A stretch of 64,000 bases of DNA from positions 23,893 to 87,892 of the forward strand of contig JAGHQL010000112.1 of NCBI GenBank assembly GCA_020080175.1. The letters are read 5' to 3'. The notes beneath the pieces were generated by a model that ran no database searches, was not told where the DNA came from, and saw only the letters and a list, made by a program, of their open reading frames with translations. Shown here in pieces: positions 1 through 64,000 of this stretch. Each line of letters starts with the position of its first letter. The stretch's first letter is position 1. The stretch is from Glutinoglossum americanum. Lineage: Eukaryota > Ascomycota > Geoglossomycetes > Geoglossales > Geoglossaceae. The translations under genes and the position numbers were made by a program.

Positions 1-1939
1 AGAGAGCGACAGGTGAAAAGATTAGAGGAGAGATCAATTGAAAGATACATCGGGTAAGTCGCATTTCATACGCCCTTTGATCTTTTTTATAAGATAGGAG
101 ATCAATTACTAATAGACGTTTGTGGTATCTCCGCAGATCCTGAGGAAACTAGTAAAGAAGTACAAGCTTATCAAGGAAAAGCGGGAGAAGATGGCAATGT
201 ACGTTGAGGATCTCGTAGAATACCTTCAGACCAACCTGACTACAACGAAGAAGCGATACACGCATGGCCAGCACCGCATTCAGCTTGCTCTGTTCTGCCA
301 GCTTGCTGGTTTCTCCGGAAACCGCCCTCAAGCGCTCCTCAACCTCCGGTACCAGGACATCATCGTAACCTTACTTCGGGACCCGAACGGCAGCCTGTAT
401 CGGATCTTAATAGAATTCACATGCGAGTTCACAAAGCAATTTCTCGGTGTAAAAGATGCGTAAGTTTTGCGCCTGCTCTCCTCCCCTCCCCGTACGCCCT
501 TTGTCTATCTTCAGTTCAAGACACTGCTCACACTGACGCTAGGAACAAATTCCCCCTTCCTGAAATCATCTTTGATCCCTCTCTCATCCTCAGTCCACAT
601 GTCTTCCTCCTGGGCCTCATCTTTGCTAACCGAGCCTTCGCGGTCCCAAATCTCACGTCTGCTGAGCAACTGAGCAGACTGGATATTCGACCTGGCTATC
701 AGCAGCTGGAATTGCTCTTAAAGTCGAGTATGCTCAACGTCCCTATCTTTCGGAAGTCAGTCAGGACAGGGTATGGGTACGAGATCTCACCACATGAGCC
801 TTTGTCATATGCGACTCTGTTGTTGCTGATGAAGGCAGTCGGTGTCATCGCTGGGTTCCTGCAGCCTACACGTCCATACTGTCTCCGCTACGGCGCTGGT
901 AATGAGTTTAATCAGAGCAGTGTGTACCATGTGTTTCCAAACCCACCCCTAGTTGAGACATGCTAATAACCCACGAACAGGTGATGTGAGTGATGCCCTC
1001 CAGAATATGATGCTGCAGCATGCAAATATCGACACTTTAATCAAGCACTACCTCCCGAGGCGGGTCACTGCTGACATCCGGGCCATTGTCTCTGGTTACG
1101 AGCCCCAGAAGGATCTGATGCGGGCCGCCTGTCAGATGACACGATGGATCGATCCCAACCACCCACAAAACCTCACGCACGAGCAGTCCCAGTCCATTGA
1201 TAATCACCACCGACTCCGCCAGCTTCTCGCACAGCGCGCCAGGTGGAACCGTCGCTTCAAGGGTGCGGCCACGAAACAGCCTGGGTATGGAAGCCTCAGT
1301 AGCGACATTGTTAATTTGAGGCAGCGATTAAGGGCTGCGCTACTTAAAAAGCTCCGAGATCAGTGGGACGTAGAGAACCCTGTAAACGAGGTCGAGTTAC
1401 AGCTCTCTGGGTTGAAGTTCAACAATAACCCAGGTATCAAAGTGCAAGTGGTCGATAAGATGCCGCTGATGCAAATGTGCTTGGTTGAGACGGTCATGAC
1501 CATGCCAGGTACGATGGTGGAGGAGGAGTTCCGTCGGTACAACGCTGCAATCGACGCCGTCGCTGCCTACTGCCACTTCCAGGAAGGCGGAGCTGTTGCC
1601 ATGCCACGTGGGAGGCCACCGACTCAGGCCAAGAGAGCTTGCCCGCAGCTGGTGGCTGAGGACGCCGAGAAGCAAGCACTCAGCGCTGCTATGTTACTGG
1701 TGTTCACGGAGGAGAGACCTACCATCTGCTTTGTATGCTTAGGAGAAGCAAGTTTACCGTTTGAGAAGCGCGTGTATTCATTTGCGAGTCCAGGAGACCT
1801 GACCAAGCACTTTAAGCGGAAACACTTGTCCAATATTAGAAGAGGAGATTGGATCGGGTGCAAGGTCTGTCGGATGTTCTTGAAGCACAAGATGCACCTT
1901 CAAAATCATGCAGCTAGGATTCACGGAACAGTTTCTTAA
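1..1939 (+). CDS. DUF3435 tyrosine recombinase with C2H2 tail (5' partial)
   Basis: This is a fungal DUF3435 protein, which has the tyrosine-recombinase fold used by Cryptons and Starship captains. Exons that join in one frame are 137-459, 543-919 and 981-1939, giving 553 codons; introns 460-542 and 920-980 have GT-AG ends, and the second has a TGCTAAT branch site. An upstream intron (54-136) is also visible, but the exon before it does not keep phase, so the 5' end is unresolved. Catalytic candidates are Arg in GNRPQ (codon 323-325), Arg in YCLRYG, His in LQHANID and Tyr in IKHYL. The C-terminus holds paired Cys/His zinc-finger motifs (CFVCLG, then HFKRKH; CKVC, then HAARIH). No internal stop is seen in the three joined exons. 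In Starships a DUF3435 protein acts in strand exchange; here no element ends are visible, so that role is inference. Confidence 0.8.
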
Positions 1940-2099
1940 CGTACCTTGGAGATGGGAAGGACATGGATGCATTTGGAGATGATTTCTTTTTACTTTGTAA
2001 ATAGAATATTATAGCATGCAATTCCACATTTGAAACAAACTTTCTATAACCTGTACTATCCCTAATCTCCTTAATGCATAAGTTTTACACTTGCCCTTT

Positions 2100-2762
2100 T
2101 GTTACGGTGGCCACCGGGTAAGGGCCCGGCCGGCCAATGAACAAGCTAAGGAGGAGGGCTAGCCCTAAAGGAAGGCCGGCGGAGCATAGGGGAAGTCACC
2201 CTTATACGTAATACACTAGGCCCACGACATATGAGCAGGGCCCACAGGGGCCCGCTAGCGACGTCATAAGGAATGCAACATGGAAGCACAGCCAACGGCA
2301 GAAGGGCTGCGCGCCAACAACGTCATAAGGAACTCCACATGGGAGCACGGCCGGCGGCAAAGGAACCGCACGCACGTCATGAGGAACTCCACATGGGAGC
2401 ATGGCCAGAGGTGAAGGAACCACACGTATGTATAGGCAAAGGACATTAGCTAAGAGGCCCGCACAGGGCCAATAGGTAATCACCACTAGCCAATTGTAGA
2501 AGGACTGGGTGGGCTCCTGCTCCCGAGCCTCTCAGGGCTATTAGTATATATAGAAGGCCGAGGAGGGCCCGGAAGGGGACCTCATCGGTCAATACCTAGA
2601 AACCGCCTAGACAGACTAGCAAGACTAATAGACTTATCTCCTCCACCGTACCACGTGGCTGGCCCCTCCCGTTCTTTCGTGACCCGCCCTCTAGGGCTAG
2701 CTTAGCCCTGACGCCTGCGGCACCCAGGCACTCGCGGCCCACTTATATAAGCAGCCGTTACA
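2100..2762 (+). mobile_element. Solo LTR, family A copy 1
   Basis: A 663-bp sequence begins TGTTACGGTGGCC and ends CCGTTACA. It is flanked by the identical 5-bp duplication CCTTT (2095-2099 and 2763-2767), as expected for an LTR-retrotransposon insertion. Related copies lie at 57650-58366, 58585-59352 and 63948-64000. No coding capacity or internal region is present, so it is a solo LTR left by recombination. A TATATAAG box lies close to the 3' end. Confidence 0.9.
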
Positions 2763-2853
2763 CCTTTCCATTGTCAAAAATTTTCTCTTTATCTACTGTA
2801 AGAAGCGCTGCTCATAAGGAAGTCAGTAACACATTTCTGTACAAGATCTTTTA

Positions 2854-3010
2854 CCGGCACCTATAGGAGCCTTCAGGGGGAAAATCCCCTGTGGGCGGAT
2901 GCTTCCCAGTACATATAGAAGCCCTTAGGGAAATTTCCCCTGCGGGCAGACACTTCCCGGCGCCTACAGGAGCCCTCAGGGGATTTTTCCCCTATGGAAA
3001 TCTTCCCTGG
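2854..3010. repeat. Three tandem units of about 52 bp with a palindromic core
   Basis: Units read roughly CCGGCACCTATAGGAGCC, then an AGGGG(A/T)n(T)CCCCT palindrome, then GGGCGGATGCTTC. The three copies differ by substitutions, but each keeps a self-complementary centre (for example AGGGGATTTTTCCCCT). No gene is visible here. Confidence 0.75.
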
Positions 3011-3039
3011 AGAGAGACGCTTCTGTGAAAAAAGGAGCG

Positions 3040-3395
3040 GCTAGAGAAGCTAGGAGCCTAAGTAGCGTGATGGAGGCTAGAGTGGCTAGGGCAGAACGGA
3101 GCTAGAGAACTTAAGCGATCAGAGAAGCCAGGTGGCTAAAGAAGCTAGGTGGCCAAAGAAACTAGGTAACTAGAGAAATTAGGTGGTTAGAGAAGCTTGG
3201 TGGCCAGAGAAACTAAGCGAGCGGTCAGAGTAGTGGAGGATCAAGGGGGCTAGAGCATGGAGGCGGCTGGAGCATAGGAGTGGCTGGAGCTTTCGAGTGC
3301 ATGGAAGTGAGCGGCTAGAGCATGAAGGAGGCTAGGCAACAGGAATGGCTGAAGGATTCGGGAGACTAGAGCATTCGAGAGGCTAGAGCATTGAG
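3040..3395. repeat. Degenerate short tandem repeats built on GCTAGAGAAGCTAGGTGG
   Basis: About 20-bp units of the type GGTGGCTAGAGAAGCTA drift gradually into the GGAGCATGGAGGTGGC units of the next array. I see no gene. Confidence 0.6.
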
Positions 3396-3780
3396 GTGGC
3401 CGGAGAAAAGAAGGGGCTGGAGCAAATAAGTGACCGGAGCACAGAGGTGGCCAGAGCAAAGAAGGGGCTGGAGCATGTGAGCAGCCAGATCATGAAGGTG
3501 GCCGGAGCAGAAAAGGGGCTGGAGTATGTAAGTGGTCAGAGCATGGAGGTGGCCGGAGCAGAGAAGGGGCTGGAGCATGTGAGCAGCCAGATCATGGAGG
3601 TGGCCGGAGCAGAGAAGGGGCTGGAGCATGTAAGTGGTCAGAGCATGGAAGCGGCTGGAGTATCTGAGAGGCCAAGGTATGGAGATACTGGGGGTATTGA
3701 CTCATCATCCTCATGCTCTAGCCATTCGATTGCTCTGGCCGCTTCCAAGCTCCAGTCACGCTCGAGGAGCCCAATGTAGC
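3396..3780 (+). repeat. 51-bp minisatellite, open in one frame
   Basis: Five near-identical 51-bp units (GTGGCCGGAGCAGAGAAG core) encode a 17-residue repeat of the form GLEHVSSQIMEVAGAEK. The 127-codon frame is open only because the period is a multiple of three and the repeat lacks stops. There is no recognisable domain, so I treat it as repeat DNA rather than a gene. A related motif (CTCATGCTCNAGCCA) recurs at about 3710 and 3840. Confidence 0.6.
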
Positions 3781-4253
3781 CTCAAAGGATAACATCTGGG
3801 GAGTCAAAATCGGACCTTGATTTAAATAGCTCATCGTTCTCATGCTCCAGCCACTCAATTGCTTTGGCCGCTTCCATGCTCCGGCCGCTCAACTTCTCTA
3901 GATTAGATTGGTTGAGTGCTGCTATCGCAGAGCCAGAAATGGCTCCCACAAAAATAGTCTGCTCTAAAAAAAAATACAGATATGGGGACCTATGGTAGCG
4001 GGATCTTGGTTCTAAGAGCCTAGCAGTCTAAAAGTGGAGGAGGGGCCATTTTTGGAGGAGGGGGCCGATAATGGGGGGAGGGGTCTTTTTTTGTGGGGGG
4101 AGCAAAACCGAAAACCGGAAACCGAAAATCGAAAACCGCCAATCGTCAATAGCAAACTGTATTTTATCTCTAGTTGCCCTGCCAGGGAATCCATTAATAA
4201 AAACTAGTGTATCAACCAGAGTATGCTATATTGTATACTATCAGAAAGACAAA
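3781..4253. other. Intergenic, no gene seen
   Basis: The stretch contains the tail of the minisatellite, a G-rich run with GGAGG repeats (about 4030-4100) and short AAAACCG repeats (about 4104-4140) just upstream of the MADS-box gene. No coding frame or RNA gene is supported. Confidence 0.5.
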
Positions 4254-4557
4254 ATGACAACAAAGTTAAAGAAAGCAACAGACGAAAAATTTCGCAAACG
4301 AAAAAACAATATTTTAAAGAAAGGGAACGAGTTACGGTTACTTTGTGAAGCAGATGTCTTCATCCTGTTGTATCGCAAGGGTAGATATTATACTTACACG
4401 TCAACGGATCAACCTTCCTGGCCTTCTTCTTTGAAAAAGATCGTAAGGATCACTTGTTTCTATATTACTTATCAAATGCTGATAGCATGTGTAGGACCAA
4501 AGCTATCCTATTCCTGTTAAAAAGACTCCTGCGGAATTTAATCAAGGGCCGAGGTGA
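4254..4557 (+). CDS. Small MADS-box (SRF-type) protein
   Basis: Exons 4254-4442 and 4495-4557 join to an 83-residue protein; the 52-bp intron has GT-AG ends (GTAAGG...TGTAG). Residues 8-48 match the MADS-box DNA-binding and dimerisation core: basic stretch KFRKRKNNILKKG, then ELRLLCEADVFILLYRKGRY. Family members bind CArG-like DNA as dimers. At 83 residues the protein is little more than the domain itself, far shorter than Mcm1 or Rlm1. Splicing is inferred because the read-through frame diverges at KKI|VRI while the downstream exon gives a plausible proline-rich end. No damaging change is seen. It could be a domesticated or selfish short MADS gene. Confidence 0.65.
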
Positions 4558-4759
4558 GAATGCAGGAGATGAAATGTGATGGTACCTCTAGCCTTTATTG
4601 ATTGCATGAGCTGGTACTTAGCTGTAGGAGGAAGTTATCAGTCATTGGGTAGGGTGGCTTATGTAAAAAAATAATTCATATCGGTGCATACGTCTTTGAA
4701 TACTAAACTAGCACAATAAACTAGCAAAAGAATGAGAGATGTTCAATTTAATAGTTTGC

Positions 4760-5100
4760 GATAAAGGAAAGTGGATATCAGAATTCAAGGGCTTCATGCT
4801 TTACTTGCTTGCAGCTCTCTTTCTTTTGCTGCTGACTTGCATTTTTCTTGCTCGTAATCCTTCAATCTCTGCCTCTAATTGTGTGATCCTTACTTTCTGC
4901 TGCTCTAAAAGCTCTAGGCACAGTGAGCAAATAAACGAGCATAAAATAAAGTAACTGAGGAAGTCACTCACTTTAAACAGAATGTAACATCAGTAAACAC
5001 AGTTTTAGCTCATCTCCGATCAAGTATTTTCCTGGCGTTTTCCCAGACGCCTTGGCTTCGAGACGCATTATCACATCTGGCTAAATTAGTAAGAAATCAG
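4760..5100 (-). pseudogene. Possible 3' exon of a coiled-coil protein
   Basis: On the minus strand a short frame at about 4775-4910 encodes a heptad-like segment (EQQKVRITQLEAEIEGLR) followed by a basic tail (SSKRKRAASK) and a stop. A GTGAGT donor and a CTAG acceptor suggest an exon further up (about 4980-5070). It resembles the coiled-coil tails common in fungal transposases, but no catalytic part is seen. Confidence 0.3.
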
Positions 5101-5570
5101 GTATAGAATCAGTAAAGTGTACATTCAAGCAAGTTTTCTCGTGAGTCGTTCTCCGGTATAGAGATCTGAGTCTGAGACTTCTGTAGACCCTGGAGATTGA
5201 TGTTAGGTGACTTGAATATGTACGATATAGTATGAAATTCGACTCATCTAGTACATACCAGACTCTCTACTAGGACATCATCTTGTATCATATCAATGAG
5301 CTCCACCGGTTCCATTGGGGTTTTGGGGCTCTGGGCAGGTTAGCCGCTATGTCTAATACATCACATACAAAAATAACGTACGCTGAATGGGTCTGTAGGA
5401 GATTCTGATCCTGTCATGTTTGGTCGAGAAGCCTGAGAGGTCATGTTTTCCGCAGTTACCAGTAAGAAAGGTTGAAATCTCTTGTTGAGCCGTACATATC
5501 GGTCCATGGTGGGTGGGAGGAGCGGCCTTTTATGTTTTTCATTGCAAAAGCTCTGAACCTTTTGGCCCGT

Positions 5571-7060
5571 AGCTGACGTGTCCCATATGACTGCCCCTTT
5601 AACTTGCTACTCTGCTCCAGTGCCAGGGTATCTTGATCGGAGGAGATCGGAGGAAGGTAGGCTGGTAGTATCTGTCGGCCCTTGATTTGGGACGACTAAT
5701 AATAGATACTATCATCAGGGGGGCTGCATTGGGGGCGTGTGTTAGTGCATCTGGCTGGATTATACCATCTCCTTTTCGAAGATTCTTGGGCCAACTGTGA
5801 AGCTGCTACCCGCTTCCTGTATGGTGATAGGTGTTTTGATAGGGTGTATGACAAGTGTGGTGTGTGAAGTGAAACGAAATGCCATCATAGTGGGGCCTGC
5901 TACAGCTCCCGTTGTCTAAATCCCCCTGATTCCTCAATATGATACCTGGCGCGTACAGAGCTGAACTAAGGCAGATCCCTTACCAATTAGGTGTACATCA
6001 CTTATCGCACCTTGTCAAATCGCCTGGATGTCCATCAAAGACTCATCCATCCCTGTAATTCCTGAATGGCTGAGCATGCTGCCTATCGCATGAAAGGGGA
6101 AAGCGTAGAATCGGAAGGCACTGCTTCCCGCTTATCGACTACCCATACACCTTGTAGGCAGCTTGTCATCCCCTTAAGACTGCATAATCGCCTTTGGGTA
6201 TCAAAACGCTGAGCCGTAGATCAGCGTCAGGCAGCAGTCGCCATCTTGCACAGGATTTGTAGCATCCGGCTCGATGCAATGATACTTCCCACATCAGAGG
6301 TCAGAGAATCCAGTAACTGACGTGTCCCCATAATAAGTTTAGTTGGTATGAAGGGCATACTGTGCCTCACTGGCGTCCCTATCCGTATCTTCTGAAAGTG
6401 CCGTGCTTCCGCCTCCGACTGGAGAAAGGCAAGATGGCCTGTTGATAGTATCTATTGACTCCTGATTTGGGACCTCGACTTTGCTTTATGACGAAGGCCA
6501 CCAATAACCCTATCATTAGGAGGGTGTATTGAAGGGGCGTGTTAGTACAGCTGACCTGCTCGTGCATTATCTCCCTTTCGAGGATTCTTGGACCGGCCGT
6601 TAGACTGCGGCCTATAGGGGCAAGGTATTTTAATAGATACGAGAAGAGTTGTGGGTGAAGTGAAACCGAAATGCCGTTACGCTGAGGCCCGCCACGGCTC
6701 CGGTTGGGTCTAGATCCCCGAGCTCCTCTGGATTGGGGGTAGGTCCTCCATCACTCCGGCATACGTCACCAATTACGCCTCGTCAAACCGCCCTGATGCT
6801 GTCAGGGATACTCTCAGCATCCTAATACAAGACTCTATTCCTGTACCCCTGGATGGCAAAACGTGCTGCGTCATACAGTAGAGAAAAGCATAAAACAATC
6901 AGATGGCACTGCCTCCTTCTCTTTGACCACCCACACACCATTGTCAAGGCCTACAGAGGGAAGGCGGTTAAGTGTACGCCATCCATTGTACCTTGCTGGG
7001 TTGCCTTGATATTGCCGTGGTGCATCCCGCATCAGGGGTCAGAGAATCCAGCAGCTGACG
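5571..7060. repeat. Diverged tandem duplication, unit about 740 bp
   Basis: Three anchor copies of (A/G)CTGACGT(G/A)T at about 5571, 6314 and 7053 bound two units. Matching blocks occur in order, for example GATTTGGGAC, then GGGGCGTGT(G)TTAGT, then GATTCTTGG, then GTGAAGTGAAAC, then CATCAG(A/G)GGTCAGAGAATCCAG. Both units contain many stops in all frames. The origin is unknown; the clustered transitions fit RIP acting on a tandem duplication. No gene is seen in 5100-7370 apart from this. Confidence 0.65.
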
Positions 7061-7374
7061 TATTGTCTTTGCACAAGATAACACTTAGGCAAGACTCTTC
7101 TGTCCCCATGACACTTGCGCGGCAAAGCACGCTGGCTTGTCATATTGAAGAGGGAGCAGAAGGATCGATAATGCCATCTCCTCACCATTGACCAGTTTTC
7201 TATTTTTGTAAGCAGCTCTATCTTCATATGTAAGACTCCGCAGATCTAGATTAGGCAGCACTCATGTTGTCTAGGGCTTCACTCTCTGAATGGATCGCCT
7301 GGCGACGGGATGCTGTAGATTTCTTCTGTGCATGCTCCTGCGTCCAAATTTAAGGATTCACAGCTTCCCATCCA

Positions 7375-9531
7375 TCACTCAGATGAAACCTTGTCAGTGA
7401 TCTTAGTGGTCATGGCCCGTCGAGCCTGTGTACGGCGTTTGTAATGAAGTATACGTCGACGACTAATCACGGTTGGGCCTTTGTGACTCGAGGCTGAGTT
7501 TCTCGCAGCTACTTCATTTTGTTCCGTTGTCTCGACCTCCTTCACCGATTGCGTGAGCTCCACCGGTCAATTAGGTTGGGACGCTGCGTCATTGCAATCG
7601 CTCGATTGAATAGACCATAGGCTCTGCTTGAAAAAATGAACCACGGAATATCGTTCTCCCTTCCAGTATGACACAAAGTGCCTGAGGAGGCTACCTCGTA
7701 TTTCAACGATCGACTCAGGAGGCATGGGTACCCGGATCCCTAGCTGAGGCAAACAGAAATCCCTACCGGCGAAGTCCCCAAACACACCTATCCAGGCCCA
7801 CCCCCCAGTCCAATCACCCGAGTCCACATGTTCCTCGGTCAGACTGTTGATAAGAACAGCGCGGAGAGGAAACAACTTGTCTGCCTCATCCCGAGTGGTG
7901 GCCACCTTCGCCGCCAGATCTAAGTCTTTGTAGGCAGCAGCATATTCATGTCGTGTTTTGGGGTCAATGATTTGAAACAACAGATCGACTGATTGCGTCA
8001 ATGGGCCGAGTGACTTCAAAAGTCAGGTTCTGTATCGCATCGCGTAGGAGCCGTCCTTGGGATTCGATCTGGTACCACCCTTGAGCATGTCCTTGGTGAG
8101 AATGGGCCCGTTTCGTTTTCCGAGCTCTGGCCATGTCCCCCAATGGTATACCCCGCAATGGCCATAGGGCGGTTGGAGGTGAGGGTTCTGCTCCACCCAC
8201 CATTTGTGATGCGTGTGGCGGCAATCATCAACTACAGGCGGAGGTTGCGAATATGCATATCCATGCAGGTTTTTCGTGATGTGACGTAAATAGTTATTAC
8301 CCTCCTCGTAGCCTTAAGATTCTTCCAGCCAGTTTGGGAAGACGGCAAGGACAGGGATATTGTTTTTATCTCTGGCGATAAAACTGGTATCAGCGGGTGT
8401 CTGATCGTACAGTCGTTCCGCAGCCCACAAACGGCGATGGAAAGAGTGCTCTCTTGCTAGCCATTCGTCGTATGTGAGCATGGCTGGTGCATTCGAGCGC
8501 TTCTTCGGTGTATTCAAGTGCTTCTGCTTAGACTCGCTAGTATTGTCGAACAAAAGCTCGATTGCTGCCTGGCGACTCGATGCATGTTTGAGCTCCTAGT
8601 GACCGATTAGCACAATGGAAGTCTTTGGAGCTAGGGTCAACCCACTGAACTCGGGAAACGATTGTTGGGTTTCCGTCCTGCTTGATATTCTACTGTATCA
8701 TAAAAAAATTCTATACCGGGCTTCACAATATACCTCGTGAGATATTCATTACGATATTCCGTATACCAGTCAGGGTCGATATCATCCACGAACAATCCAT
8801 GTTGTTGGGCATCCTCAATGCCTTGGCTTATAGCTGCTTTGGCCGGGCCGTTATTTAAAGTGGCAGGATCGTTGATATCGATCCAGGGAAAGCGATCGAT
8901 GCGAACGGGCTGAAATAGGCCTGGGATATTCTTTGTGGCAGACTCCCTGGGAGGGTATCCAATCGGTCGGATCTCTTGAAACCTATCACATCATGAATTA
9001 GCTTATTGTATTCAACTTGTAAGAATGAAAAGGAGGGTAAACCGTGTGCCACTAATGGGTCTAAATCTGTCTCGTACATTGCGCGCGAACGCAGAGATAC
9101 CGCCAGCCAGTTGAGCAAGAAGCCACGGTGGATTCTCAAGGCCGTGAACCTCCATTTCATGTGTCGGGGGTGCATTGGGGTCTCTGGCCACAGCAGCCCC
9201 ACGTCTAACCATGATAACCTAGTGATCAATAAGAGATAAATGTAAAAAGAAAGCCTAATACATGGGAATCAGTCAGAAGGGTATCTCGGACGAGCTTCGG
9301 ACACGACGCAAACCAATTCAAGATTCCCGCGCGATGTGTGACTCAGAACCAAAGGACTAAAGGCCGTGCATACCTGACTGTTCCATCGACGAACATAGCA
9401 TCCGACCCCCGAAACCATGGCTTCACTCGTGAGGCGCGAGGTGCGGAAGGATAGATGAAGGAGAGTTTTCGGTGGCGAGCGGCTACGCCGCCTCTTTGAT
9501 GTGGCTCAGTTGTAGCTAACCCACATGCCAA
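7375..9531 (-). pseudogene. Decayed Tet/JBP-like 2OG-Fe(II) oxygenase gene
   Basis: Exons on the minus strand: about 9531-9374, 9204-9043, 8982 to about 8740, then one long frame to 7375; the introns at 9373-9205 and 9042-8983 have GT-AG ends and keep phase. The last exon carries a double-stranded beta-helix signature: iron ligands HVD (in EEHVDSGDW) and His in LLRHFVSYW, the GDFAGRDFCLPQLG strand, and Arg in GERYSVVHF as the likely 2-oxoglutarate anchor. This order and spacing resemble Tet/JBP hydroxylases, which oxidise methylpyrimidines in DNA and are expanded with transposons in fungi. Four in-frame stops (about 8598, 8316, 8022, 7566) break the exon; each is one C-to-T change from CAG, CAA or CGA. 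The specific subfamily is inference; the fold call is moderately firm. Confidence 0.55.
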
Positions 9532-9599
9532 GCCCCTGCACGCTTCTGGTCACTATACAACTCCCCCATCTGTTCAAAAATAGCTCCGGCTACATCGAC

Positions 9600-9727
9600 C
9601 ATATGCTTTTACCGACTTCATGATTTTATACAAGTGGTGGATCAAATCCGGAAGCGTGAAGTAGAGAATGCTTGCAATGACTTCATTGATCGAACGGCTA
9701 TCTGTGATTTAGCTTCATCCTTCCATG
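9600..9727 (+). pseudogene. 5' fragment of an APH-like kinase gene
   Basis: This segment closely matches 14396-14530, the first exon of the APH-like kinase at 14430 (shared codons for DQIR(R/K)REVE and for ACNDFI). Homology stops near 9728, where the next gene's coding frame begins. It is a truncated duplicate and carries a TAG (GTAGAG for GTCGAA). It lies between the two oxygenase-like genes, so one breakpoint of the duplication or of a later insertion is here. Confidence 0.7.
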
Positions 9728-12700
9728 ACAAACACTACCGACTCTCCTGTGCTTGCCCGTCTTAGGGGGGGTTCGCACACAAGCAACAAAGGTTCAACCC
9801 ATGCAAACCGCCCCCACAGCACAGATCTTGTCCGGCGGATCGTGATCAACTCGGCTCAAGATGAAGCTCATGCAGTTATTGCCAGACTCGTGAAGGAAAG
9901 CACTCAGACCTCAGCTGAAGTGTTAGGTCTGCTGAAGGAACTCATCAACCTGGCTACAGACTATGATGAGCAAATGGCGGAGATTGTTGTTGCAGCTTGG
10001 ACATACATAGAGACACATAAGTTGTGGGATAGGATATATGCCAGCAGCTATGAGTTACAACAGGTTATGAACTTCAAGCAAATAGTTGAACCCATATTAC
10101 AGAGAGTTAGGCGTTATGACCTGGAGAGGATGAACTTGATGAAGACCATTACTCGCCGCTGGCGCACCGTTATGGCAGAGACTATACCAGCAGATTTTCG
10201 ACCTAAAACGATGGGTCGAAGCTTGCTAACAGCTCTGTGCAGCTTGGCAGATCGAGTGCCTGATCATGAGGAGGCAGTTAGGCTGATTCGAAGACAAGTA
10301 GCTTGCCGGATTGGTGAGAAGCCACGGAGGGTTCAGGTGGTAAAAACTAGAGACATCCAGGCGATTATGGATGGTTTCTACAGCATTGACCGAATGGCTA
10401 TAGGAGGAGCTGTAACTGATTCAGCTGATAATAGATCTGAGCAGTCTGAGCGATCTAACCAGCTCGAACAGTCTGATCAGCTGGGTCAAACCGGGCAGCC
10501 TGAGCAGTCAGACTATTCCAACCAATCTAACCAAAGCAAGATGTCGGGAGGTGATGAGGAAGACGAGATAGAAGATGAAGTAGAGGAAGACGAGGTAGAG
10601 GAAGACAAGGTAGAGGAAGACAAGGTAGAGGAAGACGAGGTAGAGGAAGACGAGGTAGAGGAAGACGAGGTAGAGGAAGACGAGGTAGAGGAAGACNNNN
10701 NNNNNNNNNNNNNNNNNNNNNNNNNNNNNNNNNNNNNNNNNNNNNNNNNNNNNNNNNNNNNNNNNNNNNNNNNNNNNNNNNNNNNNNNNNNNNNNNNNNN
10801 NNNNNNNNNNNNNNNNNNNNNNNNNNNNNNNNNNNNNNNNNNNNNNNNNNNNNNNNNNNNNNNNNNNNNNNNNNNNNNNNNNNNNNNAGGTAGAGGAAGA
10901 CGAGGTAGAGGAAGACAAGGTAGAGGAAGACAAGGTAGAGGAAGACGAGGTAGAGGAAGACAAGGTAGAGGAAGACAAGGTAGAGGAAGACGAGGTAGAG
11001 GAAGACAAGGTAGAGGAAGACAAGGTAGAGGAAGACAAGGTAGAGGAAGACAAGATAGAGGAAGACGAAGTAGAGGAAGACGAGGTAGAGGAAGGCGAGG
11101 TAGGGGAAAACGAGGCAGAGGAAAACGAAGTAGGGGAAGATAAGACCAGTTCTGGCTGCCAACAGTATCAAGCTGAATGTTTGCAGTTCTTAAGCAGGAT
11201 TCCAGACAAGCTATGGATGCCATACGGAAATCGCATGCAGCTGCTAAAGCTGGCCAGAAGAGTCACTTGGACGAAGTTTTGCTACAGACACATACGGGTA
11301 TTAGCTGTCAACTGTGCTGGGCTTAAAAATAGCTCAAGAACCAACAAGAAGATGCTGATTGGTTGGATGAACATAGTGTTACACTACCATGACTGGCCCT
11401 ACAAGCTTCAAAGGAAGTTTCCAGGCTGGTTTCCAGCTAAGGTTGTCCCGACAGGAGAAGTACGCAAACATCTAGGTCCCTGTATGTGGAAACCTCAGAA
11501 ACCCAAAGCGTACGCCAACTTTCAGTTCGATCAGAAGGAGATTTTCAACCGCTTCACGAGGTCTGACGATGTATAGGATAAGTTGCAGTGTGAAGGTACT
11601 ATTAACATTGACAGACTCTTTGATTACTTGGTGAACGACCCTCAAGTATTTTGTCTAGTAGAAGAGGAGTTTAACCTCTACAAACATCATCAACGCAGCT
11701 CTGCGGAGGATGGGGATGAGCCTCGAGGCTGGATACGGCATATGTTTTACTCACTAACTCAGCAGTTGGTGAGGCAGGACCCAGCATACTGGGCTATTGT
11801 AGCAGCGGCGAGACCTGACCAGAACTAGCGTTTGATCAGCTATCTTTATTACATCAAAGATACTACACCAGGAGAAGCGACTGGCTTTAGGCATCTTGAC
11901 ATTAATGTGGACCAATATGTAAAGACCCATGAGGGCAAAAATATCATCTAAGGATCACTGAGCTTAGACAATGAAGATGAGGATGGATGTACAGTACTGG
12001 TTAAGAGGTTTCATCACGTTATCCATTTGTGGTGGGAACAGGTCATGATGCGGGGAAAGGCTAAGTCCGGAAATACCACTAATGCTTCTCTGGACACATA
12101 CACACAGGAGGACAGAAAGATATTCAGAGAACTGAAGCCCATTCCATGCACACGAGGGGCTATCTGCATCACAAAGCTGGAAATCCTACACGGTTTTACA
12201 CCAGTAGCTCATAGACAACAGCGGACGGTATTTGTGTAGCATTATGGCATCCATGAGGATCACGAAACGTTGGATTTGGAGAAGGCTGAGACTTGGTCAG
12301 ATCTGGTGCACTGCTACCAAGGATTCATTGCACTGCATAAAAGCACCAGTGGCGAGGGTTTCCGCTACAGTTGGCCCAGCTTTACTTTTCTTGAAGTTAC
12401 AAGGCTCGGTTCTACCAGTTGTGTGAGTGATGTTATGGTAGGGGCTAGACGTTGGGATGATTCAGCGGTGCTGAAGGAGCGAGACATCCTGCTAGGGTTC
12501 GACCATACTGCTGCATGAGAACTTGTTAATGAGACTAGAGCTCAGTTAAAGCTAGAGTTCATCAAGGCGTTCCAGTATATCTGGGAAAATGAGGTGGCTG
12601 CATATGGGGACCGATCATTCTACTTGCTAACTAGAGGAGAAATCAGACTAGCAGTGAACAACTGTATTTCAGATAGCAATGTCAGTGAGCTGTCAGTGAT

Positions 12701-12900
12701 GGACGAGGATGCAGTAAAGACTAGAAGGACTGCTATCTGCCAGGGCAAGGGCAGAAACAAGGGCAAGGCCCCGAGCTCTTCTGATACTGATATGAGCTCC
12801 CAGCTAGTAACTAATGGCGGTGGCAGCGAGTAGGAGGAGGGAGATAATGATGAAGTGGACTAGCGAGGGAACGGAGATGTAGACTCTCACATGGAGTAGT
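9725..12900 (+). pseudogene. Decayed PhyH-like 2OG-Fe(II) oxygenase gene with acidic repeat
   Basis: A helical N-terminal region (about 270 codons) runs into a Glu/Asp repeat of 15-bp units (VEEDE), then the N gap, and continues in the matching frame from 10888 to about 12900. That downstream frame is coherent for about 670 codons apart from stops at 11574, 11826, 11949, 12237, 12516 and 12831 and two near the end, all explicable as C-to-T changes in CAG, CAA or CGA. Signature: HLD (in GFRHLDINV), a DNEDEDGC turn, GAICITKLEILHG with the likely distal His, and Arg in HRQQRTVFV. This pattern fits a phytanoyl-dioxygenase-like beta helix; I do not know the substrate. The start at 9725 overlaps the kinase fragment and may not be the original one. 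Confidence 0.45.
10697..10887. other. Assembly gap (191 N) inside a 15-bp repeat
   Basis: The gap lies inside the GAGGTAGAGGAAGAC array. Its nominal length puts the coding frames on the two sides out of phase, so the length is an estimate: restoring the frame needs a length of 3n+1, and a regular array needs 15n+1. Confidence 0.95.
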
Positions 12901-12901
12901 T

Positions 12902-13756
12902 TAGCTCTTTGGGGTTGTGCCGTGTTACTTTAATATACTTTCTTATTCAATGCGACATCGCATTCCCCAAGTATATATACAACAGCAGCACAGTGATATA
13001 TTGAGAACTCAGAAACCCATCCCTTGATGTCTAACCCAAGCGACAACTTTCTCAGTAGTGACCTCATTCCAATCTTCTTTATGTTCATAGTGGGTGGGGC
13101 GGGTAGTGATCCGGCAGTGTTGTTGTTCGTGTTCTTCCCATCCAGACTACCCACCTCCAGAACAATACCAGTCAGGTATATTCTTACTAGTAAAACAGAA
13201 GGTCAGAGAAATCGTAGTGGGAAGTGAGCACCTCGCACTCTAACAGAATGGATATAACTGTTAGCTGTGTCCTGGGGAATCAAGCAATTGCAGTTGAAGC
13301 TCACCATTACCTAAAGTATCTAACTAGGCGCTGGGCTCGTCGAACTAACTGATGGTTTGTTGAGTCTGGTCTGCCGCTTCTCCCTGAATTGGGTTGATAA
13401 AAGATTAGGAAATGTGAACTTGATGATTGACCGTGAGGTTTCTCTCCAAGCTCTCCTCAGAAGCCGAGCCAAACCCATTTGATGATGAGGACATCATGAA
13501 TAGTGCGCACTTAGATGAGGTATGATGGCGAGAGTGGTAGGGAGGATATGTAGACGAGAGCAGAAAGTACTCTGTACTTATTCGAGATAAGTTGAGCTGG
13601 GGAACCTCACGTTCTGTTATCACACGCCAGCAATACCGGCTTACCCGGCGCTTGCAAGAATGTGTGTATACATTCTTGCTAGCAGCCCTACTTTACCTGT
13701 TACGGCAAGTGCTTGTGAAGAGTGGCAGGCCACTGACTCATCCAGAGCTTGAACGT
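12902..13756. other. Intergenic, no gene seen
   Basis: Only short open frames are present on either strand, with no recognisable motif. The last 110 bp (GCAAGTGCTTG...) form the unduplicated flank of the MITE insertion. Confidence 0.5.
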
Positions 13757-14303
13757 GGCTCCCACTAGGCGCACACCCGTGTGCGTTTAGACAAACAGGC
13801 TTATATAAGCGATCCAGCCTCTCCAAAGTGAAAAACATAGCGTGCGCACCAAGAACGCCACGTCGCGCACGAAAATGGACAGTACCATTGTGTTCGTAGT
13901 ATTCAATAACCTCATTTAGCACCTTCAATGAATTTTTTAAATCGCTTTTTGGAGTTGCAAGCTGACTTACAGCTTTTTCCTGCTCAATTTTAACTCTGAC
14001 TAGGTTGAGTGGGGTGTGGTGTCGGCTAGCTATTAGGCGAGGTCACATGGCTGGCCCAACACCCAACCCAGCCAGAGTAGAAGAAATCTGTGAACCAGCT
14101 TGCAACTCCAAAAAGCGATTTAAAAAATTCATTGAAGATGCTAAATGAGGTTATTAAATACTGCGAACACAATGGTACTGTCTATTTTTGTGCGCGACAT
14201 GGCGTTCTTGGTGCGCACGCTATGTTTTTCACTTTGGAGAGGCTGGATCGCTTATATAAGCCTATTTGTCTAAACGCACATGGGTGTGTGCCTAGTGGGA
14301 GCC
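13757..14303. mobile_element. Foldback MITE of the MULE type
   Basis: The two arms 13757-13963 and 14097-14303 are inverted copies of about 207 bp around a 133-bp centre. The element starts GGCTCCCACTAGGCGCACAC and ends in the inverse. It is flanked by a 9-bp duplication with one mismatch, CTTGAACGT (13748-13756) and CTTGAATGT (14304-14312). The outermost 30 bp resemble the ends of the MULE at 34266-37501, so it was probably mobilised by a MULE transposase in trans. It has no coding capacity of its own; the short frames inside it are mirror images. Confidence 0.88.
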
Positions 14304-14429
14304 CTTGAATGTCTGGCTAACACTATCTTAATAAGCTCTCCAGAGGAAGTCTCAAGAACGCAACACATGCTTTAACTTAAGTATTTTCCATCAATCGTAT
14401 GCTTTCACTAACTTTATGATTTCATACAA

Positions 14430-15943
14430 GTGATGGATCAAATTCGGAGGCGTGAGGTCGAAAGTGCTTGCAATGACTTCATTGCTTCAATCGATCAAAC
14501 AGCTGTCTGTGATCTAGCTTCATCCTTCTATGACCGAAAGCCATGCCGAATGCTCAAGGAACCACAACGGGGTAGTTACAACGTCTGTTTTCCAGTCATC
14601 TTTGCATCCGACCAGGAGAGCAACGAAGGGGAGAAATGGATGGTACATTTCCCGTTATTGCTGCGTCTACCATTCTGGGAGGAAAAGCTTCGGAGTGAAA
14701 TTGCAACAATGAAGTAAGTTGCCGGATACCCATGAATCGGCTCACTGGACTGATTGACGTCGCTATTGCGGGGTTTAGGTATATCTCGGAATGAACAACC
14801 ATTCCTGTATCATGCCTATTTGGTTATGGATTCAAAGGCGATAATTCAACGGACTGCCCTTTCATGATTATGGAGTACATCGACGGTGTATCACTATTCA
14901 CTATTGATTTTGACAGTCTCGATGACAAGCAAAGGACTCATCTACTCGGCCAACTGGCAGATATTTTCATTTAACTCCACCTTCAGCAGTTCGACCGTAT
15001 AGGATCTCTCACGCTCGACCGAGATGACTCGTCTTGGTCATTTGGTGAAAGCCAACCCCTATCTATCGACATCAATGACCAAGAGGTTGATGGCTTAGAT
15101 GTCGGCTGTATTATTAGACCTGATCAGACGTACGACTTGGCGATTGACTATACATACACCCTAATGCAGCTCGTCTTCAATCAGTTTCTTCGAGGGCGAC
15201 ACAGCGTATACAATGAAAAAAATGCACGGTCAGAGCTGTATGGTCTTCACAAATTTCGTACCCTTTTGATGGAATATATTCTTCCTGAGTACAATCATGA
15301 GCCATTCGTCTTAATGCATAGTAATTTCCGCAGCTCGAACATCATCATAAATGAAAATCTTAACATTGTCAGTGTCATCGACTGGGAATAGAGTCGAACA
15401 GTTCCAGTACAATTGTTCGTGCCTCCCGAATGGCTTACTGGATATGAGGTCAATGGGCTACTGTCCATCTATAATAATTTTCATTATATGCGGAAGTTCT
15501 TTAACTTTAGGAATATAGTCTGGGACCGGAAGAGGAATTTAAGGCAGGAGAATACTCTACCTACCGTCCCATTATCAAGGCTCTGGCATACAGTTAACCA
15601 TGATGTAAACTTCTTCATTGCTCATACACTTTTGCGATTTCACATGCTTGGAGACATCTACTGGGGTTGCCTCAACCGCCACTACTATGGCACTGAACCT
15701 GAAGGCAGGGTCAACAACTTCTACGAAACGCAGGCAATAGAATGTCAACTTGAGATTGTGAAGAAGAAATTAGACAACTTGGCGATATACGAGAAGGAGT
15801 TAGAGAGTCTCGGTATTAAAAACGATCAGTCGGAAAAGCCGGATCCTCTCAGAGCCATAGCGACAGGTGGAATTGAGGCAAAGGGTGTGGTTTCTTACTC
15901 AAAGACACTATTCACGTGTCTCTCTTTATTATCTGGGAGGTAA
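14430..15943 (+). pseudogene. APH/choline-kinase-like pseudokinase
   Basis: Exon 1 is 14430-14713 (start MDQIRRREVE) and exon 2 is 14779-15943, joined across a GTAAGT...TTTAG intron in phase. The architecture is that of the fungal aminoglycoside-phosphotransferase-like kinases (PF01636): a glycine-loop region RGSYNVCFPV, the hinge MIMEYIDGVS, a catalytic loop reading LMHSNFRSSN, and IDWE as the metal-binding Asp. Family members normally have HGD in the catalytic loop; here it is HSN, so the catalytic base is lost. Three in-frame stops (SE*TT, FI*LH, WE*SR) are one transition away from Arg, Gln and Trp codons. A truncated copy of exon 1 lies at 9600-9727. Confidence 0.8.
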
Positions 15944-16265
15944 TTATCTTGTGGCCGAGTAGAAGCAAATATTTATTTGAACTTACAATACACTAGAAAG
16001 CTCGAATATGCATTTACTCTATGCTCTACAGCAGTTAGTATCGTGATGCTATCAGCGGTATATTATGCGATTGTTCGACGACAGCTCAGATGAGATATTG
16101 TACTCTTTCATTGATGGTTCTGGATGCAATAACTATCCTTTACATTTCTGTAGAGCTTACTAGTTAATTCTATAGACGAAGAGAAAATTCATAAATTCAG
16201 ATATCGCATGTTCGATTGCGTTTCAGTTCTGTCTTCATCGAGTCTTAAACTCTCATTGCCTGATG
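15944..16265. other. Intergenic, no gene seen
   Basis: AT-rich sequence between the pseudokinase and the coiled-coil gene; only short frames. Confidence 0.5.
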
Positions 16266-16588
16266 GCTTAAGAAAGGCTTCTCAGCTGTTCAATCTCAGC
16301 CTTTATCTGGTCCATCTGTTTCTCAATGTTTTCCACTCTAACTTTCGCACTCCTCATTTCATCCTCTATCAACGGTGTACCTCCCGCTTAACGATCCCTG
16401 TGAGCACAATTCCCACTCAAACTGAGTTGTCGTAGTTGTTTTTCACTCATATCGGCTCTGATTAGTTCAAAGAACTCCAGTTCCGTGTTATATTGGCGTT
16501 GCAGTTCAGCCAAATTCTCCTCTTTCTCCTGAAGCTGTCTTAAACGTTCACCGGTAATGGTTCGCTCTGGTACCTTGCCACTCGACAT
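16266..16588 (-). CDS. Small coiled-coil protein, two exons (tentative)
   Basis: A minus-strand frame starting MSSGKVPERTITGERLRQLQ (ATG at 16588) is rich in heptads (EKEENLAELQRQYNTELEFF). A second frame (about 16370-16266) continues the coiled-coil character (IEKQMDQIKAEIEQLRS) and ends at a TAA. They are probably joined across an intron ending GTTGATAG, though I could not settle the donor. I recognise no family. It resembles in style the fragment at 4760-4910. Confidence 0.4.
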
Positions 16589-16639
16589 GTTTTTGGATAG
16601 CAACTAGTATTTTTTCTTAGTAGTGACTAGATCATAGAA

Positions 16640-17137
16640 GACCGGATTTACCGTACTGAGGCTAAATTGGCTTTGGAGGTACAGCTTCAATTGAATTCGC
16701 AGGCAAACTATGATTTGATTTCTTTTCGTCTCCAAGACCTCCATGTTGATAATAAGAAAGCATATTACTTAATATTAGTCTGATACCTCTTTGTAAAAAG
16801 GCAACAGGCAACCAGATCGTTATGCAGCTGAATGGAGCCCTATTCAGATTACGCCTCCTAGATACGGTTCAGTTCGAGCTGCAACCAATCGCCGAGCATC
16901 CCTGACGTGTCAAGAGATAATCAGGCTACAGCAAATTGCTTTTGATCCACGCAACCTAGGAGTCACGTACTCGAAGTGCCAATAAGCCATATGGGGGTGA
17001 GGCACTGCATGATAACTGACAAGCCGTGTTTCCATTGATTGGTCCTCTGCTTGACCATTAGGATCCGGCAGTGCTATACTTAGGCGCTATGCACGGGAAC
17101 CCAGATCGAAATAAGAATACGCAAGTTAAGGGCTGCT
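16640..17137 (+). other. Short coding-like stretch, otherwise empty
   Basis: A plus-strand frame of about 48 codons (16640-16782: RIYRTEAKLALEVQLQLN and on, ending ISFRLQDLHVDNKK and a TGA) looks protein-like and helical, but has no start and no recognised homology. The rest (16783-17137) shows nothing. Confidence 0.25.
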
Positions 17138-18963
17138 GTGTTAAAGCGCGACGTGTCTACAAGTCTGCCTTCAGCAAATCAATTTGAATCGCGGGTCAAG
17201 CTCCTCATAAAGGTGTTAATAATAAGGAGTCCTACTCTTTCTGCTTACCCCTCTTCATCAATATGGACAACCAATTCTCTTCACCATAGCTTTGCCCATA
17301 CTGCTCTAGATACTTTTCAACTCAAGAGGGCATACGCAATCACCTTGAGGTCTGGTAGCTTTCAGTCCTGATGTCAAATCGACGCTGACACTCCACAGCT
17401 GCGTCTTTGCAATGCGTTACCAGAACTTCTGAAGGCTTTGTCCAATGTGACCTGCTATCCAGCTCACGATACTGTTAAATTTCCCTGCACTCCAGAGAGT
17501 GAATTCGACGAAACCTTAGGCGACTCTATCGAAGATAAGACTGAGACCGAGACTCAATCTGAGACCGAGACCGAAACCTGCATAGGGAAAGAAAACAGTC
17601 TAAGATGCCCACATCCAAAATACAGGCACAAGAAAGCGTCATATAGCAAGAAAAATAACTTGATGCGACATTACTATTCTCGTGAGTTTCTCCTGTCAAG
17701 ACTAATCAGATGCATATGGAACCTAATGTAAGGCCAAATTTAGACGTCGTATGTGATGCAAAATGCGTCTGTGAAAAGAGTTTCACTCGCCTTTTCTCAT
17801 TTGAAAAGTACCTCAAGACTTGCCAGACTAAAAGGGACCAGGAGAAACAAGACCTTGATGAGAAGCAAATGCAGATCATTATATTAGTGCGTCGTTTGCG
17901 TGACCAAGCATCTAAGCAGGTCGATCAAGAGTTAGGAATAGGGCGAGACCATAAACACAAGCAGGAATCGACTGACAAAGATGGACATATGGATGGAGGA
18001 TATACAGAAGGGATGTAAGAACTAGGTATGAATGCAAGCACAGGAGACAAACATGAACTTAAACGAGGAAGAGACAAAGTAGATGTACCGCGTGAGTTTA
18101 CTGTCTAGGCTAGCTCACTTAACATATGACTGAAATATTTTAGCGGCCCCCTCCGGCCAGCCAGATATGCGTTCTAAAGGCCATATTTCTGAGACTAATA
18201 GTAAGCCACCTTTGATCCTACTTTCCTGCAGGAGGTGTGCTCATTAACTTAGACTCAACATACACATATTTGAGCTAGCCAAGAAAACGTCAACGCACCG
18301 ATACAGATACCTCTTCAACCCCTAATTTTGGAGGTGAAATTAGTAAAATAAGCTCTTCCGATGGATTAATATTTCCGTATCTAACCTAAGCCAGACTTTT
18401 CGAGCCAGCTGGTGGATTCATCGCAGTCTATAGTACATGATGATTCCCAGCGACTAGTGGAAGAAGTCGGCTATCGCACGTCTAGGCATCAAATGAGACT
18501 TGAGTTATCTCAAGTCAATATGCAAGAGGCAACAGAACTGCAAGGTGACTCTGGAATAAGTAAGTTAACCGATCTCTAGGTTAAGGGATTTAAAGCTGAA
18601 CACGTTAATATCGGAGACTCGATGAACCCCTCGACACAAATCTTCAACCTTCCAGCACTCATTCCTCCATTGCTAACGTACAACTCATCTGCCTATCTTT
18701 CTCCTACGAAAACATATAGCCTTCCTGCATTCATTCTATCCATCGGAATATATGACCTATCAGCTCTCTTTCCCCCTGCGCACATGTATAGCCTTCCGAC
18801 ATTCATTCCATCTGTGCAAATACATGATTCTTCGGGCTTTACTTCCACAGACATATATAGCCTTCCAACATTTCCATCTGCACAGACACATAATTTGTCT
18901 ACCATTCCTGCCACAGATACGTACTATCTTCCAGGATTCATTCCGACAGTACAAATAGGCTAG
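17138..18963 (+). pseudogene. Multi-exon zinc-finger gene remnant with 17-residue repeats
   Basis: A chain of exons can be followed: 17138-17371 (RVKLLIKV region), 17438-17689, then from about 17751 after a GTGAGT...TTTAG intron, followed by small exons around 18070-18090, 18144-18200 and 18231-18350, and 18390-18556 and 18598-18963. Features in order: an acidic TETETQSETE stretch, a C2H2-like finger (RCPHPKYRHKKASYSKK, then LMRHYYS) in which an expected Cys is Tyr, a Cys/His cluster (VVCDAKCVCEKSFTRLF, then C), a basic PRKRQR segment, and a C-terminal array of roughly 17-residue repeats around YSLPAFIPS. A TAG near 18275 interrupts the chain. It was probably a nuclear DNA-binding protein; the family is not identified. 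Confidence 0.45.
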
Positions 18964-19049
18964 TCGACTTTATTTCCCTCACACAGCAGTTCATAGTTTC
19001 AAGACAAAGAGGCAATCTAACATTGGGCTTACTTCGACTTCTTCAGTCA

Positions 19050-19534
19050 TATAAGTAGACCATCCAGGTGTTAACTGCTTCCCTGAGACGGTTGGGCTTC
19101 CATACGCAATTCTTATAGGAATCAAATATGCAGATCCATTAGGGTTCTAGAATTTCACAGGACGAGGACCTGTGATCCGCAATACCGTATATCCCCATCG
19201 TTGGGAAGTAATCTTTTGTGATCAGCCTGAGTATACAGACTTACTTACAGTCACAACATACCTTCTTAGCAAGATCAAGTGCGGCAAGGAGTGGCTGGCA
19301 AGCTTGCGTAAGGCCGCAATCTATACATTTCTCCAAGTTCTCTCCTTCTTTCTCAAACTGTGCTGTGTAAAGTCAGTCCCCAAATCGGATCAGAATATCT
19401 CTTACATTCAGGCCGCTGAGTTCTGTTTGCTGAAGATGAGATCCACCCGATTCTGTTTTCGATTCCGTTGTGGACATAGTTATTCTGGTAGTATATCGTA
19501 TTATAGAGATAGTCACAGACAAGTGGTTAATTGA
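19050..19534 (+). other. Coding-like region of unknown identity
   Basis: A plus-strand frame reads coherently for about 160 codons (for example VIRNTVYPHRWEVIFCDQPE and LSKIKCGKEWLASLRKAA) with one TAG near 19150. It could be a 3' exon of the zinc-finger gene upstream or a separate remnant. I do not recognise it. Confidence 0.3.
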
Positions 19535-20406
19535 GAAGAAGGTGTGATGAGCAAGGCTTTGAGATCCTAGTCGCCAGAACAAAGTGATATGAATGTTATC
19601 TGATTAGCTTATTCTGAGTCGAGCTTGAAGATGAGAAGTTTTGCCTAAGACGCGTTAGCGTATAAGGAAAAAGGTTAGAGGTTACTCTTGACTCACATTT
19701 TGCCGCTCTTGATATTAGAAGTACCGGATTAGATATGTGGCCCTGCTCGGGTAGGCGGGGCATAAATTTGATCTTGATAGGGCAAACCCATATTAGCTGC
19801 AACTATCCAATTACAGCATCAGCCATATCACATGATCAACTTTGAATAGGAGTTTCGACAGTAATTGCTAAATGACTCCTTTGACACCGAGCTGCTTGGT
19901 CCTTAGTATGGAGATCTGTGAATCTTTGAGAATGTATGTTCGGTAGCTTTTCCATGACCAAGCTTAGATCAGAATTTGAAAGAACGGAGCTAGCCCCTCT
20001 CGTGTCATCAGCCTTGGCATAGCTCCAGCTTGAGCAGGCTCCCACTAGAGCATGCTCTCGCCTGAGCACTGCTCCATTTCGGACTCCCTCTCTTATTCTA
20101 AATCTAAGTTCTCAGTAAACAATGAATGAATATGTATCGATTTACCATTCATCTACAGTTCGGTTACAGGGTTATTGTCTTTCGAGTCCTCGATGTATGT
20201 CAGCTTCTTGAACTGGTGGAATAGATCAGCTCGACTATGGCGACATATGCACAAGTAGCAAGCTTACAAAGGAAAAGCCCAAGCTGATATTATTCAGGAT
20301 GGGTGAACAGCAAGCAAGAAAGTATAAATTCAATGGTGCGACCTCACTTCAGAATGCATTTCTTCTTATGTATTGAATCGCGTCTGTTTATGCACTCTTC
20401 TGAAGA
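19535..20406. other. Intergenic, no gene seen
   Basis: Only short frames on both strands. Around 20030-20080 there are GAGC(A/T)(G/T)GCTC-like short repeats, similar in style to arrays at 22385 and 25730. Confidence 0.45.
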
Positions 20407-21559
20407 ATGATATTCCTCGAAACGATGGCGTCACCTAAGGCAAACTCAAAGGTTCCGCAACCTATGCTTTCCGTAACCTACTGTCCGCTAAATGTCTCTC
20501 AGAACGTTCATTGTGTTGGTCCTGAAGGAGGGTATAAGCTGGTAACAAGAAGGGTAGAATCGCCTCTACCCAGACTGCACGCGCCTCCAGGTAGCCCTGT
20601 TCTATCAACTGAAGGTGGTAGTGATCTACAGAATGTTGATGATCCTGGATCTCCCTTTGGACGTCTCATCACTTTCCCCTTTAATGAACTATGTATATCT
20701 CTAGATGGACAATTTGGCCTTGAGGAAGATTCTAGGATGCCCAACCTATCGGATTCTCTTCGAATCGGTCCTAAGGGAGAATCGTCCTTCCCATGTCTTA
20801 GCGATTTCTCCAGAAGTGCGAACCCAATGACAGGGTCGCTTCTACCAAGACTACACAGATATCTTAAAGAAGAATACCCAGCGTCAAGGGACTTTAGTAT
20901 AGGCGGCTCTGATCTTCCTGGATCCTTACAGGCACTCACTCTCGAAAGGAGTACAGGAAATAAGGAGGAGTTCATGATGGTCGATAAGATGTATATATAC
21001 TTCCCTAATCTATGAGAGTATGTGCTGATATTATATTTTTCTAGTTGGGATCAGAGTGCCAACGGGTACAGGATCGTGGAGTCTCCTGGAATTCCATATC
21101 CGTTTGTCGTCAACCGGCAGTTTGGTATGCAATTTGTCCTATGCCTAGTTTATTGACAGTAATAACCTCTCACAGGCAAGCCTAATACAGAGCCTAAGTG
21201 CTCTGTTAATATCAAGTCAAAAGGATTACGAGCCATTGTACTTCAGGCTTTGGAAGATGATGGTAATGCTTCGGCTCACAGCGGGGAAGAGGACATCACT
21301 GTAAGAAAATGATGTATAAGATTTTATTGAATCTCCCTTTGACACCCCGCCTTAGATTGATTTGGATGTTCTACTCAACTGCGTTCCTCAACTCAAAGAT
21401 CGTCTAGCCCTTTTTACGGGCTTTACTCCAGCGGACTCTGCCAAGCGCGCAGACAAACCTGGTAAACATCTGGAGAAACTAATGGAATTCCTCATGCCAT
21501 TCCAAGAGATCCAACCACTAGAAGCTCCACTAAACATCTCTTTTCCTTTAGAGGCATGA
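20407..21559 (+). pseudogene. N-terminal part of an AAA-ATPase paralogue, truncated
   Basis: Frames at 20407-21014, 21045-21123, 21177-21300 and 21358-21559 form a spliced chain (introns GTATGC...CACAG and GTAAGA...CTTAG). The later part (NIKSKGLRAIVLQALED, then LDVLLNCVPQLKDRL) parallels the same section of the AAA gene just downstream (DVKSEGLQNILCEIF, then LLLSCLPQLEAYQ). A TGA near 21012 is one transition from CGA. The chain ends with a stop at 21557 before any ATPase domain, so this is a truncated duplicate. Its N-terminal 200 residues (Ser/Pro-rich) are not recognised. Confidence 0.5.
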
Positions 21560-22384
21560 ACCTTAGACTTTGCAATTCGGACTTTCTGATTACCCTCTCC
21601 AAACAGATGAATGTTTTGAAATACTGAGTAATAGAGCTTCCGCATCCTTCAACAGCTAGTATCTTTTTAAGAGAGAAATGAAACCACGTCTGATCTTAGT
21701 TAGCGAGTTATTCTACAGTTTCAAGTGAATTGAATGAACATGAACAGGAGTTCCTTGAACTTGGGCCTGATATCATCTACCTTGACCCTCCCCTGTTGGA
21801 ATATGTAGACTGTCATTACTAAAATTATACTATTGGTGGTCTATGTGGAATCTGTTTACACTATACCTTCCCCTTCCTTTGGGATTGCTCGTTCGCCTTC
21901 CCTTTCTGGGTCACTATTGCAGGGATTACCACCTAGCATCAGTAAGAGATTATTCGTTGTCTAAGCTAGATAGTTCGTGAGAACGCGTACTATAGGTGTT
22001 AGCTCTCTTCCCAAAATTTTCATGCTCCGGCTTCAGAGTCAGCTTTTAGTATAAAATAGGCCATCATATTTCTAGCGCCCTTGAAGGTATAAGCAGCTCC
22101 TGGTAAAATAGTCACCACTGGAACAAGGATACCCACTATCTGTGAAGGCCGTCGATTGACCTTATGTAATGCCGGTCGCTTTTGCGACGATTTGGCACGG
22201 TAAGATGAATCATCATTGATTTCTCCCTGGTAATGGCCTGAGACAACCTCACATATCTTATCCACGATGGAGAGCTCCTTAAAGCTGCGCCTATTGGGGG
22301 GCTGAACTCATAGAGAACCAAACTGTTAAGGGAACATCATATCCAGGGGAGCCGACTATGAGGAGCAATATTGTTAGGAGAGCT
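21560..22384. other. Intergenic, with a weak minus-strand frame
   Basis: A minus-strand frame of 81 codons (22265-22020) contains a hydrophobic stretch (QIVGILVPVVTILPGAAY) and could be the end of a lost membrane protein gene. There is no homology I recognise and no start context. Confidence 0.25.
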
Positions 22385-22497
22385 AGCTCACCTAGGAGCC
22401 AGCTCACTTAGGAGCCAGCTCACCTGGGAGCCAGCTTATCTGGGAGCCAGCTTATCCAGGAGGTAAGCTCATTTGGAAGCAAGCTCATCTGGGAGTC
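22385..22497. repeat. Seven tandem 16-bp units
   Basis: The unit is AGCTCACCTAGGAGCC with point differences. The copies are contiguous with no spacers, so this is a microsatellite-like array and not a CRISPR. Confidence 0.85.
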
Positions 22498-22648
22498 AAA
22501 ACTGTTCGCTAAAGAGTTCCGTTGCATCTCACGATGAGTGTCCCTAACACAGATCCTATTCAAGTACTTCATACCGTTGTTCACAGTGAATTCTCCTTAC
22601 ATTTAAATCAGTGAGTAAGAAGCATAAGTCAGTCACACGAGTTCGATT

Positions 22649-25169
22649 TTGTGTGTAATTTGCATCTCTCGAACAGCATCACCAGAAGCAATGGCACCAG
22701 CCAAGATGATTTCAAAGACCGTACCAACTTTATCGAATCCAAATATACCTCCACAGACCCCAACCAAGGATGTGGGTCCTATAATCTCCTCGCATCACAT
22801 CCAACAGTTCCTGGACATCTTGAATCGATTAGCACCTAGCAAGGAGGAGAGTAAACCGACAGAAATCAAAGTGGATAATGAAAATGAGAAGCGTCCGGAG
22901 GCTAGAGCTTCAAAGCTCGAGTTCAAAATAGTCAGAGAGATGTATGTTTCCCCAAAATCAGAATAGGGGGCGAGCGCGAGTTAATACTAGTTCAGTTGAA
23001 GCAAACACGAGTACAAGTACATAACTGCAGAATCCCAGGAGAGCTTAATCAAGGATGATAAATGGGACGAGTATATTTTTGTTATTCGCAAGAAATTCGG
23101 TATGGATCGATCTCGCTTTATTTTCTGAGCTTATCCATAGTGACATGCTTCTCAAGACAAGGAAAACAAATACTACACCGAATATGTAGATGTCAAGTCT
23201 GAAGGGCTACAGAACATCCTATGCGAAATCTTCAAGAGTGTCAATAGAGTCTCCCTTGCAGAAGATAAGCCATCAGTAAGCAAGAGTACTATAATCTCTA
23301 AAGACATTTTCCGTTCATCCTAACTCCAGCTTTAGGTTCATCCGACTCTCTTACTTAGCTGCCTACCTCAGTTAGAAGCATATCAGACTACTCATGGCAC
23401 GCACTCGAGTATCCAGCATCTTAAGTTACTGATACAATACCTCACGGATCACTACAATGCAACACTCAAGCGTTTCAATGCCCTCCTCCAAGAAGGCAAG
23501 ATTAGCTTCAACCTTCTCTGGGTCCTGTTCCAATCAAACACGCTAGTCTACACAACTTGTCCCGGTTTGGATCAACCCAGATGTCTTAAGTTTGACTTTG
23601 GCCAAATAGAGCCATCATCTCAAGGCGAGCGTTTCTTCAAACTAGATTGCCAATATCTCAACTATGATGGAAAGGTATTTGGCAAGATTGAAACCACTCT
23701 AACTATGGCCGAGTTCCGAGGCGTAAGGAAAATCAACATCCTTGATGTCTTTCCTTTACAATATCATGAACAAGTGGAAAAGTTAAAGGATACTCTCACC
23801 ACGTGTGGCCGGAAATTCGTCACCTTGATAGGAATACATTACTGTCACTATGAAGGCATTGCATTTGTTAAGCGAAAGGAGAAGTACAACAAAGTTTACA
23901 TGAAAGGCCGGGTTATGATTGACGCTAGCGAGTTCAAGCAGACCGACCCAAATTACAGCAACTCACGCATCAGCTCCTGTACGTTTCTATTCGAAGGACA
24001 CTTTTCAAATGATTCGGAAGTTGTCAAGACTAATGGCATATTACCTAGTGAGACGAAGGAAGAAGATTTGCTGCTCTGCAATCCAATAGTATTGGGATTC
24101 AGTTTCAGCAATAAACTGTGGTGTGAGTGTATCCTTGAAGCTTTATCGCTACTTAACATACTCTTGCTAAGCTGATAAATTTGAATGTAGTTGAATTTGC
24201 GGTTGCTCACGTCCAGGATATCATCTGGGACCCCTCATCATTCGAATGCCTTATGCTTCCAGATGACTAGAAGAATATCATACGAGCGCTTGCAGAAAGC
24301 CAAAAGATTAAAACGGACAAGTCTTTCGATGACTTTGTAAAAGGAAAAGGATAAGGCCTTGTCATCCTTCTACAGTATAACTCCTGTGTTTTGTTTCTCT
24401 ATTTAATTTTTGCTGATGTCTTCCGTAGTGGTCCGGCCGGGGTTGGAAAGACGTTGACAGCTGAGGGAATTTCAGAATTCCTTAAAAGACCCCTTTACGC
24501 GATATGAGTCTACCTGAAAACCTATTCATCTTTATTCACCCTTATGCTGACCAGGTGTAGGTTTCTGCTGGTGATCTCGGTGTAAATCCTAGTCGACTAG
24601 AAATAAAACTTTCTAGTATACTTCATCTAGCTCGTCATTGGAATGCTATACTGCTTCTTGATGAAGCTGATATTTTCTTAGAGGAGCGCTCCCTTCACGA
24701 TACCAATCGCAATGCTTTGGTATCTGTATTTCTACATCTAATGGAGTACTTTCAAGGAACTATGTTTCTTATTACAAACTGAGTCAAAACATTTGATGAA
24801 GCATTCCAAAGCAGAATACATCTCGCATTGAGATATAAAAAATTAGGTAAACCCACAAGAGAGAAAGTCTGGGCTGCATTCCTTCAGAGGTCCGGCAGGA
24901 GTCACATTAAACCGAGTGATATTGAGAAGTTGGTGGAGAAGGATATAAATGGGAAACAGGTAAGTTTCAGACAGGATTGGAATTAAATTTATGCTGATTG
25001 AGGTCAGGATTTAGATAAAAATACTGTGCAAACAGTACTCGCCTTAGCTATGAACGAAGGGGAGGATATGTCTTACGAACATTTGGAAATTGTTATTGAT
25101 GCAGCTGCTGACTTTGATCGTGACTTCAAGAAGTTAGGGCACCTCAAAAATTTGAGCTCATACGTATAA
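22649..25169 (+). pseudogene. Fungal AAA+ ATPase pseudogene
   Basis: Exon blocks: 22682 to about 22941, about 23021-23099, 23157-23275, 23335-24121, 24191-24372, 24430-24502, about 24561-24960 and 25006-25169, mostly bounded by GT-AG introns. The N-terminal half (KYYTEYVDVKSEGL, LLLSCLPQLEAY, a beta-rich middle) is typical of the large fungal AAA family; the C-terminal half has Walker A (GPAGVGKTLTAE), Walker B (ILLLDEADIF) and a TN-x-VKTFDEAFQSRIH segment with the arginine-finger region. Damage: TAG in the DD*KNI segment, TAA in KGKG*GL, TGA at TN*VK, and a donor after the Walker A exon that reads ATATGAGT where GTATGAGT is expected. All are single transitions. The function of the intact family is not settled. 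Confidence 0.75.
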
Positions 25170-26200
25170 CTATTTACTTTGATGGAGGGTTTATGTCCTG
25201 TTCATTAACGAATCTCATAATTTCATTCTCCACCTCTCATAACTATCACTACTTCTGAATCTAGTTCCTTAATCTCATGCATATCATGTAGCTTGTGCTT
25301 TAGTCATGGTAGCGCGACCCTTCTAAGACTCGTTAATATTATCTCACATTATCTAACCAAGTACCTTCATATTATTTGTCCCCAATTTAGAGGTCACCAG
25401 ATTGCCACTTTCGTCCCTGGGAAGGAGCGTAGCTTTAGTTAGTCACAAGACGGAGGTGCAAGGGAGCTGGGGGAGTAGGGAGGGAGTTGTAGCCTGAGCA
25501 GCATGGAACCTGTTCTGGCTCTCTTCGGGTGTAGTTGCCCATTATTATTTCGGATCCAGCATACAGGGTAAATTTCTTTTTATTGTCTAAGTCATTACCA
25601 CCTGTTGCCTACTTGCTAGACTCCGATTTCACTCAAGTGCCTTTATTCCTTATGACGTTCTTTAATTCAGGTGCTGCTCACCTACCTAAAGTGGCATGAC
25701 CTGATGAAGTTCATTTTTTGTCTTGTATCGCCAAGATAACAGAAATCCATAACGAGCTCACCCCAAATTCAGTGGGTGAGCGACGCTGCCCTGTGCTCAC
25801 CTGAGCTGGGTGAGTTTTGAGTGAGCATGGGTGAGTATGACTGAGCACGGCTGAGCACTGGGGAGCTTAGATAAGCTCCGGCGGTTCCCCCCACCCTGTT
25901 TCTGCTTGAGCCACAACTTTATCAATGAATTCTATCATGATTGTAGAGAATTTTTTTATAATTATAAGGTTATTTTACATACCCTACAGCTTCACACAAG
26001 CACACAAGCAATGCTTACAACTTCAAGCTAACAATTTTATAGACTCTCTATAACACATTCTTGATACTACATATGACATCTCTTCCTCTTTTAACTAATT
26101 GGATGGTAATACCAGAGTTAATTCTTTAATATAGAATATGAAACCTTTGGCCTAGCTAAGTAGTAAAGAGAAGAAACTATAATAATATATGTCAGCTACT
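25170..26200. other. AT-rich intergenic DNA with a short repeat cluster
   Basis: No coding frame of note. At about 25755-25870 there are several GTGAGCA(T/C)GG and CTGAGCAC(G/T)G units in loose tandem. Low GC and many TpA steps fit RIP-affected sequence. Confidence 0.5.
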
Positions 26201-26429
26201 TGTCACGAATGCCAATTCCGGGTGCTTGGAAAGCTTATATGGATGGCTTCTATACGACGATTCTAAGCTACAGGAGAAAAGGAGGTTCAGGCTGAGGCCG
26301 AGCTATATACACAGTAGCTCGAGCATTGCGTTATTCCATGTGACCGCGCGTGCTGTGCGCGCTGAGGCTCGGAGGGCCATATGGCCCGCGAGCGAGGCTC
26401 TGCGAGCCGCGCGAGCCATAACCGTGACA
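26201..26429 (+). mobile_element. Solo LTR, family B copy 1
   Basis: A 229-bp sequence starts TGTCACGAATGCCAATTCCG and ends ATAACCGTGACA. Near-identical copies lie at 40663-40891 (same strand) and 42442-42656 (opposite strand). Flanks CTACT and CTTAT are only a weak duplication. It lies against the 3' side of the DUF6589 gene and truncates it. The 68-codon open frame inside it is a feature of the LTR, not a gene. Confidence 0.85.
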
Positions 26430-28187
26430 CTTATTACTAGTATGTCAATTAGTAATAATAAACCATCGAATCTGGTGTACAAGCTCTATAACTGCCAACA
26501 AGTCTAAGAACTTAATTATATCCCTGATGGTGGTAGCGTCCCTCTCAAGCCCTAATCTACCTAGCAGCCGCCAGAAGATTGTGCATATCCTGGCCTGATA
26601 GCTGTGAATGACGAGTTCTTCCAGAGCAAAAAAGTCCGCATGTTCTCTGTTGATCTTTTTCCGCTGTCAGAAGTTTATGGCATAGTACAAGGTAGACTGA
26701 TCGCTACCACCACCGCCACCAAAATGAGATCGGGATATCATATAGAGGTAGTTCATTTTTAGGTGAAAGAACGCCGGAACTAGTAAAACCCATCGAAGGC
26801 TGTCATAAGGTCCTATGGAGTGCTGGCGGCGACGCTTGATTGTGCGGATATGCTGTACAGTTTTCTGGTCACCGTACACAAGACTTAGTTGATTCACGAA
26901 GCTGGTTTCATCGCGGTCATACTGCCGCCTAAAAATGCTCTCTAAGACGGCCAAGTTGCCGGCGTTGGTACTTTCGTTATGAGGTATGATGTTAAGGGCA
27001 TGGTGGATTGTTTTTTGTGGCTGCAAGACGTCGACTTGGGGCATAGTGAGGCGGGATAGCGGCTCCAGACAACACAGCTTGTCGATTGCCTCAGGAAACG
27101 CAGTGCGAATGGCTCGGAATATAAAAAAGAGTGAAGCCTACTGACAGAATGTTAGACCTAGCCCATAATGCTTGAGGCAACTTACCTGTTGCCTAACTTC
27201 GTCATCGTGGTTGCCAGGCGCGAATAAGACCTGCTGGATACTGAGCTGTGCTTGAGGATTCAACATATCCTGCCGTAGCCCACCAGAAGGTATTTCGAGG
27301 CCCTCAAATACCTTACCAGTGGTAACTGAATTAAAAGAGCTGTTATCTTCTATCCTTTGCTCTCGAACCCCTTCTGTTTGCTCAAAGTTATCGTAAACGG
27401 TGACGGCGTTCGAGGCCTGTCCTGCCGAAACAACTTCGTCTGCAGAGTCTTTCGAGAGCGTTCTGACGTTTTTCATAATTGTATCGTAGCTAATAGTAAC
27501 TCCGAATTGATGAAGGAGCTCTATGACCACTCGTTTTACCCCTTTCGAATGCAAGTAGAGGCCTAATAACGAGGGTATATTGATTCCGCTGCGAGGACGA
27601 AAAGAATAACACAGTATAGCTAGGATCATTGTCATACGGCTAGAACGAAGTGGTGACCCTACCGATCGGGTGGGTTCTGAAATAGCGTGGAGGAGACGTA
27701 ATATATTAGGAGCATTTTTCGTCATCGTTGCTAACAAAGCTTCATTACTGATAGACGTAATGTTCTTGTCTGAAGCATGGTACCCGCCGAAGAGCTCAGA
27801 CTCAGTCAGCCCTACCATTTCCTTTCGAAGATCTGGTATTCCCCATTCTAGTGCTTTCAAAACCTCGACACGAGTGGTGGGATGAGCTTCCAGATACTGG
27901 AGGATTTCGGGACTCGTATAAGCCGCTTCAAAGAAGTGCTTCTGCCTAACCCTATTTCCTGCGTCAGTCTGGCTGAACAAGAGTTTAATATACTCAGCCG
28001 GCGTTAGATTTAGCTCTGTCCGGAGGAAATCTGAGGCCTTTTTAATCTTTTCGGCCGAGCTCAGGCGTGCTCGGTATCGGCGGATACGGGGCTTAGGGGC
28101 TACTTCTTCGGGGGCGAGCGGGGCCTCAAGCGGGCTGGCCATGCTTATTGCAGGCGATAGCGACGATGATTGAGACTCTGATGCCAT
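26430..28187 (-). pseudogene. DUF6589-type gene, truncated by an LTR
   Basis: Exon 1 is 28187-27186 (334 codons) and exon 2 runs from 27137, joined in phase across a GTAAGT...CAGTAG intron of 48 bp. The C-terminal part contains LVYGDQKTVQHIRTIKRRR, then SLRWVLLVPAFFHLKMNYLY, then SRSHFG, which I match from memory to the fungal DUF6589 family, often found with mobile DNA. Exon 1 includes a basic Ser/Pro-rich start and a KVFEGLEIPSGGLRQ motif also seen in that family. The frame continues past a TGA at about 26667 (INF*QRKK, expected Trp) to the edge of the LTR at 26429, where it is cut. It shares a 350-bp divergent region with the NLR gene. Confidence 0.55.
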
Positions 28188-28539
28188 ATTGTCTCAATAT
28201 TGAGGTTCTTCGTTCTAGTATTGTCTGTCCTTGAAGGCAGTGATGTCGATGATGCCGAGTATTAGATATACGCCGAGATATATATCTCAGCATTAAACGA
28301 AATTTTTCGTACACCAACCATGCACGTCCAGCGCTCAGGCCCTATGACAGAGCATAGCCATAAGAAGTTAGCCTAGTAGGTAAGCGCGCTCTGTCACGGG
28401 CCTGAGCCTGCTGAGGTCATACATATCGCTCATCCCCTTGATCCTCGGAGCCTTCCCTTCAACACAATATCCCGCACAGTACCTTTCATTGAGAAGAACT
28501 TGCTTCCGCCGGTCACACCGTCAGCGACTCCGATCCAGA
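28188..28539. promoter_or_regulatory. Divergent intergenic region with a 20-bp inverted repeat
   Basis: Between the DUF6589 gene and the NLR gene. It contains an imperfect inverted repeat, 28333-28353 and 28388-28407 (GCTCAGGCCC...GACAGAGC and its complement, one base bulged), with a 34-base loop. A TATATATCTC stretch near 28280 could serve either gene. Its role as promoter is inferred from position only. Confidence 0.4.
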
Positions 28540-31500
28540 ATGTCAGGCGCCGAAGCTGGACTGGTCATCGGCTTGATTTCAGGAACCATCGCTATCATCG
28601 ATGCAATCAAGAAAGTCTACGATGCCGCCAAAGATCAACAAGGGCTTCCCGCTGCTTTTCGCGAAGTAGCGCAACGACTTCCTCTCGTGCAACATGTTCT
28701 TGGCAAGGCGAAAGCCCGTGCAGAGGGTAGACAGGTAGATGATGAGGCGTCGAAGGCTGCAAAGTCCATCCTTGAGCCTTGTCAAAAAAGAGCTGAAGAT
28801 CTTGAAAAGATCTTTCAGAAGGTCATACCACAAGAAGGTGACTCGAGGCTGGATCGATATTACAAAGCGGCAAGCACATTGGGGAAAGGCGGCAAGGTGG
28901 AGACGTTGATGAATGGGATACTGAATGATATGAGCCTTTTGTCCGTGAAGTGCGGGATGGAGACAGAGGATCTTGTCAAAGAATTGAAGGAGGCTATGAA
29001 AGCGATGTCCGCCCTCGATCCGTCGGTACCTGACCACATTTTCGATAAGAAGGCAAGCTTCACAAACATCAATTCAGGCAGCGGCTTCCAAAACATCATG
29101 AATGATGTGAGGAACGAGAATTCAGGATCTGGTATTCTATTCGCGGGACCAATGGGGAGTGTGCACTTGCCCGGTAAGCCGTGACACACTGTAGCCTACT
29201 AGCAGAAATAGTTAAAAATAAAAAAGGTTCAGTGGTTAACAACTATATCCATCGTGCTCTGATCCATACGATTGAGGAGGCAGTCGTTGCCTGTCGGAAC
29301 GCTCTTTTCCTTACAGATCCAGACATCCATCGTGAATCCCTCAAAACCGATAAAGGAGACAGAGTTCCTGGTACCTGCGAATGGATCAGAAAAAACGCCG
29401 TCTACCAGTCCTGGCTAGATGGTGATATACCGCTTCTCTGGATCTCCGGGGGTCCTGGCAAGGGAAAGACAATGCTCTCCATCTTTCTCACCGAAGAGCT
29501 TGAACATATCTCGCGGCAGACAAAGAGTATAATACTACTCTTTTTCTTCTGCGTCAACCAAGACCAGAAGCGTAATACCGCAGTTGCAATCCTTAGGGGA
29601 CTGTTATATCAGATCGTCGAGAAGCGTCCCAACCTGATAAAGCGGCACGTCTTGCCGTACTTCGAAACTGCGGAAAGACGCAAGGATACAATATCGTCTC
29701 TGGGAACCCTCTGGATCATATTTCGAAAGCTGCTTCAGGATCCTGATCTCGGCACGACCTTCTGCGTGCTTGACGGCCTTGACGAGTGCGATGACGGTTC
29801 GTCACAGGAGATAATAGCGAAGCTTGTTAGCTTCTTGCAACACCCACAATCGACCGACAGAGCGCTTAGGCTGGTGATTGTTAGCCGAGAGCTCTCAGGC
29901 TTGGGAAAGTGTGCACGAGTAGAGCTTGATCCTGATAACGAAGGAAGAGTGACTAGCGATGTTAAACAGTTCATCTCCTTCAGAATCAAAGATCTCTCGA
30001 GAATACCGGGGTTTGAAGAAGAATTCAGCATTTATGTCCAAAACACCCTTCTCCAACGCGCCGATGGGACTTTCCTATGGGTCGGCTTGGTCATGAAAGA
30101 GCTGTCCGAGAAGAAGACTTGCATTGAGGTGCAAGAAACTCTGGACAAAATACCTCAAGGACTACCGGCAATCTACAGCCGAATGCTGCTCCAGATTGAG
30201 GAAAGTCGAAGATCCACCGCCGTTCAGATTTTGCATTGGGTCATGATGGCAGTTCGCCCTCTAACACTACGAGAACTGGCGGCTGCTATCAGTGTCCAAC
30301 CGCCCCGTTATCGATCGGCCGAGGAAGCCGTTTGCGATCTGATTACTCTCTGCAACCCTTTCCTCAGGGTGCATAACAACGAAGTCAGTCTTGTGCATAA
30401 GTCAGCAAGGGACTACTTACTACGCGAGGAGACTGACCGGAATCCAGTCCTGGAAGAATTCCGCATCAAGCCAGAGAAAGCACATTTGGAACTAGCACGG
30501 AAATGTCTTAGCTGCATCAGTGATACGTCTTGTTCAGAAGAGTCTCCATTATCAAACTACGCAGTGCTTCATTGGCCAGAGCACGCAAGAGATAGTTCTA
30601 TACATGCAGGGGAGCTCTTGGACCTATCGTTACCATTCTTCCAAGACAAGTCCGGTTTACGGAGAAGGTGGGAACAATCCTACATCAAGGCAAGACTGTC
30701 AGTTCCCTTTAATTTGAAGCGGCAAAATACCTTTGGTTTGAACCCGTTAACTCCATTTGATTTGTTACATGTGGCTTCCCATTTCGGAATCGTTGCATGG
30801 GTCGATATATTCGTAAAGAGAAGAAATTTCAGCTTCTTCAATCCTGCAAATAAGAAGGATAAAGAATACGGTCATATTCCACTGTCGTATGCTGCCGAGA
30901 ACGGGCACGAGGCCGTGGTCAAGCTGCTAATCGAGGCCAAAGCCGACGTCAACGCGAAGGATGAATACCGTGTGACACCATTGTCGCTGGTGGCCCAGGA
31001 AGGTCGCGGGGCTGTCGCCGACGCCAAAGCTGACGTTAACGCGAAGGATAAATACCGTGTGACACCACTGTTACTGGCGGCCCAGGTCGGGCACGAGGCT
31101 GTCGTCAAGCTGCTAATCGAGGCCAAAGCCGACGTCAACGTGAAGGATAATTATGACGGTAGGACGCCGCTGTCGTGGGCGGCCCAGAGAGGACACGAAG
31201 CCGTCGTCAAGTTGCTGATCGAGGCCAAAGCCGACGTCAATGCGAAGGATAAGAATTCCGGTACGAGGCCGCCGTCGTGGTCACCCTTTGAAAGGCGCTA
31301 TGCTGTCTTCATACTAGATAATGCCGGTAGGACACCGTTGTCGTGGGCGGCCCAGAGAGGGCACGAGGATGTCGTCAAGCTGCTGGTCAAGGCCAAAGCC
31401 GACGTCAACGTGAAGGATAAGAATTTCGGTAGGACACCGCTGTCTTGGGCGGCCTATGAAGGGCACGAGGCTGTCGTCAAGCTGCTAATCAAGGCCAAAT

Positions 31501-32615
31501 CCGACGTCAATGTGAAGGATAATGACGATCCGATGCCGATGAATGATGGTAGGACGCCGCTGTCGTGGGCGGCCCAGAAAGGGCATGAGGCTGTCGTCAA
31601 GCTGCTGATCGAGGCTGAAGCCGACGTCAACGGGAAGGATGATACTCAGGGCAGGACGCCGTTGTGGTGGGCGGCCTATGAAGGGCACGAGGCTGTCGCC
31701 AAGCTGCTAATCGACGCCGGATCCGACGTCAACGACAAGGATGATTATGATGTGACACCACTGTTGCTGGCGGCCCGAGAAGGGCATGAGGCTATCGTCA
31801 AGCTGCTGATCGACGCCAAAGCCGACGTCAAAGTGAAGGATGGTGGTAGGACGCCGCTGTCGTGGGCGGCCCAGAAAGGGCACAAGGCTGTCGCCAAGCT
31901 GCTGATCGAGGCCAAAGCTGACGTCAACGGGAAGGATGATACTCACGGCAGGACGCCGTTGTGGTGGGCGGCCTATGAAGGGCACGAGGCTGTCGCCAAG
32001 CTGCTAATCGACACCGAATCCGACGTCAACGACAAGGATGATTATGATGTGACACCGCTGCTGTGGGCGGCCGAGAAAGGGCATGAGGCTATCGTCAAGC
32101 TGCTGATCGACGCCAAAGCTGACGTCAACGCGAAGAATAAATACTGTATGACGCCACTGTTGCTGGCGGCCTGTGAAGGGCACGAGGCTGTCGTCAAGCT
32201 GCTGATCGACGCCAAAGTCAACGTGAAGGATGATGATGGTACGACGCCGCTGTCATGGGCGGCCCAGGATGGGCACGAGGCTGTCGTCAAGCTGCTGATC
32301 GACGCTAAAGCCAACGTCAACATGAAGGATGATGGTGGTACGACGCCGCTGTCGTGGGCGGCCTATGAAGGGCACGAGGCTGTCGTCAAGCTGCTAATCG
32401 AGGCCAAAGCCGACGTCAACATGAAGGATGATGATGGTACAACGCCACTGTGGTGGGCGGCCTATGAAGGGCACGAGGCTGTCGTCAAGCTGCTAATCGA
32501 AGCCAAAGCCGACGTCAACATGGAGGATGATGATGGTACAACGCCGCTGTCGTTGGCGGCCAAGAACGGGCACGATGCTACAGTCAAGTTATTACGGTCC
32601 TTCAACTCCAAATAA
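28540..32615 (+). CDS. NLR protein: SesA, sigma-like motif, NACHT, ankyrin repeats
   Basis: Exons 28540-29173 and 29233-32615 join to 1338 residues without a stop; the 59-bp intron (GTAAGC...TTCAG) keeps phase, and the second frame has no ATG before its P-loop, which supports splicing. Order: SesA-type N-terminus (about 1-130, MSGAEAGLVIGLISGTIAII), a Gly/Ser/Asn segment (about 176-211) with two NSGSG motifs resembling the sigma amyloid motif, a NACHT NTPase with Walker A GGPGKGKT (284-291) and Walker B VLDGLDECD (about 391-397), then about 18 ankyrin units from residue 757 to the end. Such proteins act in fungal heterokaryon incompatibility and innate-type cell death. Ankyrin units are unusually alike; units 2 and 5 are damaged. 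Alternative: two separate genes, if the intron is not used. Confidence 0.85.
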
Positions 32616-32661
32616 ATGTCTTAACTCCTCCCTGCCCTCCACCTTTATTCATCTGTGTTCT

Positions 32662-33102
32662 TTATACTCTGTGGAGATGGGCTAGAAATCTTCCTTCCTT
32701 TAAATCCATGAACTTTAGAGATAGCGATAAATTCGAAAACATTTCGGGGATATCAAAGTCTAGCTTTTCTGCAGGAAGCCGGATGTTACGATACTCCGTG
32801 CGCTCACCACTTTCCCGCATATCAATCTTGTAGACTCTCACGTCCTTCTTTCCCCTTCTGACACGCCGCTCTGCTTCTACAAACGCCACATCCTCATCGC
32901 TGTACATTCTGTACATTGAAATAAACGGCGTGGGATCCCTGTTTCCCCAATCGAGATGCCTCTCGACGTGGTCGAGCAACCTACAATCCCGGCTTCCGAA
33001 ATTAACCTCAGTGTCCGTATCCTCCGCAAACAGACCCTCCCCGTCGTACTACAGGGCGCGAGAACCTTCATCTTCAACTTGATAAAATATGTAGGTCCCC
33101 AT
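32662..33102 (-). pseudogene. Small DUF7587-like protein gene with one stop
   Basis: Reading from the ATG at 33102, the frame encodes 146 residues with a single TAG at 33051-33049 (RAL*YDGEG, one change from CAG or TGG). The conserved core is HVERHLDWGNRDPTPFISMY, followed by VEAERRVRRGKKDVRVYKID, matching from memory the fungal DUF7587 domain, whose biochemical role is not established. It lies tail to tail with the NLR gene, only 46 bp apart. The stop could disable it or the start may lie downstream; the part after the stop is 129 residues long and contains the whole core. Confidence 0.5.
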
Positions 33103-33288
33103 AATATTGCTCAAAACTCGTCGGTGTTGTATCGTGTGAAGGGGTAGGAGGAGATGGCTCGTGGAGAATGGAAGCTTGAGAACGATGCGATGCGACGCGA
33201 CTACAGTCCAGCCTGTCGCGTCTTGATGCCTTAGGAAGCTGCCATGCTGCGAGTCGCTTGCAGTTCGTCGCACGTGTTTAGCAGTCAC

Positions 33289-34241
33289 AGGCGGGTGCCG
33301 GATGAGAAGCTCTGCATCAACTGTGGTAAACGTTCCTGATATGCTGGGTGCTGGCGCGACTGAGAGGTCGTGGGACTTTGCTGCGGGGCCCAGTCAACAC
33401 TTCTTGTGGCTGGCAGACATTGCATTCAGAGGGTCCATACCAGATATCTCGTCAAATTGCTGTTCCAAGCATTATTCGAGCAGGTTGGCGATGGTCGCGC
33501 GGTCTCTCACCATTGACCAAAGGCCCAGGTTCGGCCCAGCTTTTTTTGTTCCGGCACACAGGGATAATTTTGGACAGATAACTGAGTCCACAGGAAAGAG
33601 AAGGATCGCCACAAGCCTGACAGCCACATACTCTCCAGCCACAGGCCGTCAACAGAGATTATGTAAGATAAAATACATTGTGGGTGTGCCACACCTTGAC
33701 CAGGGATCTTGATCGCTTGAATCCGAGGTACCGACCGATGTGGCGACGTCGCATGACATGAACGCACACGGGCGCCACAGGGCTGACAATGACTGCCCAG
33801 CGCGGGGGAATGACTCGGAAACCCAGATCAGACCGTTCTATGAGTTTGAAAGGCGAAATGAGCTCAATGGTGGTGCTGTGACGGAGCGTTGCCGTTTCGC
33901 CATGAAAAGAGGCTCTTCACAAATCAGGAGGGTGGTGACGATGTGTGTTACAGTCACCTAGAACCAGTGACCGTATGTTGCACTTGGGTTCGTAAATCGC
34001 AGTTGCTATTCGCTAGACTAGAGTCTAATGGACTATGCGTATTTATACCGTCACCTTAAGGGTGGCGCTGGGGCTACCTATATAGTAGAGGAGACATTCC
34101 TGGACGTATGTAGTTCGTACCCTTCGTCGGTGGCGCCTACGTCCTCTGACCGTAATGTCCGTTGTGGCCGTACCAACGGCCATGGCGGTCACTACGGTCA
34201 GGTGTCACGTGGTTGTCTGACTAATCCGCTGCATATATTTC
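33289..34241. other. Intergenic, no gene seen
   Basis: Open frames on both strands (such as 33302-33712) have no recognisable content. The region around 34140-34215 is rich in self-complementary CCGTAATG/GGTCACTACGG segments. The last 9 bp (34233-34241, ATATATTTC) are the target duplication of the outer MULE. Confidence 0.45.
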
Positions 34242-34353
34242 GGCGCCCACTAGGCGCACGGCACCGGCTCCCAGTAGGCGCACACGGGTGTGCGCCGTTA
34301 GTCAGCCCAAATTGATTAGTCAACCTGAAATTGCCCTGCACCAACAGCGATGT

Positions 34354-36156
34354 TTATTCTTCTATATAACGTTGTGGGCATGCTCTTGCGCCTCGTCTAT
34401 GGCCAATAGTATGGCATTTGCTACATGTAGGAGGAGTTTTCTGCGTTTGTGCTGCTTCAACAACCTCAAATTGGCTAGACTCGCGCCGTGTACTGAACTC
34501 TGGAAGCTTGGATTGCATCCCACAATGCCGAGACTCAAGACGCTGAGGCTCTAGAAGATGAATTGAAGTTCTATTACGTATAAGATGTCAATGTAAATGG
34601 AAGTCTTCAAGAAGAAGAGGCTTACCTTGGTGTATATCTAAGACATGTAAGCATAGAAGCCCATGAACTTGTATGAAGACACCTGTACAAATAGAAGATG
34701 GTAAAGGATCTGTCTTACAAAACCTCCCTTGCCGTTGCTCTTCAACCCTTCGTAAAGCTTCATGTGATACCTATCCTTGTACTGACTTATATAAGGCCTT
34801 GTCAAGCTCCAAAGATGTCCGAATATGTTGTTTTGCTTGATTTGCCTTCAATTCAGCAAGTTGGTTATTCAATGCAAGGCGTATCGACTTCCAAGCTTCA
34901 AAGAGGTCAAAAGTTGACCTTCGAAGGTATGACTTAAGAAGTGCATGGATCCCTTCAACACGAGACATAGCTGTATTCCCAAAATGAAGGTGTTGATCAA
35001 CCTATGCTGAAACAAGTTTCTTCTTATAAGAAATAAGTCATGTTTCCTTAATATAGCCAACCTGCTTGCGATTTGAAGGATATCTGTTTTCAAATTTCTC
35101 AAGACGCTTCTTATATGTCTCTTCATTTGGTAAATTTAGGATCAAGAACCAATATCTATAGAACTCCTTCCATATATCAGTATCTTCAAAAGCTGGTTGG
35201 CACTGTGCGAGGACTGCCTTATTTGCGTGCCATATACAAATAAGTGTTGCTGATGGAAAGAAATTAGAAATAGCATTTATTGCTACAAGGCATCGGTCTG
35301 TCAAAATAACAGAAGGGAAGACTCCACCGTATTGTTCGTATATAGTTTGCAACCGCTCAAGGGCCCAGATGTAGTTTCCTTCAGCCTTGCCGCTTAAAAA
35401 AGCAAAAGCAATACAAAAGGAGTGATTTGTAGCATCAATGCCAATCATATCAAGAAGTGGCATCTCATATTTATTCGTCTTATAGGTACAGTCGAGGATA
35501 AGAATCTCGGGGTACGCTCGAAGGTATACGAGGGAATCAGGATACGCAAAAAAAACAGCTGTAACATGACGATCTGACCCATATTCCATACGACTCCAGA
35601 AGCCTTTCTTCTCTAATTGGTTTGCAAGAGCATGAATTGGACTCTCACCATCTCGAGATTCACGACAAGCCTCAGCAATTCGGTTATAAATATCTTGACG
35701 TATCTCAAGGGAACCGCTTTGTCATACGATTGTCTGAATCTCCTTAGGAGCAAGTCCTGCATTTGAAAGAGATGCGATTTGCGTATTTCTAGAGAGCTTG
35801 CGTTGAATTGGGTGTGCAGATGGGTCCAGACTTGGTTCGTGATTATGAATCATATAACATTGATTGAGACGATGTTTTAAGGTCCAGCCTTCAATAGACT
35901 CTCTTGCAACAACTGAAAAGGAACAATTTGTCATACGAGTAGATGTCTTGCGTTGACGCTCTCTATCAGAGGGTGGTCGGCGACTTTGATCGCATGCAAA
36001 AAAAACTCTTAAAAAGCTATTTGACTCCCGAATTGACCTTTGTGTTATAAAAGCATAGCCTCGGGGCTTTGCATATACGTTAATTGACTCAAATAAGGCT
36101 TTGCGGAACTCAAAAAAGCCCTCAGGAGGGAGGCAATCATCTGAGAAGGTTGTCAT
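34354..36156 (-). pseudogene. MULE transposase of the inner element
   Basis: ATG at 36156 (MTTFSDDCLPPEGFFEFRKA); the frame ends with a TAA at 34354. A FAR1-like N-terminal zinc domain region is followed by a MULE DDE core: first Asp in LILDCTYKTNKY, second Asp in VILTDRCLVAI, a CxxH-type IWHANKA, and Glu in MSRVEGIHALLKSYL. The C-terminus has a zinc knuckle, CSKCHTIGHRRGARACP. Stops at about 35724 (CGA to TGA), about 35040 and 34995 (TGG to TGA by comparison with the outer copy, which keeps Trp there) and a few nearer the end inactivate it. It is closely related to the outer transposase along its whole length. Confidence 0.85.
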
Positions 36157-36182
36157 GAGTTGGTTAAGGCATACACAAGTAT

Positions 36183-37420
36183 GTGTCTAATGAGAGCTCA
36201 GAGGAGAGCAACAGCAGTAGCAAAGAGAGCAATAGCGGAGAAAGCAACAGCGGAGAGAGTGATAGCGGAGAGAGCGACAGTGGAGAGAGCAATAGCGGAG
36301 AGAGCGACAGTGAAGAGAGCGACAGCGGAGAGAGCGATAGTAGAGAGAGCGACAGTGAAGAGAGCGACAGCGGAGAGAGTGATAGCGGAGAGAACGACAA
36401 CGGAGAGAACGACAGCGGAGAGAGCGACAGCGGGGAGAGCGATAGTGAAGAGAGCGACAGCGGAGAGAGCGACAGTGGAGAGAGCGACAGCGGAGAGAGC
36501 GACAGTGGAGAGAGCGACAGCGGAGAGAGCGACAGCGGAGAGAGCGATAGCGAAGAGAGCGATAGCGAAGAGAGCAACAGTGGAGAGAGCGACAGCTGAG
36601 AGAGTGACAGCGGAGAGAGCAACAGTAGAGAGAGCGATAGCGAAGAGAACAACAGCGGAGAGAGTAGCAGTAGAAAGAGTGATGGTAGCAGCAGCAGAGA
36701 GAACAGCAGCGGAAAGGACGACAACAGCAGCAGAAATGGCGACAATAGCGATAGTAGCAGTGAAGAAAGCGATAGCGATAGCAGCAGAGAGGACAGCAGC
36801 GAAGAGGATGATGGTAGTAGTAGAGAGGGCGACAGCAGCAGCGGAGAAAGCGACAGCGGCAATAGAGAAGGCAACGGCGGCAGAAAGGGCGATGGTAGCA
36901 AAAAAAACCACAGCAGAAGCAGAGACTGACAGCAGCAGCGGAGAGAACAGCAGCGGAGAGACCGACAGCAGTAGCAGAGAGGGTGACAGCAGCGGCGGAG
37001 AGGGTGACAGCAGTGACAGAGAGGGCAACAGCAGCGGTGAAGAGGACGACAGCAGCTGAGGAGAGGGCAACGACAACGGAAAAGGTGACGGCAGTAGCGG
37101 AGGGGGTGGCAGTGGCAGCAGAGAGGGTGACAGCAGTAGTGGAGAGAGCGACAGCAGTAGTAGAGAAGGCAATGACGGCAGAAAGGGCAACAGTAGTAGA
37201 GAGACTGACAGCAAAAGTAGAGACCGACAGCAGCAGCAAAGACTGACAAGAGCAGAGACCAGTAGCAGCAGCAGAGACTGACAGCAGCAGCAGAGAGAAC
37301 AGCAGTAGAGAGACTAACAGCGGCAGTAGAGAGACCGACAGCAGCAGTAGAGGCCAACAGCAGCAGCAGAGAGAGCAAAGTAGAGAGAGCGACAGCAGTA
37401 ATAGCGAGAGTAATAAATTT
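36183..37420. repeat. 15-bp minisatellite of the inner MULE
   Basis: The unit AGCGACAGCGGAGAG is repeated about 80 times with drift; on the plus strand one frame reads (GESDS)n, and all minus-strand frames are largely open. The minus-strand frame in phase with the transposase is open from 37239 down to a single TAG at 36189-36187, only 30 bp before the transposase ATG. Confidence 0.85.
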
Positions 37421-37590
37421 CACCGCACACCCACAATTTCAGGTTGACTAATCAATTTGGGCTGACTAACGGCGCACACCCGTGTGCGCCTACTGGGAGC
37501 CCACAGCACCGTGCTGCTTAGTCAGCCCGAATTGATTAGTAACCCTAAAATTGTGGGCAGGCGCCGAAAATTTCTGTCGCTCTTGATACT

Positions 37591-38580
37591 TTGCTCTCTC
37601 TGCTATTGCTTTCTCTGTTGCCGCTGTCGCCTCCTCTGCTACTGCTGTGGGCTCCCCTACTGCTGCTGTCACCCTCTCCGCTACTGCTGCTGCTCTCTCT
37701 GCTACTGCTCTCTCCGTTACCACCATTACTCTCTTTGTCGCTGTTGCTGCTCTCTTCACCGCCGCCGTTACTCTTTCTAACACTGCTATTACTCTCTCCA
37801 CTGTTGTTGCTGCTCTCTCTGTCGCTACTGTTCTCTCCGCCACTACTATTACTCTCTCTTCATCACTATTGCTCTCTCCACTGTCACCACTGCTCTTTCC
37901 GTTGCTATCACTGCTTTCTCGGTCGCTGCTGCTGCTCTCTCCGTCGCTACCACTGCTTTCTCAGTTGCTGCTACTGCTCTCTCCGTCGCCACTACTGCTC
38001 TCTCAGTTGCTGCTGCTACTCTCTCCATCGCTGCTACCACTCTCTTCACCACCGCCGCTATCACTCTCTCCATCACCGCTACCACTCTCTTCACCACCGC
38101 CGCTACCACTCTCTTCACCACCGCCGCTACCACTCTCTTCATCATCGCCACTACTACTCTTCACCACCACTACCACTCTCTTTACCACCGCTACCACTCT
38201 TTTCATCACCACCACTACTACTCTCTCTACCACCGCTACCACTCTCTTCACTACCGCCGCTACCACTCTCTCTACCACCGCTACCACTCTCTTCACTACC
38301 ACCGCTACCACTCTCTTCACCATCGCCACTACTACTCTTTTCACCATCGCCGCTACCACTCTCTTCACCATTGCCGCTACCACTCTTTTCACCATCACTG
38401 CTACCACTTTCTTCACCATCGCCACTACTACTCTCTTCACCATCGCCGCTACCACTCTCTTCATCATCGCTGCTACTACTCTCTTCACCATCGCCGCTAC
38501 CACTCTCTTCACCACCGTTGCAACTCTCTTTAACACTGCTATTGCTCTCTCTACTGCTGTCACTGCTCTCTCCATTAATT
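37591..38580. repeat. 12/24-bp minisatellite of the outer MULE
   Basis: Units such as GCTACCACTCTCTTCACCACCGCC are tandemly repeated just upstream of the outer transposase. The frame from 37647 stays open through the repeat (Thr/Leu/Ala/Phe-rich) and continues directly into the transposase ATG at 38589. It occupies the same relative position as the inner MULE's array, with an unrelated unit. Confidence 0.85.
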
Positions 38581-38588
38581 TCAATATT

Positions 38589-40376
38589 ATGGTGACCTTT
38601 TCAGATGATTGCCTTCCTCTCGAGGGCTTTTTTGAGTCTCGTGAAGCCTTATTCAAGTCGATTAACGCATACGCAAAGCTTCGAGGATTTGCTTTTACAA
38701 CCCAAAGGTCTACACAAATACAAAGTGGTCTCCAAAGAGTTATCTTCACATGTGACCGAAGTCGCCGATTACCTTCATCTCCAGAACGCTCGCGCTAGAG
38801 AAATACAACTACACATATGACAAGTTGTCCCTTTTCAGTCCTTACTAAAGAGTCTTGTAAAGGCTGGACTCTTAAGTACCGCTCTGGTCAAGAGTATGCA
38901 ACTCATAATCACGAACCAAGCTTACATCCGTCTGCACACCCAATCTACTGATGGCTTTCTTATACACTACAACTAGAAAGCCTCTCGAATGCTGGTCTTG
39001 CACTAAAGGAAATCCAGACACTTGTACGACAAAGCAGCTCTCTTGCTACACGTCAGGATATCTATAACCATATTGCTAATATTCGTCGAGACTCCTGTCA
39101 AGGCAAGAGTCCTATTTATGCTCTTGCAAATCAGCTTGAGCAAGAGGGCTTCTGGAGCCGTATACAGTATGGGCCAGATAGGCACGTAACAGCAGTTTTT
39201 TTTGCGCATCTCCAGTCTCTTATCTACCTCTGAACATACCCTGAAGTTCTCCTCCTCGATTGTATATATAAGACAAATAAATACAGTATGCCACTTCTTG
39301 ATATGATCGGCATCGATGCAACAAAACGTTCCTTTTGTATCGCCTTTGCATTCTTAAGTGGTGAGACCGAAGAAGATTATATATGGGCCTTCGAGTAGCT
39401 TAAGATATTATATGAACAGTGCGGTGGAATCCCGTCAATTATTTTAACAGATCGGTGTCTTGCAGCTATAAATGCAGCTTCATCTCTCTTTCCGTCAGCT
39501 ACATCTCTCTGTATCTGGCATGTAAATAAGGCAGTTCTTGCACGGTGCCAGCCAGCCTTTCAGACAACCAAGAAATGGAACAAATTTTATGGGTTTTGGT
39601 TTTCGATTCTCAATTCACCAACTCAAGAGATATATAAGGAGCGCCTTAAGGAATTTGAAGAGAAATATGCTTCAACCAACCTCGAGCAAGTTGGCTATAT
39701 TAAAGAGACGTGGCTTTTACCATTTAAGGAGAAACTGGTTGCGGCATGGGTCAATCAACAGGCTCATTTTGGTAATACGGCTACCTTCCGTGTTGAAGGA
39801 ATCCATGCGCTCCTTAAATCATACCTCCGGAGGTCGACTTTTGACTTTTTTGAAGCATGGAAGGCGATTCGACTTGCATTAAATAACCAGCTCTCTGAGC
39901 TACAGTCTAACCAGGCAAAGCAACAGATCCGTACGCCTCTTAAGCTTGATAAGATTATATATAAAGCTGTACAGGGCTGGATCTCACACGAAGCACTACG
40001 GAGGGTCGAGGAGCAGCGGCAACTGCAGTGGAAAAACCCCCCTCCATCACCAACTTGTACTGGTACTTTCACATATGTATATGGGCTTCTCTGTATACAT
40101 ATATTAACTACTCATATAGGTCAGCCACTTCTTCTCAATAACTTTCACTCACACTGACGCTTAATACAGGATAGGGCTCCAGTTCACCTTCTAGAGCCTC
40201 ATCGTATAGAGCCAAAAGTAACATCAAAAGTGATATCAAGTACGAAGCGTGAGCCTTGCCAATTTGAAGTTATTGAGGCACAGGCTATACGACAGCCTCC
40301 TACGTGTAGTGATTGTCATACTGTTGGTCATAGACGAGGTACGCGGGTGTGCCCGCAACGCTATTCTAATACATAG
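38589..40376 (+). pseudogene. MULE transposase of the outer element
   Basis: It begins MVTFSDDCLPLEGFFESREA and ends at a zinc knuckle, CSDCHTVGHRRGTRVCP, then TAG at 40374-40376. The DDE core is visible: Asp in LLLDCIYKTN, Asp in IILTDRCLAAI, Glu in FRVEGIHALLKSYL. A frame change near 38790 (PERSR then stop) and several stops (about 38950, 39230, 39398, 40155) break it. Where the inner copy has stops, this copy often keeps Trp or Arg, which confirms that those stops are mutations. Confidence 0.85.
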
Positions 40377-40468
40377 ATATTGATGTTGGTGTTGAATACA
40401 TTTTTTTGTGTTGACTAAGCAATCTTGTGTTAACTAAGCAGCACGGTGCCATGCGCCTAGTGGGCGCC

Positions 40469-40662
40469 ATATATTTCCGGTTACCTTAGTCGACCGTGAC
40501 AATGTGAATGTAATATTTTCCAGGTAGCCAATGTTAGGAGTCTTCAGCAGCGGCCGCAATACGCGACTGACATAAAAAAAACGGGAGATTCTCTATATAT
40601 TTATAAAGACAAAGTTGCTTGAATTTGAAGTACCTATAGTATATCTCACTACAAAGTATATC
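40469..40662. other. Short intergenic spacer
   Basis: It starts with the outer MULE's target duplication (40469-40477). No gene is seen. Confidence 0.5.
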
Positions 40663-40891
40663 TGTCATGAATGCCAATTCCGGGTGCTTGAAAAGCTTAT
40701 ATGGATGGCTTCTATACGACGATTCTAAGCTACAGGAGAAAAGGAGGTTTAGGCTGAGGCCGAGCTATATACACAGTAGCTCAAGCATTGCGTTATTCCA
40801 TGTGACCGCGTGTGCTGTGCACGCTGAGGCTCGGAGGGCCATATGGCTTGCGAGCGAGGCTCTGCGAGCCACGCAAGCCATAACCGTGACA
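40663..40891 (+). mobile_element. Family B LTR, copy 2
   Basis: A 229-bp copy, almost identical to 26201-26429, from TGTCATGAATGCC to CCGTGACA. Flanks ATATC and CGAAG do not match, so this is not a clean solo insertion. It directly abuts the truncated protease region of the minus-strand retroelement, in the opposite orientation to that element's own LTR. Confidence 0.85.
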
Positions 40892-42441
40892 CGAAGCCCC
40901 TAACCTTACACAGGGCCTGTAGGGGCGTCGGTGCCACATCAAGGAAGCGCTCGATTGTCCTTACAAACTTGGTATCGATAAACGTATAGCCATTGGCTCC
41001 GGTATCAATAAGAGAAGAAGTCTTAATTTCTAGTCCTAGGTTGCTAACTGTACATGAGATTATGAACACAGTTTCACCTAGTAATTGACTAAGATCTACC
41101 TCTGCTAATTTAATACCTTTTGGCCCTGAGGAGGAGACTTCCTTCAGGGCTCTTTGTTTTCCAAGGCTGTTGCTTCTCTTGAGCTAGCTGACAACGCTAC
41201 GAGCTTGGTTGCAAGAACCTGCTTGGTCTGCTTGGTCTTTGGCTTCAGGCAGTCCTGTGCAAGGTGACCTGGCTTGAAGCAGTTATAACACTTGAGTTCT
41301 ACTCTGGCTGCAGGTAAACTGGGGGCCATGGGCTTCTTGCTGCTTGCTGGCTTAGTGGTTCAGAGCGACAAGGCTCGTCTTGGGCTGGTCTGGTGGGTTC
41401 TCAGCCTTCTCCACAGCCCGCTTGTGCTTCTTGAGGCAGGCCCAGATCTGCTGGTTATTTGTGGTACAATGTCTTGTAAGTTAGGTTAGAGTAACTGTCA
41501 GGTTGTTGTAGTATGTCACAACAGCTTCTTGCAGCTTCCACGTCAACTTATCGTTCAGGTCGTCCTTGAGATCTTGCAGGCTGATATTGCCATCAGCAAC
41601 ATAGTGTAGAAATGATGCATAGAACTCCTGAAAGGTCTGTTCCTTCTTTATGGCCAGCTTCTTGAAGGTATAACGGGCGTTCCTCTCTTTGTTCAGGTCA
41701 CCATATAGTTCCTCGAGGTGCTGATACAGCTCCTCCACAGACTGGTATGCATGGTGGTTGTCGGCACCCAGGTGGGGTGAGATCAGCATGAAGGCATTGC
41801 CACCCACACGGCCTGCTGCATATATGATCTGTAGCTCTTCTGTCAGGTAGGCATCGCTGTTGCCTTGTAGCTTATTCTTTACCTGAATCAACCAATTGTC
41901 GAATGTTGCTCCATCCTTACATGTGCTGTCAAATAACGGTGAGTCTGAAAGCTTCGTGGTACAGCAAGCAGCTTCAGGAGGTGCTGTTGAGCTGCCAGGA
42001 GTGCTTCCTAGGACAACGAGGTACTCGATGACCATCTTGTTCCTTTGTATAGCTTGCTGTGCTTCATGCAATTGCTTATGGTAATTCTTACTATAGGCTT
42101 GCAGATCTTTCATCCTGGTAATTAGCTCTACAACCTCTTTATACAGGTTCTTAGGATCTTTGAGCATATCTTCGAACTTATCTCTCATGAGTACAGAGTC
42201 TTTATCGTCATCCTCTGCCTTCTGGCAGAGTGTTTCTCTTCTTTGTGTATGGCCTGTAGGCTGTTGTAGAGTCTCTTCAGACTCGTCCAAGGTCTTGAGC
42301 TTGGGCTCGGGTGTCTTCTTGCTAGTGTCTCAAACCATTGTTCATGATCGTTCTTATTGCTACATATTAGGTCTGTCTATGGTGCTCAGGGTGCTCGTTG
42401 TGCTGCTCGGGCGACCATGAAGGTAGCTACATCGTGGTAAT
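40892..42441 (-). pseudogene. Retroelement gag and protease fragment
   Basis: Minus-strand coding: a gag frame 42290-41481 (270 codons; gag-like core TFDNWLIQVKNKLQGN then YASFLHYVAD), a zinc knuckle CYNCFKPGHLAQDC (41329-41144 frame), and a protease start SLIDTGANGYTFID (about 41030-40990) with the DTG active site. The frame is cut at 40892 by the opposed LTR, so reverse transcriptase and integrase are missing. Several stops separate the parts. The layout matches the internal region of a Ty3/Gypsy-type element. Confidence 0.75.
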
Positions 42442-42656
42442 TGTCACGGTTATGGCTCGCGCGGCTCGCGGACCATATGGCCCTCCAAGCCTCAGCGCGC
42501 ACAACACACGTGGTCACATGAAATAACGCAATGCTCGAGCTACTGTGTATATAGCTCGGCCTCAACCTGAACCTCCTTTTCTCCTGTAGCTTAGATTCGT
42601 CGTATAGAAGCCATCCATATAAGCTTTCCAAGCACTCAGAATTGGCATTCGTGACA
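42442..42656 (-). mobile_element. Family B LTR, copy 3 (5' LTR of the minus-strand fragment)
   Basis: Read on the minus strand it runs from TGTCACGAATGCCAATTC to CATAACCGTGACA. At 215 bp it carries small deletions against the two plus-strand copies. It lies upstream of the gag frame in the same orientation, as expected for that element's 5' LTR. Confidence 0.8.
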
Positions 42657-43429
42657 AAAGTTATAGAAAGTGAGCAAAGAAAGAGATAAGAGAAAGGATG
42701 AGCAAGTAAATGAACAAAATATAGATAGCAAGAGAGGTTATTGAGCAAGGGACGGCAAGAAAGGCAGGGCAACTCTGTCACGGCCTTATTCAAACTGCAT
42801 GAGGATGGCTCATCATCTATTCAGGCATAGGGATCTCTCACTGGGAGCCAGAATAGGCTCCTTCGCTGTTTTTATTCTTGGGATCGCCTAAAGTTGCTGC
42901 AGAGCAGGAAGCTCAAAATGACGCTTCCTAAGTAGTAGCAAGTAGAAGGCGAGCAGAGAGAGAGCAGAGAGGAAGCAGAGGGAGCAGAGGGAGCAGTGGG
43001 GGGAGCAAATGAACGAAATGGGTTCTTAGTGGGGGAGTAGGACGGTGAGAAGTTACTTCGAAAAGGGTCGTGGGAAAGGTAAAAATTGGGGACATAAACC
43101 CTAGAATTCACTTAAAGATCTCGTAGCTAAGGTTCTAAAGGGATCGAAAATGGCCACTTAATTTAGTTTCCGAAAATAACTATTGGCTACCACACAGGGT
43201 AAAGCTGATGCTCTAGTAATAGAAGGTTCTAAGAGAGATAAGAGCCAGTACAAACCCCCCCTAATTTTAGTATCTTCCGAAAATAATTATCAGCTGCTTT
43301 CTGTACAGCTAGCCTTTCCACCTCAATTGCCTCTTCGTAGGCATCGCTTTTGAAAGGTCAGGCCATACTTCATGCACTCTTCCTGCTCCTTGTCAAAATT
43401 ATGCCTTTTCCTTTTCCTCATCCTTTCAT
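42657..43429. other. Intergenic, no gene seen
   Basis: Purine-rich (42660-42770) and GCAGAGGGA-type repeats (about 42955-43010). Short minus-strand frames have no recognisable content. Confidence 0.45.
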
Positions 43430-45945
43430 TCTCTGACAATATTTCTTAATGACGCCATCAAATGCATTGATCATGCCATCGTACATGCCGTTGATCCCCT
43501 TAGGAACACTGTATGTTCCAGTGAAGAGTGATTCATCTCGAATCGGAAATAACAAATGGCGTAACTCTTTAGCCAAAAGCTTTATATCTTCAAATTGCTG
43601 TGGGAACTCAGCAGTGATCGCTTTGAACCTTTTTTTGTCCATATCCCCTGTTTTATTTTGTGCTATCTGGTCGTAAGTTCCCGTATACTAGTCCTGAAGT
43701 TTGCTTGTCTTTGGTAAGTTCCTGTCGACTTCCTGGCCATAACAGATAATCACCTACAGAAAGACATGGAAGAAAGATTCTAAATCGTGTCGGTAGGTGT
43801 GCGCTTTACCTTCGAGTACCTCGATTGCCATGAATTCCATGGTACCAGTCCGGTGTCTTGCTCCGCTTGGGCCACTGTCCAACTCCTTTACCAGGTCGAG
43901 GTCAATCAGCATTCCACTCAGGTCTTCTTCCTTCTCTGTATTCGTGATGATAATGTTGTTCTTAGAAATGTCGTGATGAAGTATCTTTCCGTCTTGGTAA
44001 AGGGATCTATGGCCCTTGATGACATCACGGCATGCCTCTAGAAACTTCAGGATAGACTCGAACTCATGAATTGCCTGCCCTGGAGGGGAGACAACTAGGC
44101 AACTGAATATTCGATTATCGAAAGATCCATCGTCTGCTTTCCTTGGATACATCAAACTAGTTGTATTAGCTTCCACGATATTATATTTATTAGTATCCTC
44201 AGCACCGTAATCTTGCTCTGGTAATCTGGTTTGTGATATCTATCCGCCTGCGGCTGCTAGTTGATCTAGACCGCTTTGATTGATAGGGTTCAGCTACCTC
44301 GCCATGTCGCTTTCGTTTACGTCCTGATAACGATGACTCTAGAGTAACCTTGTCGATACCCAGACTTGTATTTCTCGACTGGGTCTGACTGATCGATCCA
44401 CTAGTAGCAGATGGGAACCATCGTGGTTTCCCAAATTGCAGTCCTTGTCGCAGATTTACAATACTATTGAGGTCTTGATAACCAAAGAGCCGCGCAACGC
44501 CCCATACACCTCTCTGTTTAGTAAGTCTCAACAGCTCTCCTTCTGCTCGCCTCTTATCTGACCGTCAGGAGAATTTGACCACGAATTCCCAATCCCCCAT
44601 ATACTGCCTCTTTGCTCAATAACAGGTAGTTCCTCGACACACAATCGCTCGTTGAAAAGCAATTGGCTTGTCTTCCAGGTAGAGTTTCTCCCCTTCAGTC
44701 CTACCCTCGCCCTTAAACATGATGTACTTGCCTGTCTCATCCTCTTTAATGTACGAGTTTAAACCTAACTTCTCATCGTTCATCATCGTGTAACCAGTCA
44801 TGACTCTGATGAATTTATCGGGGTCCTTGTGAAGATCGAATTTCTCGCCACTGTATGGTCCGGACCGGTCGAATATCCACAGTTCCACCATGGATCCACG
44901 GATAACAAAGTCGTGAAGAAACAGGCGTGTAGGCTGGATAGTAAATACTTCTCGAGCATGTTCACAGAATTTAGCAAATTCATCTGGATAGTTTTTTAAG
45001 ATGCTTTCCTTAAGCTCTCTGATGACCCGCACATCCACCCAATTATATCTTCCATTGCACTTGATGGTACCTGAAGGCACTGCGAAGAGATCAGGCTGAC
45101 GGCCACAGTCGGAACCACTTAATGACTGCCTATAAGAAGTATAGTATGCGCTGTGCCCTCCTGAAAGAAATGTTAACTGAAACCTCCAAAACCATTCTAA
45201 GAAAGCGCTTTGAGATGATGAATTTGGATAAGCCGTCCAGCAACCGTCGATTATCTGCGGGTTTGCATCTCGAACAATCTGCTCTGCAGCTAGCAACCAA
45301 GACTTCCCCTCAAAGTACTTCTTGTAGAAGCCTTCTGTGTTATTGTAGACACAGCCATTGACTTCTTAGAGGATACATTCGTTCAGCTTCTTGTGAATCT
45401 GTTCGCTACCCTGCTGTGAGCTTGAAGTAGATTTAAACGTTGTGTCGAGGACGGATTTATTAAAGATGGTAAGAGACGTTGCTCTTGGTTTAGCGACAAG
45501 AGTAAAGACAGCATTCTAGATATCTGAATCTGGTGCACCACCGATAACTTTCTCGAGTAGCGGGACAACTGATTTGACTTTGAAATCATTCGAATCGATT
45601 TTCGATACAAGGCCAAAAAGATCCTGTAAGAGGCTTCCATAGCCACTGCGTGACCGAAGGATGCGAGCTGCCGGGAGGTTTTGCAGGGCAAGGATGAAAT
45701 CAAGTATGAGGCTTTTGACATCTGCACCTGTTACCCAACGGCAGAACTGCGAAGTTTCAAGTCTTACCCACACTAGCAGGCTCTATCAAAAGTATAACCC
45801 GCTTTGATACATCTTGAAGTTCAGAAATGCTCAAGCCCATACACATTGATTTGAAGAGAAGGCGAAATTTATCCAGCTCTTCTTTGATGGGTTTGCTTGC
45901 GATGATGTCTGAATCAGAAAGATCTGAATCAGAGAGGTCTGCCAT
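43430..45945 (-). pseudogene. FunK1 fungal protein kinase pseudogene
   Basis: Start MADLSDSDLSDSD (ATG at 45945), end at about 43418. Order: an acidic N-terminus and helical region, a frame change near 45770, a long segment (45296-44616) with FDRSGPYSGEKFDLHKDPDK, a glycine-poor nucleotide lobe, then the kinase core with KILHHDISKNNIII (catalytic loop, HHD in place of HRD) and MLIDLDLVKEL (DLD for DFG), followed by ARHRTGTMEFMAIEVL. These are typical of the fungal FunK1 family (PF17667). Damage: stops after PDSDI, after NECIL, after TTCY and in KFS*RSD, plus stops around 44185-44165 that may mark an intron. The kinase role is known for the family; substrates are not. Confidence 0.75.
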
Positions 45946-46871
45946 AGCAATGGAACACGACTCAAGAGAGGTTTGTAAAGCAAGAGGTATTTAACAGGAA
46001 AAATAAAGATAGATCGCAACCGTAGACCGAGCCAGCGCTAAGATAACAGTCGGTGTATTGACAAAAGATTTAAGATGGGAACCTACCGTTTATTGATATG
46101 AAAAGTCAAGCGCCAAGCTCACGTGTCTAAAGAGCCTCAAAGCATTCTAATATAACTAAAGTGCAGTTGCGCGGACATGGTCCTCGCCTCACTACTTTCT
46201 CGGCTTCCACACAACTACAAAAATGTTATTAGAGCATTCATGTCTCGGAATTTTCCAAAATTGGGTATTCCCTGACACAATACAAATTTATAGCACCAGG
46301 TTGATGCCTGAGCATGAACCATTTCATCTAGCTACTCTCTCAAGAGCTCTTAGTATCGGGTATTACAGAGAGACCAAGACGCTGAATATTGGAGTGCTGT
46401 ATATGCGTCTTCACAGTCTTATTTGTTACTGCAGTCCTTATCATGCCGACCTGTGCCTACACACTCACCCCATGCCTGTGCTGCTAGCTTCGCCTCCGAA
46501 AATCCTTCTGATCTAATGCCTTCCTAGAAGACTCTTACATTGGCCAGTTCTGCCGCTTCACTGACACATGTTCACCTCCACGGTTCATCTGACCTATTTT
46601 GAGGCAGAGGGCGACACACCTCGCTAGATAGCGTGTGTGAAGATTGGCAGGCCATTTCTTATACCCTAGAAAACTACTAAGACATGAACCCCTGGCAAGC
46701 CAATAGACTCCGTAGAGTGAGGAGGAAAGAGATGGAAGGTACGAAATGTATTACTGCCTAGGAGGATCGCAGTAGGATTGCCTTTTCAACTCGCTACCGG
46801 CTCTGAAGTCAAGGAACATGGTCTAAGAGTCCTCTTAGCCCTTAATCTCTACTTCCTGCATAATCCACTAA
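45946..46871. other. Intergenic, no gene seen
   Basis: Short plus-strand frames (46223-46516) lack recognisable domains. It ends at the 5-bp target site ACTAA of the Gypsy element. Confidence 0.45.
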
Positions 46872-46949
46872 TGTGGTCGCGCTGCCACGCTTATGGCATG
46901 CCTCGCCTCACGACCCTTCGCTTCCTCGGCCTTCGCAAGAGCAATTACA
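46872..46949 (+). repeat. 5' LTR of the Gypsy element
   Basis: 78 bp, TG...CA ends. It differs from the 3' LTR only at a G (5') against A (3') in GCCTC(G/A)CCTC. Confidence 0.9.
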
Positions 46950-46950
46950 C

Positions 46951-46960
46951 TGGTAGCAAC
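46951..46960 (+). promoter_or_regulatory. Primer-binding site
   Basis: TGGTAGCAAC lies one base after the 5' LTR. Its first seven bases complement the 3' end expected of an initiator-methionine tRNA (GCTACCA), the usual primer for Ty3/Gypsy elements. Confidence 0.65.
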
Positions 46961-47103
46961 AGCACGTTGGGCTGTTTACGACCATAAACAGACTCAACAA
47001 CGATCGTGTCCTCAATTATACTCCTTGTTGATCCCTGCATAAGCCTAAAGCCTATTTCTATGACAAAACCATAGAGTCGGGAGCTCCTTCAGCTAGTAGT
47101 AGC

Positions 47104-47988
47104 ATGGAAACCACCCCGCCAACGGAACAACTACATGTTGAACAACCGTCCACCACGCAACTACCTCCTGCACAATCGCCTCCTACACAACCACTTCCTG
47201 CAATACTGTATAAGACACCAGAAATCTCGTTTAAGATAGAAAAACCATCACACTTTGTAGGAAAGAGATCAACGAACGAAGTACGAAACTGGCTATGGGA
47301 CATGGATCGTTATCTTGTCTTGAGCCAGGTTCCATTAGACCTTCGTACAATCTTCGCAGCCTCTTACCTAAAGGACGATGCTCAATATTGGTATCGAACG
47401 ATTGCCAGAACACAGTTTCATCAGCAAGCCGATAATTGGGAGGAGTTCAAACAGAAGTTCTATGAACGATTTCAGGAGATCAACAGTGGCCCAAAAATGA
47501 TGGATCGTTTCTTTTTGTTGACGCAACTGTCTACGAAAAGCAAATCTATAAGAGAGTATACGGAGACGTTCACCAAGCTATACTCTAACCTGAGTAACGA
47601 TATCAACGAACCAGTTGCGTTACAACGATATATTTCGGGCCTACTACTACGAACACGGATGGACGTAAAAAGAGGCAATCCAACGACGTTACAACAGGCC
47701 ATAGAACTGGCGAATATGGCTGACGATATTAACCGACATACGTTTAAGTATCAGAAGTCTCAGTCAAGTTTCTCACAGAATATAACGACTCCTACGACTT
47801 ATACGAATGGTGATCCTATGGACCTCTTAACGATGTTAATGTCAGAGATGTCTAAGAACACGATGAGGAAATTGGGCTTATGCTTCAAATGCAAAAGGAA
47901 AGGGCATCAACAGAAAGATTGTCTACAGAACAGGACAAAAAGCAAAGAAAAAGAGCAAACGGAAAACACAAGAGCCAAATCGTCATGA
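47104..47988 (+). CDS. gag: Gag of the Gypsy element
   Basis: 294 residues from METTPPTEQLHVEQ. A Pro/Gln-rich start is followed by the retrotransposon gag capsid core (NWLWDMDRYLVLSQ, AQYWYRTIAR, FYERFQEINS) and a zinc knuckle CFKCKRKGHQQKDC near the C-terminus, then a lysine-rich tail. It packages element RNA in cytoplasmic particles. The frame is intact. All three frames are open for part of the A-rich tail (47930-48100), so how gag passes to pol is unclear; pol lies in the -1 frame. Confidence 0.9.
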   Translation: METTPPTEQLHVEQPSTTQLPPAQSPPTQPLPAILYKTPEISFKIEKPSHFVGKRSTNEVRNWLWDMDRYLVLSQVPLDLRTIFAASYLKDDAQYWYRTIARTQFHQQADNWEEFKQKFYERFQEINSGPKMMDRFFLLTQLSTKSKSIREYTETFTKLYSNLSNDINEPVALQRYISGLLLRTRMDVKRGNPTTLQQAIELANMADDINRHTFKYQKSQSSFSQNITTPTTYTNGDPMDLLTMLMSEMSKNTMRKLGLCFKCKRKGHQQKDCLQNRTKSKEKEQTENTRAKSS

Positions 47989-48008
47989 GGTGAACGACGA
48001 GGCCAATC

Positions 48009-51000
48009 ATGAAGCCTCACGATATGGAGACGAACACCTCCAACGAAACTATTACGCAACCGAACAAAACGATTACGCAAAACTTAGGGAAGGGAGACAC
48101 ACTCCCACGAACACAATCAGACCACTACGATATTATTAGTGACGAACCGGAATTAGTTTCCCTAACGAGCAACAACCAGCAGCTTTTAGTCTTCAAAGGC
48201 GAGCTGCATGGCATGGGTGTCAAAGTGCTAGCAGACACCGGAGCCATGAAACGGTATACCAAACGAAGTCTAATACAACGATTAGGCTTAACGATAAAAC
48301 CGCTACCACGAACTTGTGCTGTGCAATTGCCCAACGATACACGTTTACCCGTATATGGTACGGTAGACTGTACAGTTACTATCGGAGAATTCAACGACAC
48401 CGCAACCTTTCAGGTACTAGACCTGGACCGTTATGATATTATTCTAGGAATGGACTTCTTTCAACAATACCAACCTTCTATTGACTGGGAAACATTAGGA
48501 CTTCACATAACGATGCCGACCGGCAAAGTATATAACCTTTACAGTAGTCCTTTCAACTCTGTTCAGTTACATACGATCACCGATGATGACGACGTCAACA
48601 TCGTTGGTTTTCGGAGCAGCTGTAGAGCATTAGCTCACGGAGCTGAAGGTGTTCTGTACGTAGTTACAGAAGAACCACCAGCGTTACCCGGACAGATAGC
48701 CAACGATACTGATAAGTCTACAAGGTATGAGGAGTTAGACGATATTTTGGGGCCTTTACTACAGGTGTTTCAGGAAGAGCTTCCTGAAGGAGTAGGACCA
48801 CGACGACACGTTGATCATCGTATTGATACCAGGGACGCCCGACCAATCAATCGGATGGCATACTCTCTCTCACCAGAACAGTTAAAGGAACAAAAACGAC
48901 AAATTGAGTACTTGCTGGACAAGAACTTAATACGACCTAGCCACTCGCCTTGGGGAGCACCAGTACTGTTTTCAAAGAAAAAGGACGGAAGCCTACAGAT
49001 GTGTGTGGATTATCGTGCACTCAATAGCGTTACGGTTAAGGACGGCTATCCTTTACCGAAGATACAGGAGTGCTTGGACCAGCTAGGCCACGCTACTTAT
49101 TTTACGAAGTTAGACTTCTTGTCAGGGTACTGGCAGATACGGGTTGCAGACAAGGATATACCGAAGACGGCATTCAATACAAGGGGAGGGAAGTATGAAT
49201 TCAAAGTATTACCGTTTGGTCTAATGAATGGACCAGCGACATTTCAAACGCTAATGAACGATATACTACGACCTTTCCTGAACAACTTTATTGTTGTCTA
49301 CTTGGACGATATTCTGGTTTACAGCCGTACCAGGGAAGAATACCTACAACACGTTAAACTAGTTCTTCAGAAGCTAGTAGAAAATAACTTAATAGCTAGA
49401 CGGTCTAAATGCAGCTTCCTACAACGAGAAATTGACTTCTGCGGGCACACGGTCAGCAACGGTATTATCAAAATGGACCCGACGAAGCTATCAACGATAC
49501 GAGATTGGCCAACGCCAACAATGCTACATCAACTTCGTCAGTTTCTTGGTCTCTGTACTTACTACCGACGCTTCATACGAATGTTTGGTTCAATTGCTGC
49601 CCCACTGCACGAACTTTTAAAAGTCAACGAAGAACAACGGCGACGAAAGCACCGTCCAATACACTGGGACTTAGCTTGTCAGAGAAGCTTCGAGGAGTTA
49701 AAGGAAAAACTTACAGCATCACCTGTACTACAACAACCGGACACGACACGGCCATTCACTATTGATGCTGACTCCTCTGACTTTGCTTGTGGAGTCACGT
49801 TGTCACAAGTTAATGAAAACGACAGCAAAGAACATCCAGTTGCTTTTGAGAGTAGGAAGTTCACGGAAACAGAACGACAATATCCAACACATGAAAGAGA
49901 ATTGCTTGGAATAAAGCATGCCTTACAGAGTTGGTGATGCTATATTGATAATGGTCACAAGACGATAGTACAAACAGACTACGAAGGTCTTAAGTACTTG
50001 AAAACGACAAAGAAACTGTCGAAACGGCTTGCACGATGGATTGAAGAATTTGAAGAATTTGACTTGGAAATCCAATACAAGCCCGGAAAACGGATGATAG
50101 TAGCTGATGCTATATCACGGCGCCCGGACTTTGACTTGTTAGTCTTGAAATGGGTGGAGCATATACTTGCATACCAACGAAACGGAGAACTGCCGGGTGA
50201 TCCAAATATGGATACGATTATCACGAAACAAAACCAGGAGTTTACCTTGGATGCAGACGATGCTATCCTACATCGGGAAATGCCCGAGGACGAATATGTG
50301 CCATATGTACTAATATGGGCACGAGCCGATCTTTTAGAACGATTGCATAACGAATATGGACACGGCAACGAAACTATACTTTTTGACCTTATAAGGATAA
50401 GAGGATGGTAGTCCACGATGCGTAAGGACGTTCGTCACTATGTGCGCTACTGCCCTCAGTGTCAGATTGCTGGCCGAAGTAACGAACAACAACGAACGAA
50501 GGAAATGCACCTCTCACACCAATGGGCAGGAAGGGTACAACCATTTGACCGTTGGGGTCTCGACTTAATTGGACGACTTCCAATAACACCTAACGGAAAC
50601 CAATGGATTATATCAGCAGTTGACTATGCAACGGCGTGGCCAGTTGCAAAGGCAGTGTCAAAAGCAAATACTGAAATGATTGCCAACTTCCTTCACGATG
50701 AGATATACTTACACTATAGTGCACCTAAAGAGATAATCACCGACCGGGGACCAAATCTTTGGGTACCAGCAATGGAAGCTTATGTTAGTAGGTTGAAGCT
50801 CAAACACTGGAGTACGACGCCATTTCATCCACGAACAAACGGCAAGGTTGAAAGTTTTAATGGAGTTCTCAGCCGTATGCTAACGAAATACCTAATCGGT
50901 AAATCACGAAAACTATGGGACAGGTACTTAGACCAAGCCTTGTTCGCGGCACGAATCCGAACGCACACGACAACGCGATATTCTCCCTTTTATTTAGTTT

Positions 51001-51587
51001 ATGGACGACGTCCACGTCTTACAGCTGATCAAAACGGAATAACACCTTTAACGGATGATATTCAGGGAGACCGATTACCAATATTTGAAACTGTTAGGGC
51101 TGAAGCACAACGACGTACAGAAGAACGTGCCCTGAAAAATAAAGATGTGTGGGATGATAAGGTTAAGTTACCAAACTATGCTAAAGATGACTATGTCCTA
51201 GTACGAGCAGAAAACTGAAAGAAATACGAAGGACGATGGTACGGACCGTACCGTATCCACAAGATAGCACCATTAGGTACCTACCAGCTGAAGAAACCAA
51301 ACGGACACCTTCTGGATCTCTTAATTAGTGGAGACCGTTTGCAACGGGCACGGGTTGACGGCAGAGTTACACGAGGATGGAACGTACCTGCACCAGTTGG
51401 ACGACCAAAACGACGACTCCACGGCAGTGAGAATAATCCTGACCATCTAATAGCAGCACCTATAGATCAGTTTCAGGACTTACCGGAAGACGCAAATGAA
51501 GATTCGGACGAAAACGATATTGTTAATCCAACCCACGTTGATCCTGTAGGAAACGATCAGCACGATACTGCAGAACCACAAGTATAA
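48009..51587 (+). pseudogene. pol: Pol of the Gypsy element (protease, RT, RNase H, integrase)
   Basis: One reading frame encodes, in order: aspartic protease (LADTGAMKRY), reverse transcriptase (LPFGLMNGPATFQ, then VYLDDILVYS), RNase H (FTIDADSSDFACG and TDYEGLKYL), integrase with the zinc domain (HNEYGH...CPQC), the DDE core (Asp in RWGLDLIGRL, Asp in IITDRGPNLW, Glu in TNGKVESFNG), and a GPY/F module (GRWYGPYRIHKI). Stops at 49935 (TGA for CGA), 50409 (TAG for TGG) and 51216 (TGA for TGG) interrupt it. All active-site residues remain. The frame is -1 to gag, and a TGA at 47991 lies just upstream of its first ATG. Confidence 0.93.
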
Positions 51588-51642
51588 CGATACTACGATG
51601 AACGACATATTCTCTACACGACATGATACGACACAACGATAA

Positions 51643-52256
51643 CTAAGCTAGAGCCTCCTCTAACAGATTAATACCTTCCCTGATCTTCTTAAAAGCCTCC
51701 ACCAACTTCTGCTTCTTCTGTTGTCCTTTCCCACCCAACGGATCAACAGCACGACGTTTGCCACGACTACGGCCACGTGACGGCAACGGAGATATGGATC
51801 TGGAAGAACTAGCAGAAGCAGACTCTACGGCTGGTGACAACGGAGTTGACGAAGGTGGAACGATAACCAACGGCACGACAACGGAGTCCTCCTGTGCAGC
51901 TATTGAAGCTTGCAGGGCACTCTCTGTGTTAGGAGTGACAACGACGGAGACAGAACGACCGGTGTCTACGATACAACAAAGTTAGGCAAACTCAAGACAC
52001 AGCAAGACAACCTACTCAAACTGCAAGGTTTATCCTGCCAGGCACAATTGCAGCAGCTACCAGAGCAAAGTTCTGGGTAACTAATACAAGTGTCTGGGCC
52101 AAAAACCGGCTTCCCACGAGGCCCGGCACACGAGGTGCAAGGTGGATTGTTAAGGGACCCCACTTGATAGATTTCCTTGGCAGGGCTGTACCTCTGCTTA
52201 GTGGGATCCGCCTTAGTGTTGTATGCGGAAGGAAGGGCACGAAGTACTGTAGGCAT
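51643..52256 (-). CDS. Spliced antisense gene inside the Gypsy element
   Basis: Exon 1 is 52256-52016 and exon 2 is 51965-51643; the 50-bp intron has a GTAGGT donor, CTAAC branch site and TCGTAG acceptor. The joined frame is exactly 188 codons with an ATG start and no stop, although the sense pol gene has three. The N-terminal half has a dense Cys cluster (CTSC, then CISYPELCSGSCCNCAW, then C) that could bind zinc. A Ser/Pro linker follows, then a basic segment (RGRSRGKRRAVD) that looks like a nuclear signal, and a C-terminal helix (KLVEAFKKIREGINLLEEAL). It lies wholly between the integrase end and the 3' LTR. The function is unknown; a DNA- or RNA-binding accessory protein is inference. Confidence 0.65.
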
Positions 52257-52306
52257 GGCTAGCAGTAAGAATATTGTGTACGTAGTTACGTAGAATAAAT
52301 TGAATC

Positions 52307-52320
52307 GAGGGAAGGAAGGG
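52307..52320 (+). promoter_or_regulatory. Polypurine tract of the Gypsy element
   Basis: GAGGGAAGGAAGGG immediately before the 3' LTR, the usual plus-strand DNA primer site. Confidence 0.85.
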
Positions 52321-52398
52321 TGTGGTCGCGCTGCCACGCTTATGGCATGCCTCACCTCACGACCCTTCGCTTCCTCGGCCTTCGCAAGAGCAATTACA
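52321..52398 (+). repeat. 3' LTR of the Gypsy element
   Basis: 78 bp, one base different from the 5' LTR. Confidence 0.9.
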
Positions 52399-52689
52399 CT
52401 AATGCCTCTTCTAGTACTGTATAATCCCAGTCTCTACCTTCTGACTAGAGCCCGAGACGGCAGTTGCAGGGGAACAACAGTGTCATAACTCCCACCAGTC
52501 AATGACTTAGTACATAGAACTACCACAGCCGGAAGCTCATAGCATCAGCCTCATCACCTCGTACTCGACAAAACTCTCCAGACCTCTATATTTGGCATCC
52601 ACTAATATGGCTTCGTCATGCAGTGAATGTGCAAGAACGGTAGGAGCCATTGCTGTCTGGAGGATCAGGGGATTTGCATGCTGCTAACT
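52399..52689. other. Intergenic, no gene seen
   Basis: It continues the sequence interrupted at 46871. No frame or motif is recognised. Confidence 0.45.
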
Positions 52690-53215
52690 ACTTGGCAGTA
52701 CCAATGACCTTGAGAACCTTTGCGTTAGCACCAGTACTACCGACTCTTGACAGTAACAACCTTGAGAATCTTGTGTTAGCACCAGTGCCAATGGCCCATA
52801 GAGATAACGATCTTGAGAACTCGCGTTAGCGGTACTGATGACCCCGAGAACCCTTGCGTTAGCACCAATGCTGACCACCCTTGAGGCGGTCAGTACCAGT
52901 GCTAACCGCTCATGACGGTAACGATCTTGAAAACTTGCGTTAGCACCAGTGCCAACAGCCCTTGGTGGTAATGACCTTGAACTCTCGTGTTAGCACCAGT
53001 GCCGACGGCCCATGGCGGTAACGACCTTGAAAATTAGCACCAGTGCCAACGGCCCATGGCGGTAACGACTTTGAGAACTTGCATCAGCCGACGATCCTTG
53101 AGGCGGTTAGAACTAGTGCCAACGGCCCCTGGCGGCAATAACCTTGAGAACTCTTACGTTAGCACCAGTGCCAACGATCCTTGCATATTTTGAGAGCACC
53201 AGTGCCAATGATGAA
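52690..53215. repeat. Minisatellite, unit about 50 bp
   Basis: About ten irregular units of the form GGTAACGACCTTGAGAACTT...GCGTTAGCACCAGTGCCAAC...GGCCCATGGC. Units vary in length from 40 to 60 bp. No gene. Confidence 0.8.
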
Positions 53216-53845
53216 GTATGGCGGATTCATAGCATCCACCCCCATATTCCAATTTCGCGCAACTTCGCGGTACTGCAGGACTCGTAGCGCCTACTCTAGA
53301 AACTTCTAGCGCTTAGCTACCCATTACCCTAATCAGCAACACCTTTATAGGCCGGGATTTAAAGGATATTATGTAATCAGGCTTTATTCTTGCGCGGAAC
53401 CTTCTATTGCGTCACACGTCCTTCTTCAGCTCCCTGTTGTCTACTCCACGTAGGCTGCGGCTATCATCTTCTACATGGCTGCTGCCTTCGAAGTAGACAT
53501 TGTTGCAAGCGGTTGCTGCTACAGGTAGATCTTCAATCATATAGCTAGATATACTAGGGATGCCAATGAACGCGCGACTTCTTGTATAACGCATTAATTA
53601 TTTCTAATAAAGACGTTGTTCCTCATGCCTGCTTCCAGTGTCAATTATTCAACTTTTTATTGTGGTGTTTCGCTCATGCATCTGATTCTCTATTCTTCTT
53701 GCTTTGAACACCGCTTCCTCCAACCGTACCTGCTCTCGCATTGGGAAAGGATAAAGTCTTTTTTTGACAATCGTCCTAGTAGATACCAAGGAACAAGTAG
53801 GTACAAAGAGATTGAGCTGCTACCTGTCCACTTGCGAGAGGAAGC
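53216..53845. other. Intergenic, no gene seen
   Basis: Short frames on both strands have no recognisable content. It lies 3' of the Myb-like gene. Confidence 0.4.
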
Positions 53846-56119
53846 CTATTTGACTTTGGCCTGTACCACGGTCCAGCGTGTGCGTACTGCGGCTGGAGTT
53901 CTGGTTGGAAACTTGCGAAAGATCCACCTCCAAGACTTGCCCTCTTTCTTATAAGCCAGTAAGCGCTGCTCATCCAGAGTTAACCATGGACTACGCTTCC
54001 TCGCGCTTGGAAGCCTCTGCTCATCCTCACTAGAATATCCGTTATCGTCGCTGCTGGAATTAGGATCGCTGTCACTTAAACCACCGTCGTTATCGCTGCT
54101 CGACGGCTCACTCCCTCGCGATGCAAAAGCCCTGCCATCAACGGCTTTGCCATGTTGGAGTTGGATATGCGTTGCATTCTTGCGGATAGGGCTTGTCTCC
54201 GCGGTAGTCGACACAGTCATTCCACTAGACGAGGGCTGGGATGCTATATAACAACTAAAGCCAGTCAAGAGGAATAAGTGTTGCTCTAGCGGCTTGATCG
54301 AGAAGTCGTCAATCTTCCCAATATGGCCAATGTTCTCGACGAGTCGGGCAAGTTGGCTGAAAGAGACTCCTCGCCCATCACAACTGTCTCGGACCACTGC
54401 CGTAAAGGAGCAGTAATGTCGGGAATGCGGGCGGAAGGTAACCTCAACCAGCGTCGGCAAGACGTCTCTGGACGATTGGCCAAGATTGTAGCAGTCAGAC
54501 GGCATCTCTGCATCTATGACTTGTAGTGCTGGCGGTGCTGGCGAAGGCAATCGGCCCTCAGGAATTGGTACTGCGGTGACTCTCGAACCTTGATAATAAA
54601 GAGAGTATGACTTCCGAGAGTGAGGTCTACGTTGGTGGATAGATCTCTGCTGAAGATGGTGTTTACGCTTCTTGGGCATTGGGCCATCATAAGACGAGGA
54701 CCGCCGCCGCCGCTTAGCAGGACGTAACCACCCATTATCCTTGTCCGGGTCGGCTTTGTTGCTAGGCTTGTTGTTGTTACCATCGCTGTCGCTTCCCGTC
54801 TCGTCATGACCTGGCTCCGGCGATGGATCGCGAGAGGGTAGGAGCCGCTGTCGCTCAGCCAGCCTTGGGCTTCCACCCTCCTTGCCGGATAGATGGTTAT
54901 CACTAATCCTTTTGGCCGTCACCGCCGCCGCCATATCGTTCGCCTCCTGCTGCACCTGACCGTCATCCTCATTGTCGTCATTGTCCGCTTCCCCCTCCGC
55001 CTCTGCCTCTGCCTCCTGTTGCTGCCTCTCCCCCTTATCAAAGGTATCTGGATTGAGTACAGGGCGAACTAGCTCGTCCTCGTATTCGCGTTCGTCTGCT
55101 GTGCTTCGACCGGCATGAAGGCGATCCTCTTGACCCAGCTGGTTCCCTGTTGACGCTCTGGAGTGGCGTGGAGGCGGGCTTCGAGGGCGAGCAGAATGGG
55201 ATGTCGCGGCTTCTGATCTGGCACGATGCGTATCGAGACCCTCTGTATCGATGTGGTCGTGCAATAGCTCGCTCGAAAGATGCGCAGAGGGGCTATAAGG
55301 GCACATGGAATTTGACGCTAAAGCCCCTTTGGCAAGCCGCAAGTGCTGAACTGTCTCAGGGTAATCACCAATATCATGCCATCCATCGAGACTAGAGGGA
55401 GGGGCCAGAGTTGTTGAGTCGACGGTAGTCTCTAGTCTATCGAAGTGACCTGCATCGGGCTCTGCATTTTCGGCAAGACCACCGTGATCGACTTCGGCTT
55501 CGGAGGCGCTCAAATCGTCGTCCCCTAGTAGGACAATTGGATCATCTACACCATATCAAAGGAAATTAGAGTCTATTCTACGACAAGGGGTAGTTGGTGC
55601 GCTCACCTAGACTACCGCCTGAATCTTCGCCTAATGCTGACCTGTTATGGTCAGCAAAGCTGCCTCTCTCCTTCACAGATACCTCCCCAATTCCTCGCAC
55701 TCTGTGGTCTAGGTTCGAGTCCTCTGTCGCAAAGCCCTCCTTTTTTAGCGTGGTATATAGTAGGTCTTCGATTGTAGGAAGATCACCCTCCTCCTCCCTC
55801 CCCTCCTCCTTGTCGTTGCCGCCGTAGATGGTACTGGTCTCTGCTCAGTTTCCCGCGGATCAGTCACGATCACTACAGGTCAAACATCTCAACTTCAGAG
55901 CATACTTCGAATGCCAGGCCCATCATTTCTGCTGTCATTGACCGCCACCACCGCTGCTGGCGGTTGGGGCATGCCGAGTGCTAAACCACTCGCTTTGATG
56001 CATTGGATTTTGTCGAGGATGCTGACCTGCTTTGGGGTACGGTTGTAGGGAGCCTTTGTGCTCTTGAAGCGTGGAGCTGTTGGAACATATGTATAAGGGA
56101 TAGGGTCGAAAGCGGCCAT
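53846..56119 (-). CDS. Three-exon gene with C-terminal Myb/SANT-like domain
   Basis: Exons 56119-55906, 55840-55607 and 55545-53846 total 2148 bp, exactly 716 codons with one terminal stop; both introns (65 and 61 bp) have GT-AG ends and keep phase. An upstream in-frame ATG at 56203 would add 28 residues. The 715-residue protein is mostly disordered: acidic first third, a basic KRRRR/PKKRK nuclear signal region in the middle, a more ordered stretch around VTFRPHSRHYCSFTAVV, an acidic Ser/Asp tract, and a Myb/SANT-like helix-turn-helix at the end (SPWLTLDEQRLLAYKKEG, W..IF.KFP.RT.AAVRTRW). It is likely a nuclear DNA-binding protein. The gene is undamaged amid decayed neighbours. I recall similar fungal proteins of unknown role. 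Confidence 0.8.
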
Positions 56120-56199
56120 TTCGAGTAAGGGAAACGATGAGAAGAGATTGAAAAAGTCTTCGCATTGCAAAAGGTGGAAGAATGGGGAGATCAGAGGAT

Positions 56200-56685
56200 T
56201 CATTTAGGATCGTAGCGTCGCGCGAAGTGCGCTGGGATTAGGCTCTGCGATCAGCTGTACACTCCTGCCACGCCATTATCCGCCTGATGCCCTCCCCCCC
56301 GTCAAAAATGCCTTGGCTCCAAATGCTTCCTGTCACGCACAGAGATCCACCGCAGCTGCGGAGCCCTGAAACTATTGATCCTGCACTTTCATGCCAGAAG
56401 ATGCCCGTCCGCAGCCACAATTCTATATGCCATCAACACAATCAACCGATTACAGTATCATTTCTCGATCGTTGGCGAGGCCGTGAAAAGCTAATCAGGG
56501 AGGGAGTGACGATCGCAGTAAGAGAAGGGGTCGTATGACCTCGAATCCCACCCTATCAGCCCAGTAGCTTTAGGCAGACTTGCACATCCCAGGTCTTCCC
56601 GTCGTCGGCTCTCAGCTCTCAAGTAGGCAGCTGGTGCGGTCCAATCAGTAAATCATCCGCAGATTTAAGGAATGTTCAGGGGGGT
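56200..56685. other. Upstream region of the Myb-like gene, no gene seen
   Basis: Short frames only; likely promoter and 5' untranslated region for the minus-strand gene. Confidence 0.4.
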
Positions 56686-57115
56686 TTGCATGATCCTGCT
56701 GTCTCAAATCAGACCAGATCAAGGCCAATTAACGCATACGAGATGCACTATGACATGAGGGGAGCTCACCGGGAAGCTGCGGACACACTATCTACTTGCA
56801 GCATAACGCGGCAGGGCGCAGCTAGGCAGAAGCCAGATCGTGTCATCAGGAGGCACTTTTGCGACTGGGCTGTGTGCTGCAATACGTACAAGCTAAGGAA
56901 GTGCTCCGGCGGAGCTTCGCATGATCCTGCTGTCTCAAATCAGCTCGGATCAGCCCTCAATCAACAAATACAAGGGGCGCTACGACATGAGAGGAGCTCA
57001 CCAGGAAGCTGCGGCACAGCACAGCGCAGCGCAGCACAGCTAGTAGAAGCCAGGTCACGCCATCGTGAGGCACTTTGCGACTGGGCTGTGTGCTGCAACG
57101 CATACAAGCGTCTAC
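56680..57115. repeat. Tandem duplication, unit about 240 bp
   Basis: CATGATCCTGCTGTCTCAAA occurs at 56689 and 56929, GAGCTCACC(G/A)GGAAGCTGCGG at about 56763 and 56995, and CGACTGGGCTGTGTGCTGCAA at about 56863 and 57079. One plus-strand frame (56686-57216) stays open across both units, but there is no recognised domain. Confidence 0.75.
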
Positions 57116-57215
57116 GGCATTTCAAGCCTCCGGAGCGCTGTGCCCCCTGGAGGGTCGGTCGAAGTGTGACAAGCGGATTACATAAGGGTTGGAAATCTGC
57201 TGCAAGGCAGACCTG

Positions 57216-57649
57216 AGGGATGATCTATCGTTGAACCCCCCCAGAATCACCGACACGGGAGGGGATGCGCGGATTCTTGTTGGTCTTGCCGTGATCTTCT
57301 CAGCTGTGGTGTGGCCGGTTCAAAGGAGCCTGATGGGGGGTGGATCTAGAAGGGCCGATATGCACGTGCGCTAGACAAGGGGACCAAGCATCGCAAGGTG
57401 CTGGTGTATGTTGGGTTATTAGTGAAGGAATGGAGGAAGGACGAAGGAAAACGGCGAGGTGTGGGCAGGCGCGCGGTCTTTATACCCCACCAAAGTAGCG
57501 GCGGGCCCGTGCACGCGCTTTGCCTAATGCAGGGCCCTCCGTTTCCTGATGCAGACTTGCCGTCTGATAATTTACTTTTTAAAAAAAAAATTTATTTAAT
57601 AGTATGTCTTGACTTTATTTTTTAATAGAATAATATAAGTATATATACT
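57216..57649. other. Intergenic, no gene seen
   Basis: GC-rich then AT-rich sequence without a supported gene. It ends at the target duplication ATACT of the next LTR. Confidence 0.45.
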
Positions 57650-58366
57650 TGTTACGGTGGCCACCGGGTAAGGGCCCGGTGGGCCACCAAACAAGCTAAG
57701 AAGGAGGGCTAGCCCTGAGGAAGGTCGGCAGAGTATAGGGAAGGTCCACCCTATATGTAATACATCAAGCTGGTGATATACGAGGGGGGTCCGCAAGGCC
57801 CCACCAATAACGTCATCATAGGAACTTCACATGAGAGCACGGCCGGCGAAGGAACCGCACGGGTATTATAGAAACTCCATATAGGAGCACGGCTGGCGGC
57901 GAAGGAACTGCACAGTATCATAGGGATTCTACATAGGAGCACAGCCAGTGGCGAAGGAACTACACGGGCATCATAGGAACTCTATATAGGAGCACGGGCA
58001 GTGGCGGAAGGCATGGCCGGTGGTGAGAGAACCACATGGGCATCATAAGGACTCCCCAATGGAAGCATGGCCGGAGGCAAGGGGTCCGTATGCGTCCATG
58101 GAGGGAACCGGGCAGGTCCCTACTCATGGGTCCCTCAGGGCCATTAGTATATATAGAAGACCGAGGAGGGTCCAGAAGGAAACCTCATCGGTCAATACCA
58201 TAATCACATTAGATAGACTATCAAGGACCATTAAGCCTACCCTTCTATCATGCCACACAGCTGGCCCCCCCCTTGCCCTGTCGTGACCGGCCTCTTAGAG
58301 CTAGCTCAGCCTTGACGCCCGCGGCACCTAACCTTCACGGCCCAGCTTATATAAGCAGCTGTCACA
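57650..58366 (+). mobile_element. Solo LTR, family A copy 2
   Basis: 717 bp from TGTTACGGTGGCC to AGCTGTCACA, flanked by the identical 5-bp duplication ATACT (57645-57649 and 58367-58371). About a dozen variants of the block GGAACT(T/C)CACAT(G/A)GGAGCACGGCCGG form an internal tandem repeat, which explains the length differences between copies. Confidence 0.92.
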
Positions 58367-58584
58367 ATACTATTATTAATATTATTTTTTAGTTTCTTAA
58401 TTAAGTGTTATAGTATGTAGAACCGCAAAAAGCAGAACTTACGAGCTTAGACTAATATGTGATTTATGCTCGAATCAAGCCCGCAACTTCTTTTCTTAAC
58501 TAATAAAGTTAATTCTTCAACCTCCATTGGTCAATATATTTCTTATATATAGTTTATCTAATAGAAGCTACCTAATGGCCTCAT

Positions 58585-59352
58585 TGTGACTGCTGCTTAT
58601 ATAAACTAGGCCGCGAAGGTTGGGTGCTGCAGGCATCAAGGCCGAGCTAGCCCTAAGAGGCCAGTCATGACAGAGCAAGGGGGGGCCAGTTGTGTAGCAC
58701 AACGGAAGGGTAGGTCTAATGGTCCTTAATAGTCCATCTAATGTAATTATGGTATTGACTAATGAGGTTCCCTTCCGGACCCTTCTCGGCCTTCTATATA
58801 TACTAATGGCCCTGAGGGACCTACAGGTAGGAACCTGCCCAATTCCCTCTATGAATGCGTATGGACCTCTTGCCTCTGGCTGTGCTTCTATTGGGGAGTC
58901 CTTACGATGCCCATGTGGCTTCCTCACTACTAGCCATGCCTTCTGCCGCTGCCCGTGCTCCTATGTGGAGTTCCTATGATGCCCGTGTGGTTCCTTTGCT
59001 ACCGGCTGTACTTCTATGTGAAGTTCCTATGATGCCATGCGGTTCCTTCGCTGCTGGCCATACTCCTATATAGAGTTCCTATAATGCCATGCGGTTCCTT
59101 TGCTGCTGGCCATACTCCTATATAGAGTTCCTATAATGCCCGTGTGGTTCCTTCGTCGGCCGTACTCCCATGTGGAGTTCCTATGATGACGTCATTGGTG
59201 GGGTCTTGCGGGCCTCCCTCATATATCATTAGCTTAGTGTATTACATATAGGGTAGACCCTTCCTATACTCCGCCGGCCTTCCTCAGGACTAGCCCTCCT
59301 TCTTAGCTTGTTTGGTGGCCCACCAGGCCCTTACCCAGTGGCCACTGTAACA
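58585..59352 (-). mobile_element. Solo LTR, family A copy 3
   Basis: 768 bp in the reverse orientation, from TGTGACTGCTGCTTATATAA to CCACTGTAACA. Flanks CTCAT (58580-58584) and CTTAT (59353-59357) match at four of five bases. With the copy at 57650 it forms a convergent pair 218 bp apart. Confidence 0.88.
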
Positions 59353-60701
59353 CTTATATTTATCCTTCTATTTAGTCTATCTGTTCCTGATATCTTGTTG
59401 GATCTCCTACTAAGTCATAACATCCATTTGAGCTTAAGAACTCATCTATAAACCTATAAACAACTTTTTGAGTAATTCTCTTGAATTTTAAGTACCTGCA
59501 GTACCTTTTTAGAATCTGATATTAAAGAATTTATTTGATTAAATAGTTTTTATTTTTATTTAATTTAAATTTGATAGAAACTGTTTAGAATTGATTAAAA
59601 GATTATATTGAAGTAATTGATATTTTTATTCATAAGTTATATGTAAAACTTTAATAAGTTATATTAAAAGTATAAGAAGTAATTAATAATTAAAGGATAT
59701 TGAAGTTTATATTAAAAGAGAATATGCAGAAAAGATGCCAAGCAGTTATTGATGCTCAAGGGATGAATACCAAGTATTAAAAGCAGCAATAGAGAATAGA
59801 ATTTATCTACCCCTGTTGGTGGCGCACGGCAACACTTAATACCGCAGATACGTTGTAGAGGGTATAGGAGCGCGTTACGGAGGCTCTCTTGAGGCTTGGC
59901 CTGAGCTTGGCTCAGGCTTGGCTTGATCACTAGCGAAACGCGACGCGCCGAGAAAGTAAACAATAGATTCGCGCAACACAGCTCGACGCTCTAAATCCAC
60001 ATCACCGTATGGCAACCAAAAAAACCACGATGATCGAACACCACCACCGAAAAACCCAGGCCAAGAACCCAACCACTCCTCCCCGTCTCCTCCAGCGCAG
60101 TCCCTTCGAGTTCTAGCTATTACAAACCCGAAGCACGTCGCAGCCTACCCACCCGCCAACACTACACAAACTCTTAATCCCGCAAATGTGATCATATAGC
60201 AAGGAGACACGGACACTGGGAATCCAGGCGGGATCAAACACCGCGTCACAAGCGGTGGCCACCGTCTGGTATATATATATATATCTTAAGATAGTCTCTT
60301 GGTGATTTTGCATCTAAAATGGGAGGGTTTGACGCCAGTTTTGGAGGAAGAAACCAACAGGGTCAGATCATCTCGGTTGAAGAGGTCGTAGTTTCTTCTA
60401 TCAACTGCGTGCAGACATCCAAACGGCTCGCCGCCAAGCCTCGACCTCTTGACTGACAGTTGGTAGCGTTCCGGAGGCTACAAATTAGACGATGCTTTAG
60501 CTTTCCGTGCTTCTACTAGCCTTTCTAAAGAATGGCACCTACCGTCGTCTATGGCGGCTATCTTCCCCATATTTGAGCCCCAGGGTTGGCCTCGCGACCT
60601 GATTTGCAGTTTTCGGAGCCACTCGTCACATCCCCTCTTGTTTCTCCGCAGACGACCGAAACCAAGACTTTCCTGATATTTGGAAATTAGCAAGATAGCG
60701 G
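59353..60701. other. AT-rich then mixed intergenic DNA, no gene seen
   Basis: 59400-59720 is very AT-rich. 59720-60700 holds short minus-strand frames without recognised content and a short TA repeat (about 60271-60284). Confidence 0.45.
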
Positions 60702-61676
60702 ACGGGACCTGCAGGAGCTACGAAATTCCTTCCATGGACCTGGACTGTCAGTCCCCCAGCTTCCGCCGCAACTTGTCCATCCCCCTCTTACATTCTGGGG
60801 ACTTTCGCAGCTATCAATGTGATCGTCAGCCTTATAGGTCTATTGTTCGGCCACAGAATTTTTCTTCATTACATCTCTTTTGGGCGCCTCGGACAACCTA
60901 GAAGTGAGGCGTGGCGACGTACCTGGATTTTTCCCTTGGGTTGCCAGCTGGGGGCCAATGCTCTCATCGCGACTCTCATCAAGCGCACGCCAGGATATGA
61001 ACATAGCGCATCCGTAGGAACTCTCACAATCTTTTACGCGGCTCGGCCGCGACTCTTGGATTTTCCTGGCTGGCCTCTATTCCATCTATCGGAAGGAAGA
61101 TCTAGCCGGACGGTTCACAGGTAACCCTACCATAGACCGGAAGGGATATCGGCATGACCATTGTTGGCTGTCGGCTGCATTGTCGCAGTTCTACTCAGAG
61201 ATTATCCTGCAGGTAATCGCTGGCTACACCATGGGGAAAACTGCACATTTTGCCGACACACATGGGTTTCTCAAACACCAGGCCGATGCTTCTCCCACCG
61301 AACACTCCGCACACATCATGTACGCTGGCGCGTTGTGCTTTCTTAGCTTCGCTTTCTTCCCGATGCTATTTTCAATGATCTTGTGGTTCCTAGCTGGCAC
61401 GAGCTGTCTTGGTCTTCGTACGGATAATATTGATTGGATCATATCTCGATCACTATGGGCGCTTACTGCCATCAGTCTTCCTACTACTTTCATTGGTTCT
61501 TGGCTCTTTTGGGCAGGATACGTAAGGTTGGCGGGAGATTTGTAAGCTTACAGTCCTACCTGGACGGGATGAACATGCTGACCATGAGTAGATACTGTCC
61601 GCCGAATCTAGTTACCCACGGGGTGGTGTGGACAAGCTTTTCAGCGGTTGGAACAGTTCTTGGTACAGGGGTTTGA
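60702..61676 (+). pseudogene. Fungal multi-pass membrane protein gene with a frameshift
   Basis: A hydrophobic frame from about 60702 (PSYILGTFAAINVIVSLIGL, then FPLGCQLGANALIATLIKRT) changes frame near 61053 and continues (IFLAGLYSIYRKEDLAGR, QFYSEIILQVIAGYTMGKTA, MYAGALCFLSFAFFPMLF, TTFIGSWLFWAGYVRLAGDL). A 50-bp intron (61542-61591, GTAAGC...GAGTAG) joins to a last exon ending GTVLGTGV and TGA at 61674. About five to six membrane segments can be seen. I recall similar uncharacterised fungal membrane proteins but no known function. No ATG is visible for the first exon, so the 5' end is probably lost or spliced. Confidence 0.6.
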
Positions 61677-62879
61677 TTCAGCGAACTAGGATACGCCGCC
61701 AATGGATCCAAATCGTGTGGGTTCCAAGACCTTATTTTAGTCACTCCACACTTGAGTGGCAGCAATCGGAACTACTTTTTGACGAAAAGGCGCACCTCGA
61801 CCGCAATCAACATTGTAAGATTTTCTCGGGTCCTAGAAGTTACCAAATTCCGAAACTTGAATTGGCTTTTGCCTCGATAGCAGCCTATTGAAGTTCCACC
61901 GCTATTCAGAACCACGATCGAGGTGCTTAAGGCTGGCTAGTAGCGAACCATTCAGGGGGTAAAGAGATATCTCGTTTGCGCCACACAGGTCAGCCGGGGT
62001 TGACCTCTCATCACCTAATTCATTGTATCTATCACCCATAATCAGAACTCCACAGCTTTTCGCCAGCTTGCATGTTTAATGCCCATCTGTGTCTCGAAAG
62101 TTCTCGATTACTTTCTGAACGCGTTCAGAGATCTTTACCGAAACAACTACCAAAAAGTGGACTTATCCGCTTTCCGTGCTCCAGCTATTACCGAAAAATA
62201 CCTTTCAGAAACTGCTCTAGGCACCAATTGGGGAGCAGGAGCCCGAAATGGGCTTCCACCGGAAAAACTACCAGAGCCAAAAGGGGAAAAACAAGCTCTC
62301 TCCCGGAGGCAGATGCACACGCGTAGGCAGGAAGACTTTGCTCTTTCCCTAACCCTCCCCCCCCCGAGTGGGCAGATCAACAACGGGGAGTGTACCTAAA
62401 TTTCCCCAATTTTAAAACCCAAATACCTCATTGCGTTTGGCAGGGCAGACGGAGTCACTAAAAATATATATATAACACGTACCCTTTTTTTTTTATAGGA
62501 GGGACTCCATGCCTTGGAGTTAACCACATCGTTGATATTACATGTATTTTTTCTTAGTTATCTCACCTCCATGTATCCTTTCAAGATGTCAAATATCCTA
62601 CTCTATAATACGTAGCACTTTGAACAGCCTGGGGCACATCGTACCATGTACCTCGTAGTGTACGCTTTGCCTTCTCCTTGCTCCTCCACAGCACCCCCCT
62701 AGAGTACTCCACCGCGCCGACAACCTCTACGCCTCATCCGTTTGCCACGGCCCCACCCCGAAACCGTTCCTCGCATAGAACTCGCTACACGACGTGAGGC
62801 CTTGCTAGGCTATGAACTAGGAAAGAAGAAAGGCACGGGGTTGGCGATAAGGCCATTACCACACTCAGCGTTGATAATA
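61677..62879 (+). other. Mostly empty; one unrecognised 106-codon frame
   Basis: A plus-strand frame at 62079-62399 (MPICVSKVLDYFLNAFRDLY and on, with a Lys/Pro-rich end) looks partly protein-like but is not recognised. The remainder, including an A/T tract near 62465, shows nothing. Confidence 0.3.
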
Positions 62880-63947
62880 CAGTACTAGTCAAGTCTGAGT
62901 CGAGCGCAATTTTTGAGTCGCCCCACCACCCCGCGAGAGTTGCGCGACATGCTACAACTCCACCAATTTATATTAAAACGATGCGAAATTAAATCTATTA
63001 CAAAATAAGTCTTAGTACTTGGTGTGCCATCCTTCTGCTGCAATGCAGGCTTCAATTCGATGACCCATTGTTGCTCCCAAATTATCAAAGACCTCCTTGT
63101 CAATAGTATCCCATGCTGCCTGCAAAGCGCTTTCCAGACATTGCCTTGTATTCTCTGATTCGCTGGTCTCTCTGGCTATCTCCGGAAATATCTTAAGAAG
63201 CCTAGTCTTCAATTCCTACCAAATGTGTTCAATAGGGTTGAGGTTTGGAGAGTAGGGTGGCCAGTTGGTAATTCTGAGTATTTTATGATCATCGAACTAC
63301 TTGCGCACCTTGTATATAGTATGAATTGACGCATTATCCTGCATGAAAATGTATCCAGAGTCCAAGCTAGCATATATAGGAGCAATTTCTGCATTCAAAA
63401 CCTTGAGATAGAAGTTAGCAGAGTATCCGTGCTTCTTTAACTCAAAATTATAATCTATAATGTAAAGTTCAGTACGTCCAGTATCCTAAAAGCATCCCCA
63501 AACTATAACTTTTATATTCTTATGACAGTTATAAGTCTGAATCATTTTCTTATCCCACTTTTGATTAGCAGTATGAAATACTCATTCCATCTGCTTTCCC
63601 TGTCCCTTCTCTATAGAGCATTCATCGCTTTACATATAAAGTTTCCATTCTTCTAGAAAAATGTATCGATACTTTAAACACCAAGCTAATCTTGTAGCTG
63701 CATTTTCTTTAATAAGAAATGGTCATCTTCTAGCCCTCCAATTATGAATTTCATACTTTACTAAAATCTTTTTGATTGTAGACTTGCTGCACTTTATTTC
63801 ACAAGCCTCCTTGACTTTCACATATGAATCTTTTGGGTTTTTTCGTACATGATGTAGCAGGTTACATTCATCGGCATTGGTATAAGACTTAGGTGCACCA
63901 ATTCGGGTCTGAGACTTGCCCTCATCGCGTAGGTGAGCAAATTTGAG
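62880..63947 (-). pseudogene. Tc1/mariner transposon remnant
   Basis: The 3' end starts with a TA dinucleotide (62878-62879) followed by CAGTACTAGTCAAGTCTGAG, like a Tc1 terminal repeat. The minus-strand frame encodes a helix-turn-helix (SYVKVKEACEIKCSKSTIKK) and DDE transposase motifs: Asp in SDECS, Asp in FMQDNASIHT, Glu in PNLNPIEHIW. Several stops (for example after WKLYM, in VRK*FDD, in HIW*ELK) inactivate it. The N-terminal end and the other terminal repeat are cut off by the LTR at 63948. Confidence 0.85.
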
Positions 63948-64000
63948 TGTTACGGTGGCCACCGGGTAAGGGCCCGGTGGGCCACCAAACAAGCTGAGAA
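63948..64000 (+). mobile_element. Family A LTR, copy 4 (runs off the window)
   Basis: The first 53 bp, TGTTACGGTGGCCACCGGG and on, nearly identical to the start of the copy at 57650. It is inserted in the 5' part of the Tc1/mariner transposase; whether it is solo or part of a full element cannot be seen. Confidence 0.88.

Follow-up and report, generated by a model that had tools for sequence, protein, structure and literature searches.

HBZ is an antisense retroviral gene of HTLV, and brtn, a gene of Boty-like elements, is said to have been described by Zhao et al. in Virology in 2011. Genes placed in antisense between pol and the 3' LTR have been described before, in plants and in the Boty element of Botrytis and Sclerotinia (passages of PMC7264820, PMC8365987, PMC4227169 and PMC5987419), and the same passages present brtn as an additional antisense gene of Boty-like Gypsy elements in Botrytis cinerea. 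The plant genes, called aORF-3R, include gene23 of Grande and the genes of RIRE2, Retand and PvRetro13. According to parts of PMC7264820, they are present in most copies of a family, the Grande protein is nuclear, and the proteins have no clear database similarity except for an SMC domain (PvRetro13) and transposase_28 (Retand). Another passage of the same article places the antisense promoter of HTLV in the 3' LTR. The word "antisense" is absent from excerpts of a survey of fungal LTR elements (PMC3248453). Here we analyzed a 64-kb window, that is, the whole stretch of DNA presented above, in which a full-length Ty3/Gypsy element carries an antisense frame of its own. Like brtn, with which it was compared by description, it is an extra antisense gene between pol and the 3' LTR of a fungal Ty3/Gypsy element. 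Unlike Boty, whose pol has a chromodomain according to part of PMC4227169, no chromodomain was found in pol of the window element. It also has the strand and the place, antisense between pol and the 3' LTR, that define the plant aORF-3R class, but its protein belongs to another named Pfam family, has a six-cysteine domain, and its intron is kept in the element. The likeness to HBZ is one of position, on the antisense strand and close to the 3' LTR of a retroelement, and no sequence relation is claimed. As judged from sequence comparison, the antisense frame is very probably a real accessory-gene component of this Gypsy lineage.

The element occupies positions 46872-52398 and has the LTRs, primer binding site, polypurine tract, target duplication, gag and PR-RT-RH-IN order of Ty3/Gypsy (Table 1). 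The ungapped LTR match is 80 nt long with one mismatch, and its final two bases lie beyond the LTRs. Pieces of pol gave Pfam matches to protease, RT, RNase H and integrase. The integrase core scored 24.1 bits, below the Pfam cut-off of 32.6, yet it clearly matches solved integrases. A chromodomain was looked for in the C-terminal piece of pol (51219-51587), where no Pfam family matched, and assignment to the chromovirus clade was rejected because no such domain was found at the C-terminus.

Table 1. Features of the window element and positions of the antisense genes of its relatives.
Feature	Position	Strand	Basis
Target site duplication CTAA, left copy	46868-46871	none	Flanking sequence; identical to 52399-52402
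5' LTR, 78 nt, TG...CA	46872-46949	+	Ungapped match to 52321-52400
Primer binding site TGGTAGCAAC	46951-46960	+	Identical 10-mer at L001 position 72
gag frame, stop to stop	47032-47988	+	Pfam Ty3_capsid, Retrotrans_gag
pol frame PR-RT-RH-IN, three internal in-frame stops	47994-51587	+	Pfam, stop count
Exon 2 of the antisense gene, stop included (Ser-rich linker, basic stretch, predicted C-terminal helix)	51643-51965	-	Sequence, structure prediction
Antisense gene intron, 50 nt, GTAGGT...CTAAC...TAG, phase 1	51966-52015	-	Sequence
Antisense gene exon 1: DUF3716 six-cysteine domain	52016-52256	-	Pfam PF12511
Polypurine tract GAGGGAAGGAAGGG	52307-52320	+	Sequence; adjoins 3' LTR
3' LTR, 78 nt	52321-52398	+	Match to 5' LTR
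Target site duplication CTAA, right copy	52399-52402	none	Flanking sequence
L001 antisense gene	after pol	antisense	Spliced model
L011 antisense gene	after pol	antisense	Spliced, rough model, 3' end unsure
L013 antisense gene	after pol	antisense	Open frame of 431 codons; first Met at about residue 50
L076 antisense gene	after pol	antisense	Open frame, 211 aa from first Met

The antisense gene sits between pol and the 3' LTR, tail to tail with pol. The first-pass annotation described a two-exon protein of 187 residues with a canonical intron and 188 codons including the stop. Re-joining the frame gave 564 nt, or 187 codons and a stop, and the coordinates were right; the positions 51965-52016 named in that annotation are the two exon bases that flank the intron. 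The Cys cluster and the basic segment that it listed are both present in the antisense sequence, and its C-terminal helix, located in exon 2, is predicted by the structure model with pLDDT block means of 93-98. Exon 1 folded alone had a pLDDT of 50.8, and its fold was unpredictable. A bacterial-type promoter scan gave no promoter and one terminator-like site, which was not above chance.

The gene had also been called intact. This is right for the antisense frame, in which start, splice sites and stop are all open, but not for pol of the same copy, which has three internal stops in 1197 codons. These stops had been set against the open antisense frame; they are present, but the contrast is uninformative and carries no weight because at this rate about 62% of 188-codon stretches would contain no stop. 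The interrupted pol is consistent with a reading in which the gene class is real and the window copy is a relic, a dead copy from which nothing is made. We regard this as a somewhat unlikely account, since every signal of the antisense gene is open and the LTRs differ at only 1 of 78 positions, which could mean a fairly recent insertion, although so short a comparison is hardly informative.

A 187-residue frame could also have arisen by chance, as an open stretch of transposon DNA with a gap that happens to resemble an intron. We shuffled positions 51588-52320 with dinucleotides preserved and searched both strands, in two runs of 3000 shuffles. A one-intron ORF of at least 187 aa appeared in 0/3000 shuffles when a branch site was required and in 0/3000 when it was not, and the longest was 184 aa. 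This argues against chance and helps, but it is not decisive because the sense strand also has long frames (e.g., 51647-51985, 112 aa) and many alternative GT-AG or GC-AG joins keep the antisense frame open, with an equal or shorter product. Stronger evidence against a chance frame comes from the protein itself. Exon 1 (80 residues, 52017-52256) matches Pfam DUF3716 (PF12511) with an E-value of 2e-6 and 28.0 bits, above the cut-off of 22. The spliced protein of 187 aa matches with an E-value of 1.2e-5 and 25.6 bits against the same cut-off. Thus, the score is modest and splicing adds nothing to it in the window, because the spliced protein scores lower than exon 1 alone.

The exon-1 domain has eight cysteines in a stretch, six of which align with those of relatives. 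Zn2Cys6 transcription factors are recognized by the spacing of their six cysteines, with a first loop of X6. The window protein is similar to these fungal factors in having six cysteines as C-X2-C...C...C-X2-C-X6-C, a linker, a basic stretch and a helix, but differs from them in its first loop, which is X13. No Zn2Cys6 (PF00172) match was listed up to an E-value of 1 for the antisense protein, and we rejected membership of that family on this ground and on the length of the first loop. DUF3716 was not found by name in the open-licence literature searched, and PF12511 is mentioned in passing, as a strain-specific Colletotrichum gene, in a passage of PMC5225507.

To find relatives, we turned to eukaryotic DNA that contaminates bacterial genome bins. 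Scanning with an RT alignment gave 80 pattern matches, 16 of which encode a relative. The closest one, L001, has 54% RT identity to the window element and is its sister with support of 98/99 in an RT tree of 17 rows, from which L008 was left out for its 16 stops. DUF3716 matches with E-values up to 1 were obtained in 11 of the 12 contaminated bins and in 7 of 14 control genomes; a match above the cut-off occurred in only one of the 12 bins (G001) and in none of the controls, and it lies on the 6.9-kb contig of L001 itself. Related Gypsy elements had been proposed as the place to look for the antisense frame, and L001 indeed has an orthologue: its DUF3716 gene is antisense and downstream of pol, the same position and orientation as in the window. 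The same primer-binding-site 10-mer, TGGTAGCAAC, is found at the left end of L001 (position 72), its proper place in both elements, and elsewhere in the window and 16 loci it occurs once only, on the minus strand inside L003. No LTR pair was visible in L001, and its right-hand boundary is putative. In the gag region of L001 (L040, 4937-5270) there is an exact tandem duplication of 167 nt, which is possibly an assembly artefact.

Six GTAAGT donors are clustered in about 800 bases at the L001 antisense gene; on the contig, GTAAGT occurs 9 times on the gene strand and 2 times on the other, and 1.7 are expected per strand. The acceptor choices allow six combinations of 147-158 aa, and only the 153-aa combination, with introns of 45-53 nt, was scored by Pfam. 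Removal of the six GTAAGT introns raised the DUF3716 score from 28 to 50.7 bits, covering model positions 1-58 of 59. The L001 model is based on these six selected introns and on the Pfam gain; an automatic spliced-ORF finder recovered the window gene but gave 125 aa for L001, not 153. The antisense proteins of the window element and L001 align beyond the Pfam domain (29/87 identical, E 3e-8, a single pair), and one L001 intron lies two codons from the window intron, both in phase 1. We regard the L001 orthologue as already refuting chance. Together with the shuffles, the DUF3716 match, the gain in score upon splicing and the protein alignment, it led us to reject the chance frame, which is left with hardly any probability. 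By phmmer, no second copy of the antisense protein was found in the window and the relative loci then collected (best other E 0.15), and viral contigs yielded no relative in any of five scans (with the pol piece, exon 1 and the alignments A1, A2 and A3).

We also searched more widely, with a scan for clustered introns and a scan for the six-cysteine pattern. Bin G001 has 4 integrase matches on 4 contigs, and all four have an antisense six-cysteine gene after pol (Table 1). The L013 gene is flanked by identical direct repeats of 181 nt, taken as LTRs, and both L011 and L013 have a chromodomain (Pfam). When the domains of the window element, L001, L011, L013 and L076 are aligned, all five share six invariant cysteines. 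No DUF3716 match up to an E-value of 10 was obtained with Pfam for the antisense proteins of L011, L013 and L076, and the comparison of the DUF3716 pair with the L013 and L076 profiles by hhalign was not significant (E 0.049 and 0.28). The layout of these three and of the DUF3716 pair is alike; a shared ancestry is conjecture.

A copy of the L013 family, L108, was found in bin G012, with 95-98% identity by region between the LTRs. Most of the length of its antisense frame is kept; one cysteine of the six is altered, and a stop lies close to the C-terminus. Three other integrase places in G012 have many stops. G012 (Deltaproteobacteria CPC1) is a bacterial bin with much fungal DNA. The fungal origin of the G012 contigs is well supported by sequence matches, and we infer the same origin for the G001 contigs; it is firmer for G012 because Fungal_trans matches number 25 there and 0 in G001.

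The six-cysteine motif scan covered 57 loci (51 distinct, part of the listed integrase places), 47 of which had an integrase match. The motif was uninterrupted and antisense in 3 of the 47 (window, L013 and L076) and downstream on the sense side in 2 (L007 and L099), and the 391,712 strand-bases that precede the integrase ends contained it once. Of the 41 loci that belong neither to the window nor to G001 or G012, none had it; 28 of these 41 offered at least 600 bases to scan. The scan is blind to motifs split by introns (it missed L001 and L011) and needs all six cysteines (it missed L108). Thus, the absence in these 41 loci means little.

These comparisons bear on whether the element needs the gene at all. 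A host DUF3716 gene might have been captured by chance by the element or its ancestor and carried as a passenger without benefit. The Pfam entry for DUF3716 says no more than that its function is unknown, and its role in the element is putative; moreover, the single copy pair compared (L013 and L108, of another family) gave no significant constraint from its substitutions (antisense frame, P 0.22; pol, P 0.27). However, the place and orientation of the gene are common to two elements with 54% RT identity, and similar six-cysteine antisense genes occur in three other families (L011, L013 and L076). This weakens the idea of a passenger because a gene of no use to the element should have decayed in such a time, and we consider it unlikely. 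Selection is argued here only from the protein conservation between the window element and L001 because the L013/L108 result is not separable from neutral decay. Between L013 and L108, G>A dominates pol (56, against 14 C>T), C>T dominates inside the antisense ORF (25, against 9 G>A), and the pattern switches back just upstream of the first ATG of the antisense ORF (G>A 13, C>T 1). In the comparison of L013 5469-6617 with L108, the best segment was 5544-6617, and 0/300 permutations were as strong, a pattern noticed post hoc. The plain reading is strand-patchy deamination, yet the edges fall near the ends of the ORF.

The intron of an antisense gene disappears when the mRNA of that gene serves as the template, whereas a copy made from the sense genomic RNA retains it. 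The first-pass annotation had proposed inheritance through the sense transcript, and the proposal gains support from the intron-bearing orthologue of L001, whose best reading is obtained once six introns are taken out. Copying from the mRNA of the gene itself would have eliminated any intron; therefore, introns in two distant relatives fit inheritance through sense RNA. We propose that the antisense gene is read from a promoter in or near the 3' LTR and that its transcript is spliced once to encode the 187-aa protein. In this protein, the DUF3716 domain would be followed by the Ser-rich linker, the basic stretch and the predicted C-terminal helix; the six-cysteine domain probably binds zinc, and the basic stretch may send the protein to the nucleus. 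New copies would be made from sense genomic RNA, in which the antisense splice signals are unreadable, so that the intron would survive each round. Once in the nucleus, the protein would most likely target the transcription, the RNA or the integration complex of its own element. A role as a nuclear regulator, perhaps of the zinc-cluster type, is for us an evenly balanced suggestion. The proposal as a whole, a real antisense gene that is spliced once, kept via sense RNA and active in the nucleus on the element, seems to us reasonably likely.

Overlapping antisense RNA could also damp the element via double-stranded RNA, and it might be that this RNA, not the protein, is what matters, with convergent transcripts tuning the silencing of the element. 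The pol and antisense genes run towards each other, their stop codons 55 bases apart, and a passage of PMC7264820 discusses a regulatory role of antisense RNA in other retroelements. An RNA effect needs neither the protein conservation between the window element and L001 (E 3e-8) nor six invariant cysteines in five antisense proteins. Thus, an effect of RNA alone is quite unlikely in our view, and a protein acting on the element is preferred.

The link to DUF3716 and multiple antisense introns were not found in the open-licence literature searched. The proteins of antisense retrotransposon genes have mostly lacked a family identity, an intron history and relatives. The present comparison supplies these for the class and suggests a role for DUF3716. 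It also suggests that annotated DUF3716 genes in fungal genomes may partly be transposon genes. Antisense genes with several introns lend themselves to testing which of the two RNA strands is the template in retrotransposition. More tentatively, and with somewhat less than even confidence, the six-cysteine antisense gene, often with spliceosomal introns, may be an old standard third gene of fungal Gypsy elements with or without a chromodomain; DUF3716 would be one branch of it, and the Pfam family would partly consist of retrotransposon regulators. If so, this third gene would be comparable to the extra genes of retroviruses, and six introns in one antisense gene would record inheritance through sense RNA alone.

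Other features were observed in the window. A degenerate tandem array of units of about 50 nt (52720-53160) lies directly outside the 3' LTR, and a piece of a fungal protein kinase (Pkinase_fungal, 44616-45365, minus strand, E 2e-43) lies upstream of the 5' LTR of the element. Positions 953-1936 (plus strand) match the C-terminal half of the DUF3435 model (E 1e-43), which we take to be the family of fungal Starship captain recombinases. Two MULE transposase pieces in opposite orientation (35038-35721, minus strand; 39399-40154, plus strand) flank a long low-complexity repeat region, and the second is slightly under the Pfam cut-off (26.6 vs 27.6 bits). Finally, positions 29178-32612 (plus strand) encode an NLR-like fungal protein in which a NACHT-type NTPase is combined with 15 Pfam ankyrin stretches.
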